64,000 bases of DNA from Arcobacter sp. F2176 (GTDB lineage Bacteria; Campylobacterota; Campylobacteria; Campylobacterales; Arcobacteraceae): assembly GCF_004116465.1 (NCBI RefSeq), contig NZ_PDJV01000008.1:1-64000 (forward strand). The letters run 5' to 3'. Position 1 is the stretch's first letter, and each line of letters begins with the position of its first letter. Below the pieces are notes generated by a model that was given only the letters and a program-made list of their open reading frames with translations, did not search any database and was not told the origin of the DNA. Shown piece by piece: positions 1 to 64,000 of the stretch. Made by a program: the position numbers and the translations under genes.

Positions 1-992
1 AACATATAAAAAGTCGATGCTAAAATCATAAATTTAATTAATGTATTAGATTGTAATTGTTGCCATTCACCCTTCATTGTTAAAAGCATATTAATAGCTG
101 ATCCCCATGATGGTAAAATTAAAACAATAGACATTACAGAACCCATAGTTTGGAGCCAATCTGGAACAGTTGCATAAATAAGGTGGTGTCCACCAGCCCA
201 TAAATAAACAAACATTAATCCCCAGAAAGCTAATATAGATAACTTATATGAATAAACATTTTGTCCTGACTCTTTTGGCAAAAAGTAGTAAATTAAAGCA
301 ATAATTGGAACAGTAAATACAAATGCAACTGCATTATGCCCATACCACCATTGCACTAATGCATCATTTGTACCTGAATACATAGATACTGAGTGCATCC
401 ATGAACCATAACCAGAATATAAAGCAGTAGGTATTTCCATGTTATTAAATAAATATAACATGGCAATACCCATAAAAGTAGCTATAAAATACCAGATTGA
501 AACATATAGTGTTCTCTCCCTTCTAATACCAATTAATCCAAAAATACTAACACCCCATAATACCCACCAAAGTACTATAATTATATCTATAGGCCACTCT
601 AATTCAGCATACTCTTTTGAAGTTGTGTATCCAGCTACTAGTGTAACAACTGCTAAAAGAATTGTGATGAAGTAAAGAACAAAATGTAATTTACCAATAA
701 ACATTAAAAATGGTGATTCCCTCAAAGAAACTTTTAAAATTCTTTGAGCCATATAATACCATCCAGCAAAAATACCGCTTAAGGTAAAGCCAAATATAAC
801 AGTATTTGTGTGTAAAGGTCTTAATCTACTAAAAGTACCATATTCTCCAGCTAAATTACTTAAATGGGGGAAAGCCATTTGAAAGGCTAAGGTAACACCA
901 ACTATCATACCTAAAATACCAAATAAAATTGCGGTAAAGGTAAAGGCTTTTGCAACTGAGTAATCGTACTCAACTCGTGCATTCTTTTGCAT
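1..992 (-). CDS. ccoN: cbb3-type cytochrome c oxidase subunit I, CcoN (3' end missing)
   Basis: Catalytic, haem-copper subunit of the high-affinity terminal oxidase in the inner membrane; reduces O2 and pumps protons. The first ~330 residues are present and the C-terminus lies beyond base 1. Visible signatures are the low-spin haem His in LRPLHTNT (residue 61), the copper-site motif WWYGHNAV, and the paired His of GGHHLIYATVP, with several hydrophobic membrane segments. The start ATG (990-992, complement) follows an AGGAG Shine-Dalgarno. CcoN is the first gene of ccoNOQP in relatives, so ccoO/Q/P are expected just left of the window (inference). ccoG lies 20 kb away on the same strand. Confidence 0.96.
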   Translation of the reverse strand, partial: MQKNARVEYDYSVAKAFTFTAILFGILGMIVGVTLAFQMAFPHLSNLAGEYGTFSRLRPLHTNTVIFGFTLSGIFAGWYYMAQRILKVSLRESPFLMFIGKLHFVLYFITILLAVVTLVAGYTTSKEYAELEWPIDIIIVLWWVLWGVSIFGLIGIRRERTLYVSIWYFIATFMGIAMLYLFNNMEIPTALYSGYGSWMHSVSMYSGTNDALVQWWYGHNAVAFVFTVPIIALIYYFLPKESGQNVYSYKLSILAFWGLMFVYLWAGGHHLIYATVPDWLQTMGSVMSIVLILPSWGSAINMLLTMKGEWQQLQSNTLIKFMILASTFYM

Positions 993-1170
993 CAAGTTAC
1001 TCCTTTTATTAATATACAAGTTCTAATTTGTGAAATCTTATTATTTGAATAGTAAATCAAAATTTGGAATTCACCAAGTATTTAATTTTTTATACATGGA
1101 TTTAGTGTCAATTTGGTGGCATAATAATCTTTTTTGATAATTTAACTTTAAATGTCAGTATTTTGGGCAT

Positions 1171-1202
1171 AAAAAAAGGGTCTCTAAAATAGAGACCCTT
1201 TT
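1171..1202 (-). terminator. Intrinsic terminator of rpsU
   Basis: Perfect 8-bp stem (GGGTCTCT/AGAGACCC, 1178-1185 with 1191-1198) around a 5-nt loop. An A-run at 1171-1177 gives a U-run on the minus-strand transcript, and the TTTT on the other side makes it potentially bidirectional. It sits directly after the rpsU stop. Confidence 0.88.
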
Positions 1203-1218
1203 AGGTAATAGTGAACTA

Positions 1219-1431
1219 TTACAGTCTAGATTCGTATCTTCTAAGCATATACAATCTTTTAAGCATTTTTTTCTTAGCATTAATTTTTTGTTTCTTTCTC
1301 TTTTCAGTCATAGGTTCAAAAAATCTTCTTGCTCTTGTTTCAGTAACGATTAGGTTTCTGTCACATTGCTTTTTAAATCTTCTATAAGCTTCGTCGAATG
1401 ATTCGCTATCTTTAACTTTAATACCTGGCAC
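1219..1431 (-). CDS. rpsU: 30S ribosomal protein bS21
   Basis: Small basic ribosomal protein of the 30S subunit platform, involved in translation initiation. The sequence has the family core PGIKV...[13 protein letters not shown] and a basic C-terminal tail ending RRYESRL. An open frame extends back to a GTG at 1440, but the family begins with MPGIKV. The in-frame GTG whose first base is complement 1431 gives exactly that start (70 aa) and stands 9 nt after the AGAGG Shine-Dalgarno, whereas the GTG at 1440 abuts it. I therefore choose 1431. Monocistronic, with its own terminator. Confidence 0.95.
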
Positions 1432-1489
1432 TATAATCACCCTCTTTCTTTTAAAATTTAGGGTTGCATTATATTTAAATAATACTTAA

Positions 1490-1517
1490 TTTCAATTTAA
1501 CCATATTTTGATATAAT
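1490..1517 (+). promoter_or_regulatory. Probable sigma70 promoter of the moaC operon
   Basis: A perfect TATAAT at 1512-1517 lies 29 nt before the TTG start of moaC. A weak -35-like TTTCAA stands 16 nt upstream (1490-1495). A poorly conserved -35 is usual for the main sigma factor in Campylobacterota. Confidence 0.5.
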
Positions 1518-1546
1518 CACTTAATTAAAGAATATGAGGAAGAACC

Positions 1547-2017
1547 TTGGATTTAACACATTTAGATGAAAATAATAGACCTAAAATGGTAGATGTATCT
1601 GATAAAAAAGATAGTACAAGAGTAGCAATTGCTTCTGGACAAATATCTATGTCCCAAGAAGCTTATAATGCAATTATAAGTAATAATACTAAAAAAGGTC
1701 CAGTTCTTCAAACAGCTGTTATTGCTTCAATTATGGGTGTAAAAAAGACAAGTGAATTAATTCCTATGTGTCATCCCTTATTATTAAGTGGAATAAATTG
1801 TGATGTAGAAGAATTGCCTAGCTTACCTGGTTTCAAATTAATTGTAACTGCTAAACTAAATGGACAAACTGGTGTAGAAATGGAAGCTCTAACGGGTACA
1901 AGTATAGGTTTACTTACCATATATGATATGGTAAAGGCTATTGATAAATCAATGGTTATTTCAAATATTCAATTAGAGAGTAAATCTGGTGGGAAAAGTG
2001 GGGATTTTAAGCGATGA
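1547..2017 (+). CDS. moaC: Cyclic pyranopterin monophosphate synthase MoaC
   Basis: Second step of molybdenum cofactor synthesis: converts the MoaA product 3',8-cyclo-7,8-dihydro-GTP to cyclic pyranopterin monophosphate in the cytoplasm. 156 aa, the usual length. Conserved MCHPLLLSG (active-site His), VEMEALTG (Glu) and YDMVKAIDK (Asp/Lys) are all present. The start is TTG at 1547, supported by GAGGA 6 nt upstream and by the family N-terminus (LTHLDE). The stop overlaps the next ATG (ATGA). It would supply cofactor to enzymes such as the molybdenum hydroxylase at 48.6-51.2 kb. Confidence 0.96.
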
Positions 2018-2277
2018 TTGATTTAAATGAACATAAATTAGAACTTGATTATCCATGCAATTGGATATACAAAGTTGTTGTTGTTGAAACTGTTAATATA
2101 AAAAAAGTTGTAAAAGAAGTTATAACAGAAAGAGAACATAAATTAACTGAGTCAAAAGTTAGCTCAAAGGGAAAATTTAAAAGTTACACTTTAGATTTAC
2201 TTGTTCATAATGAAGATGATAGAAAGATGATTTATGAATTATTAGGCAATCACAGTGATGTAAAAATGGTTTTATAA
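2014..2277 (+). CDS. DUF493 (HP0495/YbeD-like) family protein
   Basis: Small (87 aa) cytoplasmic alpha/beta protein resembling the HP0495/YbeD family, an ACT-like ferredoxin fold without a firmly assigned biochemical role. Begins with [17 protein letters not shown], and the strand pattern KVVVVE...[11 protein letters not shown] fits the fold. Translationally coupled to moaC by a 4-bp ATGA overlap and followed 10 nt later by the M15 peptidase gene. Function unknown; family assignment is from pattern recognition only. Confidence 0.8.
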
Positions 2278-2287
2278 AGAAGAAAAA

Positions 2288-3115
2288 ATGAATAGAAGAG
2301 AGTTCTTAGACAAAGCAAAAAATTTAGCAATTTGTTCAACAATATATCCAATAATTGGTAGTGCAGATTCTACTGACATTTTTGAAGAGAAAAGCTTTTC
2401 TCCCAAAGATATGATACCTATAACTAATAGTATTAATAATATATCAAAAGATGTTTTTCTAGAAGAAAAATACCATGTACCTTTTAGAAATGTTCAAAAA
2501 AAGATTAATTATATTCAACACTATGTTGGATATGGAAATTTTAATATAATATCTTTTGATGAAGCTATAAATATTTTGAGATATTCTAAAGATTATACAA
2601 TTTTTACAAAAGAAGAGTTAGCTTTTATTGAACATATTTTTTATTATGAACCAACATATCATGGTTTTTATGGAGATAGAACAACTAATGACTTAACTGC
2701 ATCAATTAATAAAAAAGAGATAGAAAAAATCCCATATACAGGTCATTATATCTTCAAAGGAAAACCTAAAGAAGCATATTTAAAAATGAAAAATGATATT
2801 GGACCAACTATTTATTTAACTTCAGGAGTACGATCAGTTGTTAAACAAATGAAACTATTTTTGGATAAATTAGATTCTGTGGACCTTAATTTATCTATGG
2901 CTTCACGATCAATTGCCCCACCTGCCTTTACATATCACTCAGTTGGAGATTTTGATGTTGGAAAAAAAGGTCTAGGAGCAGCAAACTTTACAGAAAAGTT
3001 TTCATATACAAGTGAATTTTCACAAATGAAAACATTAAAATATATTGATATGAGATATACAATTGGAAATAAGGATGGGGTAAGGTATGAACCTTGGCAT
3101 GTTAAAGTTATTTAG
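2288..3115 (+). CDS. M15-family metallopeptidase (D,D-carboxypeptidase-like), probably Tat-exported
   Basis: 275 aa. The N-terminus NRREFLDKAK followed by a short hydrophobic stretch matches a twin-arginine leader, so a periplasmic location is likely. The C-terminal half has the M15 zinc-site pattern: SGVRS, then HSVGDFD (His217, Asp223), then EPWH (Glu268, His271). M15 enzymes cleave D-Ala-D-Ala or related bonds in peptidoglycan. Its last bases overlap the next gene, a peptidoglycan carboxypeptidase, so both probably act on the same cell-wall peptides. The exact bond cleaved cannot be read from sequence. The roughly 100 residues between leader and catalytic core match nothing I recognise. 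Confidence 0.8.
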   Translation: MNRREFLDKAKNLAICSTIYPIIGSADSTDIFEEKSFSPKDMIPITNSINNISKDVFLEEKYHVPFRNVQKKINYIQHYVGYGNFNIISFDEAINILRYSKDYTIFTKEELAFIEHIFYYEPTYHGFYGDRTTNDLTASINKKEIEKIPYTGHYIFKGKPKEAYLKMKNDIGPTIYLTSGVRSVVKQMKLFLDKLDSVDLNLSMASRSIAPPAFTYHSVGDFDVGKKGLGAANFTEKFSYTSEFSQMKTLKYIDMRYTIGNKDGVRYEPWHVKVI

Positions 3116-4463
3116 AGTTTTATTAGTTTTTTTATTTTTGCAGAATTTATATGCGCATAGTAGCGATTTAAATTTTAAATTTATTAAAAAAGGTGTACAA
3201 GATGATAATACACTTTTAATAGTAGGTGGTATTCAAGGTGATGAGCCTGGTGGTTTTATGGCTGCATCTTTAATCGCAACACATTATGAGATAACAAAAG
3301 GTTCTGTTTGGATTGTTCCTAATTTAAATTTTACATCTATTATTGAAAGATCACGAGGTCCTTTTGGAGATATGAATAGAAAATTTGCATATATTTCTAA
3401 AGAAGACCCTGATTATGTTGATGTGGAAAGAATAAAAGAGTTAATAAAAAAGCCTGAAGTAAAACTAATAGTAAATTTACATGATGGAAGTGGATATTTT
3501 AGAAAAAAATTTATAGATAATTATCATTCTCCTTATAGATGGGGTCAAAGTTCAATTATTGATCAATCTAAGGTAAATGTTCCAGTATATGGAAATCTTG
3601 CTGAAATCAGTAAAGAAGTTTGTGAAAAAGTAAATGCACATTTGATTAGAAAAGAAGACATTTATCATACTCACAATACAAAAACAAAACTTGGTGATAA
3701 GGAGATGGAAAAAACATTAACTTATTATGCGATAAACAATGGCAAAGCAGCTTTTGGGAATGAAGCAAGTAAAGAATTACCTGTTCATGAACGAACTTAT
3801 TATCATCTTTTGGCTCTTGAAAAGTATATGGATATTATGGGAATAGAGTTTAAAAGAAAATTTGATTTACAACCACTTGCCCTAAGAGATGTAATAGATA
3901 ATGATATTTATATCTCATTTTACGATGATAAAATAAAAATACCTTTATCAGATATAAGAAATTATATAAGTTATTTCCCGACAAAAAAAGATGGAAAGAT
4001 AGATTTTAAACCAAGTAGTCCCGTAATGACTGTAATAAAAAATGGCAATTCTACTTATTCAATACATTATGGAAATAGAAGATTATCTATTTTAGAACCA
4101 GACTATTTGGATGTAAGTGAAAAAAAAGAAGATATAAAATTTAAAATTGATGGTAAAGAAAAACAAGTAAAAATTGGTTCTTTAGTTGATGTTTCAAATA
4201 GTTTTTTAGTTTATCCAAATGATTATAGGGTAAATGTTATTGGATATGTTAACAAAGCTCATAAAAATGAATCTGGTCTTGAAATTGAAAAAGATGAAAT
4301 TTTACAAAGATTTTCATTAGATGTAAAAGGACAAATATATAGAGTAGAATTCTATAATAAAGATGATAATAAGTTCGCAGGAATGGTATTGGTGAAGTTC
4401 CCAAAAAAGCTTTATGAAGAGGTAGTTTTAAATGAGGCTGGCGTAAAACCAGCTTCATTATAA
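3099..4463 (+). CDS. pgp1: Peptidoglycan DL-carboxypeptidase, Csd4/Pgp1 (M99 family)
   Basis: Periplasmic zinc carboxypeptidase that trims tripeptide stems of peptidoglycan to dipeptides; in Helicobacter (Csd4) and Campylobacter (Pgp1) it is required for helical shape. The sequence shows a signal peptide (LKLFRVLLVFLFLQNLYA) and GGIQGDEPGG, where a Gln replaces the usual zinc-binding His. NLHDGSG and GNEASKE follow. Counting from the ATG at 3099, these give Gln46, Glu49, His128 and Glu222, the same numbers I recall for H. pylori Csd4. That supports 3099 over the in-frame ATG at 3087. The gene overlaps the M15 peptidase by 17 nt. The C-terminal half is probably the accessory beta domains of Csd4. 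Confidence 0.92.
   Translation: MLKLFRVLLVFLFLQNLYAHSSDLNFKFIKKGVQDDNTLLIVGGIQGDEPGGFMAASLIATHYEITKGSVWIVPNLNFTSIIERSRGPFGDMNRKFAYISKEDPDYVDVERIKELIKKPEVKLIVNLHDGSGYFRKKFIDNYHSPYRWGQSSIIDQSKVNVPVYGNLAEISKEVCEKVNAHLIRKEDIYHTHNTKTKLGDKEMEKTLTYYAINNGKAAFGNEASKELPVHERTYYHLLALEKYMDIMGIEFKRKFDLQPLALRDVIDNDIYISFYDDKIKIPLSDIRNYISYFPTKKDGKIDFKPSSPVMTVIKNGNSTYSIHYGNRRLSILEPDYLDVSEKKEDIKFKIDGKEKQVKIGSLVDVSNSFLVYPNDYRVNVIGYVNKAHKNESGLEIEKDEILQRFSLDVKGQIYRVEFYNKDDNKFAGMVLVKFPKKLYEEVVLNEAGVKPASL
4431..4459 (+). terminator. Stem-loop inside the end of pgp1
   Basis: Arms AATGAGGCTGG and CCAGCTTCATT pair over 11 bp with one G-U wobble around a 7-nt loop. The structure lies entirely within the last codons of pgp1, just before its stop. 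The downstream U-run is poor, so it is a weak terminator candidate for the moaC operon, convergent with the 86-aa gene. Confidence 0.5.
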
Positions 4464-4467
4464 AATA

Positions 4468-4728
4468 TTATAAATCAACTAGCTCTTTTTTTATTTTCTC
4501 TTGATTTATTTTTTTGATGGCAGATTTGTAAAGTTCTTCAACTCTGTCTATCTTCTCATCAATTAATTCACAAATTTGTTCAAAATCTTGTCCTTCTTCG
4601 GAAGCTACAAAAACTTTATACTCTTTTTTTGTAAATTTTCTTTTTAAAATTTCTTTTAACTCTGTTTCATCTTTTAATTCTCCAACAAGTTTCTCTATAT
4701 TGCAGATTAGAGCCTTCTTAAAATTCAT
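4468..4728 (-). CDS. Hypothetical protein, small, charged and helical
   Basis: 86 aa, no signal peptide, rich in Lys and Glu, predicted almost wholly helical (FKKALICNIEKLVGELKDETELKEIL...). It follows surE by 5 nt and is the last gene of the run plcP-like - patatin - dnaE - surE, so it is probably co-transcribed. I do not recognise the family. Two Cys (positions 9 and about 53) are not arranged as a metal site. Confidence 0.7.
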   Translation of the reverse strand: MNFKKALICNIEKLVGELKDETELKEILKRKFTKKEYKVFVASEEGQDFEQICELIDEKIDRVEELYKSAIKKINQEKIKKELVDL

Positions 4729-4733
4729 TTACT

Positions 4734-5522
4734 TTATTCCTTTATCCAATCATTTAAATTTGTTATGTCATCGTATGAAGTCATATCTAACATTATAGGA
4801 GAAATAGAGATAAAATTTGCTTTTATGGCTTCAAAATCACAATTTAATTTTTCACTCTCTTCCCAAATCAAAGGATGAAGCCCTATCCAATAAAACTCTT
4901 CACCTCTTGGACTAAGGTGCCTGTGGGTGTCATTCCCATATATTCTATATCCAGCTTTTGTTATTTTAAAGCCTTGACAATCATCCTCATGTATTGGAGG
5001 AATATTAATATTTAAAAATTTTCTATCTTCTAAAGGAAATTCCTTCTTAAATATTTTTTTAACAATTGTAGCGATTGCTTTTTTTGCTAAGTTAAAATCT
5101 TCTTTTGGATCAATACCACCTGGCAAGTCATTAAATACTTGTGATATTGCAATTGCTGGAATCCCTTGCAAAGTAGCTTCCATTGCAGCAGCTGCTGTTC
5201 CACTATATGTAATATCTTCTCCCATGTTAGAGCCAATGTTTATTCCACTTATTACTAAATCAGGTTTATAGCCTTCTTTAAATAAGTTATTTAGAGAAAT
5301 AAATACACAATCTGTTGGTGTTCCATCATCAATTTTGTAATAATCATCATCCACATTAATCATTCTAAGTGGTCTATCAAGAGTAAGTGAGTGACCACAA
5401 GCTGATTTATTTTTTGCAGGGGCAACTACAGTTAGTTTGGCTAAAGGACTTAGTGCTTTTATTAATGCTTTTAATCCTACTGCATCAAATCCATCATCAT
5501 TTGTTAAAAGTATTTGTTTCAT
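4734..5522 (-). CDS. surE: 5'/3'-nucleotidase SurE
   Basis: Survival protein E, a metal-dependent phosphatase of nucleoside 5'- and 3'-monophosphates. 262 aa, normal length. Metal-site signatures are LLTNDDGFDA at the N-terminus (Asp pair), NKSACGHSLTL (Ser), and VSGINIGSNMGEDITYSGTA with its conserved Asn. The start ATG overlaps the dnaE stop (TAATG), so translation is coupled to dnaE. The C-terminal region contains the Tyr/His-rich dimer segment typical of the family. Confidence 0.96.
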   Translation of the reverse strand: MKQILLTNDDGFDAVGLKALIKALSPLAKLTVVAPAKNKSACGHSLTLDRPLRMINVDDDYYKIDDGTPTDCVFISLNNLFKEGYKPDLVISGINIGSNMGEDITYSGTAAAAMEATLQGIPAIAISQVFNDLPGGIDPKEDFNLAKKAIATIVKKIFKKEFPLEDRKFLNINIPPIHEDDCQGFKITKAGYRIYGNDTHRHLSPRGEEFYWIGLHPLIWEESEKLNCDFEAIKANFISISPIMLDMTSYDDITNLNDWIKE

Positions 5523-8500
5523 TATGCTATAAAAACTCCATTTAGTGATTTTATTAAACCTTCTATGTTTGAAGTTACTTTAAATCCAGTATCAAGTTCA
5601 ATATCGGCTAGTTTTGATTTTACCAATAGTTTTAATTCTCGTTTACCTTGATTATGTGCAATAATTTCAAAAAGGTCATACATGATTTTATCATCATCTG
5701 TAAAGTTAACTGCTACTGTTATTGGGGGCTCTTCTATTGCTTTTTGTTTTCTTTTAATTTTTTCTTTTCTTGCTTCTTTTAAGGTCTCTATTTTTCTTAA
5801 ACTGATTCTAGTAAATTGATCATCTTTTGAAATTCGTACTTTAAAAGCAATAGGTTCAGTTAAGTCAAAATCTTCTCTTAACTCTTTTAATCTATCTTCA
5901 AATAGCATTAATTCTATATTTCCATGTAAATCCATAAGGTTTAAAATGGCAAATTTATTACCTTTTTTAGAGATTCTTTCATTAATTGTTTCAACTTTTC
6001 CTATAAAAAGGGCTTCACTTCCATCTCCTAAATCTTCTATTTCAGAAGAGAGGGTATAGTTTATTCCATCTAATTGTTCCCTATATTCATCAAGTGGATG
6101 CCCTGATACATAAAATCCTAAAGATTGTTTTTCTAATTCTAAAAGATCTTTTAATTCATACTCTTCAAATTTTTCTAATTGAACTTCAACTTTTGTAAGT
6201 TCTTTAGAATCTCCAAAAAGTGACCCTGTTGCCATTTTCTTAGCAGCCATTGCTTTTCCAACAGTTTCATTTATGGTCTCAATTTGTTCTAAAATTGATC
6301 GTCTAGAATATCCAAACGTATCAAATCCACCAGCTTTTGCTAAAGATTCAAATACTCTTTTATTTACTTTACTTCCATCAACTCTTGAGATGAAATCTGC
6401 AAAATCCTCAAAGTTTCCATTTTCATTCCGCTCTTTTAAAATAGATTTAATAGCAACATCTCCAGCACCTTTAATGGCACCCATTCCAAACATTACTACT
6501 TCTTGTCCATCAATCTTTTTAGGAGCAAATACTAGGTCTGATTTATTGATATCTGGTGGGAAAAGGTCTAGTTTTAATCTTTTTACTTCATCCACATATT
6601 TTACAACTTTATCTGTATTATCTTTTTCTAGTGTTAAAAGTGCAGCCATAAATTCTGATGGATAATATTTTTTCAAATAAGAAGTATAAAATGTCACAAG
6701 TGCATAAGCCGCTGAGTGAGATTTATTAAATCCATATCCGGCAAATTTTACAATCAGGTCGAACAGTTCTTCACAATGTTCTTTAACAAAGCCTTTTTTT
6801 ACTCCACCAATAGCAAACTCACCCTTTAGTCTATCCATCTCTTCTTTAATCTTTTTACCCATTGCCCGTCTAACTAAATCGGCACCACCAAGGCTAAATC
6901 CACCAATTGATTGTACGATTTGCATAACTTGCTCTTGATAAACAATAACCCCATAGGTTGTTTCAAGTATTGGTCTTAATGGCGCATCAAACTCATCATA
7001 GAAATAGTTAATCTCTTCACGACCATGTTTCCTATCAATAAAGTCATCAAGCATACCTGACTCCATTGGTCCTGGTCTATAAAGTGCAAGAACGGCGATA
7101 ATATCCTCAAAGTTTGATGGTTTTAATCTTTTACATAAATCTTGCATACCATCTGACTCTATTTGAAATAATCCAATTGTATTTCCTGTTTGAATTAAGT
7201 CGTAAACACCTTTGTCATTTACATCCACGGTTAAGAAATTTACTCTTTTACCATGTCTTTGCTCTATTAGTTTATTTGCTTCTTCAATAACGGTTAGGGT
7301 CTTTAGACCCAAGAAGTCAAATTTGATTAAATCAACATCTTCTACGTATTTACCGTTGTATTGGGTCGCAAGAGTTTCCATCCCTGATGGTTTAAATAGG
7401 GGTGTTTTATTCCAAAGTGGTTCATTTGAAATAACAACTCCCGCTGCGTGAGTTCCTGCATTTCTATTTAGTCCTTCAAGGGCTATTGCAAAATCCCAAA
7501 CTCTTTTTGCTTGGGGATTTGAATCACAAAGTTCTTTTATCTTTGGTTCTTTTTCATATGAAGATGTTAAGTTGATTCCCAGTTCATCTGGAATAAGTTT
7601 TGCCATCGCATCAGCTTGAGAATAGGGCATATCCAGAACTCTAGCAACATCTCTAATTACCCCTTTTGCAAGTAATTTACCAAAGGTAATGATTTGTGCA
7701 ACATTGGCTCTTCCATATTTTTCAATTACATAATCAAGAATTTCTTGACGTCTAGCTTGACAGAAATCCATATCGATATCTGGCATAGATACTCTTTCTG
7801 GATTTAGGAATCTCTCAAAAAGTAAACCATAAGGTAAAGGGTCAATATCCGTAATAGCAAGGGAAAAGGCAACTAAACTTCCAGCAGCAGAACCCCTTCC
7901 AGGCCCAACTGGTATTCTCATCTGTTTTGCAGCAATTACGAAATCCCAAACGATAAGCATATATCCTGGGAATTTCATACTATTAATGATGTCTATTTCT
8001 ACTTGCAATCTATCTTTATACTCTTGATGTCTCTCTTGGGGTACTATCTCAAGTCTTTTTTCTAAGCCTTTCCAACACTCATGTATAAATAATATTTTAT
8101 CATTTTCTAATGAGTATTCTAATTCTGGCTCTGGTAGAGTTAAGCCTTGTTCAAGTGATTTTTCCCTTGTAAATTTGAAGTTAGGAGGAGTTGGGTCTCC
8201 TAGTTTTATCTCTAAGTTACATTTTTCAACTATCTCTTGGGTTGCAGCTATTGTTTCTGGAATATCTGCATATAGTTTTGAAATTTGCTCTGATGATTTT
8301 AAATAAAACTCATGAACACTATGTCTTAGTCTATTTGGATCATCATAAAGTTTATTCATAGCAATACACATAAAAGCTTCATGTGCTTGGGCATCTTTTT
8401 GTTTTAAGTAATGAGTATCATTTGTGGCAACAACTTTTATACCTGTTTCTTTTGATATTCTTAAAATTTGGTCATCAATAAAATGTTGGTCAGAAATACC

Positions 8501-9064
8501 ATGTCTCATAATTTCTAAGTAAAAATCATCACCAAATATCTCTTTATACTCTAAAGCAATTTTTTTTGCTTCTTCATAACCTTTTGCACCATTTTTTACA
8601 TTTCTCTCACTTTGAGTATTTAGGTGCCAGTTTACTTCACCTTGTAAACAAGCTGCACTACACACAAGTCCTTCACTATTTTCTCTTAATATTTTTTTAT
8701 TAATTCTAGGGTAATAATAGAACCCATGCATATAAGCTTGACTAGTCAAAAACATCAAGTTTTTGTAGCCTTTTTCATTTTTTGCATATAAGCATAGGTG
8801 AAATCTTTTTCTATGTGATTTATCATCTAATTCTTCAGAATTGTGAATATAAGCTTCCATACCAATAATTGGTTTGATGCCTTCTGCTTTCATAGCTTTA
8901 TAAAAATCAATAGCTCCAAACATATTACCATGGTCTGTCATGGCAACACTTTTCATTCCTAAAGCTTTGATTTTTTTTGCTAAATCTTTTATTTTATTAG
9001 CACCATCTAAGAGCGAATATTCTGTGTGTAGGTGTAAGTGCGTGAATTCTGGTATTTGTGACAT
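5522..9064 (-). CDS. dnaE: DNA polymerase III alpha subunit
   Basis: Replicative C-family polymerase. 1180 aa, close to the E. coli enzyme. Domains in order: N-terminal PHP domain beginning HLHTEYSLLDG (about residues 10-20); palm with GPGRGSAAGS (about 383); catalytic Asp pair in PDIDMDF (about 427) and third Asp in KFDFLGL (about 580); fingers; beta-binding/HhH region; OB-fold near 1030-1090. The N-terminal HLHTEY motif is intact. Located between the patatin gene (51 nt gap) and surE (1-nt overlap). Confidence 0.98.
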   Translation of the reverse strand: MSQIPEFTHLHLHTEYSLLDGANKIKDLAKKIKALGMKSVAMTDHGNMFGAIDFYKAMKAEGIKPIIGMEAYIHNSEELDDKSHRKRFHLCLYAKNEKGYKNLMFLTSQAYMHGFYYYPRINKKILRENSEGLVCSAACLQGEVNWHLNTQSERNVKNGAKGYEEAKKIALEYKEIFGDDFYLEIMRHGISDQHFIDDQILRISKETGIKVVATNDTHYLKQKDAQAHEAFMCIAMNKLYDDPNRLRHSVHEFYLKSSEQISKLYADIPETIAATQEIVEKCNLEIKLGDPTPPNFKFTREKSLEQGLTLPEPELEYSLENDKILFIHECWKGLEKRLEIVPQERHQEYKDRLQVEIDIINSMKFPGYMLIVWDFVIAAKQMRIPVGPGRGSAAGSLVAFSLAITDIDPLPYGLLFERFLNPERVSMPDIDMDFCQARRQEILDYVIEKYGRANVAQIITFGKLLAKGVIRDVARVLDMPYSQADAMAKLIPDELGINLTSSYEKEPKIKELCDSNPQAKRVWDFAIALEGLNRNAGTHAAGVVISNEPLWNKTPLFKPSGMETLATQYNGKYVEDVDLIKFDFLGLKTLTVIEEANKLIEQRHGKRVNFLTVDVNDKGVYDLIQTGNTIGLFQIESDGMQDLCKRLKPSNFEDIIAVLALYRPGPMESGMLDDFIDRKHGREEINYFYDEFDAPLRPILETTYGVIVYQEQVMQIVQSIGGFSLGGADLVRRAMGKKIKEEMDRLKGEFAIGGVKKGFVKEHCEELFDLIVKFAGYGFNKSHSAAYALVTFYTSYLKKYYPSEFMAALLTLEKDNTDKVVKYVDEVKRLKLDLFPPDINKSDLVFAPKKIDGQEVVMFGMGAIKGAGDVAIKSILKERNENGNFEDFADFISRVDGSKVNKRVFESLAKAGGFDTFGYSRRSILEQIETINETVGKAMAAKKMATGSLFGDSKELTKVEVQLEKFEEYELKDLLELEKQSLGFYVSGHPLDEYREQLDGINYTLSSEIEDLGDGSEALFIGKVETINERISKKGNKFAILNLMDLHGNIELMLFEDRLKELREDFDLTEPIAFKVRISKDDQFTRISLRKIETLKEARKEKIKRKQKAIEEPPITVAVNFTDDDKIMYDLFEIIAHNQGKRELKLLVKSKLADIELDTGFKVTSNIEGLIKSLNGVFIA

Positions 9065-9115
9065 AATGATTCTTTTCTTGGATATTTATTAGGGGATTAT
9101 AACTTAAAGAATCTA

Positions 9116-9871
9116 TTATTTAAATGAATTTAAATGATTACTTGCTTCTTTATATCCTAGCTTAAATAGTTCATCCAATCCATCAAAAGTAAACATTTTT
9201 GTCTCTCTTAATTCATTGGTTGTGATATAAATATCTGTATGTTTTATTGCATAATCAATATTTAGATGCCAAGTTTTAAATATTCTTTTTTTTACTAAAT
9301 TTATTGGATTGTAATTTTTTTGCAAACTTCTTTCTTTTCTTGGTAGAAGGTCAAGGGCACAGATTTTATAATTTTTATTTAATAGTGGTTCAACTGGTAT
9401 ATTATTTAACAATCCCCCATCAAATAATTTTCTATTCTCAAATTTTAAAGGTTTGAATAATGGAATCAAAGCAGAAGAAGCTATACATAAGTTCACTACA
9501 TCACCTTTATCATAATAGATTAGCTCTTTATTTTTGTAATCATAAACACAAATATATAAAGGTTTTGGAATATCTTCTATTTTAGCTATTGGCAATAACT
9601 CTTTTATTAAAGGATTTGTTGTATCGATTTTAAGTAAACCATTTAGATAAGGGTTAAATTTTATACATTTCTTTAGCTCTTTTGATTTGAATATTTTTAA
9701 TTGTTCTAAAGGAGAGATTCCACTTGCATATGAAGCTGCAATTATTGAGCCAATTGAACTTCCACTAAAAGCTTCAAACTTAATATTTTGTTCATCAAAA
9801 AAAGCTAATGCACCTAAATGAAAAGCACCTCTTGCTGCTCCACCACTTAGGCAAAGTGCCAATTTAGTCAT
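9116..9871 (-). CDS. Patatin-like phospholipase (RssA/YlbK type)
   Basis: About 251 aa, cytoplasmic serine lipase/acyl hydrolase fold. The N-terminus shows the oxyanion-hole motif SGGAARG; the nucleophile elbow is GSSIGS, and the catalytic Asp is in DGGLLNN. No signal peptide. The open frame reaches a TTG at 9883, but the ATG at complement 9871 begins directly before the conserved TKLALCLSGG and lies 5 nt after the stop of the upstream phosphoesterase, so I use it. Sharing an operon with a PlcP/LpxH-like enzyme suggests phospholipid turnover (inference). The true acyl substrate is unknown. Confidence 0.88.
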   Translation of the reverse strand: MTKLALCLSGGAARGAFHLGALAFFDEQNIKFEAFSGSSIGSIIAASYASGISPLEQLKIFKSKELKKCIKFNPYLNGLLKIDTTNPLIKELLPIAKIEDIPKPLYICVYDYKNKELIYYDKGDVVNLCIASSALIPLFKPLKFENRKLFDGGLLNNIPVEPLLNKNYKICALDLLPRKERSLQKNYNPINLVKKRIFKTWHLNIDYAIKHTDIYITTNELRETKMFTFDGLDELFKLGYKEASNHLNSFK

Positions 9872-9876
9872 GTTTT

Positions 9877-10605
9877 TTACCAAGTAATAATTTCAAATTT
9901 ACCCTCATAAGTCTCCACAAGTGCAGTGCATGATTCGACCCAATCACCACAGTTTTTATATTCAATTCCTTCTATATCTCTTTGTTCTGCTTTATGAATA
10001 TGTCCACAAATGATACCATCATAACCTTTGTGTTTTGCATGGTTAGTTAGAACTTTTTCAAAATCATTTATAAAATTAACAGAACTTTTTACATTATCTT
10101 TTATAAATTTTGATAGTGACCATTTTGAATTGATCTTAAAAGTCTTTCTTATTCTATTTATTATAAAGTTTATATAAAGTAAAAAATCATATCCGTAATC
10201 TCCCAAAATAGCTAACCACTTTTTTGTCATAGTAATCGAATCAAAAAAATCACCATGGGTTACATAATAACTTTTTCCACTTATAGATATATACTCAAAC
10301 TCATTAGAAACTTCTAAATTGTCTCCTAAAATAAGTGGAACAAAAGGTCTTAAAAATTCGTCGTGATTGCCAGTTATTAGGTACACATTTGTACCTTTTC
10401 TAGCTTTTCTTAGAACTTTTTGTATAACATCAGAATGGGCTTGAGGCCAAACAAATTTTCTTCTTATTGACCAACCGTCAATAATATCGCCTACTAAAAA
10501 AAGATTTTCACTTTCATTATCTTTTAAGAAGTCAATTAGCTTTTCAGCTTGAGAAAATCTTGTACCTAAATGTACATCTGATATAAATATTGATTTGTAT
10601 TTCAT
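9877..10605 (-). CDS. Calcineurin-like phosphoesterase, PlcP/LpxH-like
   Basis: 242-aa metallophosphoesterase with the full dinuclear metal set: SDVHLG, GDIIDGW, GNHDEF, THGDFFD and GHIHKAE. Such proteins are usually annotated UDP-2,3-diacylglucosamine diphosphatase. The same sub-family includes PlcP, a phospholipase C that frees diacylglycerol from phospholipids in phosphate-starved alphaproteobacteria and marine heterotrophs, where it sits beside a glycosyltransferase (Agt). Here a GT4 glycosyltransferase starts 82 nt away on the other strand, so the PlcP role is at least as likely as LpxH. The central 'WLAILGDYGYDFLLYIN' stretch is hydrophobic and could contact the membrane. Motifs alone cannot separate the two roles. 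Confidence 0.82.
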   Translation of the reverse strand: MKYKSIFISDVHLGTRFSQAEKLIDFLKDNESENLFLVGDIIDGWSIRRKFVWPQAHSDVIQKVLRKARKGTNVYLITGNHDEFLRPFVPLILGDNLEVSNEFEYISISGKSYYVTHGDFFDSITMTKKWLAILGDYGYDFLLYINFIINRIRKTFKINSKWSLSKFIKDNVKSSVNFINDFEKVLTNHAKHKGYDGIICGHIHKAEQRDIEGIEYKNCGDWVESCTALVETYEGKFEIITW

Positions 10606-10617
10606 AATTAGATTTTA

Positions 10618-10680
10618 ATTATATATGGTTACATTATGGCATCATTTTAGTAATATTTTTGTAACCATTACTTGATAATA
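10618..10680. promoter_or_regulatory. Divergent promoter with PHO-box-like 11-bp repeats
   Basis: Between the two divergent genes, four 7-mers stand exactly 11 bp apart: GTTACAT (10628), GCATCAT (10639), GTAATAT (10650) and GTAACCA (10661). The first two match CTGTCAT at 4 of 7 positions each. 11-bp direct repeats with AT-rich gaps are the layout of PhoB boxes. The array is also bracketed by an 8-bp inverted repeat, ATGGTTAC/GTAACCAT (10625-10632, 10661-10668). A minus-strand TATAAT (10618-10623) and a plus-strand GATAAT (10674-10679) lie so close to the two starts that both mRNAs could be nearly leaderless; neither start has a Shine-Dalgarno. Binding by PhoB is inference. Confidence 0.35.
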
Positions 10681-10687
10681 TATTTGA

Positions 10688-11905
10688 ATGAATAATGTAA
10701 ATATAGTTTTATTTAGCGATACTGTTTATGACTTAAATGGAGTATCTCGATTTTTAAATGATTTTGCTAATATCTCAAAAGATGAATTTAAGATAATAAC
10801 ATCTACGAGAAAAAATGCCTTCTCACAAAAAAAATCTATTTATAATGTTAAACCTTTTTTTAAAATGTCTATGCCTTTTTATAAAGAGTTAGATTTAGTA
10901 TTTCCAAATCCATTTAAAATGGCAAAATTATTAAAAAAACTCTCTCCAAATCTAGTGCATATTTCTACTCCTGGTCCTGTTGGAATAATAGGTTCAATCT
11001 TAGCTAGATTTTATAAAATACCAAAAGCTGGAATATATCATACTGATTTCCCTGCATACATATATAAAAATACAAACTCAAAAATCTTTAGATATATCTC
11101 AAAATGTTATTTAAGATTTTTTTATAGTAATTTTGAGGCAATATTTGTCCGAACCCAAGAGTATAAAAGTATTGTCATGAATGATTTAAAAATAGATGCA
11201 TCAAAAATATTTATTTTAAAATCAGGAATTAATACAAAAAGCTTTTCTTCATCTTTTAGAGATATAAATATTTGGAATGATTATAAAATAAGAATAAATA
11301 GTATGAAGTTTTTATATGTGGGAAGAGCTACAAAAGAGAAAAATATAGAGTTTTTGATTGAACTATTTAAGAAGGTATATTCTATAAAGTTAAATATTGA
11401 TTTAATCATTGTAGGAAATGGGCATTTTTTAAAGTACAAAAAAGAGTTAAAGAAATTTAATATTCATTTTTTAGGAATAAAATTTGAAGAAGAGTTATCA
11501 AGTATATATGCTAGCTCTGATGTTTTTATTTTCCCTTCTACTACAGATACCTTAGGGCAAGTTGTTATGGAGGGTATGAGTTCTGCTCTTCCTGTTATTG
11601 TTACAAATAAAGGTGGACCAAAAGAGCTTGTAAAGGCTTCTAATAGTGGATTTATTTTGGATATCAAGGATGAGAAAGAGTGGATTAACACTATTGAAAT
11701 ACTTTATGAAAGTAAAAATTTATATAAAAAATACTCACAAAATTCTGTTACGTTTATGAAAGATAAAGATATAGAAAATAGTTTTAAAGACTTTTGTGAT
11801 AAAAATAAATTAATCTGTGAAAACTCTTATTTTTCTTCCATAACAAAATCTAAAACAATGTTATTTTCTTTTGAACTTATATACTCTTTACATCTATTTA
11901 TATAA
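10688..11905 (+). CDS. GT4-family glycosyltransferase (Agt/SqdX-like)
   Basis: 405 aa, GT-B fold. The N-terminal acceptor domain starts NIVLFSDTVYDLNGVSRFL. The C-terminal donor domain has FLYVGRATKEKN and the GT4 E-x7-E region around GQVVMEGMSSALPVIVTNKGGPKELV. Relatives glycosylate diacylglycerol, sulfoquinovosylate it, or build mannolipids. Being divergent from a PlcP-like gene, it is the expected partner (Agt) that would glycosylate the released diacylglycerol (inference). Its last 79 nt overlap the 3' end of the convergent cyclase gene. The ~25 final residues therefore read through cyclase coding sequence and are probably a stop-loss extension. Confidence 0.8.
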   Translation: MNNVNIVLFSDTVYDLNGVSRFLNDFANISKDEFKIITSTRKNAFSQKKSIYNVKPFFKMSMPFYKELDLVFPNPFKMAKLLKKLSPNLVHISTPGPVGIIGSILARFYKIPKAGIYHTDFPAYIYKNTNSKIFRYISKCYLRFFYSNFEAIFVRTQEYKSIVMNDLKIDASKIFILKSGINTKSFSSSFRDINIWNDYKIRINSMKFLYVGRATKEKNIEFLIELFKKVYSIKLNIDLIIVGNGHFLKYKKELKKFNIHFLGIKFEEELSSIYASSDVFIFPSTTDTLGQVVMEGMSSALPVIVTNKGGPKELVKASNSGFILDIKDEKEWINTIEILYESKNLYKKYSQNSVTFMKDKDIENSFKDFCDKNKLICENSYFSSITKSKTMLFSFELIYSLHLFI

Positions 11906-13944
11906 AGCCTATTTATTTTAGAAGGATGAGTATCTTCAATCTCTTCAAAAATAGTTTTACTATCAGTGAAGTTTTTATTTTGATAGCATTTAATAGCTTT
12001 TTCATAATCTTCTTGCACATTTTCAAACTCTTCAAACTCTTTAGGTAATAGGACTTGATAAAGTTTTATTGAGGTACTTTTACCTTTTACAATAACACTT
12101 GCTAAATATTTCAAATGGTAATTGTCTTTTAATAATATTTTTGTAGATTCAGAGATTAGTAACTCAACTGCAAAATATTTGCTAAGTCCTTCAATTCTTG
12201 AGCATAGATTTACATTATCTCCAATAATCGTATAATCACTTCTTCCAGATGAACCCATCTCCCCAACAACTGCTAGTCCTGTATGAATTCCTATACCTAT
12301 TTGAATAGATAAATTAAAATCTTTTTTAAGTTCATTATTAAGTACTTCTAACTTTTCAAATTGCCTCAAGGCACTTTGAACTGCTTTATCCGCATGATTT
12401 TCCACATCACAGGGAGCATTCCAATATGCCATAATTGCATCACCTATAAACTTATCAATTGTTCCATGGTTTTGTATGATTACTTCACTCATTGGCTCGA
12501 AATACTTATTAAGTACTTCAATTAGTTTTTGTGGAGATTCAAACTCTTCAGAGATATTTGTAAACCCTCTTATATCACTAAAGAAAATAGTTAGCTCTTT
12601 TTCTTTAGCTTTAAAATCATTATTATCATTTGATAACAAATCATTGGCAACTTCCAATGAGACTTTTTTTGCAAATTTGTCTTTTATAAACTCTTTTTGT
12701 TTTTGCTCTTTTTGATAATTGATATAAAAAGCACTTAGGCTTGTTAAAATAATTGAGACTATTGGATAAAAAAGATTTAAAATAAGACCTTGGGAGAAGA
12801 GCAAATAATAATAGAGTGAATAAAGAATAGTAGATAATAAAAGAATAACAACAATAATGTTAGTAGATGATAGAAAAAGTAAAAGTGTTCCTAAAACTAC
12901 AGTTAATATAAATATAACTAAAATATCAATAGCTTTTCCAAATGTTGGTTCATATAAAAAGTCACCTTTTAAAATATTGTCAATCATATTTGCATGTATC
13001 TCAACTCCTGGTAGGGCTAAATCGTATACTGTTGAACGCAAATCTGCTAAAGTAGTAATAGAACTTCCTATTAAAATAAATTTTCCATTTACATCTTTTG
13101 GGTCAAAATTACCATTTAAGATATCTAAAAAAGAGATATATTTAAAACTCTTTTTTGCTCCTCTAAAATTTATTCTCATAAAACCATTTTTATCTGTTGG
13201 TATATCAATATTTGAAAGTTTTACACCAGAAATAGAATAATCATCTTGGATTATTTTTACATTTTGTGTATTACTTGCAATATTAATCATTTCAAAAACT
13301 AAAGAGGGATAGATTTTATTTTTATATTGTAGTAATAGTGGCATTTTAATAATCTTCCCTTGTTGATCATTAAAGGCATTAAAAAAGCCAGAAGAATAAG
13401 TACTTTCTTGTATGGGTGAAATATTTGTAACTACATTTTCAAAGTTTAAAAGATGAGGTGATGAATTAGGAGTGAATTTTGTAACGGGAATTGGTTCGGA
13501 ATTTTTTGATAGATTTTTTGTAAAATAATATCCTAAAACTGTAGGCGTTTGGGAAATAACAGCAGCTAAAAGTTGATCATTATCTCTAAAATCACCTTGT
13601 ACATTTAGTTTTTTTGCCATATAGGAAGGGGAACTTCTATCTGATTCTGAAAATATAATATCAACACCTATAATTCCAGCACCTGCATTTGTAAGATTTG
13701 CTAAAACTTGTGCTATATAATCTCTACTAAAAGGCCATTGTCCAAGTGCATTTATAGATTTTTCATCAATATCGATTATTACTACTTTATTTGTAGTGGG
13801 GATTTCTCCTCTTATTTCAAAAAATATTTCTCTAATTCTTTCATCAAAATTACTAGTTATTTTATTAAAATTTAAATAGCAAAAGGTTAATAATATAAAA
13901 GATATGAAAAAGAATAATATCTTATGCTTAATAAAAATTTTCAT
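11827..13944 (-). CDS. CHASE2-domain adenylate/guanylate cyclase
   Basis: 705 aa. One N-terminal membrane segment (about residues 8-26); an extracytoplasmic CHASE2 sensor (about 30-330, with VVIIDIDEKSINALGQWPF and GVDIIFSE); a block of three membrane segments (about 335-410); and a class III cyclase domain beginning FFSDIRGFTNISEEF (about 451) with FIGDAIMAYWNAP and GRSDYTIIGDNVNLCSRIEG. A short TPR-like tail follows. It senses a periplasmic signal and makes a cyclic nucleotide; substrate choice (ATP or GTP) was not resolved. Divergent from a FecR-domain gene 47 nt away, a frequent partner of CHASE2 cyclases. Confidence 0.93.
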   Translation of the reverse strand: MKIFIKHKILFFFISFILLTFCYLNFNKITSNFDERIREIFFEIRGEIPTTNKVVIIDIDEKSINALGQWPFSRDYIAQVLANLTNAGAGIIGVDIIFSESDRSSPSYMAKKLNVQGDFRDNDQLLAAVISQTPTVLGYYFTKNLSKNSEPIPVTKFTPNSSPHLLNFENVVTNISPIQESTYSSGFFNAFNDQQGKIIKMPLLLQYKNKIYPSLVFEMINIASNTQNVKIIQDDYSISGVKLSNIDIPTDKNGFMRINFRGAKKSFKYISFLDILNGNFDPKDVNGKFILIGSSITTLADLRSTVYDLALPGVEIHANMIDNILKGDFLYEPTFGKAIDILVIFILTVVLGTLLLFLSSTNIIVVILLLSTILYSLYYYLLFSQGLILNLFYPIVSIILTSLSAFYINYQKEQKQKEFIKDKFAKKVSLEVANDLLSNDNNDFKAKEKELTIFFSDIRGFTNISEEFESPQKLIEVLNKYFEPMSEVIIQNHGTIDKFIGDAIMAYWNAPCDVENHADKAVQSALRQFEKLEVLNNELKKDFNLSIQIGIGIHTGLAVVGEMGSSGRSDYTIIGDNVNLCSRIEGLSKYFAVELLISESTKILLKDNYHLKYLASVIVKGKSTSIKLYQVLLPKEFEEFENVQEDYEKAIKCYQNKNFTDSKTIFEEIEDTHPSKINRLYINRCKEYISSKENNIVLDFVMEEK

Positions 13945-13991
13945 CGCTTATGATATAATAAATGTACTAAATTATTGTTTGAGAGGCAAAC

Positions 13992-14567
13992 ATGAAAAAA
14001 ATTATAATTGGACTTTGTTTTCTTTTTGTTTTAAATATATTTGCAGATAGTGTAATAAGTAGTGGAGATGTATATATAAATGGAAAAAAAGTTACAAAAA
14101 ATAGTGTCGTAAAACTTGGAGATTTTATAAAAACAGGTAAAAACTCAAAAGTAAAATTTAATATAGGTAAAGATGCTTTTTTAGCAAATGCTGATACAAA
14201 ATTTTCAATACAAGAAAAGGGTGGTTTAAAAACTCTTAATGTAGTAACAGGTGGAGTTCTAGCTGTCTTTGGTAAAGGTGGTGATAAACATGAAGTTAAA
14301 ACAGAAAATATGACAGCAGGCATTAGAGGAACAGGTGTTTATGTAGAGCATATTGATGGGAAATCTTATTTTTGTACATGTTATGGTCAAACAGAATTAA
14401 ATACAGCAAAAGCTCATAAGTCATATGAAGCAAAGCACCATAATATGGCTTGGATATTAGCAGATGGCACAATAAAACCTGCAAAAAAATTAAGAGATCA
14501 TAATGATGATGAGCTTAGAGAACTTGAATTAATGGTAGGAAGAATTCCTCCCTTTGATAAAAAATAA
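13992..14567 (+). CDS. FecR-domain secreted protein
   Basis: 191 aa with a cleavable signal peptide (MKKIIIGLCFLFVLNIFA). The mature part follows the FecR-domain pattern: a beta-rich repeat beginning SGDVYINGKKV, then GDFIKTGKNSKVKFNIG, LNVVTGGVLAVFG and TAGIRGTGVYVE. Unlike classical FecR it has no membrane anchor and no partner FecI sigma factor. The C-terminal part is His/Cys-rich (CTCYG, HHNMAW). A GAGGC Shine-Dalgarno precedes the ATG. Its neighbour is the CHASE2 cyclase on the opposite strand; a periplasmic ligand-binding or signal-feeding role is inference. Confidence 0.85.
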   Translation: MKKIIIGLCFLFVLNIFADSVISSGDVYINGKKVTKNSVVKLGDFIKTGKNSKVKFNIGKDAFLANADTKFSIQEKGGLKTLNVVTGGVLAVFGKGGDKHEVKTENMTAGIRGTGVYVEHIDGKSYFCTCYGQTELNTAKAHKSYEAKHHNMAWILADGTIKPAKKLRDHNDDELRELELMVGRIPPFDKK

Positions 14568-14574
14568 AAAGCTA

Positions 14575-15126
14575 TTAGCAATTATTTGCTAGTAGCCCTT
14601 CTTTTACTATCTCATACTCTTCTTCACCCTTTAAAATCTTTACAATTTCCAAAGCAAAAACTGTAGCAGTAGCTGGTCCTCTTGAAGTTAATACTTTCCC
14701 ATCAATTACTATATTTTCATTTTGGATATATCCATCTTCTTTGATTTTAGTTTCAAAACCAGGATAACATGTATAATTTTTATTTAATACTCCAGCCACA
14801 TGCAAAGCAAAGGGTGCTGCACATATTGCAGCAATATTCTTATTTTTTTCTTTAAATTGCTTAAGTATTTTTTGCAAAAGTTCATCTTCCGCTAGGTTAA
14901 AGGCATTTGGTAATCCACCTGGCAAAGCAATCATATCAAAATCTTTTTCATCAATATCAGATAATAATTTATCAGCTTTTATTGATATTTGATGGGCACC
15001 AAGAACATTTATCTCTTCTATAGAAGCTATTGTTACATCAATATTTCCTCTTCTACAAATATCAATTATACTTATTGTTTCAATCTCTTCAAAGCCATTT
15101 GAAATAGGTACTAATAATTTTGCCAT
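14575..15126 (-). CDS. DJ-1/PfpI family protein (YajL-like)
   Basis: 183 aa, cytoplasmic. The DJ-1 signature is clear: early Glu in SNGFEEIET, the nucleophilic Cys in AAICAAPFAL, and LTSRGPATATVFALEIV near the end. Family members are reported as chaperones, glyoxalases or protein/nucleotide deglycases, an area still disputed, so no precise activity is assigned. AAAGGA precedes the ATG. Convergent with the FecR gene, 7 nt apart. Confidence 0.92.
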   Translation of the reverse strand: MAKLLVPISNGFEEIETISIIDICRRGNIDVTIASIEEINVLGAHQISIKADKLLSDIDEKDFDMIALPGGLPNAFNLAEDELLQKILKQFKEKNKNIAAICAAPFALHVAGVLNKNYTCYPGFETKIKEDGYIQNENIVIDGKVLTSRGPATATVFALEIVKILKGEEEYEIVKEGLLANNC

Positions 15127-15318
15127 TTTGAAATCCTTTTATTTTATCTTAACATATTTTTTATGTAAATGTGAATAATTTCATTAGTTAAATATACATT
15201 GATTTACATTTATTAATATTAGTTTAATCAATGCTTGCAAAGAGATAAAATGGTAACTATTCAAGTACATATAAGTAAAGTTTAAATAAAATTTATCAAT
15301 TATAAAAAGGGGTAATAC

Positions 15319-15987
15319 ATGCTTAAGCTATTGAGAAACTCTTGTTTGATTCTTTTATCAACACTAACAATTTCGTGTGCTTCAGATTCAGCTATGAAAG
15401 TAACTATGAATCCAAGTGAAAAAGCGGGAATTGATAAAGCTAATGAAAAAGTTCAAGTTACAAAAGAACATATGAAGATTGCAGAAGACATGCAACAAAA
15501 TGTTACTACGCAAAATTCTTTAGAGGCTACGATTTCTTCACTTGCAACTCAAATGATGCAAAATAACAAGATGCATACAAATAAATCTGTTTTAATTACA
15601 TCTTTTGTAAGATTAGACAACTTCAAAAAAACTACTGAATTTGGAAGAGTTATTAGTGAGAGTTTGATAAATGAACTTTCTAATAGAGGTTTTAATATCA
15701 TTGAGTTTAGAGGTCAGATGGGTGTTTCTGTTAATGAAAAAGGTGAATATTTTATTACTAGAAATACAAGTAAGATGAAAGAGAATGTTCAAAATAGTTT
15801 TATAGTAGTTGGAACATATTCAAGACAATATGGAAGAATTATGTTAAATGCTAGAGTCTTAGATAATGCTACAGGTCAAATTATTACGAGTGCTAGATCT
15901 ACATATGAACATGGATTAAGAAATGATTGTGTTATCTTTAAAGATTGTAAACCTCCAAGAACTATTAAAATAATGCGAGAAGAATAA
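15319..15987 (+). CDS. FlgO-family outer-membrane lipoprotein, copy 1
   Basis: 222 aa. Lipoprotein signal with LTISCA (Cys20). The C-terminal two thirds match the FlgO domain: VLITSFVRLDNFKKTTEFGRVISESLINELSNRGFNIIEFRG..., then the ending VVGTYSRQYGRIMLNARVLDNATGQIITSA. In Vibrio, FlgO is an outer-membrane component of the sheathed flagellum. An AAGGGGTAAT Shine-Dalgarno precedes the ATG, and 190 nt of AT-rich upstream sequence presumably hold the promoter. The next gene, 6 nt downstream, is a second FlgO-like protein. No flgP or flgT lies beside them. Confidence 0.85.
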   Translation: MLKLLRNSCLILLSTLTISCASDSAMKVTMNPSEKAGIDKANEKVQVTKEHMKIAEDMQQNVTTQNSLEATISSLATQMMQNNKMHTNKSVLITSFVRLDNFKKTTEFGRVISESLINELSNRGFNIIEFRGQMGVSVNEKGEYFITRNTSKMKENVQNSFIVVGTYSRQYGRIMLNARVLDNATGQIITSARSTYEHGLRNDCVIFKDCKPPRTIKIMREE

Positions 15988-15993
15988 TAATAT

Positions 15994-16575
15994 ATGAAAT
16001 TAAACTTCTTTAGTAAAGGGATGATAAAACTCTTTTTTACATCTCTTTTACTTCCTCTTCTTTTCACTTCTTGTGTATATAAAGATATTGATGGTGCTAA
16101 TAACTTTCAAGGTATGTTACGAGCGCTAGTTGAAAACTCATATACTAAACTTGAAAAGAATATTTCCAAAAATGAAAGAGTCTTAGTCTCAGATTTTGTA
16201 AATTTAGATAGTCTTCAAAATCACTCAAAATTAGGCTTTTTATTATCAGATACTCTTAAAAATTCTTTGCTAAGTAAAAATATTTTAGTAAGAGAAGTTG
16301 AATTGGGGAATAATTTCCAAATTGGAAAGCGTGGATTTAGTGTCTTAAGTAGGAATTCTAATAAAATCAATAATGAAGTTATTGATGAAAATTTTGCAGT
16401 TGTAGGTACATATAGTATTACAACAAAAAGATTAATAGTTTTTATAAAGCTTATTGATGTAAGAAGTGGAACAATTTTAAGTTCATCAACAGCATCTACT
16501 TTAATTGATGAAGAAATTTTGGACTTAGAAAGAACTCCTGATTCTAATACCGTTTATGCACCTCTTGTATTATAA
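15994..16575 (+). CDS. FlgO-family outer-membrane lipoprotein, copy 2
   Basis: 193 aa. Lipobox LLFTSC (Cys27). Shares the FlgO pattern with its neighbour (VLVSDFVNLDSLQNHSKLGFLLSDTLKNSLL, then VVGTYSITTKRLIVFIKLIDVRSGTILSSS) but is clearly diverged and lacks the Gln-rich N-terminal helix of copy 1. The pair probably acts as a heteromeric outer-membrane assembly (inference). Its 3' end overlaps the convergent recJ stop by 6 nt. Confidence 0.83.
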   Translation: MKLNFFSKGMIKLFFTSLLLPLLFTSCVYKDIDGANNFQGMLRALVENSYTKLEKNISKNERVLVSDFVNLDSLQNHSKLGFLLSDTLKNSLLSKNILVREVELGNNFQIGKRGFSVLSRNSNKINNEVIDENFAVVGTYSITTKRLIVFIKLIDVRSGTILSSSTASTLIDEEILDLERTPDSNTVYAPLVL

Positions 16576-18132
16576 GAAATCTTGAATCAAGAATTGAGGA
16601 GTTATATCTCCTCTAAATTCATTTTTATTTATTGAAATAATCATATCCACACTATTTTTATCTATTTTCTCACTATAAAATTTAATAGCTTCAAAATCAC
16701 AACCATCTACATTTAGAAAAAGTTTTAAATGATTTTTTTCTTTACCAAAAAGTTCTGATTTTATTACTTTTGCATTTGATATTTTAAATATTGGCTTATG
16801 GTTTTCTAAGCCATATGGTTCAAACATTTCTATAATATCCATAAACTCTAAATCTACACTTGATACATCAAGTTCACCTAATGTTATAGGCTCTATATAT
16901 AGCTCTTTTGATGCTTTACTTAGTGCAGAGTTAATAATGGCTTTAAACTCATCTAAGTGCTCTATTTTCATAGAAATACCAGCTGCATTTTTATGTCCAC
17001 CAAAACCTAATAAAAGGTGTTCTGCTTCTGAAATAATTGTATGTAAGTTAATATCTGCATTTGCTCTTGCACTACCTTTTGCAATACCATCTGTTACTGA
17101 GAAAATAAAAGCAGGTCTTTTAAAAGCATGTGATAGTTTTGAAGCAACTATTCCAATAACCCCTTCATGCCAATTATCACCCCAAACAACTATTGCTTTG
17201 TCTTCAAGATTTATTTCATATTTTGCTTTTAAAGAGATACTCTCTTGTAAAATTTTTCTTTTATTATTTAACTCTTCTAGTAAATCTAAGGCTTCACTGG
17301 CTTCCTCAAAATTAGTTGAAAGTAAAAAAGATAAGGCAATAGATGCATCATCCATTCTTCCAGCACTATTTATTTTAGGAGCAATTATAAAACCTATATC
17401 ATCTGAAATAAAAGAGCTTTTCCTCATGGTACTTCGTAAATATGATATAGATACTCTATTTGAGGATTCAATTCTCTTTAGACCATTTTTAACCATAATA
17501 TAATTAAGACTTGTCATTGGCATCATATCGGCAATAATTGCTATACATAATAAGTCTAAAAAATTAGTCATATTTATATCTAAGTTTAATTCTTTTTTAA
17601 TTGAGGCACAAAAGTACCAAGCAACTTGAGCACCACAGATATCTTTAAAAGGGAAGTTACAATCTTCTTGTTTGGGATTAATGATTGAATAGGCATTTGG
17701 AATTTCACTTCCAACAGTATGGTGATCTGTGATAATAACATCAATATTCTTATCATTTAAAATTTGAGTTGCTGCACATGCTGAAATTCCATTATCAACT
17801 GTGATCACTAATCCATTATTAATTAGTTCAGCTATCTTTGGAGATAGACCATATCCATGCTCAAATCTATTTGGAATGATATAATCAACTTCATAACCAA
17901 CTTGTCTAAAAAAATCAACCATAATTGAAGTTGAAACAACACCATCAACATCATAATCACCAACTATGGTAATTTTTTCATTGTCTAATATTGCTTGTTT
18001 TACTCTTTTGGTAGCTTTTTGGATATCTTTAAAGCCAGTAGGTGGGGGAATATCTGCAAGCTTAGAGTATGTACTCTTTAGATGTCTTGCAGATAGTATG
18101 TCAAAAAGTTTTTGTTTTGTGACTTTAGACAT
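16570..18132 (-). CDS. recJ: Single-stranded-DNA-specific exonuclease RecJ
   Basis: 5'-to-3' ssDNA exonuclease for recombination and mismatch repair. 520 aa, slightly shorter than the E. coli enzyme, as usual in Campylobacterota. DHH domain motifs: VGDYDVDGVVS (about residue 57), ITVDNG, DHHTVG (about 137); then the DHHA1 nucleotide/DNA-binding motif GFGGHKNAAG (about 375) and the OB-like C-terminus. The start ATG shares one base with the stop of pyrG, so the two are translationally coupled. Confidence 0.96.
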   Translation of the reverse strand: MSKVTKQKLFDILSARHLKSTYSKLADIPPPTGFKDIQKATKRVKQAILDNEKITIVGDYDVDGVVSTSIMVDFFRQVGYEVDYIIPNRFEHGYGLSPKIAELINNGLVITVDNGISACAATQILNDKNIDVIITDHHTVGSEIPNAYSIINPKQEDCNFPFKDICGAQVAWYFCASIKKELNLDINMTNFLDLLCIAIIADMMPMTSLNYIMVKNGLKRIESSNRVSISYLRSTMRKSSFISDDIGFIIAPKINSAGRMDDASIALSFLLSTNFEEASEALDLLEELNNKRKILQESISLKAKYEINLEDKAIVVWGDNWHEGVIGIVASKLSHAFKRPAFIFSVTDGIAKGSARANADINLHTIISEAEHLLLGFGGHKNAAGISMKIEHLDEFKAIINSALSKASKELYIEPITLGELDVSSVDLEFMDIIEMFEPYGLENHKPIFKISNAKVIKSELFGKEKNHLKLFLNVDGCDFEAIKFYSEKIDKNSVDMIISINKNEFRGDITPQFLIQDFL

Positions 18133-19748
18133 TACTTTGTTTTAGTAGCTTGTCTTACAAATTCTGTTATTATTGGATTTGGTGTTTCTAAATGTGATGT
18201 AAATTCAGGATGAAATTGTACACCTACAAACCAAGGATGATCTTTTATTTCAACTGCTTCAATCAGTCCATCAGAATCACCAGAAACAATCATTCCTGCA
18301 TCTTCTAATCTTTGTTTATAAGCTGGGTTTGCTTCATATCTATGTCTATGTCTTTCATAGTAAGTTTCATTGTTTCCATAAGCAGCTTTTAACTTCGTAC
18401 CTACTTTTGGATTAAATGGATATTCTCCTAATCTCATTGTTCCACCCATTGGTGATTTGTGAGTTCTTAGTTGCTTGTTTCCTGATTGATCCATAAATTC
18501 ATCAATTAAATAAATAACTGGATTTTCAGTTTTTTCATCAAATTCAATTGAGTTTGCATCTTCTATTCCTAGAACATTTCTACAATATTCTACAATAGAA
18601 AGTTGCATACCTAAACAAATTCCTAAAAATGGAATGCTATTTACTCTTGCATATTCAATTGCTTTTAATTTTCCTTCAACTCCTCTATTACCAAATCCAC
18701 CTGCAACTAAGATTGCATCTGAATTTCCTATAATATCATAAGCTCCAACATCTTCAATTCTCTCACTATCACACCAGTTAATATTAACTTTTGTATTTAA
18801 ATGAGCTCCTGCATGGATTAATGATTCTGTTAAAGATTTATAAGATTCTTTTAGTTCTATATATTTACCTACAAAAGCAATTGTTACTTCATCCTGAGGA
18901 AGAACAATATGTTTTACAAGAGTTTCCCATTTATCCATATTTGGTTTTATTTTGATATTAAAGTGTTCTGATAAAGGAGTTAAAATACCTTCTTTTAAGA
19001 AATTCATTGGAACTTGATAAATAGATTGTGCATCTCCTGCTTCAACTACAGCATTGTTATTTATATCACAAGACATTGCAAGCTTTTTCTTTAATTCTTT
19101 TGGTAGAGGTTTCTCACTTCTACAAACAAGCATATGAGGAGTAATACCAATTCTTCTTAATTCTTGAACACTATGTTGTGTTGGTTTTGTTTTTAATTCA
19201 CCAGCAGCAGCTATATAAGGAACAAGTGTTACATGAATATTCATAGTTCTATCTTTATCTAATTCATGTCTTATTTCTCTAATAGACTCCATAAATGGTA
19301 AACCTTCAATATCTCCTACCGTTCCACCTAGTTCAACAATTAAAAAGTCATAACCTTCTGCTGCATCAAAAATTCTTGCTTTGATTTCATCAACTACATG
19401 AGGGATTACTTGAATAGTTTTTCCTAAGTATCCACCTTGTCTTTCTCTTCTTATTACAGACAGATAGACTTGTCCTGTAGTAAAACTATTTTTTGCCCCA
19501 AGAGTTACATCAATAAATCTTTCATAATTTCCTAAATCTAAATCTGTCTCTGCTCCATCAGCTGTAACAAATACTTCTCCATGTTCTAATGGACTCATTG
19601 TTCCTGGATCCACATTTAAATATGGGTCGATTTTTAGCATAGTTACTCTGTAACCTGATTGCTTTAAAATAGTAGCGATAGAGGCAGAAGTTATTCCTTT
19701 TCCTAAGGAACTTAAGACTCCACCTGTAACAAATATAAATTTAGTCAT
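18132..19748 (-). CDS. pyrG: CTP synthase
   Basis: Makes CTP from UTP, ATP and glutamine; last step of pyrimidine nucleotide synthesis. 538 aa, standard. The N-terminal synthase domain starts [17 protein letters not shown] (P-loop). The class I glutamine amidotransferase domain has the nucleophile in GICLGMQL (about residue 376), and the catalytic His/Glu in VQFHPEF near the end. First gene of the pyrG-recJ pair. Confidence 0.98.
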
Positions 19749-19836
19749 TGGTGATACTCCGTAAAAAATAGTAGTTATTTATAGCCGCGATTATAGCTAA
19801 AGTATTGTTAAGTAGGGTTTAATTTTCTGAAAGATT

Positions 19837-19872
19837 TTTGTAAGTGTAAATATTTAAATCTACACTTACAAA
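19837..19872 (-). terminator. Stem-loop after ccoG
   Basis: Perfect 12-bp inverted repeat TTTGTAAGTGTA / TACACTTACAAA around a 12-nt AT-rich loop, immediately after the ccoG stop. No clear U-run on the minus-strand transcript, so strength is uncertain. Confidence 0.6.
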
Positions 19873-19877
19873 GAGTT

Positions 19878-21266
19878 TTATTTTTTAAGCATATCTTCTC
19901 TTGGGTAAATAAATACTGCTTTTCTAAATACTTGAACTCTATCTGGCTCATCTTCTGCATAAGCCCTAATAGTGACTGTTATTGGAGTATCTTTTGTATT
20001 GTCAACTACCAATTCAGATTTAGTTCCTAAAATTACAACTTTTTTAGCTAATTTTCCAGCACCTAGTGAAAATGGATTAAATCTTTCTATAAATATGTCT
20101 TTGTTATCCACTATTTCTAATGCATATTTGTGTCTTTTTGAATCTGTATTTTGGAATAAAAATAAGAAGTTATTAGTAACAAGATTATCTTTTTTTACTT
20201 GGTACAATTGAGTAGTTTTATTTATATTTAAAAGCATATACTCTTTTTCACCACCCATTACAAATAAAAGTCCAATTACAATTAGTAAAGCAACACTATA
20301 CATAACAGTTGATTTTCTTACAACTTTTGTAGGAATATTATTTTTGATATTATTTGTACTTGTCCATTGAACTAATGACTCTTTGCCAAGTTTTCCCATA
20401 ACCGTAGTACAGGCATCAACACACTCTAGACAATTGATACACTCTAATTGTAAACCTTTTCTAATATCAATATGAGTAGGACATACTGTTACACATGATT
20501 CACAGGTTGTACATTCATTTGAAGGATCAGGTAAATCTTTTTCTTTGAAAATAATTTTTTCTTTATTTCCATTATAAATATCTCCACCTCTGTTAGTAGA
20601 GTAAATCGCTTGTAGTGTATTATCATCATATAAAACAGATTGAACTCTTGAGTAAGGACATACATAAACACAAAAATCTTCTTTTAATTTTACAACATCA
20701 TATACTAAAAATGCAGCAATAGATAATACAATTCCAATTAGAAACATATGTTCTGAAGGATCTTGTAAATATGTAAAAAAATCTTCAGGAGGAACAAAAT
20801 ACCACATAAAATCAGCTGCAGCAATAAGAGCTAATATTGCCCACAAAATAACACCAACTATCTTTTTACTCGCATTTTCAGCTTTTGAATAATCAGGTTC
20901 TTTTTGTTTATTTTTGATTCTTCTTAGTTTTAACAAAGTTGATTCAATCAAATCTCTATATACAACCCTAAAGATTGTTTGAGGACAGGCCCAACCACAC
21001 CATGCTCTTCCTCCAATTGCTGTAACAGCAAAAATACCTAAAAAGAGTAGCATCAATAAAAAAGGCATCATATAAAGTTCTTGCATATCAAATGCAATAC
21101 CCATAAGATGTAGTTGTTTCTTATCAAATGATAATAGGAATATATGATTTCCATTTATTCTGATAAATGGAATAGCTAAAGCCATAATTGTAACTGCTAA
21201 ATAAACATAATATCTTTTAAATCGATAAGGTGATTTCTTAGCAATTTGAACACTTTCTGAAGCCAT
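19878..21266 (-). CDS. ccoG: Cytochrome c oxidase accessory protein CcoG (FixG/RdxA)
   Basis: Inner-membrane iron-sulfur protein needed for cbb3 oxidase maturation; it reduces Cu(II) for the copper-delivery pathway. 462 aa. Membrane segments in the N-terminal half surround GRAWCGWACPQT and CVYVCPYSRVQ. Two 4Fe-4S ferredoxin-type clusters follow (CTTCESCVTVCP, about residue 250; CINCLECVDACTT). A further membrane segment and a C-terminal Ig-like domain (VTIRAYAEDEP) close the protein. Serves the ccoN oxidase at the start of the window. Confidence 0.96.
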   Translation of the reverse strand: MASESVQIAKKSPYRFKRYYVYLAVTIMALAIPFIRINGNHIFLLSFDKKQLHLMGIAFDMQELYMMPFLLMLLFLGIFAVTAIGGRAWCGWACPQTIFRVVYRDLIESTLLKLRRIKNKQKEPDYSKAENASKKIVGVILWAILALIAAADFMWYFVPPEDFFTYLQDPSEHMFLIGIVLSIAAFLVYDVVKLKEDFCVYVCPYSRVQSVLYDDNTLQAIYSTNRGGDIYNGNKEKIIFKEKDLPDPSNECTTCESCVTVCPTHIDIRKGLQLECINCLECVDACTTVMGKLGKESLVQWTSTNNIKNNIPTKVVRKSTVMYSVALLIVIGLLFVMGGEKEYMLLNINKTTQLYQVKKDNLVTNNFLFLFQNTDSKRHKYALEIVDNKDIFIERFNPFSLGAGKLAKKVVILGTKSELVVDNTKDTPITVTIRAYAEDEPDRVQVFRKAVFIYPREDMLKK

Positions 21267-21373
21267 GTTTTAACCTTTCATAAGGTGAAGTTATATTGTC
21301 CACCTTTGTTTTTTGAATTATAGAAGATAAGAACTTATAAGAAGCATAATAAAATCATAAGCTTAACTTATAA

Positions 21374-22213
21374 TTATAAACTATTGAGACTATTATAGGA
21401 ACCAGTTTTTTTCTTTATTTGTAACACTAAAGGTTCAAAATCAAAAATTTCAATATCATTTAGGTTTGGGTAAGAAGAAATAATATCTTCAAATTCTATT
21501 ATCATTTTATCTAAGTTTTCGTTATAGTTTATTGTAGGAAGGTTTAAATTCTCAATAAATTGCAAATTATAACTTTTGTCTTCTCTTAATAATAGAACAG
21601 GTTTATTTCCACAGGCTATAGACTCCATACAACTTTGAACAGAAGTTGTTAGTAAAAACTTAGAATTAGAAATTGTATTAACATACTCTTCATCTGTAAA
21701 TATGTTTTCAAAATAAGGGCTTAACTTTGTTTCATTCCCTAAGAAAAAATAGTGTCCCAAAAGTAAATTTATTTGTTTTTTTGAACTGTTTTTTATAAGT
21801 TCTAACAACAAATTACCATAATCATCATCACCAAAAAAAAGAGTTTTTTCACATTCTGGATTAGGGTTTTTCTTAAATAGTTTATCATCAACAATATTTT
21901 GTGGTGTATCAACACCCACTTTATAAAGTAGTGAACAGAAATCCTTCATATTCTTTTCCATGATATCTGTTGTCTCATCAGAATCAAAGATTAATATATC
22001 ACCTCTTTCCATGATATTTGGAAGATTTGTTAAAACATCAACGCTAACATATTTCTTGATACCTAACTCTTCTTTTGAATAAACTCCTGCTCTAAAATCG
22101 CAAGTACAAAGTATTGGGTCAAATTCTTTTAGTTTTGCTGCAATTGCACAACAAGTTCTTGTAGCTTCCAATCCAATTGAATGTCCACTTTTGGCATAAA
22201 TATATATTTTCAC
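21374..22213 (-). CDS. Conserved hypothetical protein, GT-B-like fold suspected
   Basis: 279 aa, no signal peptide. The N-terminus (KIYIYAKSGHSIGLEATRTCCAIAAKL) resembles the glycine-containing first strand-loop-helix of MurG/PseG-type GT-B proteins. The C-terminal segment TTSVQSCMESIACGNKPVLLLREDKSYN resembles the donor-binding part (a 'small-residue, Glu, x, Ala/Cys-x-G-x-P' pattern seen in GT28 and PseG). A nucleotide-sugar or glycan role is inference; I do not recognise a named family. It lies between ccoG and the RND operon on the same strand but with 100-nt gaps, so probably has its own promoter. Confidence 0.65.
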   Translation of the reverse strand: MKIYIYAKSGHSIGLEATRTCCAIAAKLKEFDPILCTCDFRAGVYSKEELGIKKYVSVDVLTNLPNIMERGDILIFDSDETTDIMEKNMKDFCSLLYKVGVDTPQNIVDDKLFKKNPNPECEKTLFFGDDDYGNLLLELIKNSSKKQINLLLGHYFFLGNETKLSPYFENIFTDEEYVNTISNSKFLLTTSVQSCMESIACGNKPVLLLREDKSYNLQFIENLNLPTINYNENLDKMIIEFEDIISSYPNLNDIEIFDFEPLVLQIKKKTGSYNSLNSL

Positions 22214-22271
22214 TATTTTTACCTTTTGTATAATTAGGTGTGATTTAAATGGGATTTATTATAGTAGCGAA

Positions 22272-22301
22272 CAAAGAGTTAAAATATATTTTAACTCTTT
22301 G
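22272..22301. terminator. Perfect 15-bp palindrome downstream of the RND operon
   Basis: CAAAGAGTTAAAATA is followed directly by its reverse complement, with no spacer, and then GCTTTTT on the plus strand. It lies just beyond the stop of the efflux permease gene, in the position of an operon terminator, although the U-run is on the wrong side for minus-strand transcription. Confidence 0.55.
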
Positions 22302-22332
22302 CTTTTTATGAATAATTATTCAGTTTTTGAAT

Positions 22333-25300
22333 TTATTTATTCTTTTTTTCACTTAGTTTTGAAACAAATATATAAAACAAAGGAATAAAGACAATAGCAA
22401 TAACTGTGGCAGTTAACATTCCTCCAATTACACCTGTTCCAATAGAGTGTCTACTAGCAGCTCCAGCTCCTGTACTAATAGCTAAAGGAACAACTCCTAA
22501 CATAAATGCAAGAGATGTCATAATAATAGGTCTAATTCTTAATCTTGCTGCATTTATTGCTGCATCATAAATACTTTGTCCGTCTTTTCTTTGTTGCATT
22601 GCAAACTCTACAATCAAAATTGCATTTTTAGCGGATAATCCAATTAAAACTAAAATACCAACTTGGAAATAAATATCATTTTCTAATCCTCTCATCATAG
22701 TTGCAACAACTGCTCCAAATACTCCAAAAGGAATAGCCATAACAACAGAAATTGGCATCATCCATCTTTCATATTGCGCTGCTAGGATTAAATATAAAAA
22801 TAATATACCAAAAATAAAGGCTAAATAACTTTTGCTAGAGATTCTTTTCTCTTGATAAGCAGTTCCTACCCAACTGATTGCATAATCATTTGGCAAAATC
22901 TCATTTGAAACTTCTTCAATAGCTTTTAAGGCATCCCCTGAACTATATCCTGGAGCTGGTTGTCCTGAAATTTTTGCTGATGTAAAAAGATTAAATCTTT
23001 CAACTAAATCAGCACCAGTTGTTTTTGTGACTGTAACAAAAGAGCTTACAGGAAGTAACTCATTATTTGAAGCTTTTACAAATATTTTGTTCAAGTCTTC
23101 AACCCCTTTTCTAAATTCACTTTTTGCTTGGATATTTACCGTATAGGTTCTTCCATATAAGTTGAAGTCATTTATGTAATAACTTCCAAAAGTTGAACTA
23201 AGAGTTGAAAAAATATCTGCGATATTGACACCTTTTGATTTAGCTTTTATGTTATCAACTTTTAGAGAATATTGTGGTACATTCGTTGCAAGAGTTGTTC
23301 TAACTGCTGTCAATTCTGGTCTTGAATTTGCTTTTTGGATTATCTCTTGAACATATTTATTTAAATCTTTAACACCGCTTCCTGATTTATTTTGTACATA
23401 CATCTCAAAACCACCAGAAACACCCATACCCATAATTGGAGGAGGAAGTACTGCAAATGAGAATCCATCTGTAGTTCTACCCATTAATTGTCCTGTAAAT
23501 TTTCCTGCAATTGCATCTGCTTGCTGATCTGGTTGTTTTCTTTCTTCCCAATCTTTAAGTTTAACAATTGTTGCAGCAGAGTTAGTTCTTAAAGCAAAAG
23601 TCATAAAGTCTAACCCACTAAGTGTTAATGTATTCTCTACGCTTGTATCTTGTTTAACCGTATCAAAAATTTCATCTGTCAATTTAGTAGTTCTATTTAA
23701 AGATGAACCAGGAGGATTGTAAGAGAAAATAAAAATTGCTCCTTGGTCCTCTTGTGGAACAAGTGCTGTTCTCATATTTGTGTACATATTATATGTAATA
23801 AATATCAAGCCCCCAAATAATAGGAAACTTAATATTGAATACCTAATTGTACTTTTTACCATAAACGAATAACCATTTGTAAATTTATCAAACATGTTGT
23901 TAAACCATTTGAAAAAACCTTGCGGTTTAACATGTCCATCTTTTAATAAAACTGCACAAAGTGAAGGAGTTAGAGTTAACGCAACAAATCCAGAGATTAC
24001 AATTGAAACAACAATTGTAATAGCAAATTGTTTGTACATTACTCCTGATAAACCGCTTATAAAGGCAACAGGAACAAATACAGCAGAAAGAACTAATATA
24101 ATAGCTATCAATGCTCCAGAAACTTCTTTCATGGCTTTAAATGCAGCATCTTTTGGAGCCATTCCTTCACTTAAATGCCTCTCAACATTTTCGATTACAA
24201 TAATAGCATCATCAACAACAATACCAATAGCTAATACTAAACCAAATAAGGTCAACAAGTTTATACTAAAACCAAGCATATACATTCCTGCAAATGCTCC
24301 TACAATAGAAACTGGAACTGCTAAAACAGGAATAAGTGTTGCTCTCCAATTTTGTAAAAATAAAAAGATAATTGCAACAACAAGAATAATTGCTTCAACA
24401 AAAGTTTTTGCAACTTCTTTTATTGATACTTCAATAAAGTCAGTACTACTGTAAGGTATTTTGTAAGATATTCCGCTTGGAAATTTTTCACTAGCTTTTT
24501 GTAATGCTTCTTTTATAGCTTTTGCTGTGTCAATAGCATTTGCTCCACTTTGTAAAAATATACCAATAGGAATTGAAGGAAAACCATTTAATTTTGAATT
24601 CAAGTTATAACTACTAGCACCCAATTCTATAGTTGCTACATCTTTTAATAACAAAGCACTACCATCTTTATTTGCTCTAATTACTATGTTACCAAATTCT
24701 GTTGGAGAACTAAGTCTTGGAGGAGTTTGTAATGTATATGTAAACATTTGTTTGTTTGCAATTGGTTCTGCTGCAAATTTACCTGCTGCATATTGTTGAT
24801 TTTGTTCTTTAATCGCATTTATAAGATCTGTTGTAGTAAGTCCAAAATTTGATAATTTCTCAGGGTCTACCCAAACTCTTATAGCATAATCTTTTGCCCC
24901 AAAAATTGTAGCATCACCAACACCTTTAATTCTTTTTAAATCATCAACAACATTCATTAATGCATAATTAGAAATAAAAGTAGTGTCTTTAGAATAATCT
25001 GGTGAAAAGAAACTTATCACTTGAAGTAAACTAGGAGATCGCTCAGTTACTGTTACTCCTTGTTTTTGTACTTCTGCTGGAAGTTTTGCTAAGGCTGATT
25101 GTACACGGTTATTTACATCAATTTTTGCATCATCAGCATTTGTTCCTACTTCAAAATATACATTGATACTAACTATCCCACTATCTGCTGCTAATGAATT
25201 CATATAAATCATATCTTTAGCACCATTGATTTTTTCTTCAAGTGGTGCGGCAACAGTTTTTGAAATTGTTTCTGCACTAGCACCTGGATATGTAGTTGAT

Positions 25301-25449
25301 ACAATAATTTGAGGTGGAACAACCTTTGGATACTGTTCAATTGGTAAATTCACCATTGAAAGTAATCCAGCTAGGAAAATAAGAATAGATATTACAGCTG
25401 AAAAAACTGGTCTATTTATGAAAAATGCTGAAAACATATTATTTTTCAC
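22333..25449 (-). CDS. RND multidrug efflux permease (CmeB/AcrB type)
   Basis: 1038-aa inner-membrane proton/drug antiporter of the HAE1 family, forming a trimer that extrudes drugs, bile or solvents through a TolC-like channel. N-terminus FFINRPVFSAVISI and PIEQYP are family hallmarks. Proton-relay Asp pair in GIVVDDAIIVIENV (about residue 408) and the TM10 Lys in GLSAKNAILIVEF. Two large periplasmic loops are present. Its start overlaps the adaptor stop by 11 nt. It resembles CmeB of Campylobacter in overall plan; substrate range cannot be read. Confidence 0.96.
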   Translation of the reverse strand: MKNNMFSAFFINRPVFSAVISILIFLAGLLSMVNLPIEQYPKVVPPQIIVSTTYPGASAETISKTVAAPLEEKINGAKDMIYMNSLAADSGIVSINVYFEVGTNADDAKIDVNNRVQSALAKLPAEVQKQGVTVTERSPSLLQVISFFSPDYSKDTTFISNYALMNVVDDLKRIKGVGDATIFGAKDYAIRVWVDPEKLSNFGLTTTDLINAIKEQNQQYAAGKFAAEPIANKQMFTYTLQTPPRLSSPTEFGNIVIRANKDGSALLLKDVATIELGASSYNLNSKLNGFPSIPIGIFLQSGANAIDTAKAIKEALQKASEKFPSGISYKIPYSSTDFIEVSIKEVAKTFVEAIILVVAIIFLFLQNWRATLIPVLAVPVSIVGAFAGMYMLGFSINLLTLFGLVLAIGIVVDDAIIVIENVERHLSEGMAPKDAAFKAMKEVSGALIAIILVLSAVFVPVAFISGLSGVMYKQFAITIVVSIVISGFVALTLTPSLCAVLLKDGHVKPQGFFKWFNNMFDKFTNGYSFMVKSTIRYSILSFLLFGGLIFITYNMYTNMRTALVPQEDQGAIFIFSYNPPGSSLNRTTKLTDEIFDTVKQDTSVENTLTLSGLDFMTFALRTNSAATIVKLKDWEERKQPDQQADAIAGKFTGQLMGRTTDGFSFAVLPPPIMGMGVSGGFEMYVQNKSGSGVKDLNKYVQEIIQKANSRPELTAVRTTLATNVPQYSLKVDNIKAKSKGVNIADIFSTLSSTFGSYYINDFNLYGRTYTVNIQAKSEFRKGVEDLNKIFVKASNNELLPVSSFVTVTKTTGADLVERFNLFTSAKISGQPAPGYSSGDALKAIEEVSNEILPNDYAISWVGTAYQEKRISSKSYLAFIFGILFLYLILAAQYERWMMPISVVMAIPFGVFGAVVATMMRGLENDIYFQVGILVLIGLSAKNAILIVEFAMQQRKDGQSIYDAAINAARLRIRPIIMTSLAFMLGVVPLAISTGAGAASRHSIGTGVIGGMLTATVIAIVFIPLFYIFVSKLSEKKNK

Positions 25450-26512
25450 CTATTATTTGAACAGGAGCATTTGGTCTTACTTTTGCAATATTACTAATAA
25501 TAATTTTATCTCCAGATTTTAAACCAGATTCAACAATAACTCCACTTGAAGTTAAATTACCGATTTTAACTGGTCTAACTGTAGCAACACCATTATCAAT
25601 TACATAAACTGCTGCTCCATTAGCTGATTGTAAAATGGCAATTTCTGGGATAGTAAATACATTATTGATTTTTATGTTTTTTATTTCTATTGTAGAATAT
25701 CCACCAATAATAAGTTCATTGTTTTTGTTTTCAAATGTTGTTCTTAAAAGTAAACTATCTGTTGCTATATCAATTTTAGAAGAGACAAAATTTAACTTGC
25801 CATCTGAATAAGTCTTCCCATTTGCTGAAATACTAAAATTAACACTTCCTTTTTTTATTTGTTCTAAATATTTAGAAATATCTTTTTGAGGTAAAGAAAA
25901 CTCTACATATACGGGATTTGTATTTGTAATAGTTAATAAATTTGAGTTATTTTCATTTGAACCTACATAATTCCCTTCATCAAAAGCACTTTTTCCAGTT
26001 AGACCATTAATAGGTGATTTTATTAGTGTATATTGATAACTAATTTTTGCATCTTGTACTTTTGCTTTGTAATTTTGTACATCAGCTAGAGCATCTTGAT
26101 ATGTATATAAATAATCATCTTTTGATTGTTCACTTATAGATTTTGCAGCAAATAATTTTTCTGCTCTTTTCCAATCTTTTGTAGTTTTTGTAAGTAAAGC
26201 TTCTGCTTTGTCTAATTGTGCTTGTGCAGCATTTAAATTTGCTTGATAAGTATCTTGTTCTATTTTATATAATAAAGTACCTTTTTTTACAAAATCACCA
26301 TCTTGAAAATATTTTTTTTCTAGTTTTCCTGGAACCCTAGCAATAATATTTACTTCACTTTTTGATTTTATTAAGGCAGGATAATCCTTTTCTAATGTTG
26401 TCTCATTTGTGCTTACTGTATAGGCTTTTACAGGTAGTGCTTGCCTTTGCTCTCCAGCTGCAAATAAAAAGTTTAATCCTAAAATAAACAAACCTACTAA
26501 TATTTTTTTCAT
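25439..26512 (-). CDS. RND efflux periplasmic adaptor (CmeA/AcrA type)
   Basis: 357 aa with signal peptide (MKKILVGLFILGLNFLFA). Layout of a membrane fusion protein: beta-barrel and lipoyl half (NIIARVPGKLEKKYFQDGDFVKKGTLLYKI), a long alpha-hairpin (about 85-150), the second lipoyl half (YTLIKSPINGLTGK), and C-terminal barrel and membrane-proximal domains (ESGLKSGDKIII). No lipobox Cys, unlike AcrA. Couples the permease to the outer-membrane channel; 4-bp overlap with the TolC gene. Confidence 0.95.
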   Translation of the reverse strand: MKKILVGLFILGLNFLFAAGEQRQALPVKAYTVSTNETTLEKDYPALIKSKSEVNIIARVPGKLEKKYFQDGDFVKKGTLLYKIEQDTYQANLNAAQAQLDKAEALLTKTTKDWKRAEKLFAAKSISEQSKDDYLYTYQDALADVQNYKAKVQDAKISYQYTLIKSPINGLTGKSAFDEGNYVGSNENNSNLLTITNTNPVYVEFSLPQKDISKYLEQIKKGSVNFSISANGKTYSDGKLNFVSSKIDIATDSLLLRTTFENKNNELIIGGYSTIEIKNIKINNVFTIPEIAILQSANGAAVYVIDNGVATVRPVKIGNLTSSGVIVESGLKSGDKIIISNIAKVRPNAPVQIIGEK

Positions 26513-27741
26513 TCTACATAATCTCCTACATTTTTACCACTATAATAAATTATTGTGGCTTTGTTAATTTCTAAATCATATTGTGAACTTTTTAATTGAC
26601 TTAATGCATCATATTTTTCAGTTAATGCTTCTAAAAAAGAAACATTATCTACAAGTCCATTTTGGTATTTTGATTTAATTGAATCGTATACACTAGTTGC
26701 TGCTTTTAAAGATGCTTGAGCAGCTTTTACTTTCACTTTTCCTATTTCATAGGTTTTAAGTGCTGTTTTTAATTCTGTATCAGCTTTTTTCTTTTGGTAT
26801 TCATAGTTTGATCTTTTACTTAAGTACTCTTTGTATTTTGCACTATATTTTTTACCAGTAGAATTAAAGTTAAAAATATCCCATGAAAGATTCACCGAAA
26901 ATACATTTTGATCTTTGTAGTCCATTGCAATAGAATTATCTTTATAGTTTCTATCATAATATGAGTATGTATTGTCTAATGTGATTTTTGGCAAATAGCC
27001 ACTTTTCTCTTGTCTTGCATCATATTTTAGTTTTTCTATATTGTATTCCAAAGATTTAATATCAGGTCTTTGTGCTTTAAAATCACTATTAATATTAATA
27101 TCTTTTATAGAAGAACCAGCATTTATAGAAACTTCTTCTCCTGTTACATATTCAAGAGTATGTAATACTGTTATAATATTCAATTCAATTTGATTAAGAT
27201 CGAAAATTGAACTTTGAATTCTTGATTCAATTTTATCATATTCATCAGTTGTCGAAGAACCAACATCAACAAAGTTTTTGACTCTATTTCCTTCTGATTT
27301 TAGTTGTTCTATCTCTTTTTGTTTAGCATCTTTTTGGGCTTCCAAAGTTAGATATTGATAATAATAATTTACAACATCAAGGGCAACTTCATTTTTAAGT
27401 GCTGATAAATCTTCTTTAGAACTTTTTATATATGATTTGTAACTTTTAAATAAGTTATATCTTTTGTTACCATCATATATTGTTAGTCCAACTTTTGCAT
27501 AAGAAGTATACCCATTCTCAGGCATACTTTGACTTTCTCTGTTAGTATTTTGATAAGAAGTTCCAATGCTCACAGCTGGTAAATAAGATCTTTTTACACT
27601 ACTGTACTCATCTTTTATTGACTCCACTGTTTCTTGTGAAGATTGAATTAGTTTATTTTTTTGAGAAATATTTATCAATTCACTTAAATCTTGACTCCAT
27701 AAAAAAATAGGTAAGAAAAATAATAAATGTATTTTTTTCAT
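26509..27741 (-). CDS. TolC-family outer-membrane efflux channel
   Basis: 410 aa, signal peptide MKKIHLLFFLPIFLWS. Two repeats of long coiled helices with outer-membrane beta strands (NTYSYYDRNY, FSVNLSWDIFNFN) and a C-terminal helix ending with YDLEINKATIIYYSGK, all typical of TolC. First gene of the operon, unlike the cmeABC order in which the channel comes last. It sits next to the divergent marR gene and the palindromic operator. Confidence 0.93.
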   Translation of the reverse strand: MKKIHLLFFLPIFLWSQDLSELINISQKNKLIQSSQETVESIKDEYSSVKRSYLPAVSIGTSYQNTNRESQSMPENGYTSYAKVGLTIYDGNKRYNLFKSYKSYIKSSKEDLSALKNEVALDVVNYYYQYLTLEAQKDAKQKEIEQLKSEGNRVKNFVDVGSSTTDEYDKIESRIQSSIFDLNQIELNIITVLHTLEYVTGEEVSINAGSSIKDININSDFKAQRPDIKSLEYNIEKLKYDARQEKSGYLPKITLDNTYSYYDRNYKDNSIAMDYKDQNVFSVNLSWDIFNFNSTGKKYSAKYKEYLSKRSNYEYQKKKADTELKTALKTYEIGKVKVKAAQASLKAATSVYDSIKSKYQNGLVDNVSFLEALTEKYDALSQLKSSQYDLEINKATIIYYSGKNVGDYVE

Positions 27742-27781
27742 TTTACTCCTTTATATTTGTGAAAAGATAGCATTTTTTAAC

Positions 27782-27813
27782 TTAAATATATCTTGCGAGA
27801 AAGATATATTTAA
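27782..27813. promoter_or_regulatory. Palindromic operator, probably of the MarR regulator
   Basis: A perfect 13-bp inverted repeat, TTAAATATATCTT and AAGATATATTTAA, separated by GCGAGA, stands in the 96-nt gap between the divergent efflux operon and the marR-type gene, 25 nt before the latter's start. MarR dimers bind palindromes of this kind, so autoregulation and efflux repression are likely. Confidence 0.75.
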
Positions 27814-27837
27814 TGTTCTTTATGTTACGCTTACATT

Positions 27838-28314
27838 ATGAATAAGAATTACATAAAAAATTGCTATGAAAATATAGAAAAGAATCTAAAATATGAAACC
27901 TTTGGCATTAGTTTACCTTTAACCTTGATTTACAAGAGTATGTTTAATAAACATGAAAATATAATGAAGGTCAATTATGGCATAAACCACTCAGAAATTG
28001 ATGTTCTTATTAGCCTTTATTTTAATGGTTATATACAATCTCCCACAGAATTGTATGAGAGTACAATCTTCTCTTCAGGAGGAATGACAAAAGTTCTAAA
28101 AAAATTAGAAGAAAATAAGTATATAACTAGAATAGCTGATAAAAAAGATAAAAGAAGTATGCTTGTACAACTTGAAGAAAAGGGTGCACAATTAGCAGTT
28201 GAGATGTTAGATGTTTTTGCAACAGAGAATAATAAAGTATATGGAATATTAGACGAAGAAGAAAAAAGAGTTCTAAAAGCAGTTTTAAAAAAATTATTAA
28301 CTGCAGTTGAATAA
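27838..28314 (+). CDS. MarR-family transcriptional regulator of the efflux operon
   Basis: 158 aa winged-helix regulator: HSEIDVLISLYFNGYIQSPTELYESTIFSSGGMTKVLKKLEENKYITR, then the wing D-K-KDKRSMLVQL, flanked by dimer helices. Family members release DNA on binding phenolic or toxic ligands. Divergent from the RND operon with a perfect palindrome between them, so it probably represses the pump. The GTTACGCTTACATT leader has no recognisable Shine-Dalgarno. Confidence 0.9.
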   Translation: MNKNYIKNCYENIEKNLKYETFGISLPLTLIYKSMFNKHENIMKVNYGINHSEIDVLISLYFNGYIQSPTELYESTIFSSGGMTKVLKKLEENKYITRIADKKDKRSMLVQLEEKGAQLAVEMLDVFATENNKVYGILDEEEKRVLKAVLKKLLTAVE

Positions 28315-28321
28315 TTTTATA

Positions 28322-28353
28322 AAAAGACATAGATTATAAAATCTATGTCTTTT
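28322..28353. terminator. Bidirectional terminator between marR and the peroxidase gene
   Basis: AAAAGACATAGATT and AATCTATGTCTTTT pair over 14 bp with a 4-nt loop. A-run on the left and T-run on the right serve both convergent genes. Confidence 0.9.
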
Positions 28354-28362
28354 ATATAATAA

Positions 28363-29397
28363 TTAATTCATATCTGGTTTAGGCGTTGATTCTGCCGAAA
28401 TTGGCAAAATTGGATATGTAACTTTTGGTTTTTCCCCTGTAAGTGATTTTAAAAATGTAACAATAGATTTTGCATCATTGTCTGAAATTTTTAAACCTAG
28501 TTGAGTAGAACCCATCACTTTAACTGCTTTAGTTAAAGACCAAACTCCACCATTATGAAAATAAGGAGTTGTTTCTTCTATATTTCTCAAAGTTGGAGTT
28601 TTAACCATTCCATTTTTGTCCCCTTTAAAGTCTCCTAAATTAGCAAATTCGTATTTAGCAGCAGTTGCAAATGGTTGCATCGTTCCTCCAAGTCCTATGT
28701 CATTGTGACAAGAAGTACAACCTTTGTCAATAAATAGATTTAAACCCTCTTTTTCTTCTTTACTAAGTGATGATAGATTTCCATTCATAAAATCATCATA
28801 TCTTGAAGGTGTAATAAGTGTTCTTTCAAATACAGCAATAGTATCTGCAATAAGTTTAAAATCAATTTTTACTTTTTCCCCATAAGTATCTTTAAACTCA
28901 TCAACATATCCTTTCATTGATGTTACTCTATCTACGACTAATTTAGATGGTGCTGCCATTTCTGGGCCAGCTTGAATAGGACCTTGTGCTTGATCTTCTA
29001 AGTGTGGAGATCTTCCATTCCAAAATTGAACTTTATTTAAAACAGAGTTGTAAACTGTAGGTGAATTTAAATGATGAGGATTTGCTGTCCATTTATGCCC
29101 AATAGCAGCTGAAACTCCATCAACTCCACCCATTCCCAAATTGTGACAGGTATTACATGAAATAAGACCACTTTTTGATAACCTTGGCTCAAAATAAAGT
29201 TTTTTACCTAATTCTACTTTTTTAGCTGTAATAGGATTATTAGGGTCATCTACCAATTTTAGAATCTCTAATTCACTTTTTGGAATGGCTTTTAAACCTG
29301 AGTTTTTTGCTTTTTCTAACAAAGCAGAATCCGTCATTCCAAACAAACTTACGGCTGAAAAAAGTACTAGGGTACTTGTCAATACAAACTTTTTCAT
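28363..29397 (-). CDS. Di-haem cytochrome c peroxidase
   Basis: 344-aa periplasmic enzyme reducing H2O2 to water with electrons from cytochrome c. Signal peptide MKKFVLTSTLVLFSAVSLFG; two c-type haem sites, CNTCHN (about residue 80) and CTSCHN (about 230); the family segments PTVYNSVLNKVQFWNGR and TPTLRNIEETTPYFHNG. Length and order fit the Ccp/MacA family. Oxidative-stress defence is a typical role in microaerophiles. The 380 nt upstream are non-coding. Confidence 0.95.
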   Translation of the reverse strand: MKKFVLTSTLVLFSAVSLFGMTDSALLEKAKNSGLKAIPKSELEILKLVDDPNNPITAKKVELGKKLYFEPRLSKSGLISCNTCHNLGMGGVDGVSAAIGHKWTANPHHLNSPTVYNSVLNKVQFWNGRSPHLEDQAQGPIQAGPEMAAPSKLVVDRVTSMKGYVDEFKDTYGEKVKIDFKLIADTIAVFERTLITPSRYDDFMNGNLSSLSKEEKEGLNLFIDKGCTSCHNDIGLGGTMQPFATAAKYEFANLGDFKGDKNGMVKTPTLRNIEETTPYFHNGGVWSLTKAVKVMGSTQLGLKISDNDAKSIVTFLKSLTGEKPKVTYPILPISAESTPKPDMN

Positions 29398-29713
29398 AAT
29401 GTCTCCTTATAAATTTTAGAACAAATTAAATTGTCCTTAAAGTATTTTATTAGAATTTATATTAAATAAAACTTACTAAATAATAAAATTTATCATTAAA
29501 AATATTATATTTTAAGATAAAAATTATTATTTATTAAATAATTGACTATGTTATATTATTTTAATACAATTATTAACTTGAATAAAATAAATCAAACGCA
29601 AGAAGAAATAGTAATACAATCAAGAAATAAATAGTTTTAAGTGATATTTTTATAAATTTTAACAAAATCTTAATGCCAATATTGGATTTTAGTTGTAGTG
29701 TTAATAGTAACAA

Positions 29714-29742
29714 TTGATATTATGTAGATAATGTATTATAAT
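29714..29742 (+). promoter_or_regulatory. Sigma70 promoter of the small coiled-coil gene
   Basis: TTGATA (29714-29719), 17-nt spacer, TATAAT (29737-29742), followed by AAAAGGA and the ATG at 29778. This is the best-formed promoter in the window. The rest of the gap 29398-29777 is AT-rich, with no other structure I can support. Confidence 0.75.
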
Positions 29743-29777
29743 AAGAGTAGAAACAAATTTAAGTAAAAGGAATTATT

Positions 29778-30050
29778 ATGAATGATATTGAACTATATTT
29801 AAAAACAAAACAAGCTCAACTAAATGAGTATGAAGGAAAATTAAAAGAGTTGAAATCAAGTTTATCTCCAACAGATGCAAAAGCTAATGCTGAACTGGAT
29901 GAACGAATCAAAACAGTAGAAACAAAATTAGAAGATGGGAAGTCAAAATTAGAAGCACTAAGTAAAGCTACTAAAGAAGAACTTGATGCCCATAAAAAAG
30001 CTATTGATGAATCTTTTCAAGCAATATATACTCATTTAGCGATGAGTTAA
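29778..30050 (+). CDS. Small coiled-coil protein, hypothetical
   Basis: 90 aa, highly charged, no Cys and no signal peptide. A heptad-like pattern runs along most of it (LYLKTKQAQLNEYEGKLKEL, then VETKLEDGKSKLEALSKAT). It has a strong promoter and Shine-Dalgarno and stands alone before ppk2, so it is probably abundantly expressed. I do not recognise the family; small coiled-coil proteins of this kind occur among stress-induced proteins, but that is only analogy. Confidence 0.75.
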   Translation: MNDIELYLKTKQAQLNEYEGKLKELKSSLSPTDAKANAELDERIKTVETKLEDGKSKLEALSKATKEELDAHKKAIDESFQAIYTHLAMS

Positions 30051-30151
30051 TATTTTTCTAGTTTAAATACTTACTCTAAGATACCCTCTTAGTGTAAGTA
30101 TAAAATATCTAATCAACTTAGGATAGACTCCATGATAGTGAAAGGATAGTA

Positions 30152-31030
30152 ATGAAAATAAAATCTAAAGATTTTCGTGTTATAAAAGAAAAGGAAGTTG
30201 AACTTGATAAGTGGCCGACACAAGTAAAGTCTATATATAAATCTAAAAAAAAATATAAAAAACTTCTAAAAAAGAATATTAAAAAACTCAGTTCCCAACA
30301 GCAGTTACTCTATGCATCTAATAGTTATTCTGTCTTATTGATATTTCAAGCTATGGATGCAGCAGGGAAAGATAGTGCTATAAGACATGTAATGTCTGGG
30401 ATAAATCCACAAGGATGTCAAGTATTTAGTTTCAAGCATCCAAGTATTGAAGAACTACAGCATGATTTTCTTTGGCGCACTACTCAATCCTTGCCTGAGC
30501 GTGGTAGAATTGGCATTTTTAACCGATCCTATTATGAAGAGGTATTAATTGTACGAGTACATCCAGAGATTATGGAAGGCGAAAATATTCCCGAATCTTT
30601 GTTAAATAAGAAAACTATTTGGAAAGAGCGTTATGAATCTATAGAAGAAATGGAAAAACATCTTCATAGAAATGGTACACGAATTATTAAGTTCTTTCTT
30701 CATCTCTCACCAAAAGAACAATGTAATCGTTTTTTAAAGCGCATCGATAATCCAAAGAAAAATTGGAAGTTAACTAACTCAGATATCCAAGAGAGAAAAT
30801 TTTGGAAAGATTATATGAAAGCTTATGAAGACTGTTTAAGTGCTACTAGTACTGAAAAATCACCTTGGTATGTTATTCCTGCTGATGATAAAAAGAATAC
30901 AAGATTAATTATTTCAAAAATTATTCTTGATACTTTTAAATCACTTCAATTAACATACCCCGTTGCAAGTGAGGAACATCGACAAGAATTGCAAGATATA
31001 CGTAAACAATTAATAAAAGAAAATTTATAA
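30152..31030 (+). CDS. ppk2: Polyphosphate kinase 2 (PPK2)
   Basis: 292 aa, class I PPK2: transfers phosphate between polyphosphate and nucleoside di/triphosphates. Walker A in [16 protein letters not shown] (about residue 67), the FKHPS segment, and the lid and Walker B region with [25 protein letters not shown]. Length is normal. AAGGA lies 5 nt before the ATG. Stands as a single gene between two unknown coiled-coil proteins; a role in stress or phosphate storage is general for the family. Nucleotide preference cannot be told from sequence. Confidence 0.95.
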
Positions 31031-31096
31031 TTATAAGTTCTTTCATCATAAATTAGATAGAATAATTTTATGTAATGTTCTTAAAGGATGTTTAAA

Positions 31097-32350
31097 ATGG
31101 AAAGCATTGTTGCTTTAGAAGCACTGATAAAAGAAAATGAAAGAAAAATAGATTTACAAAAACAACAAATAAAAAATCATGAAGCGGGGATTAATAAACT
31201 CTCTCGTATGGCTTTTGCCTCCTCTGAAAACTCTCTAGAAATAGCAACAGAGCTTGTGGAAAAATATAAAAAAATGCTAGAACAACTTCAATCAATTGAG
31301 GGAAAAGAATTAGAAGAGAAAGAAAGACTCGTTTTCCTTGCTGAAAGAAAGAAGTATTTTGATGCACAACCTTCTCGAATAAAGTTAAATGTTGAACAAA
31401 GTAATGATAAAAAATTAGAAGCTTTAAGAATAATAGAAGAACTACCTATAGATGTTAATTTTGAAGATAAAGAACTATTTGAAATGGCTACGAAATCGAT
31501 AGAATTGGGTCTTGGTGATTTAAATGATATTAGTAATAAATTGGAAGACATAAAAAGTGAGTTTAAAGCAATAAAAGACCAAATAGATGAAAAAAATATA
31601 CAAGAACTCTCAACTATTGATTTTTTTCTTCCAATTGTTGTTCTTCATTTTTATGTATTAAGTTCAAATATAATAGATAATATTGAATTTGATAATGAAA
31701 GAGCTTTACAAAAAAAAGAAGCAGTGGTAAATGAAATAAATGCAAAAAGAGAAAAGTTCACTACCTCTTTAAAAGAAAAAGAGGAGCTGTTGAAGCAAAA
31801 ACAATCCGAAGAAAATAGTGATAAAGAAGAGATAAAAGAACTTGAATCTATTATAAAAAGTCTTAATAATGAACTTAAAAAGTTAAAAGAGATAAAAGTT
31901 CCAGAAGTAAAAATAAAAACCTTTTCTGGCTTTCCAAAATATCAAGATTGGTGGATAAGAGAGTTATGGGTTAGTCATCAAGCATATTTTGCTCTATTTA
32001 AATGGAAAGAAATTGTTTCAAATCTATGTGCAACAACTGAGCAAAAAAAGGCTTGGTCTATAATTTTTGATAGATGGGTTTTTATAAAAAAACTTCTTAA
32101 TGATAAGGGCTCTTTGGCATATAATTATCACTTTGCATTTGATTCTCTGATGAGTACTTATGGAGAACTTGAGGAAGAGTTAGAGATAAAAAATATTGAA
32201 TCTATGGAGATGATTATAAATCAAATAACTAAAAAAGAAGACTTCTCAAAAAATGTTGGGTTTCATAATATTAATACTTCTTATTTGAAATTTAAAATGG
32301 ATAAATTAAAATCAAAAGATAAAGACTCGAGTAGTGATATGCTATTTTAA
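31097..32350 (+). CDS. Large coiled-coil protein of unknown function
   Basis: About 417 aa. Charged helical N-terminus (coiled coil about 1-70), a mixed region, a hydrophobic stretch DFFLPIVVLHFYVLSSNII (about residue 180) that could be a membrane or buried helix, a second coiled coil (about 210-275), then a Trp-rich block (FPKYQDWWIRELWVSHQAYFALFKWK). The ATG at 31088 directly abuts the AAAGG, while the in-frame ATG at 31097 lies 9 nt after it, so I use 31097. No known domain recognised. The two long coiled coils around a hydrophobic core suggest a scaffold or filament protein, but this is speculation. Confidence 0.75.
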   Translation: MESIVALEALIKENERKIDLQKQQIKNHEAGINKLSRMAFASSENSLEIATELVEKYKKMLEQLQSIEGKELEEKERLVFLAERKKYFDAQPSRIKLNVEQSNDKKLEALRIIEELPIDVNFEDKELFEMATKSIELGLGDLNDISNKLEDIKSEFKAIKDQIDEKNIQELSTIDFFLPIVVLHFYVLSSNIIDNIEFDNERALQKKEAVVNEINAKREKFTTSLKEKEELLKQKQSEENSDKEEIKELESIIKSLNNELKKLKEIKVPEVKIKTFSGFPKYQDWWIRELWVSHQAYFALFKWKEIVSNLCATTEQKKAWSIIFDRWVFIKKLLNDKGSLAYNYHFAFDSLMSTYGELEEELEIKNIESMEMIINQITKKEDFSKNVGFHNINTSYLKFKMDKLKSKDKDSSSDMLF

Positions 32351-32355
32351 AAATT

Positions 32356-32379
32356 GGCTAAGTTCACTTGAACTTGGCC
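32356..32379 (+). terminator. Terminator-like hairpin, same core as the one at 58.35 kb
   Basis: GGCTAAGTTCA pairs with TGAACTTGGCC (one G-U) directly after the preceding gene. 22 of 24 positions are the same as in the hairpin at 58352-58375. Confidence 0.7.
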
Positions 32380-32512
32380 TCAAAAATTCTCTTATAATCT
32401 CTTCTTATAAATAATAAATAACAAAAAAAAATCATAAAGATACTATTTGAATACAGTCTTTAGTAATAATTAGCCCAAAACAAATAATTACAGGTTAAAA
32501 GGATTACAAAAG

Positions 32513-35038
32513 ATGAAAAAACTGACAATCAATTTTAAACTTATAAGTCTTATTATAATAAGCTTGGTTTTACTTTCTTCAATTATTTTGGTAATTACGG
32601 CGTATAAAAGTACAACAAATACTGAAAATGAAAAATTAAATCAGTTAAAATCAATTGTTTCTGCTAAAAAACAACATATCTCTGATTACTTTAAAACAAT
32701 TGAAGGATTATTGCTATCTACTGCAAACTCGGCTTCTACCCAAGATGCAATGAAAAATCTCATAAGAGGATTTTATACTATTGGAAATGATGTTGAAAAT
32801 ATAGATGAAGTAAAAAAAGAAGTTTTGGAACACTATAAAAATTCATATATAAATAAGATTAATTTTGATTTACCAAATATTCCTAAAAAAAGAGCTCTTG
32901 AAGAGTATTTACCTAAAAACAAAAATGGACTTATGGCTCAATATATTTATATCATAAAAAATGAAGCTAAAATTGGCGAAAAAAATAAGATGAGTCAAAC
33001 AACTTTATTCCTTAATAACTACACTTTTGCTCACATGAGATTTCATCCTACATTTAATACCTTATTAGAAAAATTTTCACTGTATGATGTTGTTTTAGTT
33101 GATATGATGGGAAATGTGGTTTATACAACTGCTAAAGAAAAAGATTTTGGTACAAACTTGAAAGAGGGAGTTTATTCAAAAAGTGCATTAGCAAAAGTAA
33201 ATGAAAAAGCATATAAACTCGAAAAAGGGAAAGTTGCTTTTTCTGATTTTAAACCTTTTGAGCCAAGTTATAACATGCCTGCATCTTTTTTAGCATCACC
33301 TGTTTTTAATAGCGAAAATAGAAGAGTGGGAAATTTAATCATAGAGTTATCACCCGCTTCTATAGATAAAATTATGAATTTTGAAGGAAAGTATGAGGAG
33401 TCAGGGTTAGGAGATACAGGAATTAGTTATCTATTAGGAAGTGATTATAAGATGAGAAGTAATCACCGATTTATTAAAAATATAGATAATAAAAGTGTGA
33501 AAAGTGCTAATACAACTATTTCCTTATATGAAATTAAAAATGATTTAGTAAATCAAGCACTAAAAAATAAAACAGGAGCAGGCATTACAGTTGATAACAA
33601 AGGTAATGATGTACTTACTGCTTATACAGGAATAAAAGTATTTGATAAACAATGGGCAATTATTTCTCAAATACAAGAAGATGAAGCTTTAAAAGATATT
33701 TTTAATTTAAATATTACCTTAATGATTATATCTGCAATAGTTCTAATTGTAATAATAGGTATATCAATAACTTTTTTAAGAAATACTATTTTGAAACCCC
33801 TTAAAAACTTTGAAAATGGGATAATTTCATTTTTCAAATATCTAAATAATGAGACAAAACAAATTGATTATTTGGATGATAGTAGTGAAGATGAACTTGG
33901 TAAAATGTCAAAAGTTGTAAATGAAAATATCAATAGAACAAAAGTAGGAATTGAAAAAGATAGAGAATTGATAGATGAAATTGTAAATGTTTTATCTGGA
34001 TTTGAAAAAGGTGATTTAAATAAAAGAATTCAATCTGATTCTTTAAATCCATCATTAAGTCAATTAAAAAGTGTACTAAATAAGATGGCAGATAATCTTG
34101 AGCTGAATATCAATAATATCTTAAGTGTATTAGACAAATATACAAACTATCACTACTTAGAAAAAGTAAGTACAACAGGTCTTAAAGAGCAGTTATTACA
34201 ACTAGCGAATGGTGTTAATAATTTAGGTGATTCTATAACAAATATGTTGATTGATAATAAAACAAATGGTATGAAACTTGATCAAAGTTCTGATATATTG
34301 ATTGAAAGTGTTGCTATTTTATCAAAAAATACAAACTCTGCTGCTGCTTCTATTGAAGAGACATCTGCTGCTTTGGAAGAGATAAATAGTAATCTTATGT
34401 CAAATAATGAAAATGTACAAAAAATGGCTGATTATTCTCAAGAGGTAAATGACTCTGTTGAAAAAGGAGAAGAACTAGCTAAAAAAACAACTTTAGCTAT
34501 GGATGAAATAAATTCTCAAGTAACAGCTATAAATGAAGCGATAACAGTGATAGACCAAATAGCTTTCCAAACAAATATTTTATCTCTTAATGCAGCTGTT
34601 GAAGCAGCAACTGCTGGAGAAGCTGGAAAAGGATTCGCAGTAGTTGCACAAGAAGTAAGAAACTTAGCAAATAGATCAACAGAAGCAGCAAAAGAGATTA
34701 AAAATTTAGTTGAAAATGCAAATTTAAAAGCAAATGAGGGGAAAAATATTGCAGATACTATGATTGATGGTTATACGAAATTAAGTTCTAATATTAATAA
34801 TACAATGGAGCTGATTCAAATGGTTTCTACCTCTTCAAAAGAACAACAAACAGGAATCTCACAAATAACACAAACAGTTGCCTCTTTGGATAAACAAACT
34901 CAAGAAAATGCTTCAATTGCTCAAAATACAAATGAAGTTGCGAGGCAAACAGATATCATATCAAAAAGAATAGTTTCAGATGCAGATGAAAAAGAGTTTC
35001 ACGGAAGAGATAGTATAAAAATAGATAATATGTTTTAG
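32513..35038 (+). CDS. Methyl-accepting chemotaxis protein
   Basis: 841-aa transmembrane chemoreceptor. First membrane helix at about 10-32, a large periplasmic sensor (about 35-395, Cache-like, with [16 protein letters not shown] and a second [12 protein letters not shown] segment), a second membrane helix (about 400-424), a linker with HAMP character, and the signalling domain whose tip is around [39 protein letters not shown] (about 680 onward). It controls CheA through CheW and is methylated by CheR. No C-terminal CheR-binding pentapeptide. Ligand unknown. Followed by a bidirectional terminator. Confidence 0.95.
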
Positions 35039-35062
35039 TATATGTATCTAAAAATAAAAGGT

Positions 35063-35088
35063 AAAGGCTATTTGGGCTTAGCCTTTTT
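35063..35088. terminator. Bidirectional terminator between the chemoreceptor and GNAT genes
   Basis: AAAGGCTA / TAGCCTTT, 8-bp stem with 8-nt loop, followed by a T-run on the plus strand and with A's on the other side. Confidence 0.85.
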
Positions 35089-35089
35089 A

Positions 35090-35644
35090 TTACAATCTCT
35101 TTATTTCTTTGATCAATCTTGTGATTTTTCTTATATTTCTTTCCATATGAACAGTTTGCAAGTTGTTCTTTTCATCTAATGTAATACTAAAACCCATTTT
35201 CTGCCAAAAGTGATAACCTCCTGGTAAAAAATAATGAGTATGCAAATATAATTTTTCATATGATTTATTATGTGCAAAACTTTTTGCTAATTCAAATAAT
35301 TCTGAACCTATTCCACATCTTCTATATTCTTCATTTACATAACATCGTCCAATTTCAGCGATATTCTTATTTTGGTATCTTTTTTTTAGTTTATCTATAC
35401 GATTATCGTAAAATGAAACACTAATTGCACCAATTATCTTATGGTTTTCATTATATGCAATAAAAAATGCATTTCTTAGGGTATCTGAAAGTAAAATACC
35501 CATTTTTTGATATAAAATGTTATATTGTGTTTTTGAGATTCGATTTAGATAATGTTTTGAATACTCTTTTATTATAAATTGTTTTGCTTTTGTTTCTGAT
35601 AGTTTATCAACTTGTTTAAAATGGATTTTTCTTTTATTTATCAT
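35090..35644 (-). CDS. GNAT-family N-acetyltransferase
   Basis: 184 aa. Acetyl-CoA-binding motif A around IAEIGRCYVNEEYRRCGIGSELFELAKSFA and motif B YLHTHYFLPGGYHFWQKMGF are typical of GNAT proteins. Acceptor unknown. Last gene of the minus-strand ABC operon, its start overlapping the ATP-binding gene by 11 nt, so it is probably co-transcribed with the importer. Whether it modifies the imported compound or a metallophore is speculation. Confidence 0.88.
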   Translation of the reverse strand: MINKRKIHFKQVDKLSETKAKQFIIKEYSKHYLNRISKTQYNILYQKMGILLSDTLRNAFFIAYNENHKIIGAISVSFYDNRIDKLKKRYQNKNIAEIGRCYVNEEYRRCGIGSELFELAKSFAHNKSYEKLYLHTHYFLPGGYHFWQKMGFSITLDEKNNLQTVHMERNIRKITRLIKEIKRL

Positions 35645-36383
35645 TTTTTATTTCCTTAGAAAAGACTTTTAATGGTATTACTGCATCTAAAAGTGCTTTT
35701 GTATATGAATGATTAACTTTGTTTAAATATTTTGAATTTATAATCTCGATAATATTTCCATCTTTTAAGATTGTAATCTCATCACATAAAGAACTTGCAA
35801 GTTCTAAATCATGAGTAATAATCAAATATGTTAATTCATATTGCTCTTTTATTTTTTGTAATAAATGTATTATTTGTACTTGAGTAGAAACATCTAAGGC
35901 ACTTAATGCTTCATCAAATACTAAAAATTTTGGCTTTAAAATAAGTGCTCTAGCAATACATACTCGCTGTAATTGTCCTCCACTAAGTTCATGGGGATAT
36001 TTAAAAAGTATATTTTCAGATAATTCAACTTGTTTTAGAATCTTTTTTATTTCATCCTTTGAAAGTTTTGTTTTTCCCCATAATGGTTCTTGAAGTGCTT
36101 CTTCAATGCAAAAATGTGGATTTATTGAACTTCTATAATCTTGAAAAACTATACTCATTTTCCCTTTATTTATTTTTTGCCATTTTGATAAAGGAATATT
36201 ATTTATATATATTTCTCCATTAGATGGATTTTCTAAACCTAATATTAATTTTGCAAGGGTTGTTTTCCCACTTCCACTCTCTCCTACAAGTCCCATTGTG
36301 CTATTTTTGTTTATCTTTAGATTTATATCATTTAAAATTAAATCTTTTTTATAACTTTTATTTATATTTTTTAATTGAAGCAT
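35634..36383 (-). CDS. Peptide/nickel-type ABC transporter ATP-binding protein (second)
   Basis: 249-aa ATPase with Walker A GESGSGKT, signature LSGGQLQRV, Walker B FLVFDEALSALD and switch His in TYLIITHDLE. It corresponds to NikE/DppF. Overlaps the preceding ATPase gene by 13 nt. Shorter than many DppF proteins, lacking the C-terminal oligopeptide-transporter extension, as in Nik-type systems of Campylobacterota. Confidence 0.92.
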   Translation of the reverse strand: MLQLKNINKSYKKDLILNDINLKINKNSTMGLVGESGSGKTTLAKLILGLENPSNGEIYINNIPLSKWQKINKGKMSIVFQDYRSSINPHFCIEEALQEPLWGKTKLSKDEIKKILKQVELSENILFKYPHELSGGQLQRVCIARALILKPKFLVFDEALSALDVSTQVQIIHLLQKIKEQYELTYLIITHDLELASSLCDEITILKDGNIIEIINSKYLNKVNHSYTKALLDAVIPLKVFSKEIKNDK

Positions 36384-37147
36384 TTTATAAACCTTTGAGA
36401 GAGTTCAAATCTTGTTTTTAAAAGATAAGCTGTAAAGTCATTTTGTGGATTTGTAAAAATAGTTTTTGTATCTGCATATTCGATACAAGAACCATCTTTC
36501 ATAACTAAAACCTTATTTGCAAGTTGAGAAATAATGGCTAGATCATGGGATACAAATATAAGTGTTTTTTTCTTATGTTTTAATTTTTTAAATAAATCAA
36601 CTATTTGTTTTTGATTAAGACAATCAAGTGATGAAGTTGGTTCATCTGCAATAATTAAAGATGAGTCTTGAGAAAATGCAATTGCTATCATAATACGCTG
36701 TAATTGACCACCACTTAGCTCATGTGCATAACTTTTAAATATTTGAGTTACATTCTTTAATCCCATATCTTCTAAATGCATTAAACATTTTTGTTTTGCT
36801 TGTTTTTTATTTTTTTTTGTATGTAAACTTTCCATCATATGCTCACCAATAGTATAAAGTGGATCAAATGCATTCATCGCTTCTTGTAGTATTATTGATA
36901 TTTTATTTTTATGATTTGATGAAGTGTTTAGTATCTCTTTGTTATTTAGTTTTATACTTCCCTCTAATTTTAAGAACTCTGGTAAAATTCCTAAAATTGC
37001 TTTGCACATTAAAGATTTTCCGCTTCCACTTTCTCCTACGATTCCTAAAACTTCATTTTCATTTATCTTAAAACTAAGATTATTTAATAATAATGTATTT
37101 GTTTTTTTATTTATTATATTTAGTTGTCTTACTTCAAAAAAACTCAT
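36371..37147 (-). CDS. Peptide/nickel-type ABC transporter ATP-binding protein (first)
   Basis: 258-aa ATPase with Walker A GESGSGKS, Q-loop region IILQEAMNAFDP, signature LSGGQLQRIM, Walker B LIIADEPTSSLD and FVSHDLA. Corresponds to NikD/DppD. Its start overlaps the permease gene by 4 bp. Part of a five-gene importer operon 40514-35634. Confidence 0.92.
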   Translation of the reverse strand: MSFFEVRQLNIINKKTNTLLLNNLSFKINENEVLGIVGESGSGKSLMCKAILGILPEFLKLEGSIKLNNKEILNTSSNHKNKISIILQEAMNAFDPLYTIGEHMMESLHTKKNKKQAKQKCLMHLEDMGLKNVTQIFKSYAHELSGGQLQRIMIAIAFSQDSSLIIADEPTSSLDCLNQKQIVDLFKKLKHKKKTLIFVSHDLAIISQLANKVLVMKDGSCIEYADTKTIFTNPQNDFTAYLLKTRFELSQRFIKCFN

Positions 37148-37998
37148 AATTGCTCTTTATTTTCTATATAAAAATTTGGATCAAGTGCATCACGAATACT
37201 ATCACCTAAAAAATTGAAAGCTGCAACTACAATAAGTATCATTATTCCAGAAGGAAGCATTTGATAAGGAGCAATACTCATCACATTTTTTGCTTCATTT
37301 AACATAACACCCCATTCGCATGCTGGTGCTTGAACGCCCAAACCTAAAAAAGACAATGCTGAAATACTTAATATAACAGCTCCAATATTTAGTGTTGATA
37401 ACATTGCAATATCTCCTAATAGCAAAGGAAATAAATGTTTTCTTAATATTGTTCTTGATGGATTTCCTAAAAGGCGTGAAAATAAAATATAATTTTGATT
37501 AGTATATTTAAGAGAAAAAGTATATGTCATTCTTGTGTACCAACCTACTTTAGCAATAATCGTAGCAATAATAATATTTTCAATACCTGTTCCCATTATT
37601 CCAATAATTGCAAGCATCATTAATTCACTTGGAAAAGAAAGCATTATATCGCAGGCTCTTAAGATAATTGTTTCACAACTTTTAAAAAAACTTGCAAGAA
37701 GACCAAATATTAAACCCAAAAAAACAGTAATTACCATTGCAATTAGGGCAAAAAATAGTGTAGTTCTAATACCATATATCAATCTTGAGGCTATGCATCT
37801 TCCTAAATGGTCTGTTCCAAAAGGGTATTTTAGACTATATGAAAGAAGTTTATTACTTAAGTTTACATCATATGGATTATTTGGTGCAACAAAAGGTGCA
37901 AATATACCAAGAATCATCACAATTAGTATAATACTTAAACTAATAAGTGCAATTGGATCTTTTAAAAGTTTATTCCAAAAGTTCTTTTTCATTGGCAT
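37144..37998 (-). CDS. Peptide/nickel-type ABC permease (NikC/DppC-like)
   Basis: 284-aa inner-membrane permease with about six membrane helices. N-terminal FAPFVAPNNPYDVNLSNKLL and FGTDHLGRC are the hallmark of DppC/NikC. The EAA-like loop is SRLLGNPSRTILRKHLFPLL, and LGLGVQAPACEWGVML follows. Start overlaps the upstream permease by 10 nt. Confidence 0.93.
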   Translation of the reverse strand: MPMKKNFWNKLLKDPIALISLSIILIVMILGIFAPFVAPNNPYDVNLSNKLLSYSLKYPFGTDHLGRCIASRLIYGIRTTLFFALIAMVITVFLGLIFGLLASFFKSCETIILRACDIMLSFPSELMMLAIIGIMGTGIENIIIATIIAKVGWYTRMTYTFSLKYTNQNYILFSRLLGNPSRTILRKHLFPLLLGDIAMLSTLNIGAVILSISALSFLGLGVQAPACEWGVMLNEAKNVMSIAPYQMLPSGIMILIVVAAFNFLGDSIRDALDPNFYIENKEQL

Positions 37999-38918
37999 CT
38001 TCTTAATCTAGGATCTCTTATTTGTACCCAAATATCTGCAAATAAGTTAAATAAAATAAATAATACTGCCATAAAAAGTATATATGCTTGAATCATTGGA
38101 TAATCACGATTAAAAATAGCTTGTATACAGAGTCTTCCAACACCAGGAAGTCCAAAGATATTTTCTACAATCACAGTACCTGCTAAAAGTCTAGGAATAG
38201 ACATATTTAAAGCAATAATAAAAGGTTGTAATGCATTTCTTATTTGGTGTTTTAAAATAACATGCTTTTTTAATCCTCTTGCTTTTGCATATGAGATAAA
38301 AAGTGATTGTTTTATTTGTACTAGTGAGTTTCTCATTATTCTTATGAATGTTCCAATATATGAAATTGCAAGTGTAATTGAAGGTAAAATAATACTATTT
38401 ATATCTTCTAATCCCCCTGTTGGTAGTAAGTCAAATTTTATTGAAAATAGCCAAATCAATAATAATGCAAACCAAAAGCTAGGAACTGATGTACATACAA
38501 AAGTAAATATTCTGAGTGTTCTATCAATCCAATGACCCTCATATATTGCACATATAACACCAATTGAAAAACCTACAGTAATTATTAAAAATAAAGAACA
38601 AAATGTTAAATATAGTGTTGTTGGAAATGCTTGTAAAATCTCATTTAAAACAGGTTCTTTTGTTTCATAACTATTTCCAAAGTCTGCTTTTAAGATATCT
38701 TTTAACCAATAAATATATCTTTGATATAAAGGTTTATCTAACCCTAATTCTTTTTGCATTTCTAATATCGCTTCATTTGTTGGTGTGATATTATTAACTC
38801 TAAGAGTAACTTCTGCTGGGTTACTTGGATTTAAATTTATCAAAGTAAAGCAAATCAGTGAAACCCCAAGTACTAAAGGAATCAAAAGTAAAAGTCGTTT
38901 AAATATTAATCTCTTCAT
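37989..38918 (-). CDS. Peptide/nickel-type ABC permease (NikB/DppB-like)
   Basis: 309-aa permease, six membrane helices, N-terminus LIFKRLLLLIPLVLGVSLICFTLINLNP and the motif LGLDKPLYQRY typical of DppB/NikB. Loop YAKARGLKKHVILKHQIRNAL contacts the ATPase. It abuts the substrate-binding protein gene stop directly. Confidence 0.93.
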   Translation of the reverse strand: MKRLIFKRLLLLIPLVLGVSLICFTLINLNPSNPAEVTLRVNNITPTNEAILEMQKELGLDKPLYQRYIYWLKDILKADFGNSYETKEPVLNEILQAFPTTLYLTFCSLFLIITVGFSIGVICAIYEGHWIDRTLRIFTFVCTSVPSFWFALLLIWLFSIKFDLLPTGGLEDINSIILPSITLAISYIGTFIRIMRNSLVQIKQSLFISYAKARGLKKHVILKHQIRNALQPFIIALNMSIPRLLAGTVIVENIFGLPGVGRLCIQAIFNRDYPMIQAYILFMAVLFILFNLFADIWVQIRDPRLRRCQ

Positions 38919-40514
38919 TTATCTCTTATTATCAATATGCATTTTTTCAAATGGTATTTCATATTGAGAAAGATTAAAAGTAACACCTTTAACTCTTGTA
39001 TTAAATACTGCTTTTGTTCTTGAATAACTCAATGGTATATAAACACTTTGCTTATGAATATATTCCAATAGTTGTGTATACATTTTTTCTCTAGTTGTTT
39101 TGTTTGGTTCAATTAAAACTGCTTTGATTTGTTTGTCTAACCATGCTTTTTTACTAAGTCCTAATTGGGCTTGATAATCTCCATGTGCAGCCATTCTCCA
39201 TGAAGAGATATAAGATTGTGGATCATATGGAACACCCCATGAAAGAGAATATTGTAAATCAAAATCACCACTTTTTTGTCTATCTAAGAAAGATTGTTTT
39301 TCTTCTCCTATAATTTTTAAATCAATTCCTATATCTTTTAGATTGCTTTGAATATATTCACTTATAGTTTTTTCTTGTGCATTGTTTGCATTAAAATAAA
39401 GTCTTAATACTAATTTTTTATTATTTTTTGTTCTAATTAATTCATTGTTATTTAACTTCCAACCAGCTTCATCTAATATTTCCTTTGCTTTTAAAGGATT
39501 GTACTTTTTTGCATCTAGTTGTATATTAGAATAAGCAGTAGTAGGAGCAAAAAGTGAGTGTGCTATGCTTTCTGAACCATTTAATATTCCCTTTACAATA
39601 GCTTGTTTATTGATCGCATATTGTAATGCTTCTCTTACTTTCAAATCTTTTGTTATGGGTTGTTTTGTATTTAATAATATTGCTCTTGATGCAACAGGAT
39701 CGCTTAATAATGTTGCATATTTATTTTCTTTTTCTAACATTGAAAATGCATTTAAATCAATCATATCTCCATCCGCACCAAATATCAAATCAACTTCATT
39801 TTTTTCTAATGCTAATAAAATAGCTTGATGATCTGGAATTACTCTAAATTTAACTTTCTCTAGTTTTGGCTTATTTGCCCAATAATTTGAATTTCTAACA
39901 AATAATGCATATGCATTTTTTTTATGTTCTTTTAATATCCATGGACCTGTTCCACTATAACAACTTATTCCATTCTTTGTCTCATTATTAATAAAACATT
40001 TTGAAGATATAAAACGAAATGGTCTTGTCATAGCAAATTCTATCAAAGTTGGATAATAAGGATTTTTAAGAGTTATTTCAAGTATATAGGGAGCAATTAC
40101 TTTTGTTGCATCTATTTCATTTACTAATTCAAGCCATGCATGTCTTGCTCTATTTGATAATACAGCATCAATATTTTTTTTTGCGATATTTGCATCAAAG
40201 ATTGTTCCATCTGAAAAGAAAACATCTTTTCTCAAATAAAAAGTATATTTTTTACCTTTGTTACTTATCTCCCATCTTTCTGCAAGATTAGGTTTTATTC
40301 CATCTTTTGTATTTATAACTAATGATTCAAAAACCATATTTTGTGCAGACATTTCACCTGCATATAAATGGGGGTTGATATTTCTAATATCTTTTGTACT
40401 TGCATATACTAATTGATTATTATTTATATTTTCATTTTTTCTTTTTTCTTGACAACCTACCAAGAAAAAAATAATAAATAATATAATTGTTGTTTTTAAA
40501 AACAGTGATTTCAT
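38919..40514 (-). CDS. Extracytoplasmic solute-binding lipoprotein (NikA/NikZ-like, SBP family 5)
   Basis: 531 aa, lipobox LVGCQ (Cys21), hence membrane-anchored. The SBP-5 pattern is clear (NPHLYAGEMSAQNMVFESLV..., LAERWEISNKGKKYTFYLRKDVFFSDG, YAINKQAIVKGILNG, SYISSWRMAAHGDYQAQLG). Family substrates are oligopeptides, nickel chelates or opine metallophores. The layout SBP-B-C-D-E resembles NikZYXWV, the nickel importer of Campylobacter, so nickel is a reasonable guess but not shown. First gene of the operon, 281 nt from the divergent porin gene. Confidence 0.88.
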   Translation of the reverse strand: MKSLFLKTTIILFIIFFLVGCQEKRKNENINNNQLVYASTKDIRNINPHLYAGEMSAQNMVFESLVINTKDGIKPNLAERWEISNKGKKYTFYLRKDVFFSDGTIFDANIAKKNIDAVLSNRARHAWLELVNEIDATKVIAPYILEITLKNPYYPTLIEFAMTRPFRFISSKCFINNETKNGISCYSGTGPWILKEHKKNAYALFVRNSNYWANKPKLEKVKFRVIPDHQAILLALEKNEVDLIFGADGDMIDLNAFSMLEKENKYATLLSDPVASRAILLNTKQPITKDLKVREALQYAINKQAIVKGILNGSESIAHSLFAPTTAYSNIQLDAKKYNPLKAKEILDEAGWKLNNNELIRTKNNKKLVLRLYFNANNAQEKTISEYIQSNLKDIGIDLKIIGEEKQSFLDRQKSGDFDLQYSLSWGVPYDPQSYISSWRMAAHGDYQAQLGLSKKAWLDKQIKAVLIEPNKTTREKMYTQLLEYIHKQSVYIPLSYSRTKAVFNTRVKGVTFNLSQYEIPFEKMHIDNKR

Positions 40515-40795
40515 AAATATTCCTGTAAAAAGTTTTTTATTATAATCATCTTGTCGTTAGGAGAATATAATTTTTATATTAGCTTATGTATTTTTAGAAC
40601 CATATAATCTAATATTTATTTATAATAATTTTTTATTTTTTTTAACTTAGCTTAATTAGAAATAGAAGAAAAGACATTACAAAATGGATAAATTCTTTTG
40701 AATTAAGAAAATTGTCTAAATATTAACCATAATTTAACGATTTTTCATTATACTTTTAATACTAATAACAATATTATATTACCACAAGGATCGTA

Positions 40796-41932
40796 ATGAG
40801 AGTAAATATTCCAAAATTAAGTTTAATTGGTGCACTTGTTATTCTTTCTTCAAGTGCAAGTGGAAAGAATTTATCAGAAGCTATTGAAAATGTAGATGTA
40901 TCTGGAACTATTTCTTATAGATACAATGATTATGAATCAGATAAAAGTGCAGGAAAGACTGAAAACTTTTATAAAGCAGCATTAAATTTATCTACAAAAG
41001 TGAATGATGACATAAAAGTTAGTACAAGGTTTTTAGCAGAAGACTTTGCAAGTAACACAGGGAATGAGGCTAATAAAAATGTCGATGTTGAGCTTTCAGA
41101 AGCAAATTTTACATATTTAGGTTCTGAAAACTTATCTGTTACAGTTGGAAAACAAGCAGTTGTTTCTCCATGGACTATATCAAGAGATTCATTAGGTGAT
41201 GAGAATACTGGTTCGGGGATATATTCAGTTTATACTACTGATTATGTGACTTTTACAGGTGCGTACTTTAATCAAACAAATTTTAATACAGCAGATATTA
41301 GTACATGGAATGGTATTACAGGAATAGATGGTTCAGAAAACTTTACAATGGTTGGAGTAACAAGTTCATTTGCAGGTTTAACTTTAGATGTTGCATATGC
41401 TGATTTAAGTGATACTTTTGATACTTATACTGTTGGACTTGCTGGAAGCTATGATATTTCAGGGGTAAATATATCTCCTTTTGCAAGATATACTTCATTG
41501 GATTTGGATAACAGTAGTCAAGATAATAGTTTATGGCAATTAGGATTATCGGCAAGTAAAGGAATCTTTTCTGTATTTGCTGCATATGGTGAAACAGATA
41601 AAGAAGGTGGAAAAGTATCTATAGATTCAAGTGCAAAAACTAACATGGATTATGCATGGAGAGTTACTGCTTCAAATGATGCAGATGCAGCATATACATA
41701 CATTGGTGGAGATGTAGATGTAACAAAAAAAGTTAATTTAGGGTTATTTTACTCTAATGCTGATTATGGATCACATTCACGAGCTGATGCAAAAGATTTA
41801 ACAAATATTTTTGGACAAGTAAAATACAAAATGTCTAAAAACCTAGTTACATATGTAAGATATGGTACATTAGAAACAAAAAGTGAAGGTACAGGAATGG
41901 TAGGAAGACTTAACATTCAATACTCTTTTTAA
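40796..41932 (+). CDS. Campylobacter-type major outer-membrane porin, copy 1
   Basis: 378 aa: signal peptide (RVNIPKLSLIGALVILSSSASG) and a beta-barrel with alternating aromatic strands ending in GRLNIQYSF, the C-terminal Phe used by the BAM complex. Shares the MOMP-family N-terminus (ISYRYNDYES), strands and loops. AAGGA lies 5 nt before the ATG. Copy 2 begins 299 nt after this stop and has exactly the same length. It lies between two ABC importers for peptide/nickel-type substrates, for which it may be the outer-membrane route (inference). Confidence 0.9.
   Translation: MRVNIPKLSLIGALVILSSSASGKNLSEAIENVDVSGTISYRYNDYESDKSAGKTENFYKAALNLSTKVNDDIKVSTRFLAEDFASNTGNEANKNVDVELSEANFTYLGSENLSVTVGKQAVVSPWTISRDSLGDENTGSGIYSVYTTDYVTFTGAYFNQTNFNTADISTWNGITGIDGSENFTMVGVTSSFAGLTLDVAYADLSDTFDTYTVGLAGSYDISGVNISPFARYTSLDLDNSSQDNSLWQLGLSASKGIFSVFAAYGETDKEGGKVSIDSSAKTNMDYAWRVTASNDADAAYTYIGGDVDVTKKVNLGLFYSNADYGSHSRADAKDLTNIFGQVKYKMSKNLVTYVRYGTLETKSEGTGMVGRLNIQYSF
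41191..41288 (+). repeat. 98-nt segment nearly identical to copy 2 of the porin
   Basis: Differs by a single base from 42627-42724 (offset 1436), while the flanking parts of the two genes are clearly more diverged. See the second shared tract at 41758-41932. Confidence 0.85.
41758..41932 (+). repeat. 175-nt 3' segment nearly identical to copy 2 of the porin
   Basis: Differs by one base from 43194-43368, including the stop codon region. Points to gene conversion between the tandem porins. Confidence 0.88.
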
Positions 41933-41941
41933 TAAAAACTT

Positions 41942-41970
41942 TAAATAAACCCCTCTGGAGGGTTTATTTA
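41942..41970 (+). terminator. Terminator after porin copy 1
   Basis: TAAATAAACCC / GGGTTTATTTA, 11-bp stem with 7-nt loop, immediately after the stop of copy 1. The rest of the gap 41971-42231 is AT-rich and holds the promoter of copy 2. Confidence 0.85.
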
Positions 41971-42197
41971 TATTAATCCTTTTTTAGTTTATCTAACTAT
42001 ATAACTTCATTTTTTAGTGTTTTATTATGAAGATTATAAATCCACATGCGCTAAAACATACTAAATAAAAACTACACTTATTTATTTTAAAACAAAAATA
42101 TACTTTTATTCCTAATTAAACTATATACATACTGAAAAATTAGTTATTTTACTTAATGTTAATATAAGATTACTAAACTAGAATTTCAAAAAATTAC

Positions 42198-42214
42198 TTG
42201 CGACTAAGTCGCAA
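42198..42214 (+). promoter_or_regulatory. Compact hairpin just upstream of the Shine-Dalgarno of porin copy 2
   Basis: TTGCGAC / GTCGCAA, 7-bp stem with a 3-nt loop, followed after 1-5 nt by AAGGA and the ATG at 42232. It is unusually GC-rich for the region and absent in front of copy 1. A 5'-UTR stabiliser or translation control element is possible. Confidence 0.5.
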
Positions 42215-42231
42215 AAAGGATATAAATTATA

Positions 42232-43368
42232 ATGACTACAAAAATTTTAAAACTAAGTTTAGTGACATCTCTTATTTGTCTTTCTTCAATTGCAAATGCA
42301 AAAGATTTAGCAGAAGCCATTAAAAATGTGGATATCTCTGGAACTATTGGATATAGATACAATGATTATGAAACCGATAAAGGTGCAGGTAAAACTCAAA
42401 ACTTTCATAAAGCAGCTTTAAATTTATCTACAAAAGCAAATGATGATATAAAAGTTAATACAAGATTTTTAGCAGAAAACTTTGCAAGTAATACAGGAAA
42501 CCAATCTGATAAAAGTATTGATGTTAAACTTTCTGAGATTAATTTTACTTATTTAGGTGTTAAAAACCTATCTGTTACAGTTGGAAAACAAGCTATTGTT
42601 TCTCCGTGGACTACATCAAGAGATGTATTAGGTGATGAGAATACTGGGTCGGGGATATATTCAGTTTATACTACTGATTATGTGACTTTTACAGGTGCGT
42701 ACTTTAATCAAACAAATTTTAATAACGCTGAAATAAGTACATGGAATGGTATTACGGGAATAAATGGTTCAGAAGACTTTATTATGGTTGGAGCAACAAG
42801 TTCATTTGCAGGTTTAATTTTAGATGTTGGATATGCAAATTTAAGTGATACTTTTGATACTTATACTGTTGGATTTAGTGGAAGTTATGATATTTCAGGA
42901 GTGAATTTATCTCCATTTGGTAGATATACTTCACTAGATTTAGATAATAGTAGTAAAGATAATAGTTTATGGCAATTAGGATTAATGGCAAGAAAAGGAA
43001 TATTCTCTGCCTTTGCTGCATATGGTGAGACAGATAAAGAAGGAGGTAATGTTTCTATAGACACAAGTGCAAAAACAAATATGGATTATGCATGGAGAAT
43101 TACTGCTTCAAATGATGCAGATGCAGCATATACATATATTAGTGGAAATGTAGATGTGTCACCAAAAGTTAATTTAGGATTATATTATTCTACTGCTGAT
43201 TATGGATCACATTCACGAGCTGATGCAAAAGATTTAACAAATATTTTTGGACAAGTAAAATACAAAATGTCTAAAAACCTAGTTACATATGTAAGATATG
43301 GTACATTAGAAACAAAAGGTGAAGGTACAGGAATGGTAGGAAGACTTAACATTCAATACTCTTTTTAA
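42232..43368 (+). CDS. Campylobacter-type major outer-membrane porin, copy 2
   Basis: 378 aa, the same length as copy 1 and co-linear with it without any gap. Signal peptide MTTKILKLSLVTSLICLSSIANA, barrel strands and terminal QYSF. Differences from copy 1 cluster in the N-terminal third and in predicted loops (for example GVNLSPFGRYTS and the segment near NNAEIST), while the last 58 codons are almost the same. It sits 87 nt before the second ABC operon and could be co-transcribed with it, since I see no clear terminator between them. Confidence 0.9.
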   Translation: MTTKILKLSLVTSLICLSSIANAKDLAEAIKNVDISGTIGYRYNDYETDKGAGKTQNFHKAALNLSTKANDDIKVNTRFLAENFASNTGNQSDKSIDVKLSEINFTYLGVKNLSVTVGKQAIVSPWTTSRDVLGDENTGSGIYSVYTTDYVTFTGAYFNQTNFNNAEISTWNGITGINGSEDFIMVGATSSFAGLILDVGYANLSDTFDTYTVGFSGSYDISGVNLSPFGRYTSLDLDNSSKDNSLWQLGLMARKGIFSAFAAYGETDKEGGNVSIDTSAKTNMDYAWRITASNDADAAYTYISGNVDVSPKVNLGLYYSTADYGSHSRADAKDLTNIFGQVKYKMSKNLVTYVRYGTLETKGEGTGMVGRLNIQYSF

Positions 43369-43455
43369 CAAAAAATTATTATAAGTAAGTCCTATTATGG
43401 AATTACTTATTTCAAAACTCTTAGTGGAAAAGTTATAAAATAAAGGAAAAATTTA

Positions 43456-44961
43456 ATGTTAAAAAATAATAGATTAAAACTGATATTATTAATTTGTTTT
43501 ATGGTCTTGTCTTTAGAGGCAAAAGATATCAAAGTTATCGGACCATGGGAGATTTCAGGGATAGAACCAACACAATCTGGTTTTATCTTTTCAAGAATGC
43601 AAGTTGCAGAAACACTCGTATCAACGGATGAAAAAGGAAATTTAATTCCAGGTTTAGCAAAAAGTTGGAGTGTATCAAAAGATGGTTTACTTTGGAAGTT
43701 TGATATTCGAAAAAATGTTGCATTCCAAGATAATACAAAATTAGATGCAAAAATTGTTGAGTACAATTTAACAAGAGAAAATCTTTTGAAAAAAAGCATA
43801 TTAAGATATCTTCCAATAGAAAGTATTCATGCTGTAAATAACACTATAGAAATCAAATTAAGTTCACAATTCAGTGCATTGCCAGCATATTTTGCCCATT
43901 ATAGTACTATTATTTTATCAAAAAACTCTTTTGATAAAGAAGGAAAAATAATAAAAGTAATTGGTACAGGTGCTTATCAAATAAAAAGCTTGACTGCTCC
44001 ATTAAAAATAAAACTTACACGATTTGACAAGTGGTGGAAAGGTAAAGCAAATATTAAAAATATCACTTATTTGTCAGTAGGAAAAGGTGAAACAAGGTCA
44101 CTTATGATAAAAAGTCACGAAGCAGATATTGCTTATTCATTACTTCCAATTTCCTTAAAATCTTTGAAAAAAGATTCAACCTTGAATACAACAATTGTAA
44201 CTATTCCTAGAGCAAAATTATTAAAAGTCAATCTTGCTTCATTTTTCCTAAAAGATATTAATGTAAGAAGAGCTATTAGCTTAGCATTAGATAGAGAAAA
44301 TATGGCTAGAATTATTTTAAAAAATGAAAACTTAGCTGCTAATCAACTTTTCCCACCATCAATGAAATTATGGAATAACACAAATATAAAACCAATAAAA
44401 CAGAATATTACAGAAGCAAATAAACTTTTAGATAAAGCTGGTTGGGTATTAAAATCTGATGGATATAGATATAAAGATAATAAAAAATTTGAGCTTTCTT
44501 TAAATACTTATCCCAATAGACCTGATCTTCCTGTTTTAGCTACTGCAATTCAATCACAATTAAAAGAAGTAGGTATTGATGTAAAAGTTTTAATTGATAG
44601 TTATACTGAGATTGTAAGAAAACATAAAGATAATACTTTAGAATTAGCACTTATGAGTAGAAACCTTGCATTGATTCCTAATCCACTAGGGACATTACTT
44701 CAAGATTATGGTAGAGGTGGAGCAGATTGGGGAGCAATGAATTGGACAAATGAAAAAATGTTTAAATATTTAGCTCAATTAAGAAAAAAAGACAACAAAG
44801 ACTTACATAATAAAATCACTCAAATTATGTATGAAGATTTACCCGTTATTCCAGTTGCATGGTCAGAATTAGCAGTTGTTTCAAACAAAAAGATTAAAAA
44901 CTTAAAAGTAGACCCTTTTGAATTGAACTACTTCTTATCAGATATTAAGTTAGATAAATAG
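43456..44961 (+). CDS. Solute-binding protein of a second peptide/nickel-type ABC importer
   Basis: 501 aa with a cleavable signal peptide (MLKNNRLKLILLICFMVLSLEA) and no lipobox, unlike the SBP at 38919-40514. SBP family 5 features: LIPGLAKSWSVSKDGLLWKFDIRKNVAFQDNT, VRRAISLALDRENMARIIL, LDKAGWVLKSDGYRY, MNWTNEKM. Substrate could be nickel chelates, opine metallophores or peptides. The AAAGGAAAAATTTAATG start region is clear. First gene of a four-gene importer operon. Confidence 0.9.
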   Translation: MLKNNRLKLILLICFMVLSLEAKDIKVIGPWEISGIEPTQSGFIFSRMQVAETLVSTDEKGNLIPGLAKSWSVSKDGLLWKFDIRKNVAFQDNTKLDAKIVEYNLTRENLLKKSILRYLPIESIHAVNNTIEIKLSSQFSALPAYFAHYSTIILSKNSFDKEGKIIKVIGTGAYQIKSLTAPLKIKLTRFDKWWKGKANIKNITYLSVGKGETRSLMIKSHEADIAYSLLPISLKSLKKDSTLNTTIVTIPRAKLLKVNLASFFLKDINVRRAISLALDRENMARIILKNENLAANQLFPPSMKLWNNTNIKPIKQNITEANKLLDKAGWVLKSDGYRYKDNKKFELSLNTYPNRPDLPVLATAIQSQLKEVGIDVKVLIDSYTEIVRKHKDNTLELALMSRNLALIPNPLGTLLQDYGRGGADWGAMNWTNEKMFKYLAQLRKKDNKDLHNKITQIMYEDLPVIPVAWSELAVVSNKKIKNLKVDPFELNYFLSDIKLDK

Positions 44962-44965
44962 TTAA

Positions 44966-45907
44966 ATGAAGAAAATAATTATAACAAGAGTAATACAAGT
45001 TTTAATGCTTGTGTTACTTATCAGTACGGTATCATTTATTATGATGCAGCTACTTCCCGGAGACCCCGCTTTAAAAATTGCAGCGGGAAGATATGGTCCT
45101 GATGGAGTAACAGCTGAAATTGCTCAAAGTGTGAGAATGGAATTAGGACTTGATAAGTCTATGTTTCAAGCCTATTTAGATTCTTTATATCAACTTTTTA
45201 AATTTGATTTAGGGTACTCACTAATAAGTGGAGAAAAAGTAATCCATGAGATTCAAACGCAAATGGGTTATTCTTTATATTTAGCCTTTTTTTCTTTTCT
45301 TTTATCCCTTATTTTTGCTATACCTTTAGGTATTTATTCAGGTGCAAAAAATAATGGGATTATAGATAAGTTAGGCTTTTTCTTTTCTATTTTATTTAGA
45401 GCCATTCCACCTTTTATTCTTGGACTTTTATTAATGTACATATTTAGTATATATTTTAGAATATTGCCTCCAGCTGGATTTGAAAACTGGAAGTATTTAG
45501 TTCTTCCTTCTCTTACTTTAGCATTAGGATTAGCGGCTGTTTCAAATAGACTTATAAAAGAATCTATGTTAGAAGTTTCTAATTCTTCATATTATGCTTA
45601 TGGTAAATATAAAGGTCTTACAGATTTAACACTAATCAATAGGCATGGAATTAGAAATGCTTCTATTTCTGTTATAGCTTATTTGGGATTACAATCAATA
45701 TATTTAATTGAGGGAGTTGTAATAGTTGAATCAATTTATGCATTTCCAGGTATTGGTCATGCTTTAGTTCATGCAGTTATTGCAAGAGATATTCCTATGA
45801 TACAAGGTACTGTTTTAGTTATGGGACTATTTTTTATATTAATAAATTTTTTCACAGATATGATAACTAGTACTTTAGACCCAAGATTAAGGATTAAGAA
45901 TGCTTAA
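44966..45907 (+). CDS. ABC permease (DppB/NikB-like) of the second importer
   Basis: 313 aa, six membrane helices, N-terminal TRVIQVLMLVLLISTVSFIMMQLLPGDPA, the diagnostic LGLDKSMFQAY and the cytoplasmic loop YGKYKGLTDLTLINRHGIRNA. It begins 4 nt after the binding-protein stop and overlaps the next permease by 8 nt. Confidence 0.94.
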   Translation: MKKIIITRVIQVLMLVLLISTVSFIMMQLLPGDPALKIAAGRYGPDGVTAEIAQSVRMELGLDKSMFQAYLDSLYQLFKFDLGYSLISGEKVIHEIQTQMGYSLYLAFFSFLLSLIFAIPLGIYSGAKNNGIIDKLGFFFSILFRAIPPFILGLLLMYIFSIYFRILPPAGFENWKYLVLPSLTLALGLAAVSNRLIKESMLEVSNSSYYAYGKYKGLTDLTLINRHGIRNASISVIAYLGLQSIYLIEGVVIVESIYAFPGIGHALVHAVIARDIPMIQGTVLVMGLFFILINFFTDMITSTLDPRLRIKNA

Positions 45908-46685
45908 TAAAATCAATTCATCACTTATAGGATATAGCATATTAATAGTTTTATTTTTATTTATTATATTTATTCCACTTCTTACAGATATTGATCCAAA
46001 TAAACAAAATCTCATGAATGCATTAGCAGATTTTAATTCTTCAAACTTATTAGGAACAGATCAGTATGGAAGAGATATGTTAACAAGACTTGCGTATGCG
46101 ACTAGATTATCTTTTATATTAGCTTTTATTACTATGTTAACTGCTGCTATTCCTGGAATATTATTAGGAATATTTGCTGCATATAAAGAGGGAATAATAG
46201 AAAAGATTTTGATTTTAATTTCTGATATTATTCTTTCACTTCCTGGTTTATTATTAGTTTTATTATTAGTAGCTTTTGATCCAGGTAATTTGTTATTATT
46301 ATATTTGGGATTATCTTTATCATTATGGGTTGAGTTCTTTAGAGTAACTAGGGTAAAAACAAAAACTATTTTAGTACAGCCTTATATTGAATCAACAAAA
46401 TTATTAGGTTTTTCTACTTTTTATATTTTGAAAAAACAAATTTTGCCACAATTATTTCCTATATTATTTACTCTTGCTACTTTTGCTATGAGTACTGCAA
46501 TTATTGCAATATCAACATTAAGTGCAATGGGTATTGGTCTACATCCACCAAGGGCAGAATTAGGTGGTATGATTGTAGAGTTTATGCCATATTTTGATGA
46601 AAAAGTAACACTAATATTACTTCCTTCATTTTTTATATTTTTATTGATTTTATCTTTACAATTGATTTCTAAAAGGAGATTCTAA
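45900..46685 (+). CDS. ABC permease (DppC/NikC-like) of the second importer
   Basis: 261 aa, shorter than typical DppC (about 290) because the N-terminal tail is reduced. Diagnostic LLGTDQYGRDMLTRL, membrane helices, loop STKLLGFSTFYILKKQILPQL and GIGLHPPRAELGGMI. The stop shares its last base with the ATG of the ATPase gene. Confidence 0.93.
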   Translation: MLNKINSSLIGYSILIVLFLFIIFIPLLTDIDPNKQNLMNALADFNSSNLLGTDQYGRDMLTRLAYATRLSFILAFITMLTAAIPGILLGIFAAYKEGIIEKILILISDIILSLPGLLLVLLLVAFDPGNLLLLYLGLSLSLWVEFFRVTRVKTKTILVQPYIESTKLLGFSTFYILKKQILPQLFPILFTLATFAMSTAIIAISTLSAMGIGLHPPRAELGGMIVEFMPYFDEKVTLILLPSFFIFLLILSLQLISKRRF

Positions 46686-48070
46686 TGGGCTCAAAATTAG
46701 AAATTATTGATTTATTTATCACTTTAAAGGATTCAATTTTAGTAGAAAATATAAATTTATCTTTATGTGAAAAAGAGCCTTTGGTTTTATTAGGAGAATC
46801 TGGTTCTGGGAAATCTTTGATAATTGATGCAGTTATGGGAACTTTACCAAAAGAGTTTAATGTTACAGGAAAAATTATATTAAATGGTCAAGACATACTC
46901 AAACTTTCAAGTAAAAATAGAAAAAAACTGTGGGGAAAAGAGATTGCATATTTACCTCAGGAACCATGGAGAGCTTTAGACCCAACAATGAATGTTATCA
47001 ATCAAGTAAGTGAAGTGCATAAATATATACACCATGAAAAAGATTCAAAACAAAAAGCACTTCATGATTTAAAAGAAGTTTCATTGGATAATTCTAAAAA
47101 TGCCTACCCTTTTGAACTCTCAGGTGGAATGTCACAAAGAGTAACCATAGCTATTACACATGCTTTTAATAGCAATGTATTACTTGTCGATGAACCTACA
47201 AAAGGGCTTGATAAACACTTATGTAATAGTGTAATAAATAGATTAAATAAAGAAATCGAGAATAAAAAGTTAGTATTTGTAATAACCCATGATATAGATA
47301 TTGCTAAAAACTTAAAAGATAATTTAGGAATAATACAAAATGGTAAACTTATAGAATACAATAAAAGCGAATTATTATTTTCAAATCCAAAACACCCTTA
47401 TACAAAAAAGTTATTATCAAGTGAAACATCAAAATGGGAAGTTGAAAAAAGTGAAGTTATAGATGAAGTTGTAATTGAAGCAAAAAATTTAAGTAAAACA
47501 TACAATGATAAAAAGCTATTTTCAGATTTAAATTTTAAATTAAAAAGAGGAGAAATCACAGCAATAGTTGGAAATAGTGGAAGTGGGAAAAGCACTTTAG
47601 GTGATATTGTACTTGGTCTTAGAGAACCTGATAATGGAAAAATTAACAAACCATTATCATCAAAAAATATACATTATCAAAAAATCTATCAACAACCACC
47701 AAGTGCATTTTTACCAAACCAAATACTAAAAAATAGTTTTGAAGATTTAATCAAAGTTCACAACATAAATATGAATGAAGTTTATAAATTATTAGAAAAA
47801 GTAAATTTAAAAAAAGAACTATTAGATAGAAAACCTGATGAGATTTCAGGAGGAGAGCTTCAAAGAATAGCAATAATAAGAGTACTATTACTAAAACCTA
47901 TTTTTATATTTGCAGATGAAGTAACATCAAGACTTGATCCAATTAGCCAGCAAGAAATAATATATTTACTTCTTGACATTGTAAAAGAAGATAAATTATC
48001 TCTATTATTAGTTACCCATGATAGAGTATTGGCAGAGAAAATATCAAATAAAATCTTGTATATAAACTAA
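46685..48070 (+). CDS. Fused double ATP-binding protein of the second importer
   Basis: 461 aa: two complete ABC ATPase domains in one chain. Domain 1: Walker A GESGSGKS (about residue 38), LSGGMSQRV, LLVDEPTKGLD, VITHDID. Domain 2: GNSGSGKST (about 296), ISGGELQRI, FADEVTSRLD, LVTHDR. It replaces the separate D and F subunits used by the importer at 35.6-40.5 kb, so the two systems are not simple duplicates of each other. Followed by an intrinsic terminator. Confidence 0.94.
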   Translation: MGSKLEIIDLFITLKDSILVENINLSLCEKEPLVLLGESGSGKSLIIDAVMGTLPKEFNVTGKIILNGQDILKLSSKNRKKLWGKEIAYLPQEPWRALDPTMNVINQVSEVHKYIHHEKDSKQKALHDLKEVSLDNSKNAYPFELSGGMSQRVTIAITHAFNSNVLLVDEPTKGLDKHLCNSVINRLNKEIENKKLVFVITHDIDIAKNLKDNLGIIQNGKLIEYNKSELLFSNPKHPYTKKLLSSETSKWEVEKSEVIDEVVIEAKNLSKTYNDKKLFSDLNFKLKRGEITAIVGNSGSGKSTLGDIVLGLREPDNGKINKPLSSKNIHYQKIYQQPPSAFLPNQILKNSFEDLIKVHNINMNEVYKLLEKVNLKKELLDRKPDEISGGELQRIAIIRVLLLKPIFIFADEVTSRLDPISQQEIIYLLLDIVKEDKLSLLLVTHDRVLAEKISNKILYIN

Positions 48071-48095
48071 AAGCCTTTTTAAGCTTTTAGTTTTT
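48067..48095 (+). terminator. Terminator of the second ABC operon
   Basis: CTAAAAGC / GCTTTTAG, 8-bp stem whose left arm includes the stop codon, followed by TTTTT. Confidence 0.85.
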
Positions 48096-48254
48096 AAAAA
48101 TAGTCATTTACTTTTGTATCTTACCTTGTATGTCATATTCAATAAAAATTGATAATGATATATTAAATATTGATAATAGTAATTTAGCTTAGTTCATATA
48201 TTTTTCTTTTAAGGTTGTTCTACAAAAGAGTAAAACAACCTTTAAAATAAACAA

Positions 48255-48480
48255 CTACTTTTGAATTGGTCTTATTTTAAACCAAGCTACATAAAGTGCT
48301 GGTAAAAATAGTAAAATCAGTGCTGTTCCACCAATAAGTGTGTATGCCATAAAACCCCAAAATACTCAATAAGTTAAAGAAATAAAAGCAAGTGTAGTTA
48401 AAATAACTGGTCTCTCTCTTCAATCTGTAGTATCTTCATATAGAGCATTAGGTGGAGGTTGGTAATATTTTAGTTACTAA
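48255..48480 (-). pseudogene. Decayed C-terminal remnant of an RND efflux permease
   Basis: The minus strand of this otherwise empty 574-nt gap encodes RERPVILTTLAFISLTY, a TGA stop, VFWGFMAYTLIGGTALILLF, then LPALYVAWFKIRPIQK and a stop at 48255. This is the last two membrane segments of an HAE1-like RND transporter (compare the usual VFWGPMAYTLIGG and FLPALY). A second in-frame TGA lies just upstream, and the coding pattern fades beyond about 48480. It is not related to the intact pump at 22-25 kb beyond family level. A stem (GGTTGTT/AACAACC) stands at 48213-48240. Confidence 0.75.
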
Positions 48481-48644
48481 AAATTTGGTTGGAAATCAAC
48501 TTTTTATTTTCCACATATAAGAATTCTTCATTAAGAAATATATATTTAGAGGAATAGGCAATTATTTTAGATAATTATTCTATTGAAAATTTTCATATTT
48601 ATCTATAATAAAATAGATAAGATTTTATATTATTAGGAGAAGAA

Positions 48645-49097
48645 ATGAAATATGTAATTATAAATGATAAAAAATATGAATTAAAAGATATTCCACAAGA
48701 TACACCAATATTATGGGTATTAAGAGATTATCTAAATATGACAGGAACAAAATTTGGCTGTGGAGTTGCTCAATGTGGAGCATGTACAGTACTTTTAGAT
48801 GATAAAGCAATTAGAAGTTGTTCAACTCCTCTTAGTGAAGCTATAGGGAAAAAGATAACTACAATTGAAAATAAAGAAGATAAAGAGCTAAAAGCTTTAC
48901 GAATAGTTTGGAAGGAACATGATGTAGCTCAATGTGGATATTGTCAACCAGGTCAAATTATGAATGCAAGTGCTCTTTTAAAATCAAATAAGAATCCATC
49001 TAGTGATCAAATAAAAGAAGTAATGAATGGAAATATTTGTAGATGTGGGACATATAACAAAATTTTAAAAGCAGTTTCGACTGTAGCGAAAGGATAA
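48645..49097 (+). CDS. 2Fe-2S subunit of a molybdenum hydroxylase (IorA type)
   Basis: 150 aa, xanthine oxidase family small subunit with two 2Fe-2S clusters. Plant-type cluster CGVAQCGACTVLLDDKAIRSC (about 40-60), then the alpha-helical cluster CGYCQPGQIM and CRCGTY near the end. No signal peptide; it would be co-exported with the Tat-bearing large subunit. AGGAGAAG Shine-Dalgarno. 3-nt gap to the next gene. Confidence 0.95.
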   Translation: MKYVIINDKKYELKDIPQDTPILWVLRDYLNMTGTKFGCGVAQCGACTVLLDDKAIRSCSTPLSEAIGKKITTIENKEDKELKALRIVWKEHDVAQCGYCQPGQIMNASALLKSNKNPSSDQIKEVMNGNICRCGTYNKILKAVSTVAKG

Positions 49098-49100
49098 AAG

Positions 49101-51239
49101 ATGAAATTAGAAAGAAGAGAATTTATAAAAAATAGTACACTCTTAACATCCGCATTTATTATTGGATTTAATTTACCTATAAAAGGTAAAGCTGCAGCTA
49201 TTGAAAAAAGTAATGTATTAGACCCAAATGCTTTTATTACAATCGCTCAAGATAATACCATCACTTTTTTCTTAGGTCAAGTTGAAATGGGACAAGGTAT
49301 ATATACTGGAATTTCACAATGTATTGCAGATGAATTAGATGCAAAATGGGATGAAATAATTTTTGAACCAGCCCCTGTTAAAGATGTATTTAATATTCCA
49401 GGAATGCCTATGATGATTACTGGTGGTTCAATGAGTATTAAGACTCAACAACAAAGAGTTCGAGAAGTGGGAGCTACTCTTAGATTAATGTTAAAACAAG
49501 CAGCAGCTAAAAAATGGCAAGTAAGATTATTTGATATAGAGACAAAAGACTCTTATGTGATAAATAAAAGAACAAAAGAGAAACTTTCATATGGTAATTT
49601 AGTAGATGATATTAAAAAAATGCAATTACCAACTGATGTAAAAATAAAAGAGCCAAAAGAATATAGACTTATGGGTAAATCATTAAAAAGACATCCTATT
49701 GAAGTTGAAGAAAAAATTACTGGAAAAGGTATTTTTGGAATTGATGTAAGAGTTGAAGATATGAAATATGCATCACTTGTTCAACCAAGAGTTTTTGGAG
49801 CTAAAATAAAAAGTTATGATGACTCTAAAGCTAAAAATATGCCAGGAGTTTTAAAAATAAAACAACTTCCAAATGAAAAAATTGCTGTAATTGCATCACA
49901 TTGGTGGCAAGCAAAAAATGCTATGGAGCAAATAACAGTAGTTTGGGATAATGGAGAGTTTGCAAATGTAAGTTCATCTGATTTGGACAAAGAGTATAAA
50001 GATTATCTAACAAAAGAAAATAATACTATGAGAAAAGATGGGAATATTGATGAATCTTTTAAAAATGCTCATAAAATTGTAGAAGCAGAGTATATTTTTC
50101 CATATTTAGCCCATGCAGCTATGGAACCAATTAATTGTACAGTACATCATAAAAAAGATTCTGCTTATATGTCAGTTGGTGGTCAAATGCAAACTATCTA
50201 TAGAGATGTATGTGCAGAAATTTTAGAAGTAAAAAAAGAAAATGTTGAATACTATACGAACTATTTAGGAGGTAGCTTTGGAAGAAGAGCAAATCCAACT
50301 GCTGATTTTATTAAAGATGCCGCTTATGTATCAAAAAATGAACCTTATGCAATAATGACTTTATGGACAAGAGAAGATGATATAAAAATGGGATATTATC
50401 GACCACTAAGTTATGCTAATGCAAAATTATCTCTTGATAAAGATGGAAATATTACAGGTTTTAAAGCAAATCTTATAAATCAATCTTTAACAAAAGGTAC
50501 ACCTTTTGAACAATTTATGTTTAAAAATGGTATTGATGGAACGCAAAGAGAAGGTTTGGAAGATCATCCATATAAAATATCAAGTCATGATTTAAAATCA
50601 TTTTGTCCAGATTTACCTGTAACTGTTTTATGGTTGCGTTCAGTTGGACATACTGTTTCAGCACCAGTAGTAGAAAATATCATTGACCAAGCAGCCAATG
50701 CTTTAAATATGGATCCACTTGATTTTAGAATTAAAAATTTAAGAAATCCAAGATATATAAAACTCTTAGAAAATGTTGCGAAGCAGTCAGATTGGGAAAA
50801 ACGCGAAAAAAATAGTGGTTATGGAGTTGCAATTGCAGAATCTTTTGGAAGTATTGTTGCTTATGTAATAAAAATAAAAGTTGAAAATAATGATTTTAGA
50901 ATACAAAATGTATGGAGTGCAGTTGATTGTGGATATGCAATGAATCCACTAGGAATTGAAAATCAAATTGAAAGTGCTGTTAACTTTACAATTGGATATG
51001 CAAAATATGCACAAATTACATTAACAAATGGAGCAGTTGACCAAAACAATTTCTATGATTATGAAGTAAATAGAATAAAAGATGCACCTGATTCAATAAA
51101 AGTTGAGATTATAAATTCTGGAGAAAAAATTGGTGGTATCGGTGAAGTTGGAGTTCCTCCAATGTTTGCAGCAGTTATAAATGCAATAGCAGATGCAACG
51201 GGAAAAAGATACACAAGTTTTCCAATTAAATTGGGATAA
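49101..51239 (+). CDS. Molybdopterin-binding large subunit of a molybdenum hydroxylase (IorB/aldehyde oxidase type), Tat-exported
   Basis: 712 aa. Tat leader with ERREFIKN followed by a hydrophobic stretch. Cofactor motifs: VEMGQGIYTGISQ, GGSMSIKTQQQRVRE, the GGSFGRRANPTADF loop, and GGIGEVGVPP with the catalytic Glu near the C-terminus. In IorAB-type enzymes the electrons pass to a periplasmic cytochrome c subunit; none is encoded here, nor an FAD subunit. Substrate (aldehyde or N-heterocycle) cannot be told. XdhC and MocA downstream mature the cofactor, and moaC is at the window start. Confidence 0.93.
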   Translation: MKLERREFIKNSTLLTSAFIIGFNLPIKGKAAAIEKSNVLDPNAFITIAQDNTITFFLGQVEMGQGIYTGISQCIADELDAKWDEIIFEPAPVKDVFNIPGMPMMITGGSMSIKTQQQRVREVGATLRLMLKQAAAKKWQVRLFDIETKDSYVINKRTKEKLSYGNLVDDIKKMQLPTDVKIKEPKEYRLMGKSLKRHPIEVEEKITGKGIFGIDVRVEDMKYASLVQPRVFGAKIKSYDDSKAKNMPGVLKIKQLPNEKIAVIASHWWQAKNAMEQITVVWDNGEFANVSSSDLDKEYKDYLTKENNTMRKDGNIDESFKNAHKIVEAEYIFPYLAHAAMEPINCTVHHKKDSAYMSVGGQMQTIYRDVCAEILEVKKENVEYYTNYLGGSFGRRANPTADFIKDAAYVSKNEPYAIMTLWTREDDIKMGYYRPLSYANAKLSLDKDGNITGFKANLINQSLTKGTPFEQFMFKNGIDGTQREGLEDHPYKISSHDLKSFCPDLPVTVLWLRSVGHTVSAPVVENIIDQAANALNMDPLDFRIKNLRNPRYIKLLENVAKQSDWEKREKNSGYGVAIAESFGSIVAYVIKIKVENNDFRIQNVWSAVDCGYAMNPLGIENQIESAVNFTIGYAKYAQITLTNGAVDQNNFYDYEVNRIKDAPDSIKVEIINSGEKIGGIGEVGVPPMFAAVINAIADATGKRYTSFPIKLG

Positions 51240-51243
51240 GTTC

Positions 51244-52026
51244 ATGTTTGAAGATAAAGAACATTTAAAGTTTATTCAATATTGTAAAGATAAAAAACTT
51301 GATGTTGTAGTAACCAGCGTTATTGAAACACAGGGTTCTACTTATGCCAAAGTTGGAAATAAAATGCTTGTAAATTCAAATGATGAATTTGCAGGTGTTT
51401 TAGGAAGTAAGTTTTTACAAAATAAAATAATAGAATCTTCAAAAGAAGCTTTAAAAACTGGTCAAATATTTACTTTTGAATCAATCCCACAAGATGAATC
51501 CTCAGGTCATGGAACTTCAAAATATAAAATAGAACCATTTTTTTATGAAAAAAATTATGACAAAATTAATGAATATATAAAAAAAACTTATTCTCTTTTG
51601 ATTTTTGGCTCCGGAGCTCATGTTACTTCCTTGATTCTTATGGCAAATTTAATGGGTTGGGAAACAACAGTCATAGATATAAAGATTCATAAAGAATTTG
51701 TAAAAGAAGCTGATACCTTATTGGAACTTGAAAGTATAGAAAATATTTTAGATATGGATTTAAGTTCATATAATGCTTCAGTTATTTTAAGTCATAATCC
51801 AAAAACGGATGATATGTATTTAAAAGCATTACTTAATTCAAATATGAATTATATAGGAATGATGGGAAATAAAAAGAATATGCAAAGAATAAAAAAAGAG
51901 TTTGCTTTAGAAAATGACAAACGATTTTTTGCTCCTATTGGTTTGGAGATTGGTGGGAACACTCATCAATCTATTGCTTTATCAATATGCTCACAAATTG
52001 AGGCTAGAAAAAATGGAAAAATCTAA
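51244..52026 (+). CDS. xdhC: XdhC-family molybdenum cofactor maturation protein
   Basis: About 260 aa. Binds the sulfurated molybdenum cofactor and passes it to the hydroxylase. N-terminal XdhC motif VTSVIETQGSTYAKVGNKMLV, then a Rossmann domain LLIFGSGAHVTSLILMANLMGWETTVIDI, and NPKTDDMYLKALLNSNMNYIGMMGNKK near the end. The frame is open from 51193, but the ATG at 51244 follows GGGATAAG and gives the family N-terminus. Overlaps the next gene by 14 nt. Confidence 0.92.
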   Translation: MFEDKEHLKFIQYCKDKKLDVVVTSVIETQGSTYAKVGNKMLVNSNDEFAGVLGSKFLQNKIIESSKEALKTGQIFTFESIPQDESSGHGTSKYKIEPFFYEKNYDKINEYIKKTYSLLIFGSGAHVTSLILMANLMGWETTVIDIKIHKEFVKEADTLLELESIENILDMDLSSYNASVILSHNPKTDDMYLKALLNSNMNYIGMMGNKKNMQRIKKEFALENDKRFFAPIGLEIGGNTHQSIALSICSQIEARKNGKI

Positions 52027-52597
52027 AGATTTAGCCATTATTATCTTAGCTGCTGGAACATCTTCAAGATTAGGAAATATTACAAAACAGTTATTAAAAT
52101 ATAGAGAAGAAACTTTTTTAAAAATTACAGTCAAAAAAGCTTTAGCTCTGTCTTCTGATGTTTTTATGATACTTGGATATGAAAAAGAGGCTTGTAAAAA
52201 AGAGTTAGAAAATTTTAATATTAATATATTATTTAATAAAGATTATGAAAAAGGTATAGGAAGTTCTATCTCTTTTGGAATTGAACACACACAAAACTAT
52301 AAAAATAGTTTGATAATACTTTGTGACCAACCATTTGTTCCAATTGAACATTTACAATCATTAAAAAATGCTATGAATAATAAAACTATAATAGCAACAC
52401 AATATGAAAATTCAAAAAGCTCTACAGTCCCAGCTATTTTCCCAAAAATATACTATGAAAGATTACTCAAATTAAAAGAAGATTATGGAGCAAAATCAAT
52501 TTTAAAGAATGAAAAATGCATTAGTATAAGTTTAGAAAAAAAGTATTCTATTGATATTGATACCGTTGAAGATATGAAAAGTGGAATAACCCAATAA
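52013..52597 (+). CDS. mocA: Molybdenum cofactor cytidylyltransferase MocA-like
   Basis: About 194 aa nucleotidyltransferase that turns molybdopterin into its cytosine dinucleotide, the form used by most bacterial hydroxylases of this kind. Signature IILAAGTSSRLGNITKQLLKYR, then LCDQPFV (metal Asp) and the terminal DIDTVEDM. The open frame extends upstream to 51914, but the ATG at 52013 lies 9 nt after GAGG and begins the family sequence. Confidence 0.9.
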   Translation: MEKSKDLAIIILAAGTSSRLGNITKQLLKYREETFLKITVKKALALSSDVFMILGYEKEACKKELENFNINILFNKDYEKGIGSSISFGIEHTQNYKNSLIILCDQPFVPIEHLQSLKNAMNNKTIIATQYENSKSSTVPAIFPKIYYERLLKLKEDYGAKSILKNEKCISISLEKKYSIDIDTVEDMKSGITQ

Positions 52598-52605
52598 GAG
52601 AGCTT

Positions 52606-53274
52606 ATGAAAAAAATATTTATAACAGGTTCCAGTGATGGAATTGGACTTTATGTAGCAAAAATGCTTATAAAACAGGGGCACGAAGTGATATTTCATGC
52701 CAAAGACATTACTCGCGCAAAACATATATATAAAGAAATGGGAAAAGTTAAGGTTATTGTGGGAGATTTAAGTGATTTTGAAGAAATTAAATCATTAGCC
52801 AAAGAGGTCAATAATTTAGGCAATCTTGACACTATTATTCATAATGCTGGGCTGTTTCATACTTCTAATGAATCCATCTTTAAAGTAAATGTTTTAGCGC
52901 CTTACATGCTTACAGTTCTTATAAATAGACCTCAAAGGCTCATTTATATTGGTTCAAATATGCATCCACAAGGTAAAATAAATATTTTAAATTTGAGTTT
53001 AGAAATAGGAGTTGATTACTCAACATCTAAACTTTATATTTTGATGTTGAGTTTATTCTTTGCTCGAAAATGGAAAGATGTCTATGTCAATGTGGTTGAT
53101 CCAGGATGGGTAAGAACAAAAATGAGTAATTATAATGCACCAGATAGTTTAGAAGATGGAAGTGCTACTCAAGTATGGTTAGCAACAAATAGTGATGCAA
53201 AGATGAGTGGGAAATATTTCTATCATCTTCAAGAGACTTTATACTCTTCAAAAGCTAATGATATTAAAGCTTAA
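52606..53274 (+). CDS. Short-chain dehydrogenase/reductase
   Basis: 222 aa classical SDR: cofactor motif TGSSDGIG, NAG in HNAGLF, Ser in YIGSNM and the YSTSK catalytic pair, then DPGWVRTKMS. It is short and its substrate loop compact. NAD or NADP preference unclear. 8 nt after mocA, so probably in the hydroxylase operon; it could process the product of the hydroxylase (inference). Confidence 0.9.
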   Translation: MKKIFITGSSDGIGLYVAKMLIKQGHEVIFHAKDITRAKHIYKEMGKVKVIVGDLSDFEEIKSLAKEVNNLGNLDTIIHNAGLFHTSNESIFKVNVLAPYMLTVLINRPQRLIYIGSNMHPQGKINILNLSLEIGVDYSTSKLYILMLSLFFARKWKDVYVNVVDPGWVRTKMSNYNAPDSLEDGSATQVWLATNSDAKMSGKYFYHLQETLYSSKANDIKA

Positions 53275-53422
53275 GAAGAACTTATAAAATTGTGTGAAAA
53301 ATCAACAGGCGTTATATTTTAAATTAATTTTACAAAAAGAGGCTTGTATAAATATTGAGCTTAAAAAAACTTTTTGTAGGGATATTGATACTTTAGAAGA
53401 TGTAAATCTTTTTTTAAATTAG
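53275..53422 (+). pseudogene. Decayed C-terminal fragment of a second MocA/MobA-like gene
   Basis: Directly after the SDR stop, one frame reads EELIKLCEKSTGVIF then stop, and the next frame continues ILQKEACINIELKKTFCRDIDTLEDVNLFLN to a TAG at 53420-53422. This aligns with the end of the intact MocA 700 nt upstream (LKLKEDYGAKSILKNEKCI... and IDTVEDM). The family end signature D-I-D-T-x-E-D-x is clear. It has a frameshift and no N-terminal part, so it is dead. Confidence 0.72.
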
Positions 53423-53426
53423 AAGA

Positions 53427-53458
53427 ATTACTCGTACTTAGTTTTAAGCATGAGTAAT
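53427..53458. terminator. Terminator-like stem between the MocA fragment and the MFS gene
   Basis: ATTACTCGTACTTA and TAAGCATGAGTAAT pair over 14 positions with one wobble and one mismatch, 4-nt loop. Serves the convergent hydroxylase operon and MFS gene. Confidence 0.65.
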
Positions 53459-53472
53459 CCTTTAAATTTTTA

Positions 53473-54678
53473 TTATGCTTTTTCTTTTTTATATGTATAA
53501 ACTGCAGTTACACTTGCCATGAGTGTGGCAACTGCTAAAATGATTGCACTAAATACAAAAGTAATTTCATAACCGTAAATATCAAAAAGTAAACCTCCAC
53601 CTGCAGCACCTACGGTAATAGCCAATTGTGCAACTGCAACCATCAATCCTCCACCAGCTTCTGTATCATTAGGTAAAGTTTTACTAAGCCATGTCCACCA
53701 AGCAACTGGGGCTGATGTTCCCAAAAGTCCCCAAAAACTCATAAGAATAAATACAGCTAATAAAGAATCTCCAAAATAAAGAAGAGAAATTACAATAATT
53801 ATCATTAAAAAAGGAATGATAATTAGTAAACTATAAAGTCTTGTTTTTAAAATATTTCCAATAACAAAAGTTCCTATAAGACCTGATACACCCATAGCTA
53901 ATAAAATTAGTGATAGTGTTTCAACATCTACACCTGTATGTATTTCTAGAAAAGGTCTAAGATAAGTAAATAGTGCAAATTGTCCCATAAAAAAGAACAT
54001 TGTTGCAAGCATTCCTAAAGTAACCTTCCATTGTTTTAAAAGTTTAAATACACTACTAAGCTTTGGTCTATGTCCATATACATGCCGTGCAGGCAAGTGT
54101 GGCATACTTTTATATTGCCAGATGAAAGTAATAACAGCAATTGGAACAATACAAAAAAATGCTCCTCTCCACCCAATAATCCCACCAAGAAAACTTCCCA
54201 AAGGAGCTGCAACTGTAGTTGCTAAGGCATTTCCACCATTTAAGATAGCTAATGCCTTTGGTACAATTTCTTTAGGTACAAGGCGCATAATTGTAGCAGC
54301 TGACATAGACCAAAACCCACCAATACAAATACCTAAAACAGCTCGACCAATCATTAATATATTTGAATTAGGTGCAAATGCTACCATTACCCCTGCTACA
54401 CCCATTAAGGCTGTAAAAAAAAGTAATACGCTTCTTCTATCTGTATGTCCAATAATTGATGTAATAAAAAGGCTCGTAACTAATGCAAATAGCCCTGATA
54501 TTGATATAGATTGTCCCGCATGACCTTCTGTGATTGCTAACTCACTTGCTATTGGTGTTAGTAAACTTACTGGCATAAATTCTGATGCAACTAAAACCAT
54601 TGCACATAATGACATTGCCCAAACTGCTCCCCAAAGTGGAACAGAAGATTCTTCATTAATTTTTATTCTTTTCTTCAT
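53473..54678 (-). CDS. MFS transporter of the DHA1 type (AraJ/sugar-efflux-like)
   Basis: 401-aa proton-driven exporter with 12 hydrophobic segments. Motif A-like loop GHTDRRSVLLFFTALMG, and GRAVLGICIGGFWSMSAATIMRLVP in the fourth/fifth helix are typical of the drug/arabinose exporter branch. Substrate unknown. First from the left of the AraC-associated cluster; about 100 nt separates it from the cyclophilin-like gene. Confidence 0.92.
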   Translation of the reverse strand: MKKRIKINEESSVPLWGAVWAMSLCAMVLVASEFMPVSLLTPIASELAITEGHAGQSISISGLFALVTSLFITSIIGHTDRRSVLLFFTALMGVAGVMVAFAPNSNILMIGRAVLGICIGGFWSMSAATIMRLVPKEIVPKALAILNGGNALATTVAAPLGSFLGGIIGWRGAFFCIVPIAVITFIWQYKSMPHLPARHVYGHRPKLSSVFKLLKQWKVTLGMLATMFFFMGQFALFTYLRPFLEIHTGVDVETLSLILLAMGVSGLIGTFVIGNILKTRLYSLLIIIPFLMIIIVISLLYFGDSLLAVFILMSFWGLLGTSAPVAWWTWLSKTLPNDTEAGGGLMVAVAQLAITVGAAGGGLLFDIYGYEITFVFSAIILAVATLMASVTAVYTYKKEKA

Positions 54679-54778
54679 GTTTTTCCTAATAATATTTTAA
54701 AGTTGTTTGCTATGTGATAGATAGGCACAAGAAGAGTATTTCTTGTACCTTAATATGTATAATTGAGTGATAAGAAAA

Positions 54779-55240
54779 TCATTTGAGATCAAATGTGATA
54801 GCAATATCTTCTGAACCAAGAGTTTCTTCTAAACTATGAGTATCATCAATATGACCTATCTTTGTATACCTATATGGTGTAGAAAAAGTTTTATAAAAAA
54901 GAACTAAACTGTAATTATCATAAAGCATTATATCTCCAGCATTTATAAACTTAGGGCTATAACTGTCTGTTGGCAAAGCTTTTGAAAAGTGATAATACTT
55001 TTCATTGCTATGTAGGTCATTCATAGTGATAGATAGTGGTAGCCTTTTTTTTAATTCTTTTACTGTTTCATTTTCTTCTAGCGTTGCAACAAATTCTTTT
55101 TGACCTATTGTAATTGTAATTTTATTGCCCATATCCTTATTCTTTTGTTTTATTTCATTTGCAGTAATTGTCATAAAACTTTGTAAAAATAGTAATAATG
55201 AAAAAATGATTAATAGTTTTTGTTTCATACTTAATCTCAA
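54779..55240 (-). CDS. Cyclophilin-like domain protein with export signal
   Basis: 153 aa. The C-terminal ~115 residues (ITITIGQKEFVATLEENETVKELKKRLPLSITMNDLHSNEKYYHFSKALP, then AGDIMLYDNYSLVLFYKTF) match the bacterial cyclophilin-like fold seen next to oxidoreductases; most relatives are leaderless. Here a signal peptide (KQKLLIIFSLLLFLQSFMTITA) precedes it. An in-frame ATG (MGNKITI) marks where the short form would begin, but only AAGG 2 nt away, so internal initiation is doubtful. Function of the family is unknown. Confidence 0.85.
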   Translation of the reverse strand: MRLSMKQKLLIIFSLLLFLQSFMTITANEIKQKNKDMGNKITITIGQKEFVATLEENETVKELKKRLPLSITMNDLHSNEKYYHFSKALPTDSYSPKFINAGDIMLYDNYSLVLFYKTFSTPYRYTKIGHIDDTHSLEETLGSEDIAITFDLK

Positions 55241-55246
55241 AATCTT

Positions 55247-56410
55247 TTAAATTGTTGCAGTATCAATTACATATCTATATCGTGCTTTTTTATCAACGAT
55301 ATTTTTCCAAGCTTGTGTAATCTCTTGGGCTTTAATCATTTCAATTTCAGGTAAAACATTGTGTTTTGCACAATAATCTATCATCTCTTGAGTCTCTTTC
55401 ATTCCTCCAATAAGTGAAGCATTAAAGTTAACTCTACTTGCTGCTAAACCAAGGTTATTTAAAGTGATTTTGAAATCTTCTGGCATACCAACTAAGGTAA
55501 AGTATCCGTAAGGCTTAACAACACGGGCATAAGATGCAACATCAAATTGATAGGGAATAGTACAAATCAAATAATCCATTTGTCCAGCATATTGTTGTAA
55601 TTTTTTAGTATCATCTACTACAATAACTTCTTTTGCACCCATTGCTTTTATGCTATCAACTTTGTCTGCTGTTGTTGTTAATGCATATACTTCAGCTCCT
55701 TTTGAAACTGCAAGTTTTACAGCCATATGACCTAACCCACCAATACCTGCAACGGCAACTTTATCTCCTTTTTTAATTTGTGCATTTACTATTGGTGAAT
55801 ATGTAGTAATTCCCGCACATAAAAGTGGAGCTGCTTTTTCAAAACTAAGATTTTCAGGAAGATGCACTGCAAAATGGTCTCTTACAACTATATGAGTTGA
55901 ATAACCACCTTGGCTAATTCCAGTTGGTTCTCTTTTATCTGGAAATCCATAGGTAAACAAAGTATCAGATTGATACTGTTCTTCATTTTCACAAGTAGTA
56001 CAACCATCAACCATACAACCAACACCAGCTCTATCACCAACTTTAAACTTAGTTACATTTTTTCCAACTTGAGTAATAATTCCTGCAATTTCATGCCCTG
56101 GGACTTGTGGATATTGTTGTTTTCCCCAGTGTCCTTTTTCTTGATGAATATCAGAGTGACAAATACTTGCTGCTTTTATTTCAATTAAAATATCATCATC
56201 ACCTACAGCTCTTCTTTCAAACTCCCATGGCTTAATTACGCCTGATTCATCGAATGCTGCGTAAGCTTTTGTTTTTATTGTTTTATTCATTATATATCCT
56301 TTTTCATTTGCTAAAATATCTGCTGGTTTATAAAAAACTAAACCTGCACCAATCATTGTGGTTTTTTTTATAAAGTCTCTTCTTTTGTTTTTGTTCGATT
56401 CTTCACACAT
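55247..56410 (-). CDS. Zinc alcohol dehydrogenase (YahK/CAD type) with a Tat-like leader
   Basis: 387 aa medium-chain dehydrogenase reducing aldehydes with NAD(P)H. Catalytic zinc ligands are Cys84 (ASICHSDIH), His106 (PGHE) and the Cys in LLCAGITTYSP; the Rossmann motif is GIGGLGHMA. The structural-zinc loop is degenerate: CTTC is kept (Cys137, Cys140), but the last two Cys are lost (ENEEQYQSD). Residues 1-40 form a twin-arginine leader (KRRDFIKKTTMIGAGLVF). Met41, where ordinary YahK-like proteins begin, has its own AAAAGGA 6 nt upstream. Both exported and cytoplasmic products are possible. Confidence 0.88.
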   Translation of the reverse strand: MCEESNKNKRRDFIKKTTMIGAGLVFYKPADILANEKGYIMNKTIKTKAYAAFDESGVIKPWEFERRAVGDDDILIEIKAASICHSDIHQEKGHWGKQQYPQVPGHEIAGIITQVGKNVTKFKVGDRAGVGCMVDGCTTCENEEQYQSDTLFTYGFPDKREPTGISQGGYSTHIVVRDHFAVHLPENLSFEKAAPLLCAGITTYSPIVNAQIKKGDKVAVAGIGGLGHMAVKLAVSKGAEVYALTTTADKVDSIKAMGAKEVIVVDDTKKLQQYAGQMDYLICTIPYQFDVASYARVVKPYGYFTLVGMPEDFKITLNNLGLAASRVNFNASLIGGMKETQEMIDYCAKHNVLPEIEMIKAQEITQAWKNIVDKKARYRYVIDTATI

Positions 56411-56435
56411 AATTTTTCCCTATAATTTAAAATAA

Positions 56436-56636
56436 TTATTTTCTGGTTTTCAAAACTTCTTGTAAAATATCGTTTGCAGTTTTTGCTTCATTTTTCCCAA
56501 CTTTAGTATTTAGAATTAAAATAAAATCTTCTAATTGCTCTTTTTTATTTAAAGATTTTATTTTATCACTTCCCATACTCTCATTTGCAAAAATAAAAAG
56601 TGGTAGAAATAAAAATAATTTGACTAATTGCCTCAT
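56436..56636 (-). CDS. Small secreted protein, unknown
   Basis: 66 aa. Signal peptide RQLVKLFLFLPLFIFA, then a short charged helical part (KKEQLEDFILILNTKVGKNEAKTANDILQEVLK). No family recognised. Placed between the ADH and cupin genes with short gaps, so it is probably translated from the same mRNA; the fourth exported product of the cluster. Confidence 0.7.
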   Translation of the reverse strand: MRQLVKLFLFLPLFIFANESMGSDKIKSLNKKEQLEDFILILNTKVGKNEAKTANDILQEVLKTRK

Positions 56637-56645
56637 TTTTTGTCC

Positions 56646-57155
56646 TTAGTTACTAGTGTATTGTTTATCGTTAACAGCTTCTAACCAATCAACATTTTTT
56701 CCATCTTGATTTGTACCAGTTACTACTAGATGTGTCATAGCTATATCTTTAGATGCTCCATGCCAGTGTTTTACACCTATTGGAATCCAAACAACAACTC
56801 CTGCTTTTATAACTTGAATAGGTTTTCCCCATTCTTGATAGTACCCAACTCCAGAACTTACTATAATATGTTGCCCAGCTGGATGAGAGTGCCAATTTGT
56901 TCTAGCTTTTGACTCAAAAGTCACATATGCACCTCCATGTGTTTTTGCATCACTTTGGGGATAAAGCATATCTATTCTTACCTCTCCTCCTGTAAAGTAG
57001 TTTTTATAATCTGATTTACTTACAGCTATTGATGCTCTTGATTCTATTTTTGATATATTGTCCATATTTTTTTCTCCTTGATTTGCTTTAACTTGAAGTG
57101 ATATACACATCACAACGAAACCTAGTAAAAATATTTTTTCATCTGTTCTCTCCAA
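56646..57155 (-). CDS. Cupin-domain protein ((R)-mandelonitrile lyase-like) with leader
   Basis: 169 aa. Cupin motif 1, NWHSHPAGQHIIVSSGVG, and motif 2, PIGVKHWHGASKDIAMTHL, carry the metal-binding His set. The first ~25 residues (KIFLLGFVVMCISLQVKA) form a signal-like leader. Met31 (MDNISKIES), the usual start of cytoplasmic relatives, is preceded by AAGGAG 10 nt upstream. Such cupins occur with AraC regulators, aldo-keto or alcohol dehydrogenases and MFS pumps, and may act on hydroxynitriles or aldehydes (known only for some members). Confidence 0.86.
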   Translation of the reverse strand: MERTDEKIFLLGFVVMCISLQVKANQGEKNMDNISKIESRASIAVSKSDYKNYFTGGEVRIDMLYPQSDAKTHGGAYVTFESKARTNWHSHPAGQHIIVSSGVGYYQEWGKPIQVIKAGVVVWIPIGVKHWHGASKDIAMTHLVVTGTNQDGKNVDWLEAVNDKQYTSN

Positions 57156-57260
57156 ATTTTCTCTTATATATTTTAATTCATTTAAAAGAATTTAACTAGA
57201 ACATTAATCCATGCTAGTTGCCTAATACTATAAAAATAAAAATTTAGATGATAAGAGATG

Positions 57261-57287
57261 AAATGCAGAGAAGTTTACTCTACATTT
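57261..57287 (-). terminator. Stem-loop after the AraC-type gene
   Basis: AAATGCAGAG / CTCTACATTT, 10-bp stem with one G-U pair and a 7-nt loop, 16 nt downstream of the araC stop. No U-run; weak. Confidence 0.45.
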
Positions 57288-57302
57288 TGAGAAAGAAAAA
57301 TA

Positions 57303-58214
57303 TTAAGCAGTTTGTTCTATTTTGTTAGAGAGTATAAAAGCTTTAGGAGATGTACCAAACATTCTGGAAAATTCTCTACTAAATTGAGAAGGACTCTCAT
57401 ATCCAACGATATAAGCAACTTCTGCAATTTCAATGTTTCTACCTAATAGTAACTGTTTTGCTTCTTCAAGTCTAAGTTTTTTTTGAAACTGAAGGGGAGA
57501 CATCGATGTAATAGTTTTAAAGTTTTGGTACAAAGAAGACTCACTTATATTGATTAAATCAGCTAATTCTTTAATAGACAGTTTATCACTAAAATTGTCT
57601 TTTATTTCATTAATTACTTTCACTATTTTATTAGAAATTGTACCTTCCATTGCAAACTTATTTAAAAAGTATCCACTTTTGTCATTAATTAAAATAAAGA
57701 GAATCTCTTTAATAATAAAAGGAGAGAGATAGTTAATGTCTTCTTTAGGCTTATCTAAAAGTTTAACCAGTCTTGTTATTGGATTATACAATCGTTCGTT
57801 TATTTCATCAAAAAAGAGTCCTTTTTCAGATTTTTTAGTAAACAATAGTTTTTCTGGATTAGTATTTTTAAGAACTTCATAAATATCTTCTATTTTAAAT
57901 CTTATTCTTAAAGATACATATGGCTTTTCTTGTGATGCCTCGAGGATTTGAACTTTTGCAGGTACATATGTTGATGAGAGTAAATACTCTTCTGAATTAT
58001 AATTGTAGAGGTTATCCCCAAAACCTACAGCTTTTGATCCTTGTAAAATAATACATAATGACGGTTCATACATGATACTAGTAAATTCTGATGGCTGGTT
58101 GGAAAAATAAAAATCTAAACATGGAATATAAGATTGTATGGCACCAGAGAAACTGTATTTTGATTTTAAAAAATCTATTAATTCAAATCTGTACGAATCA
58201 ATTGAATCAGTCAT
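57303..58214 (-). CDS. AraC-family transcriptional regulator
   Basis: 303 aa. The N-terminal AraC_N-type cupin-like sensor (SIMYEPSLCIILQGSKAVGFGDNLYNY, YLLSSTYVPAKVQI) is linked to a C-terminal double helix-turn-helix (LSIKELADLINISESSLYQNFKTI and IEIAEVAYIVGYESPSQFSREFSRMFGTSPKAF). Regulators of this sub-type sit beside dehydrogenase/cupin/MFS sets and likely activate them in response to an aldehyde or related compound. It is on the same strand, 147 nt upstream of the cupin gene. Confidence 0.93.
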   Translation of the reverse strand: MTDSIDSYRFELIDFLKSKYSFSGAIQSYIPCLDFYFSNQPSEFTSIMYEPSLCIILQGSKAVGFGDNLYNYNSEEYLLSSTYVPAKVQILEASQEKPYVSLRIRFKIEDIYEVLKNTNPEKLLFTKKSEKGLFFDEINERLYNPITRLVKLLDKPKEDINYLSPFIIKEILFILINDKSGYFLNKFAMEGTISNKIVKVINEIKDNFSDKLSIKELADLINISESSLYQNFKTITSMSPLQFQKKLRLEEAKQLLLGRNIEIAEVAYIVGYESPSQFSREFSRMFGTSPKAFILSNKIEQTA

Positions 58215-58348
58215 GATAATCCTTTAATTAAGAAATATTTTCATTATTACATTATTATATAAAATTATGAAGGGAATGGCTATATAAATACTCTATTTCT
58301 CTTGCCTATTCCTATAAATAGCTTTTGAAATAAAATAATTACAATAAA

Positions 58349-58378
58349 AAAGGCTAAGTTCATTTGAACTTAGCCTTT
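58349..58378. terminator. Strong bidirectional hairpin without an adjacent gene
   Basis: AAAGGCTAAGTTCA / TGAACTTAGCCTTT, 14-bp stem with a 2-nt loop, in the 336-nt gap 58215-58550. The nearest upstream stop on the minus strand (TAA at 58405-58407) ends only a ~20-codon open stretch, perhaps the tail of a lost gene. The core is shared with the hairpin at 32356-32379. The rest of the gap is AT-rich. Confidence 0.65.
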
Positions 58379-58515
58379 AGAAATAAGATGATAAATTTTA
58401 TTTTTTATGCAGTTGCATTTTTTACTGTTTTATTTTGTATGTGAGATACATTAATTAATGAGAATATGGTTTTCTATATTCTTTTATTTTTGTATAAAAC
58501 TTTAATCTGTTTAAA

Positions 58516-58540
58516 ATATGCAGCCTTTGCCGCTGCATAT
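58516..58540 (-). terminator. Stem-loop after the 320-aa gene
   Basis: ATATGCAGC / GCTGCATAT, 9-bp perfect stem with a 7-nt loop, 10 nt downstream of the stop at 58551. Confidence 0.7.
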
Positions 58541-58550
58541 AATATTGAAT

Positions 58551-59513
58551 CTATCCTACTATATCTTTTAAGATATTTGTAATAATCATACTTTTATCTA
58601 TCTTAAAATTAAGGTTGTCTTTTATTTTAGCTAGATCTTTTTCCATATTGATATTATTTATTTTACTGTATTCTTTTAATTCAAAAATAACATCATCTAA
58701 AAGTTCATCAGCTATTTTCTCTTTGTTAAAACTATCATTTAGATAAAGTAATTTTGGTACTACACCAAATTTATCATATTGCCTTGATAGTACCTTACCT
58801 TCTCTAATATTTATATTTAGTTCAATTAGAAGTATTTGTTTAGTATTGTCTTCATTAATTGAAGTTAATAGACAAAGCTTTTCAATGTTTTTATCTAAAG
58901 ATTTATCCGCATTTAGCTCATTGTTCTTTTTTATGGCCTCTTTGTTTGTGTGTTTTATTGAAAAAATAAGAGTAATAAGGTCTTGGTCATATACATCTTC
59001 TAGTAACTCTCTTTTTTTTCCAAATGGAAAATTAATTAAGAAAAGAGATTTCATCTTAACTACTCCATCTAATATACTTAATTCTGAAAAGAAGGATTCT
59101 TGTAGCAAAGTATTAACATCCATGATAGTTGAAAGTATATTATAAAGTTTGATTTTTGTATCTTCTTTTATATTTCCAAACTGTGTCGCATTTAAGTTTA
59201 TTTCATACTCATATACTATTCTATTTTTATTAGCTTGTGGTATATGTCCAAAACATATTGCAATTAAAGATGTTAATTCTTTATTCCCTATTTTTGGAGC
59301 TTTTAGTTGTGGAACATTAGATGGAAGTTGTAGCCCTTCAACTAAATCATAATTAGTCATTTTTTTTAGGAAAGGTTTTATTTTGTAGTAAGATGAATAG
59401 CCATATTTCTTAGCAATTATATCTTTAGCTTTTGTTAAACTAATATTTTCTTTAATTTTTAACTCTTGAGTTTCTTTTTTAAACTCATATTCTGAAAGTG
59501 AATTTTTTTTCAT
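58551..59513 (-). CDS. Hypothetical protein with a plasmid-type N-terminal helical motif
   Basis: 320 aa, no signal peptide or membrane segment. The N-terminus LTKAKDIIAKKYGYSSYYKIKPFL resembles a short 'A-x-x-x-G-[YF]-x-x-[WY]-x-x-L' module found at the start of various plasmid and mobile-element proteins. The rest is mixed alpha/beta and unlike anything I recognise. GAGG lies 9 nt before the ATG. Codon use is as AT-rich as the transposon genes. It lies outside the putative transposon end, so it is either an older accessory gene or part of another element. Confidence 0.65.
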   Translation of the reverse strand: MKKNSLSEYEFKKETQELKIKENISLTKAKDIIAKKYGYSSYYKIKPFLKKMTNYDLVEGLQLPSNVPQLKAPKIGNKELTSLIAICFGHIPQANKNRIVYEYEINLNATQFGNIKEDTKIKLYNILSTIMDVNTLLQESFFSELSILDGVVKMKSLFLINFPFGKKRELLEDVYDQDLITLIFSIKHTNKEAIKKNNELNADKSLDKNIEKLCLLTSINEDNTKQILLIELNINIREGKVLSRQYDKFGVVPKLLYLNDSFNKEKIADELLDDVIFELKEYSKINNINMEKDLAKIKDNLNFKIDKSMIITNILKDIVG

Positions 59514-59629
59514 TATCTTATTACCTCATTATATATATAAACTATATTAATCTACAAGTTCCCGTTAGTAAAAAAGTTTATTATATCCATAAAGGCACAA
59601 TAACTCATTCTTGTTTTCAGTTTTGCATT

Positions 59630-59671
59630 ACCTTAATAAAGGTTGGGAACAGCAGGAGAGCTGACATCCAA
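59630..59671. other. Structured, GC-richer block next to the transposon
   Basis: Within the 310-nt gap 59514-59823. ACCTT/AAGGT forms a small hairpin (59630-59643), followed by nested pairs TTGG/CCAA (59643-59646, 59668-59671) and CAGC/GCTG (59650-59653, 59660-59663). About half of the bases are G or C against under 30% around it. No ORF or known RNA family recognised; it ends 13 nt before the candidate transposon terminus. It could be the 3' end of a small RNA serving as the insertion target. Confidence 0.4.
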
Positions 59672-59684
59672 ATTCCGTTAAAAT

Positions 59685-59770
59685 TGTACATTATTTTAGA
59701 TAAGTTTATTATTAGGACTTATAGTTAAATGATTATTTAAAATTACAAAATTATTTTATTAATTACTAAA
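59685..59770 (+). repeat. Candidate Tn7-like transposon end with TnsB-type repeats
   Basis: TGTACA at 59685-59690 matches the terminal TGT (often TGTACA) of Tn7-like ends. ATTATTTWA recurs at 59690, 59732 and 59750, the last two each followed by AATTAC. The end points toward tnsA, 134 nt away. The partner end and target duplication are outside the window, so the terminus cannot be proven; base composition makes chance matches possible. Confidence 0.35.
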
Positions 59771-59823
59771 ACAATCATATTTTTTAATAATATACATTAT
59801 ATAATAATACTAAAGGTATTAAT

Positions 59824-60486
59824 ATGGAAATTAATAATAATAAATTACCAAAAAGAAAACCAAAGAAAACTTTTCGCTCAGTAACTGGATATTTTCCTAG
59901 TAAGAAAAATGATAGAAGTTTATTTTTTGAGTCAATGCTTGAAAAAACTTTATTTGTTACTTTAGAATTTGATGATAATGTATTAACTTATTTAGAACAA
60001 CCTATAAAAATAGATTATAAATTGAAAAATAGAAACACAAGTTATCATCCAGATTGTCTTATTAATTATAAAAAAGGAAAATCAAAACTTATAGAGGTTA
60101 AATATAGTACAGAGTTGATAGAAAAAAAAGATAAACTTGAAATCAAATTTAATCAAGCAAGACTATATGCAGAACAAAATGATTTGATTTTTGATACTTT
60201 TGATGAGAGATGTATTGATATACAAACATTAAGAAATATGGAGTTTCTTTACTCATTTGCTTTTCATCCAAGTGATAATGAAAAGGAACAAATAATCCTT
60301 AAAATTTTAAAAGAAAACGCTGAATTATCTGTTTTGGAACTATTAACATTAATTACTGAAAATAGATTTGAGCAAGCTAAATATTTACCATATGTTTGGA
60401 AATTGGTGTTTGATAAGCTCATTAAACTTGATTATCAAAACATACAAATAAATATGAACTCACAACTAAGGTTAAATGATGAATAA
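59824..60486 (+). CDS. tnsA: TnsA-like transposon endonuclease
   Basis: 220 aa. Restriction-endonuclease-like subunit that cuts the 5' ends of the transposon, allowing cut-and-paste. Motifs: FFESMLEKTLF (Glu36), SYHPDCLI (Asp77), IEVKYS (Glu91, Lys93), matching the Glu-Asp-Lys set of Tn7 TnsA; then a helical C-terminal half (about 140-210) that would contact TnsC. AAAGG lies 7 nt before the ATG. The stop overlaps the tnsB start. Confidence 0.93.
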   Translation: MEINNNKLPKRKPKKTFRSVTGYFPSKKNDRSLFFESMLEKTLFVTLEFDDNVLTYLEQPIKIDYKLKNRNTSYHPDCLINYKKGKSKLIEVKYSTELIEKKDKLEIKFNQARLYAEQNDLIFDTFDERCIDIQTLRNMEFLYSFAFHPSDNEKEQIILKILKENAELSVLELLTLITENRFEQAKYLPYVWKLVFDKLIKLDYQNIQINMNSQLRLNDE

Positions 60487-62374
60487 AATTTCTTTAAATA
60501 TAGGTGCAAAAGTTTATTTTGAAAATAGAGAATATGAAATATCTAAACAAATCTCCACAAAAGAAGTTTTAGCAAAAGAGATCGAATTCCCTTATGAGTT
60601 TAAAGTTTTGAAAATTCACACTTTAAAATCAATGCCAGAAAAAATCCAAGAAGTAGATATTAGCCTATATGATAAAGAAGAATGGGAAGAAGCAAATAAA
60701 AAATATAAGATTATAAAGCCCTTATTAACAGGTAAAAGAAATACAAAAAAAGATGTTGAAGAAGTTGCAAAAGAACATAATACAAGTGTACCTACAATAT
60801 ATAGATGGATACAAGATTACAATAGTACGGGAACTCTAAGTTCTTTAGTTCCAAATTTAAAGAAAAGAGGAGGTCCTAAAAAGAATAGACTTCCTAAAGA
60901 AGATGAAACAATTATAAAAGCAGTTATTGATGAGTATTATTTAAATTCACAAAAATACTCTATACCTTATATTTATAGAATCATTCAAGAAAAATTTCAC
61001 AATGCAAATTTAAAGCCTCCACATCTAAATACAATCAGAAAACGAATTGATAATTTGAGTTCAAAAGAAGTTACAAGACAAAGGGATTCAAGTAAAGTAA
61101 CTGACACTTGGGGAACACCAGGTAAAAATCCAAGAGGTAATTTTCCTTTAGAACTTGTACAAATAGATCATACACCATTGGATTTGGATTTAGTTGATGA
61201 AGAAAATAGAGAATCTATTGGAAGAGCATATCTTACTTTAGGAATTGATGTATTTAGTAGAATGATAATGGGATTTTATATTTCATATGAGCCAGTTAGC
61301 TTTTTTAATACTGGGCAGTGTATTTTAAATATGATTATGCCTAAAGAGGATTTCTTAAAACAACAAGGAGTTGATGGAGAATGGCCTATTTATGGTTTGC
61401 CTAGAGAAATTTCTACCGATAATGCAGGTGAATTTAGAGGAATTGACTTAACTAGGTTTTGTGAACAATATTCTATAGAAATAGATTGGCGTCCAGTTGG
61501 TCGCTCGTTCTATGGTGCAAATGTTGAGCGTGTTTTCAAAACTTTAAGTAGTGAAGTTCATAATTTATCAGGAACAATGTTCTCTAATATTGTTCAAAGA
61601 GGAAATTATAATTCTCAAAAGAATGCAGCAATGACAATAGGTGAATTTGAACAATGGTTTACTGAATTAATTGTAAATGTGTATCATAAAAAAGTACACA
61701 GTGAACTTGAAATGACTCCTGAAGAGAAATATATGGAAGGAATCTTTGGCTTAGGTGATTATCCAGGAACTGGCTTACCTCCAATTATAGAAAATACTAA
61801 ATTTTTAAGATATTCACTACTACCTTCCTTTGAAAGAACAGTCCAAAAAACTGGTATTACATTAGATCATGTTACCTATTTCTCAGAAACTTTAAGAAAA
61901 TGGATTGTTCCCCAAGCTGCAACTAAAAAAGGAAGAAGTAAATTATTTATTTGTAAAAGAGACCCTAGAGATATAAGTAAAATATATTTTTATGATCCTG
62001 ATATAAAGGAATATTTTGAATTACCATATAGAAATATTACAAATCCTAAGATAAATCTTTCAGAGCTAAGAGAAACCATTGCAAAAATAAAAGCAGATAA
62101 AGGAGATACTCATTCACTTGATGAAATGACTCTTTTTCAAACATATAAGAGAATGAGAGATATAGAGGAAAATTCTAAAGTTAAAACAAAAAAAGCAAGA
62201 CGTAAAAAAAGTTCAAAAAACCATTTAACCAAAAAACTTGAGCAAGAGAAAAAATTAGTGAAAGAAGAGATAGAAGAAAATCAAGAAGAACTTAGTAAAA
62301 CAATTGTTAAAAATATAGAGATAGGAACACCAGAATTGTTTAGTTTTGATTTAATAGAGGAGGATGAAGTATGA
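60476..62374 (+). CDS. tnsB: TnsB-like DDE transposase
   Basis: 632 aa (630-631 if the second ATG at 60479, better spaced from AAGG, is used). It cuts and joins the 3' ends. N-terminal HTH domains (DVEEVAKEHNTSVPTIYRWIQ) bind the ends. The RNase-H core has Asp231 (LVQIDHT), Asp315 (STDNAGEF) and Glu351 (NVERVF), i.e. a DD(35)E spacing. The Mu-type beta-barrel follows (about 450-530), and a Lys/Glu-rich tail would activate TnsC. Confidence 0.95.
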   Translation: MMNKISLNIGAKVYFENREYEISKQISTKEVLAKEIEFPYEFKVLKIHTLKSMPEKIQEVDISLYDKEEWEEANKKYKIIKPLLTGKRNTKKDVEEVAKEHNTSVPTIYRWIQDYNSTGTLSSLVPNLKKRGGPKKNRLPKEDETIIKAVIDEYYLNSQKYSIPYIYRIIQEKFHNANLKPPHLNTIRKRIDNLSSKEVTRQRDSSKVTDTWGTPGKNPRGNFPLELVQIDHTPLDLDLVDEENRESIGRAYLTLGIDVFSRMIMGFYISYEPVSFFNTGQCILNMIMPKEDFLKQQGVDGEWPIYGLPREISTDNAGEFRGIDLTRFCEQYSIEIDWRPVGRSFYGANVERVFKTLSSEVHNLSGTMFSNIVQRGNYNSQKNAAMTIGEFEQWFTELIVNVYHKKVHSELEMTPEEKYMEGIFGLGDYPGTGLPPIIENTKFLRYSLLPSFERTVQKTGITLDHVTYFSETLRKWIVPQAATKKGRSKLFICKRDPRDISKIYFYDPDIKEYFELPYRNITNPKINLSELRETIAKIKADKGDTHSLDEMTLFQTYKRMRDIEENSKVKTKKARRKKSSKNHLTKKLEQEKKLVKEEIEENQEELSKTIVKNIEIGTPELFSFDLIEEDEV

Positions 62375-63228
62375 ATGAAAATTTATCTCCTCAGCTAAAA
62401 AAATATCTTGATTTAAGTGATGAAGAAAGAATCTTTTTTATTCAAAAAGATAAATGGATTGATTATCCTGATGCAAATAAAATATTGGCAAAAATTGAAG
62501 ATATATACAATGCTCCTAAAAGTATAAGAAGTAGAGGGATGCTTTTGTATGGAGATAGCAACAATGGGAAATCAGCTATTTTAAAACGTTTTTACAGAAA
62601 ATTTGCAAAAGATGAGTATATAGATGAAGATGGAGATTTAATTCACTTGATGCCTCTTGTATATGTCATAGCTGAAGCCTCTTCTGATGAGTCAATAATG
62701 TTTACTGAAATCTTATCAAGTATGAATGTTCCAGTGAATCATAAAGAGAAAGTCTCAAAGAAAAAGGAAGAGGCAGTTTTTTATTTAAATTTGATGAAAA
62801 CAAAATTGATAATAATAGATGAGATTCAAAATGTACTACATGGTCCACATAATAAAATGGCTCAACTTATTACCTCCCTTAAAACATTAAATAATAAAAC
62901 AGGAATACCTATAATCCTTGCAGGTACTCAAGATGCTATGTCTGCCATATCAATTGATAATCAAACAAAATCAAGATTTAAACCTTATGAATTACCACTA
63001 TGGAATAATGATGAAAACTTCTTAAGGTTTATTGCTACTATGGAAGCTATGTTACCATTAAAAAAAGCATCAAATATATTTAAAAATTATGAATTACTAA
63101 GTTATCTTCATGGACTATCAAAAGGATGTATTGGAGAAGCAATAGATATTTTAAAAGATGCTTCAATTTATGCTATTAGAACAAAAAGTGAAAGAATTAC
63201 AAAAAAAGAGATAAAGGAGTCGTTATGA
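62371..63228 (+). CDS. tnsC: TnsC/TniB-like AAA+ ATPase
   Basis: 285 aa regulator that links the target-bound protein to the transposase. Walker A GDSNNGKS (61-68), Walker B LIIIDEIQN (Asp150, Glu151), sensor-1 in PIILAGTQDAM, arginine-finger region FKPYELPLW. At 285 aa it is the short form, as in TniB and many CAST-type elements, not the 555-aa Tn7 TnsC. Overlaps tnsB by 4 bp (ATGA). Confidence 0.95.
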   Translation: MNENLSPQLKKYLDLSDEERIFFIQKDKWIDYPDANKILAKIEDIYNAPKSIRSRGMLLYGDSNNGKSAILKRFYRKFAKDEYIDEDGDLIHLMPLVYVIAEASSDESIMFTEILSSMNVPVNHKEKVSKKKEEAVFYLNLMKTKLIIIDEIQNVLHGPHNKMAQLITSLKTLNNKTGIPIILAGTQDAMSAISIDNQTKSRFKPYELPLWNNDENFLRFIATMEAMLPLKKASNIFKNYELLSYLHGLSKGCIGEAIDILKDASIYAIRTKSERITKKEIKESL

Positions 63229-63245
63229 TCTCAAAAAAGAACTAA
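63214..63245 (+). promoter_or_regulatory. Shine-Dalgarno plus A AAA AAG slippery site at the start of tniQ
   Basis: AAGGAG (63214-63219) lies 5 nt before ATG 63225 (overlapping the tnsC stop as ATGA). In the ATG frame, codons read ATG ATC TCA AAA AAG AAC TAA. The heptamer A AAA AAG (63233-63239) is a classic -1 slip site; a -1 shift there enters the long tniQ frame at GAA (63239). A single-base deletion in the A-run, natural or from sequencing, would look the same. Confidence 0.6.
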
Positions 63246-64000
63246 ACTATCCATTTCAAATACATTTACACCCTTTAGAAGATGAACTTTTAAGCTCATG
63301 GCTAACAAGAATGGCTCATGCCCATTATATGTATCCTACAACCTTTTTAAATTTGCATATTAAAAATACAAGAAAAAATTCATATACTCGTAAAGACTTA
63401 GATTTTTATGACAATCAAGAGTTTTTTGATTTGTTAGCTATGAAGAGTATTTTGACAAAAGAAGAGCTACATAAGATATCTTTACGAAGTCAAGAAGGCT
63501 ATCTTTTTATAAATCAAAGTTTATATCCTCCACAGCAAATAAGAAGACTAATAGATAAAAGAACACACTTTGGCTTGATGTACTGCCCTAAATGTTTAGA
63601 AACCGATGAAATACCTTATTGGAGAAAGAAGTGGAGATACTTTTTTTATACAGCTTGTCCTAAACATAAGATTTTTTTAACTGATAGATGTTGGCATTGT
63701 TATAAACCAATAAAACTTTTAAAGACGGAATTAACGGATAAGATAAAATACTGTAGCAATTGTGGTGCAGATTTAGGTTTGACTGATACACATCAAGATA
63801 ATATCCCCGATGATTATGGCTTAGAAGCTATAAGATGGTTTGAAGAGGGTTTAGAAAGAGGATATTTTGAGATAAATGGACAAAAAGTTTGGTCTGTAAT
63901 GTTTTTTCATATCTTTTGTAGATTATATTATCTGTTAGATAGAAAACAAGATTTAGTTTTAAAAAACTTTTCAAAACTAGACGAATATAAATTAATATGC
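63225..64000 (+). CDS. tniQ: TniQ/TnsD-like target-selection protein (frameshifted start, 3' end missing)
   Basis: The downstream frame, open from the A-run to the end of the window, encodes LNYPFQIHLHPLEDELLSSWLTRMAHAH, the conserved TniQ opening (P-x-x-x-E-L-x-S-W-x-x-R). The zinc-binding pairs are CPKC (about residue 107), CPKH, CWHC and CSNC. The conserved N-terminus lies before the first in-frame ATG (63311), so no ordinary start exists in that frame. The natural start is ATG 63225 with a -1 shift at 63233-63239. The protein selects the target site for the transposon. C-terminus not seen. Confidence 0.85.

Follow-up and report, generated by a model that had tools for sequence, protein, structure and literature searches.

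What does a phosphoesterase gene followed by a patatin gene and divergent from a GT4 glycosyltransferase gene do in Arcobacter? The window analyzed herein is a 64,000-nucleotide stretch of contig C8 of G000, a 3.27-Mb genome of the Arcobacter type. The replacement of membrane phospholipids through PlcP and the glycosyltransferase Agt is a known process (PMC4796936, PMC8528852, PMC9239053), which has been proven in Phaeobacter (PMC4796936) and P. aeruginosa (PMC8528852). A sequence-only reading of the window proposed that the three genes at positions 9116-11905 form a possible phosphate-saving lipid remodelling module. All three genes are present as placed (Table 1), and the proposal is supported by the position of the phosphoesterase in the PlcP clade, the match of GT4 to Agt, and the predicted Pho boxes. 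We consider it likely, with a probability of approximately 0.8, that a Pho regulon for the remodelling of membrane lipids has its core in this locus.

Table 1. Genes and predicted regulatory sites (positions in the window, except for OlsF)
Feature	Position	Strand	Model	Remarks
Patatin-like lipase	9116..9871	-	PF01734	ATG at 9871, alternative TTG at 9883; directly 3' of plcP
PlcP metallophosphoesterase, predicted phospholipase C type	9877..10605	-	PF00149	
plcP Pho-box-like site	10627..10644	-		TGATGCCATAATGTAACC; 39 bp before start codon; 14.6 bits; first half-site degenerate
GT4 Pho-box-like site	10649..10666	+		AGTAATATTTTTGTAACC; 39 bp before start codon; 10.1 bits
GT4 glycosyltransferase, Agt-like	10688..11905	+	PF00534, PF13439	Divergent from plcP
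OlsF bifunctional ornithine lipid synthase	G000:C27:12610-14313 (L278:3111-4817)		NF052615	Full length; outside the window

The strands and spacing bear out the reading of the patatin as a member of the phosphoesterase operon and of GT4 as divergent from it. The plcP stop codon lies 5 bp before the patatin ATG; therefore, the two genes are operonic and probably translationally coupled. The start codons of plcP and GT4 are separated by 82 bp. Since the plcP-patatin and divergent plcP/GT4 arrangements recur across Campylobacterota genera and families, this layout is not due to chance.

The GT4 coding sequence overlaps by 79 bp, or its last approximately 24 residues, with the 3' end of a CHASE2-guanylate/adenylate cyclase gene, which is the next gene (11827-13944). 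A class III cyclase gene also lies 3' of P. aeruginosa plcP-agt1, which is probably a coincidence. A meaningful link to the CHASE2 cyclase was rejected because it adjoins in only five loci of family f1. By eye, a possible FecR-type secreted protein is encoded beside the cyclase (13992-14567), three genes resemble TnsA, TnsB, and TnsC of a Tn7-like transposon (59824-63228), and a ppk2-like gene occurs at 30152-31030, in line with the ppk2 mentioned in the sequence-only reading. No Pho-box match of at least 13 bits was found near the ppk2-like gene.

Identity of the phosphoesterase

The best NCBIfam models for the phosphoesterase are LpxH models, and the earlier label "LpxH-like" is right as an annotation. 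However, the scores were far under the LpxH equivalog cut-offs, both of which were missed (48 versus 134 bits and 35 versus 190 bits). The protein showed 47.7% identity over 241 residues to an S. meliloti protein, which we take to be SMc00171, the gene of which adjoins acyl-homoserine-lactone synthase and LuxR regulator genes. It also showed 48.5% identity to a P. aeruginosa protein whose gene is followed by a glycosyltransferase gene and then an adenylate cyclase gene; this phosphoesterase-glycosyltransferase pair is presumably PA3219-PA3218. PA3219 and PA3218 were experimentally shown to be PlcP and Agt1 (PMC8528852). The nearest sequences found outside Campylobacterota were SAR11 PlcPs (55%). 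In a maximum-likelihood tree of 64 sequences, the window enzyme grouped with the PlcPs of S. meliloti and P. aeruginosa, and all PlcPs fell on one side of a split with support of 93/89, in a tree with some long branches and a bootstrap that was not fully settled. The LpxH-like proteins of E. coli, H. influenzae, and Campylobacterota were outside the PlcP clade on long branches. Residues of the metal-ligand type (D10, H12, D40, N80, H117, H202, and H204) are present in the window protein and invariant in A1.

A second LpxH-like gene is located on contig C4 of the same genome, and this gene is present in 247 of 249 Campylobacterota genomes and in 55/55 genera. PlcP was detected in 33 of the 249 genomes, or 32 after the removal of one divergent homologue with 34% identity. 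The C4 gene also missed the LpxH cut-off (67 versus 134 bits); therefore, its naming as LpxH draws on its distribution. LpxI was sought in addition, and none was found. A firm placement within LpxH in a genome with no other lpxH was thus not what we obtained. Judged from its sequence, the window phosphoesterase is PlcP, not LpxH, and it is predicted to have phospholipase C activity yielding diacylglycerol. PlcP-like proteins that have diverged strongly (33-34% identity, 229 aa) are also encoded at G258:C17:8302-8955 and G153:C7:6902-7576.

Pho boxes and a predicted phosphate regulon

A de novo (EM) motif search of the 150-bp regions that precede plcP in Campylobacterota, with a training set that took in a congener 97% identical to the window site, yielded TGTNATTNANNTGTAAYC, which comprises two direct-repeat units 11 bp apart. 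This motif is located at -39/-40 before plcP in most family members, despite differing neighbour genes. Pho boxes have this format, with two direct repeats of 11 nt (PMC4415409). The pstS promoters of the same genomes, when scanned with the plcP motif matrix, provided an independent test. Their best scores had a median of 14.8 bits (n=25), against -3.7 bits for 363 other upstream regions (p 8e-17), while nine tungstate-binding PstS paralogues had a median of -0.8 bits. Nearly all of the signal was lost with a column-reversed matrix. Since the plcP motif also precedes pstS in the same genomes, we regard it as a Pho box. At 11 bits or more, it was found before olsF in 60% of 20 cases (p 2e-10) and before GT4 in 55% of 11 (p 2e-7), compared with 1% of background upstream regions.

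The sites in the genome under study are weaker than those of its relatives, namely, those of plcP and GT4 (Table 1) and that located 55 bp upstream of olsF on contig C27 (11.9 bits); the 99th percentile in 377 other upstream regions was 15.0 bits. The GT4 site occurs at the same position in the congeners L059 and L060 and is stronger in L107, L108, L109, L135, and L136. A genome-wide search with the exact pattern TGTNAYNNNNNTGTAAYC gave few matches, with 2 in G000 versus 1 in the reversed control, and, therefore, was not counted as evidence, with the exception of one match in G033 that precedes pstC. Before the PIN-PhoH gene located upstream of plcP in family f10, the motif was weak (2.8-6.5 bits) and no Pho box is claimed there.

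Gene neighbourhoods are in agreement. In L111 and L112, plcP-patatin has pstS-pst permease genes on one side and phn-like genes on the other; the latter encode a PhnM-like amidohydrolase, a PhnP-like metallo-beta-lactamase, and a PhnL-like ABC ATPase. Other neighbours of plcP include OlsF (L121 and L129), the PIN-PhoH gene (f10), and a GT28/GT2 fusion (L122). This GT28-like/GT2 fusion, directly 3' of plcP (L122:6080-7870), is a possible alternative glycolipid synthase. Based on the motif common to pstS promoters, plcP, GT4, and olsF are predicted to be under phosphate-starvation control. The match between the Pho boxes before these three genes and those before pstS provides the strongest support for remodelling, which was not available to the sequence-only reading.

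The glycosyltransferase, the patatin, and OlsF

A profile of ten Campylobacterota GT4s had the plcP-linked Agt as its sole match at E<=1e-20 in 7/7 Pseudomonadota plcP-agt genomes. An Agt profile searched against G000 gave 147 bits for the window GT4 and 48 bits for the next protein. These profile searches make the window GT4 and the PlcP-associated Agt reciprocal best matches, rather than pairing GT4 with polysaccharide glycosyltransferases. The nearest NCBIfam model of GT4 is the membrane-lipid glycosyltransferase NF053787, as it is for Agt itself, and identity to Agt is 22-30%. A search of PDB profiles with the GT4 alignment at E 1e-25 gave no match. Ten of the 11 catalytic/donor residues of GTcp, the SAR11 Agt, are kept, including His104 and Asp256, with Phe258 being replaced by Leu. 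The Agt-type Asp is present instead of the usual Glu of GT4 enzymes. However, Arg163 is replaced by S/A/P and Trp320 by I/F in 10/10 Campylobacterota GT4 rows. These two residues were reported to be essential in GTcp and were assigned to the diacylglycerol site by docking (PMC8231724). PA3218, which is proven to be active, has Lys in the Arg163 column of the alignment; therefore, only Trp320 cleanly divides Agts from Campylobacterota GT4s. Since the donor residues are kept but two acceptor residues are replaced, GT4 is a distinct variant with an uncertain acceptor. The idea of GT4 as the Agt-type partner of PlcP stands as far as the reciprocal match, but GT4 is not an Agt sensu stricto; GT4 may work like an Agt, but we do not file it as one. 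GT4 (E<=1e-40) was found in 7 of the 249 genomes, all seven of which also have PlcP (genus-level p 0.002). A second Agt-like GT4, perhaps an Agt2 analogue, is encoded at G043:C1:3158971-3159798 and G057:C1:679225-680058 (132 and 128 bits, respectively, with the Agt profile).

The patatin matched its Pfam model with 98 bits. It has the SGGA, GSSIG, and DGG motifs (glycine-rich loop, GXSXG, and DGG/A), which point to an active enzyme. The nearest solved structure by sequence was PlpD (E 5.8e-18; patatin residues 3-65), and an AlphaFold model without an alignment had a pLDDT of 34. The patatin gene is directly 3' of plcP in 18 of the 27 plcP-bearing genera. GT4 is present in 4/9 genera in which the patatin is not adjacent versus 3/18 in which it is, which weakly suggests that the patatin handles diacylglycerol where no glycosyltransferase does. 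Four genomes have the patatin with neither PlcP nor a Pho box; therefore, the patatin has another use too. In L089 and L094, a patatin orthologue of this kind is followed by a gene for a HAD-type phosphatase. The patatin is the least understood part of the locus, and our literature search found no paper joining a patatin with PlcP.

OlsF of this genome scored 828 bits against a cut-off of 620. OlsF occurs in 54 of the 249 genomes, comprising 32/32 with a true PlcP versus 22/217 of the others (genus-level Fisher p 1e-7). Genome-level p values for co-occurrence ignore relatedness, and the genus-level tests also hold. Most Campylobacterota PlcP genomes have no GT4, and, thus, the glycolipid branch is not a universal partner of PlcP. 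OlsF is found in 22 genomes without PlcP and, therefore, has other uses.

Proposed pathway and known systems

The sequences show the identities of the genes, how the operon is organized, which genes co-occur, and that Pho boxes are shared with pstS; what the enzymes do, on which substrates, and what the patatin contributes are predictions. When phosphate is low, a PhoB/PhosR-type regulator would bind to the tandem repeats that lie between both promoters. PlcP would then cleave phospholipid into a phosphorylated head group and diacylglycerol, freeing phosphorus. GT4 may use a UDP-sugar to glycosylate diacylglycerol, the sugar probably being glucose or glucuronic acid, and thereby form a phosphorus-free glycolipid, while deacylation of diacylglycerol or leftover phospholipid to fatty acids is probably the role of the patatin. 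OlsF, encoded by a distant gene with its own Pho box, would produce ornithine lipid as a second surrogate. We thus read this locus as a putative phosphate-saving regulon of Campylobacterota with a lineage-specific glycosyltransferase and a patatin partner.

Three other explanations were weighed. That the phosphoesterase is the LpxH of this genome, acting in lipid A synthesis beside unrelated housekeeping or polysaccharide genes, is very improbable. LpxH models are its top NCBIfam matches and its homologues are annotated as UDP-2,3-diacylglucosamine diphosphatase in public records; however, it falls far under the LpxH cut-offs and within the PlcP clade, a Pho box lies upstream, and genes of its type are missing from 216/249 Campylobacterota, whereas the other LpxH-like gene is present in 247 of the 249 (the C4 copy itself having 67 of 134 bits). 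It is also unlikely that GT4 serves in capsule, LPS, or protein glycan synthesis, with its Pho regulation having a different cause. The GT4 family is very broad, and many NCBIfam polysaccharide GT4 models match at 40-90 bits. However, its closest model is that of Agt, its profile retrieved only Agt from the Pseudomonadota genomes, it has the Agt-type Asp, and it is confined to PlcP genomes. A purely polysaccharide GT4 was rejected.

The remaining explanation is a possibility to which we give less than even odds. PlcP and the patatin may degrade phospholipid fully, the true surrogate being the ornithine lipid of OlsF and GT4 being an optional recent branch with a product that may not be glycosyl-diacylglycerol. 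The presence of OlsF in all 32 PlcP genomes and of GT4 in only 7, the adjacency of olsF to plcP in L121 and L129 and of the patatin in two thirds of the genera, and the GT4 acceptor residues unlike those of Agt are consistent with this explanation. Ornithine lipids also reach 40% in Sulfurimonas gotlandica (PMC9789136). However, the intergenic Pho boxes also lie before GT4, reciprocal searches pair GT4 with Agt, and OlsF also occurs in the 22 genomes without PlcP. We tentatively speculate that PlcP and a dedicated patatin in Campylobacterota strip diacylglycerol or residual phospholipid to fatty acids that OlsF reuses, which would constitute a phospholipid-to-aminolipid pathway, and that a few lineages add a GT4 with a non-Agt acceptor site to make an undescribed glycolipid.

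Oxic-anoxic boundaries and vents harbour abundant Campylobacterota, but the ways in which these bacteria save phosphorus have hardly been studied. From the Pho-regulated PlcP-patatin-OlsF(-GT4) set, predictions can be made of which lineages replace their phospholipids, and with what, and the set may help to explain the glycolipids and ornithine lipids of anoxic marine waters. The present study also provides a usable Pho-box motif for the phylum. The sequence-only reading knew of no description of the pathway in Campylobacterota. Our literature search found no description or test of such lipid remodelling in this phylum and no description of PlcP in Arcobacter; however, agt homologues in Arcobacter, Sulfurovum, and Thiovulum were mentioned in passing in 2016, with the lipids made "to be determined" (PMC5193443). 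New here are the Pho-box evidence across the phylum, the pairing of PlcP with a patatin, the full nesting of PlcP in OlsF genomes, and the deviating GT4.

The window PlcP shares the metallophosphoesterase superfamily with LpxH, but differs in its separate clade, sub-cut-off score, upstream Pho box, and non-universal presence in the phylum. The patatin has its domain and motifs in common with the patatin-like phospholipases PlpD and RssA; however, the similarity is weak (residues 3-65 only for PlpD), and PlpD and RssA have no known PlcP partner. In Desulfovibrio alaskensis G20, Agt and OlsF have been proven, and glycolipid and ornithine lipid are formed only or mostly under phosphate limitation (PMC5193443). 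Genes for Agt-like and OlsF proteins also occur here, whereas that study did not mention PlcP or the patatin and Campylobacterota genes were not its subject. We found no counterpart of the conserved patatin partner in the described PlcP-Agt systems. The window locus differs from these systems in that GT4 is divergent rather than downstream and only 22-30% identical with Arg163 and Trp320 replaced, the patatin is in the plcP operon, and OlsF would act instead of or beside the glycolipid. However, as in Phaeobacter, SAR11, S. meliloti, and P. aeruginosa (PMC4796936, PMC8528852, PMC8231724), a PlcP of the same clade is encoded beside a GT4, and the Pho-box control predicted here has been reported for the P. 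aeruginosa glycosyltransferase operons. The locus appears to be a real, Pho-controlled variant of this known system.
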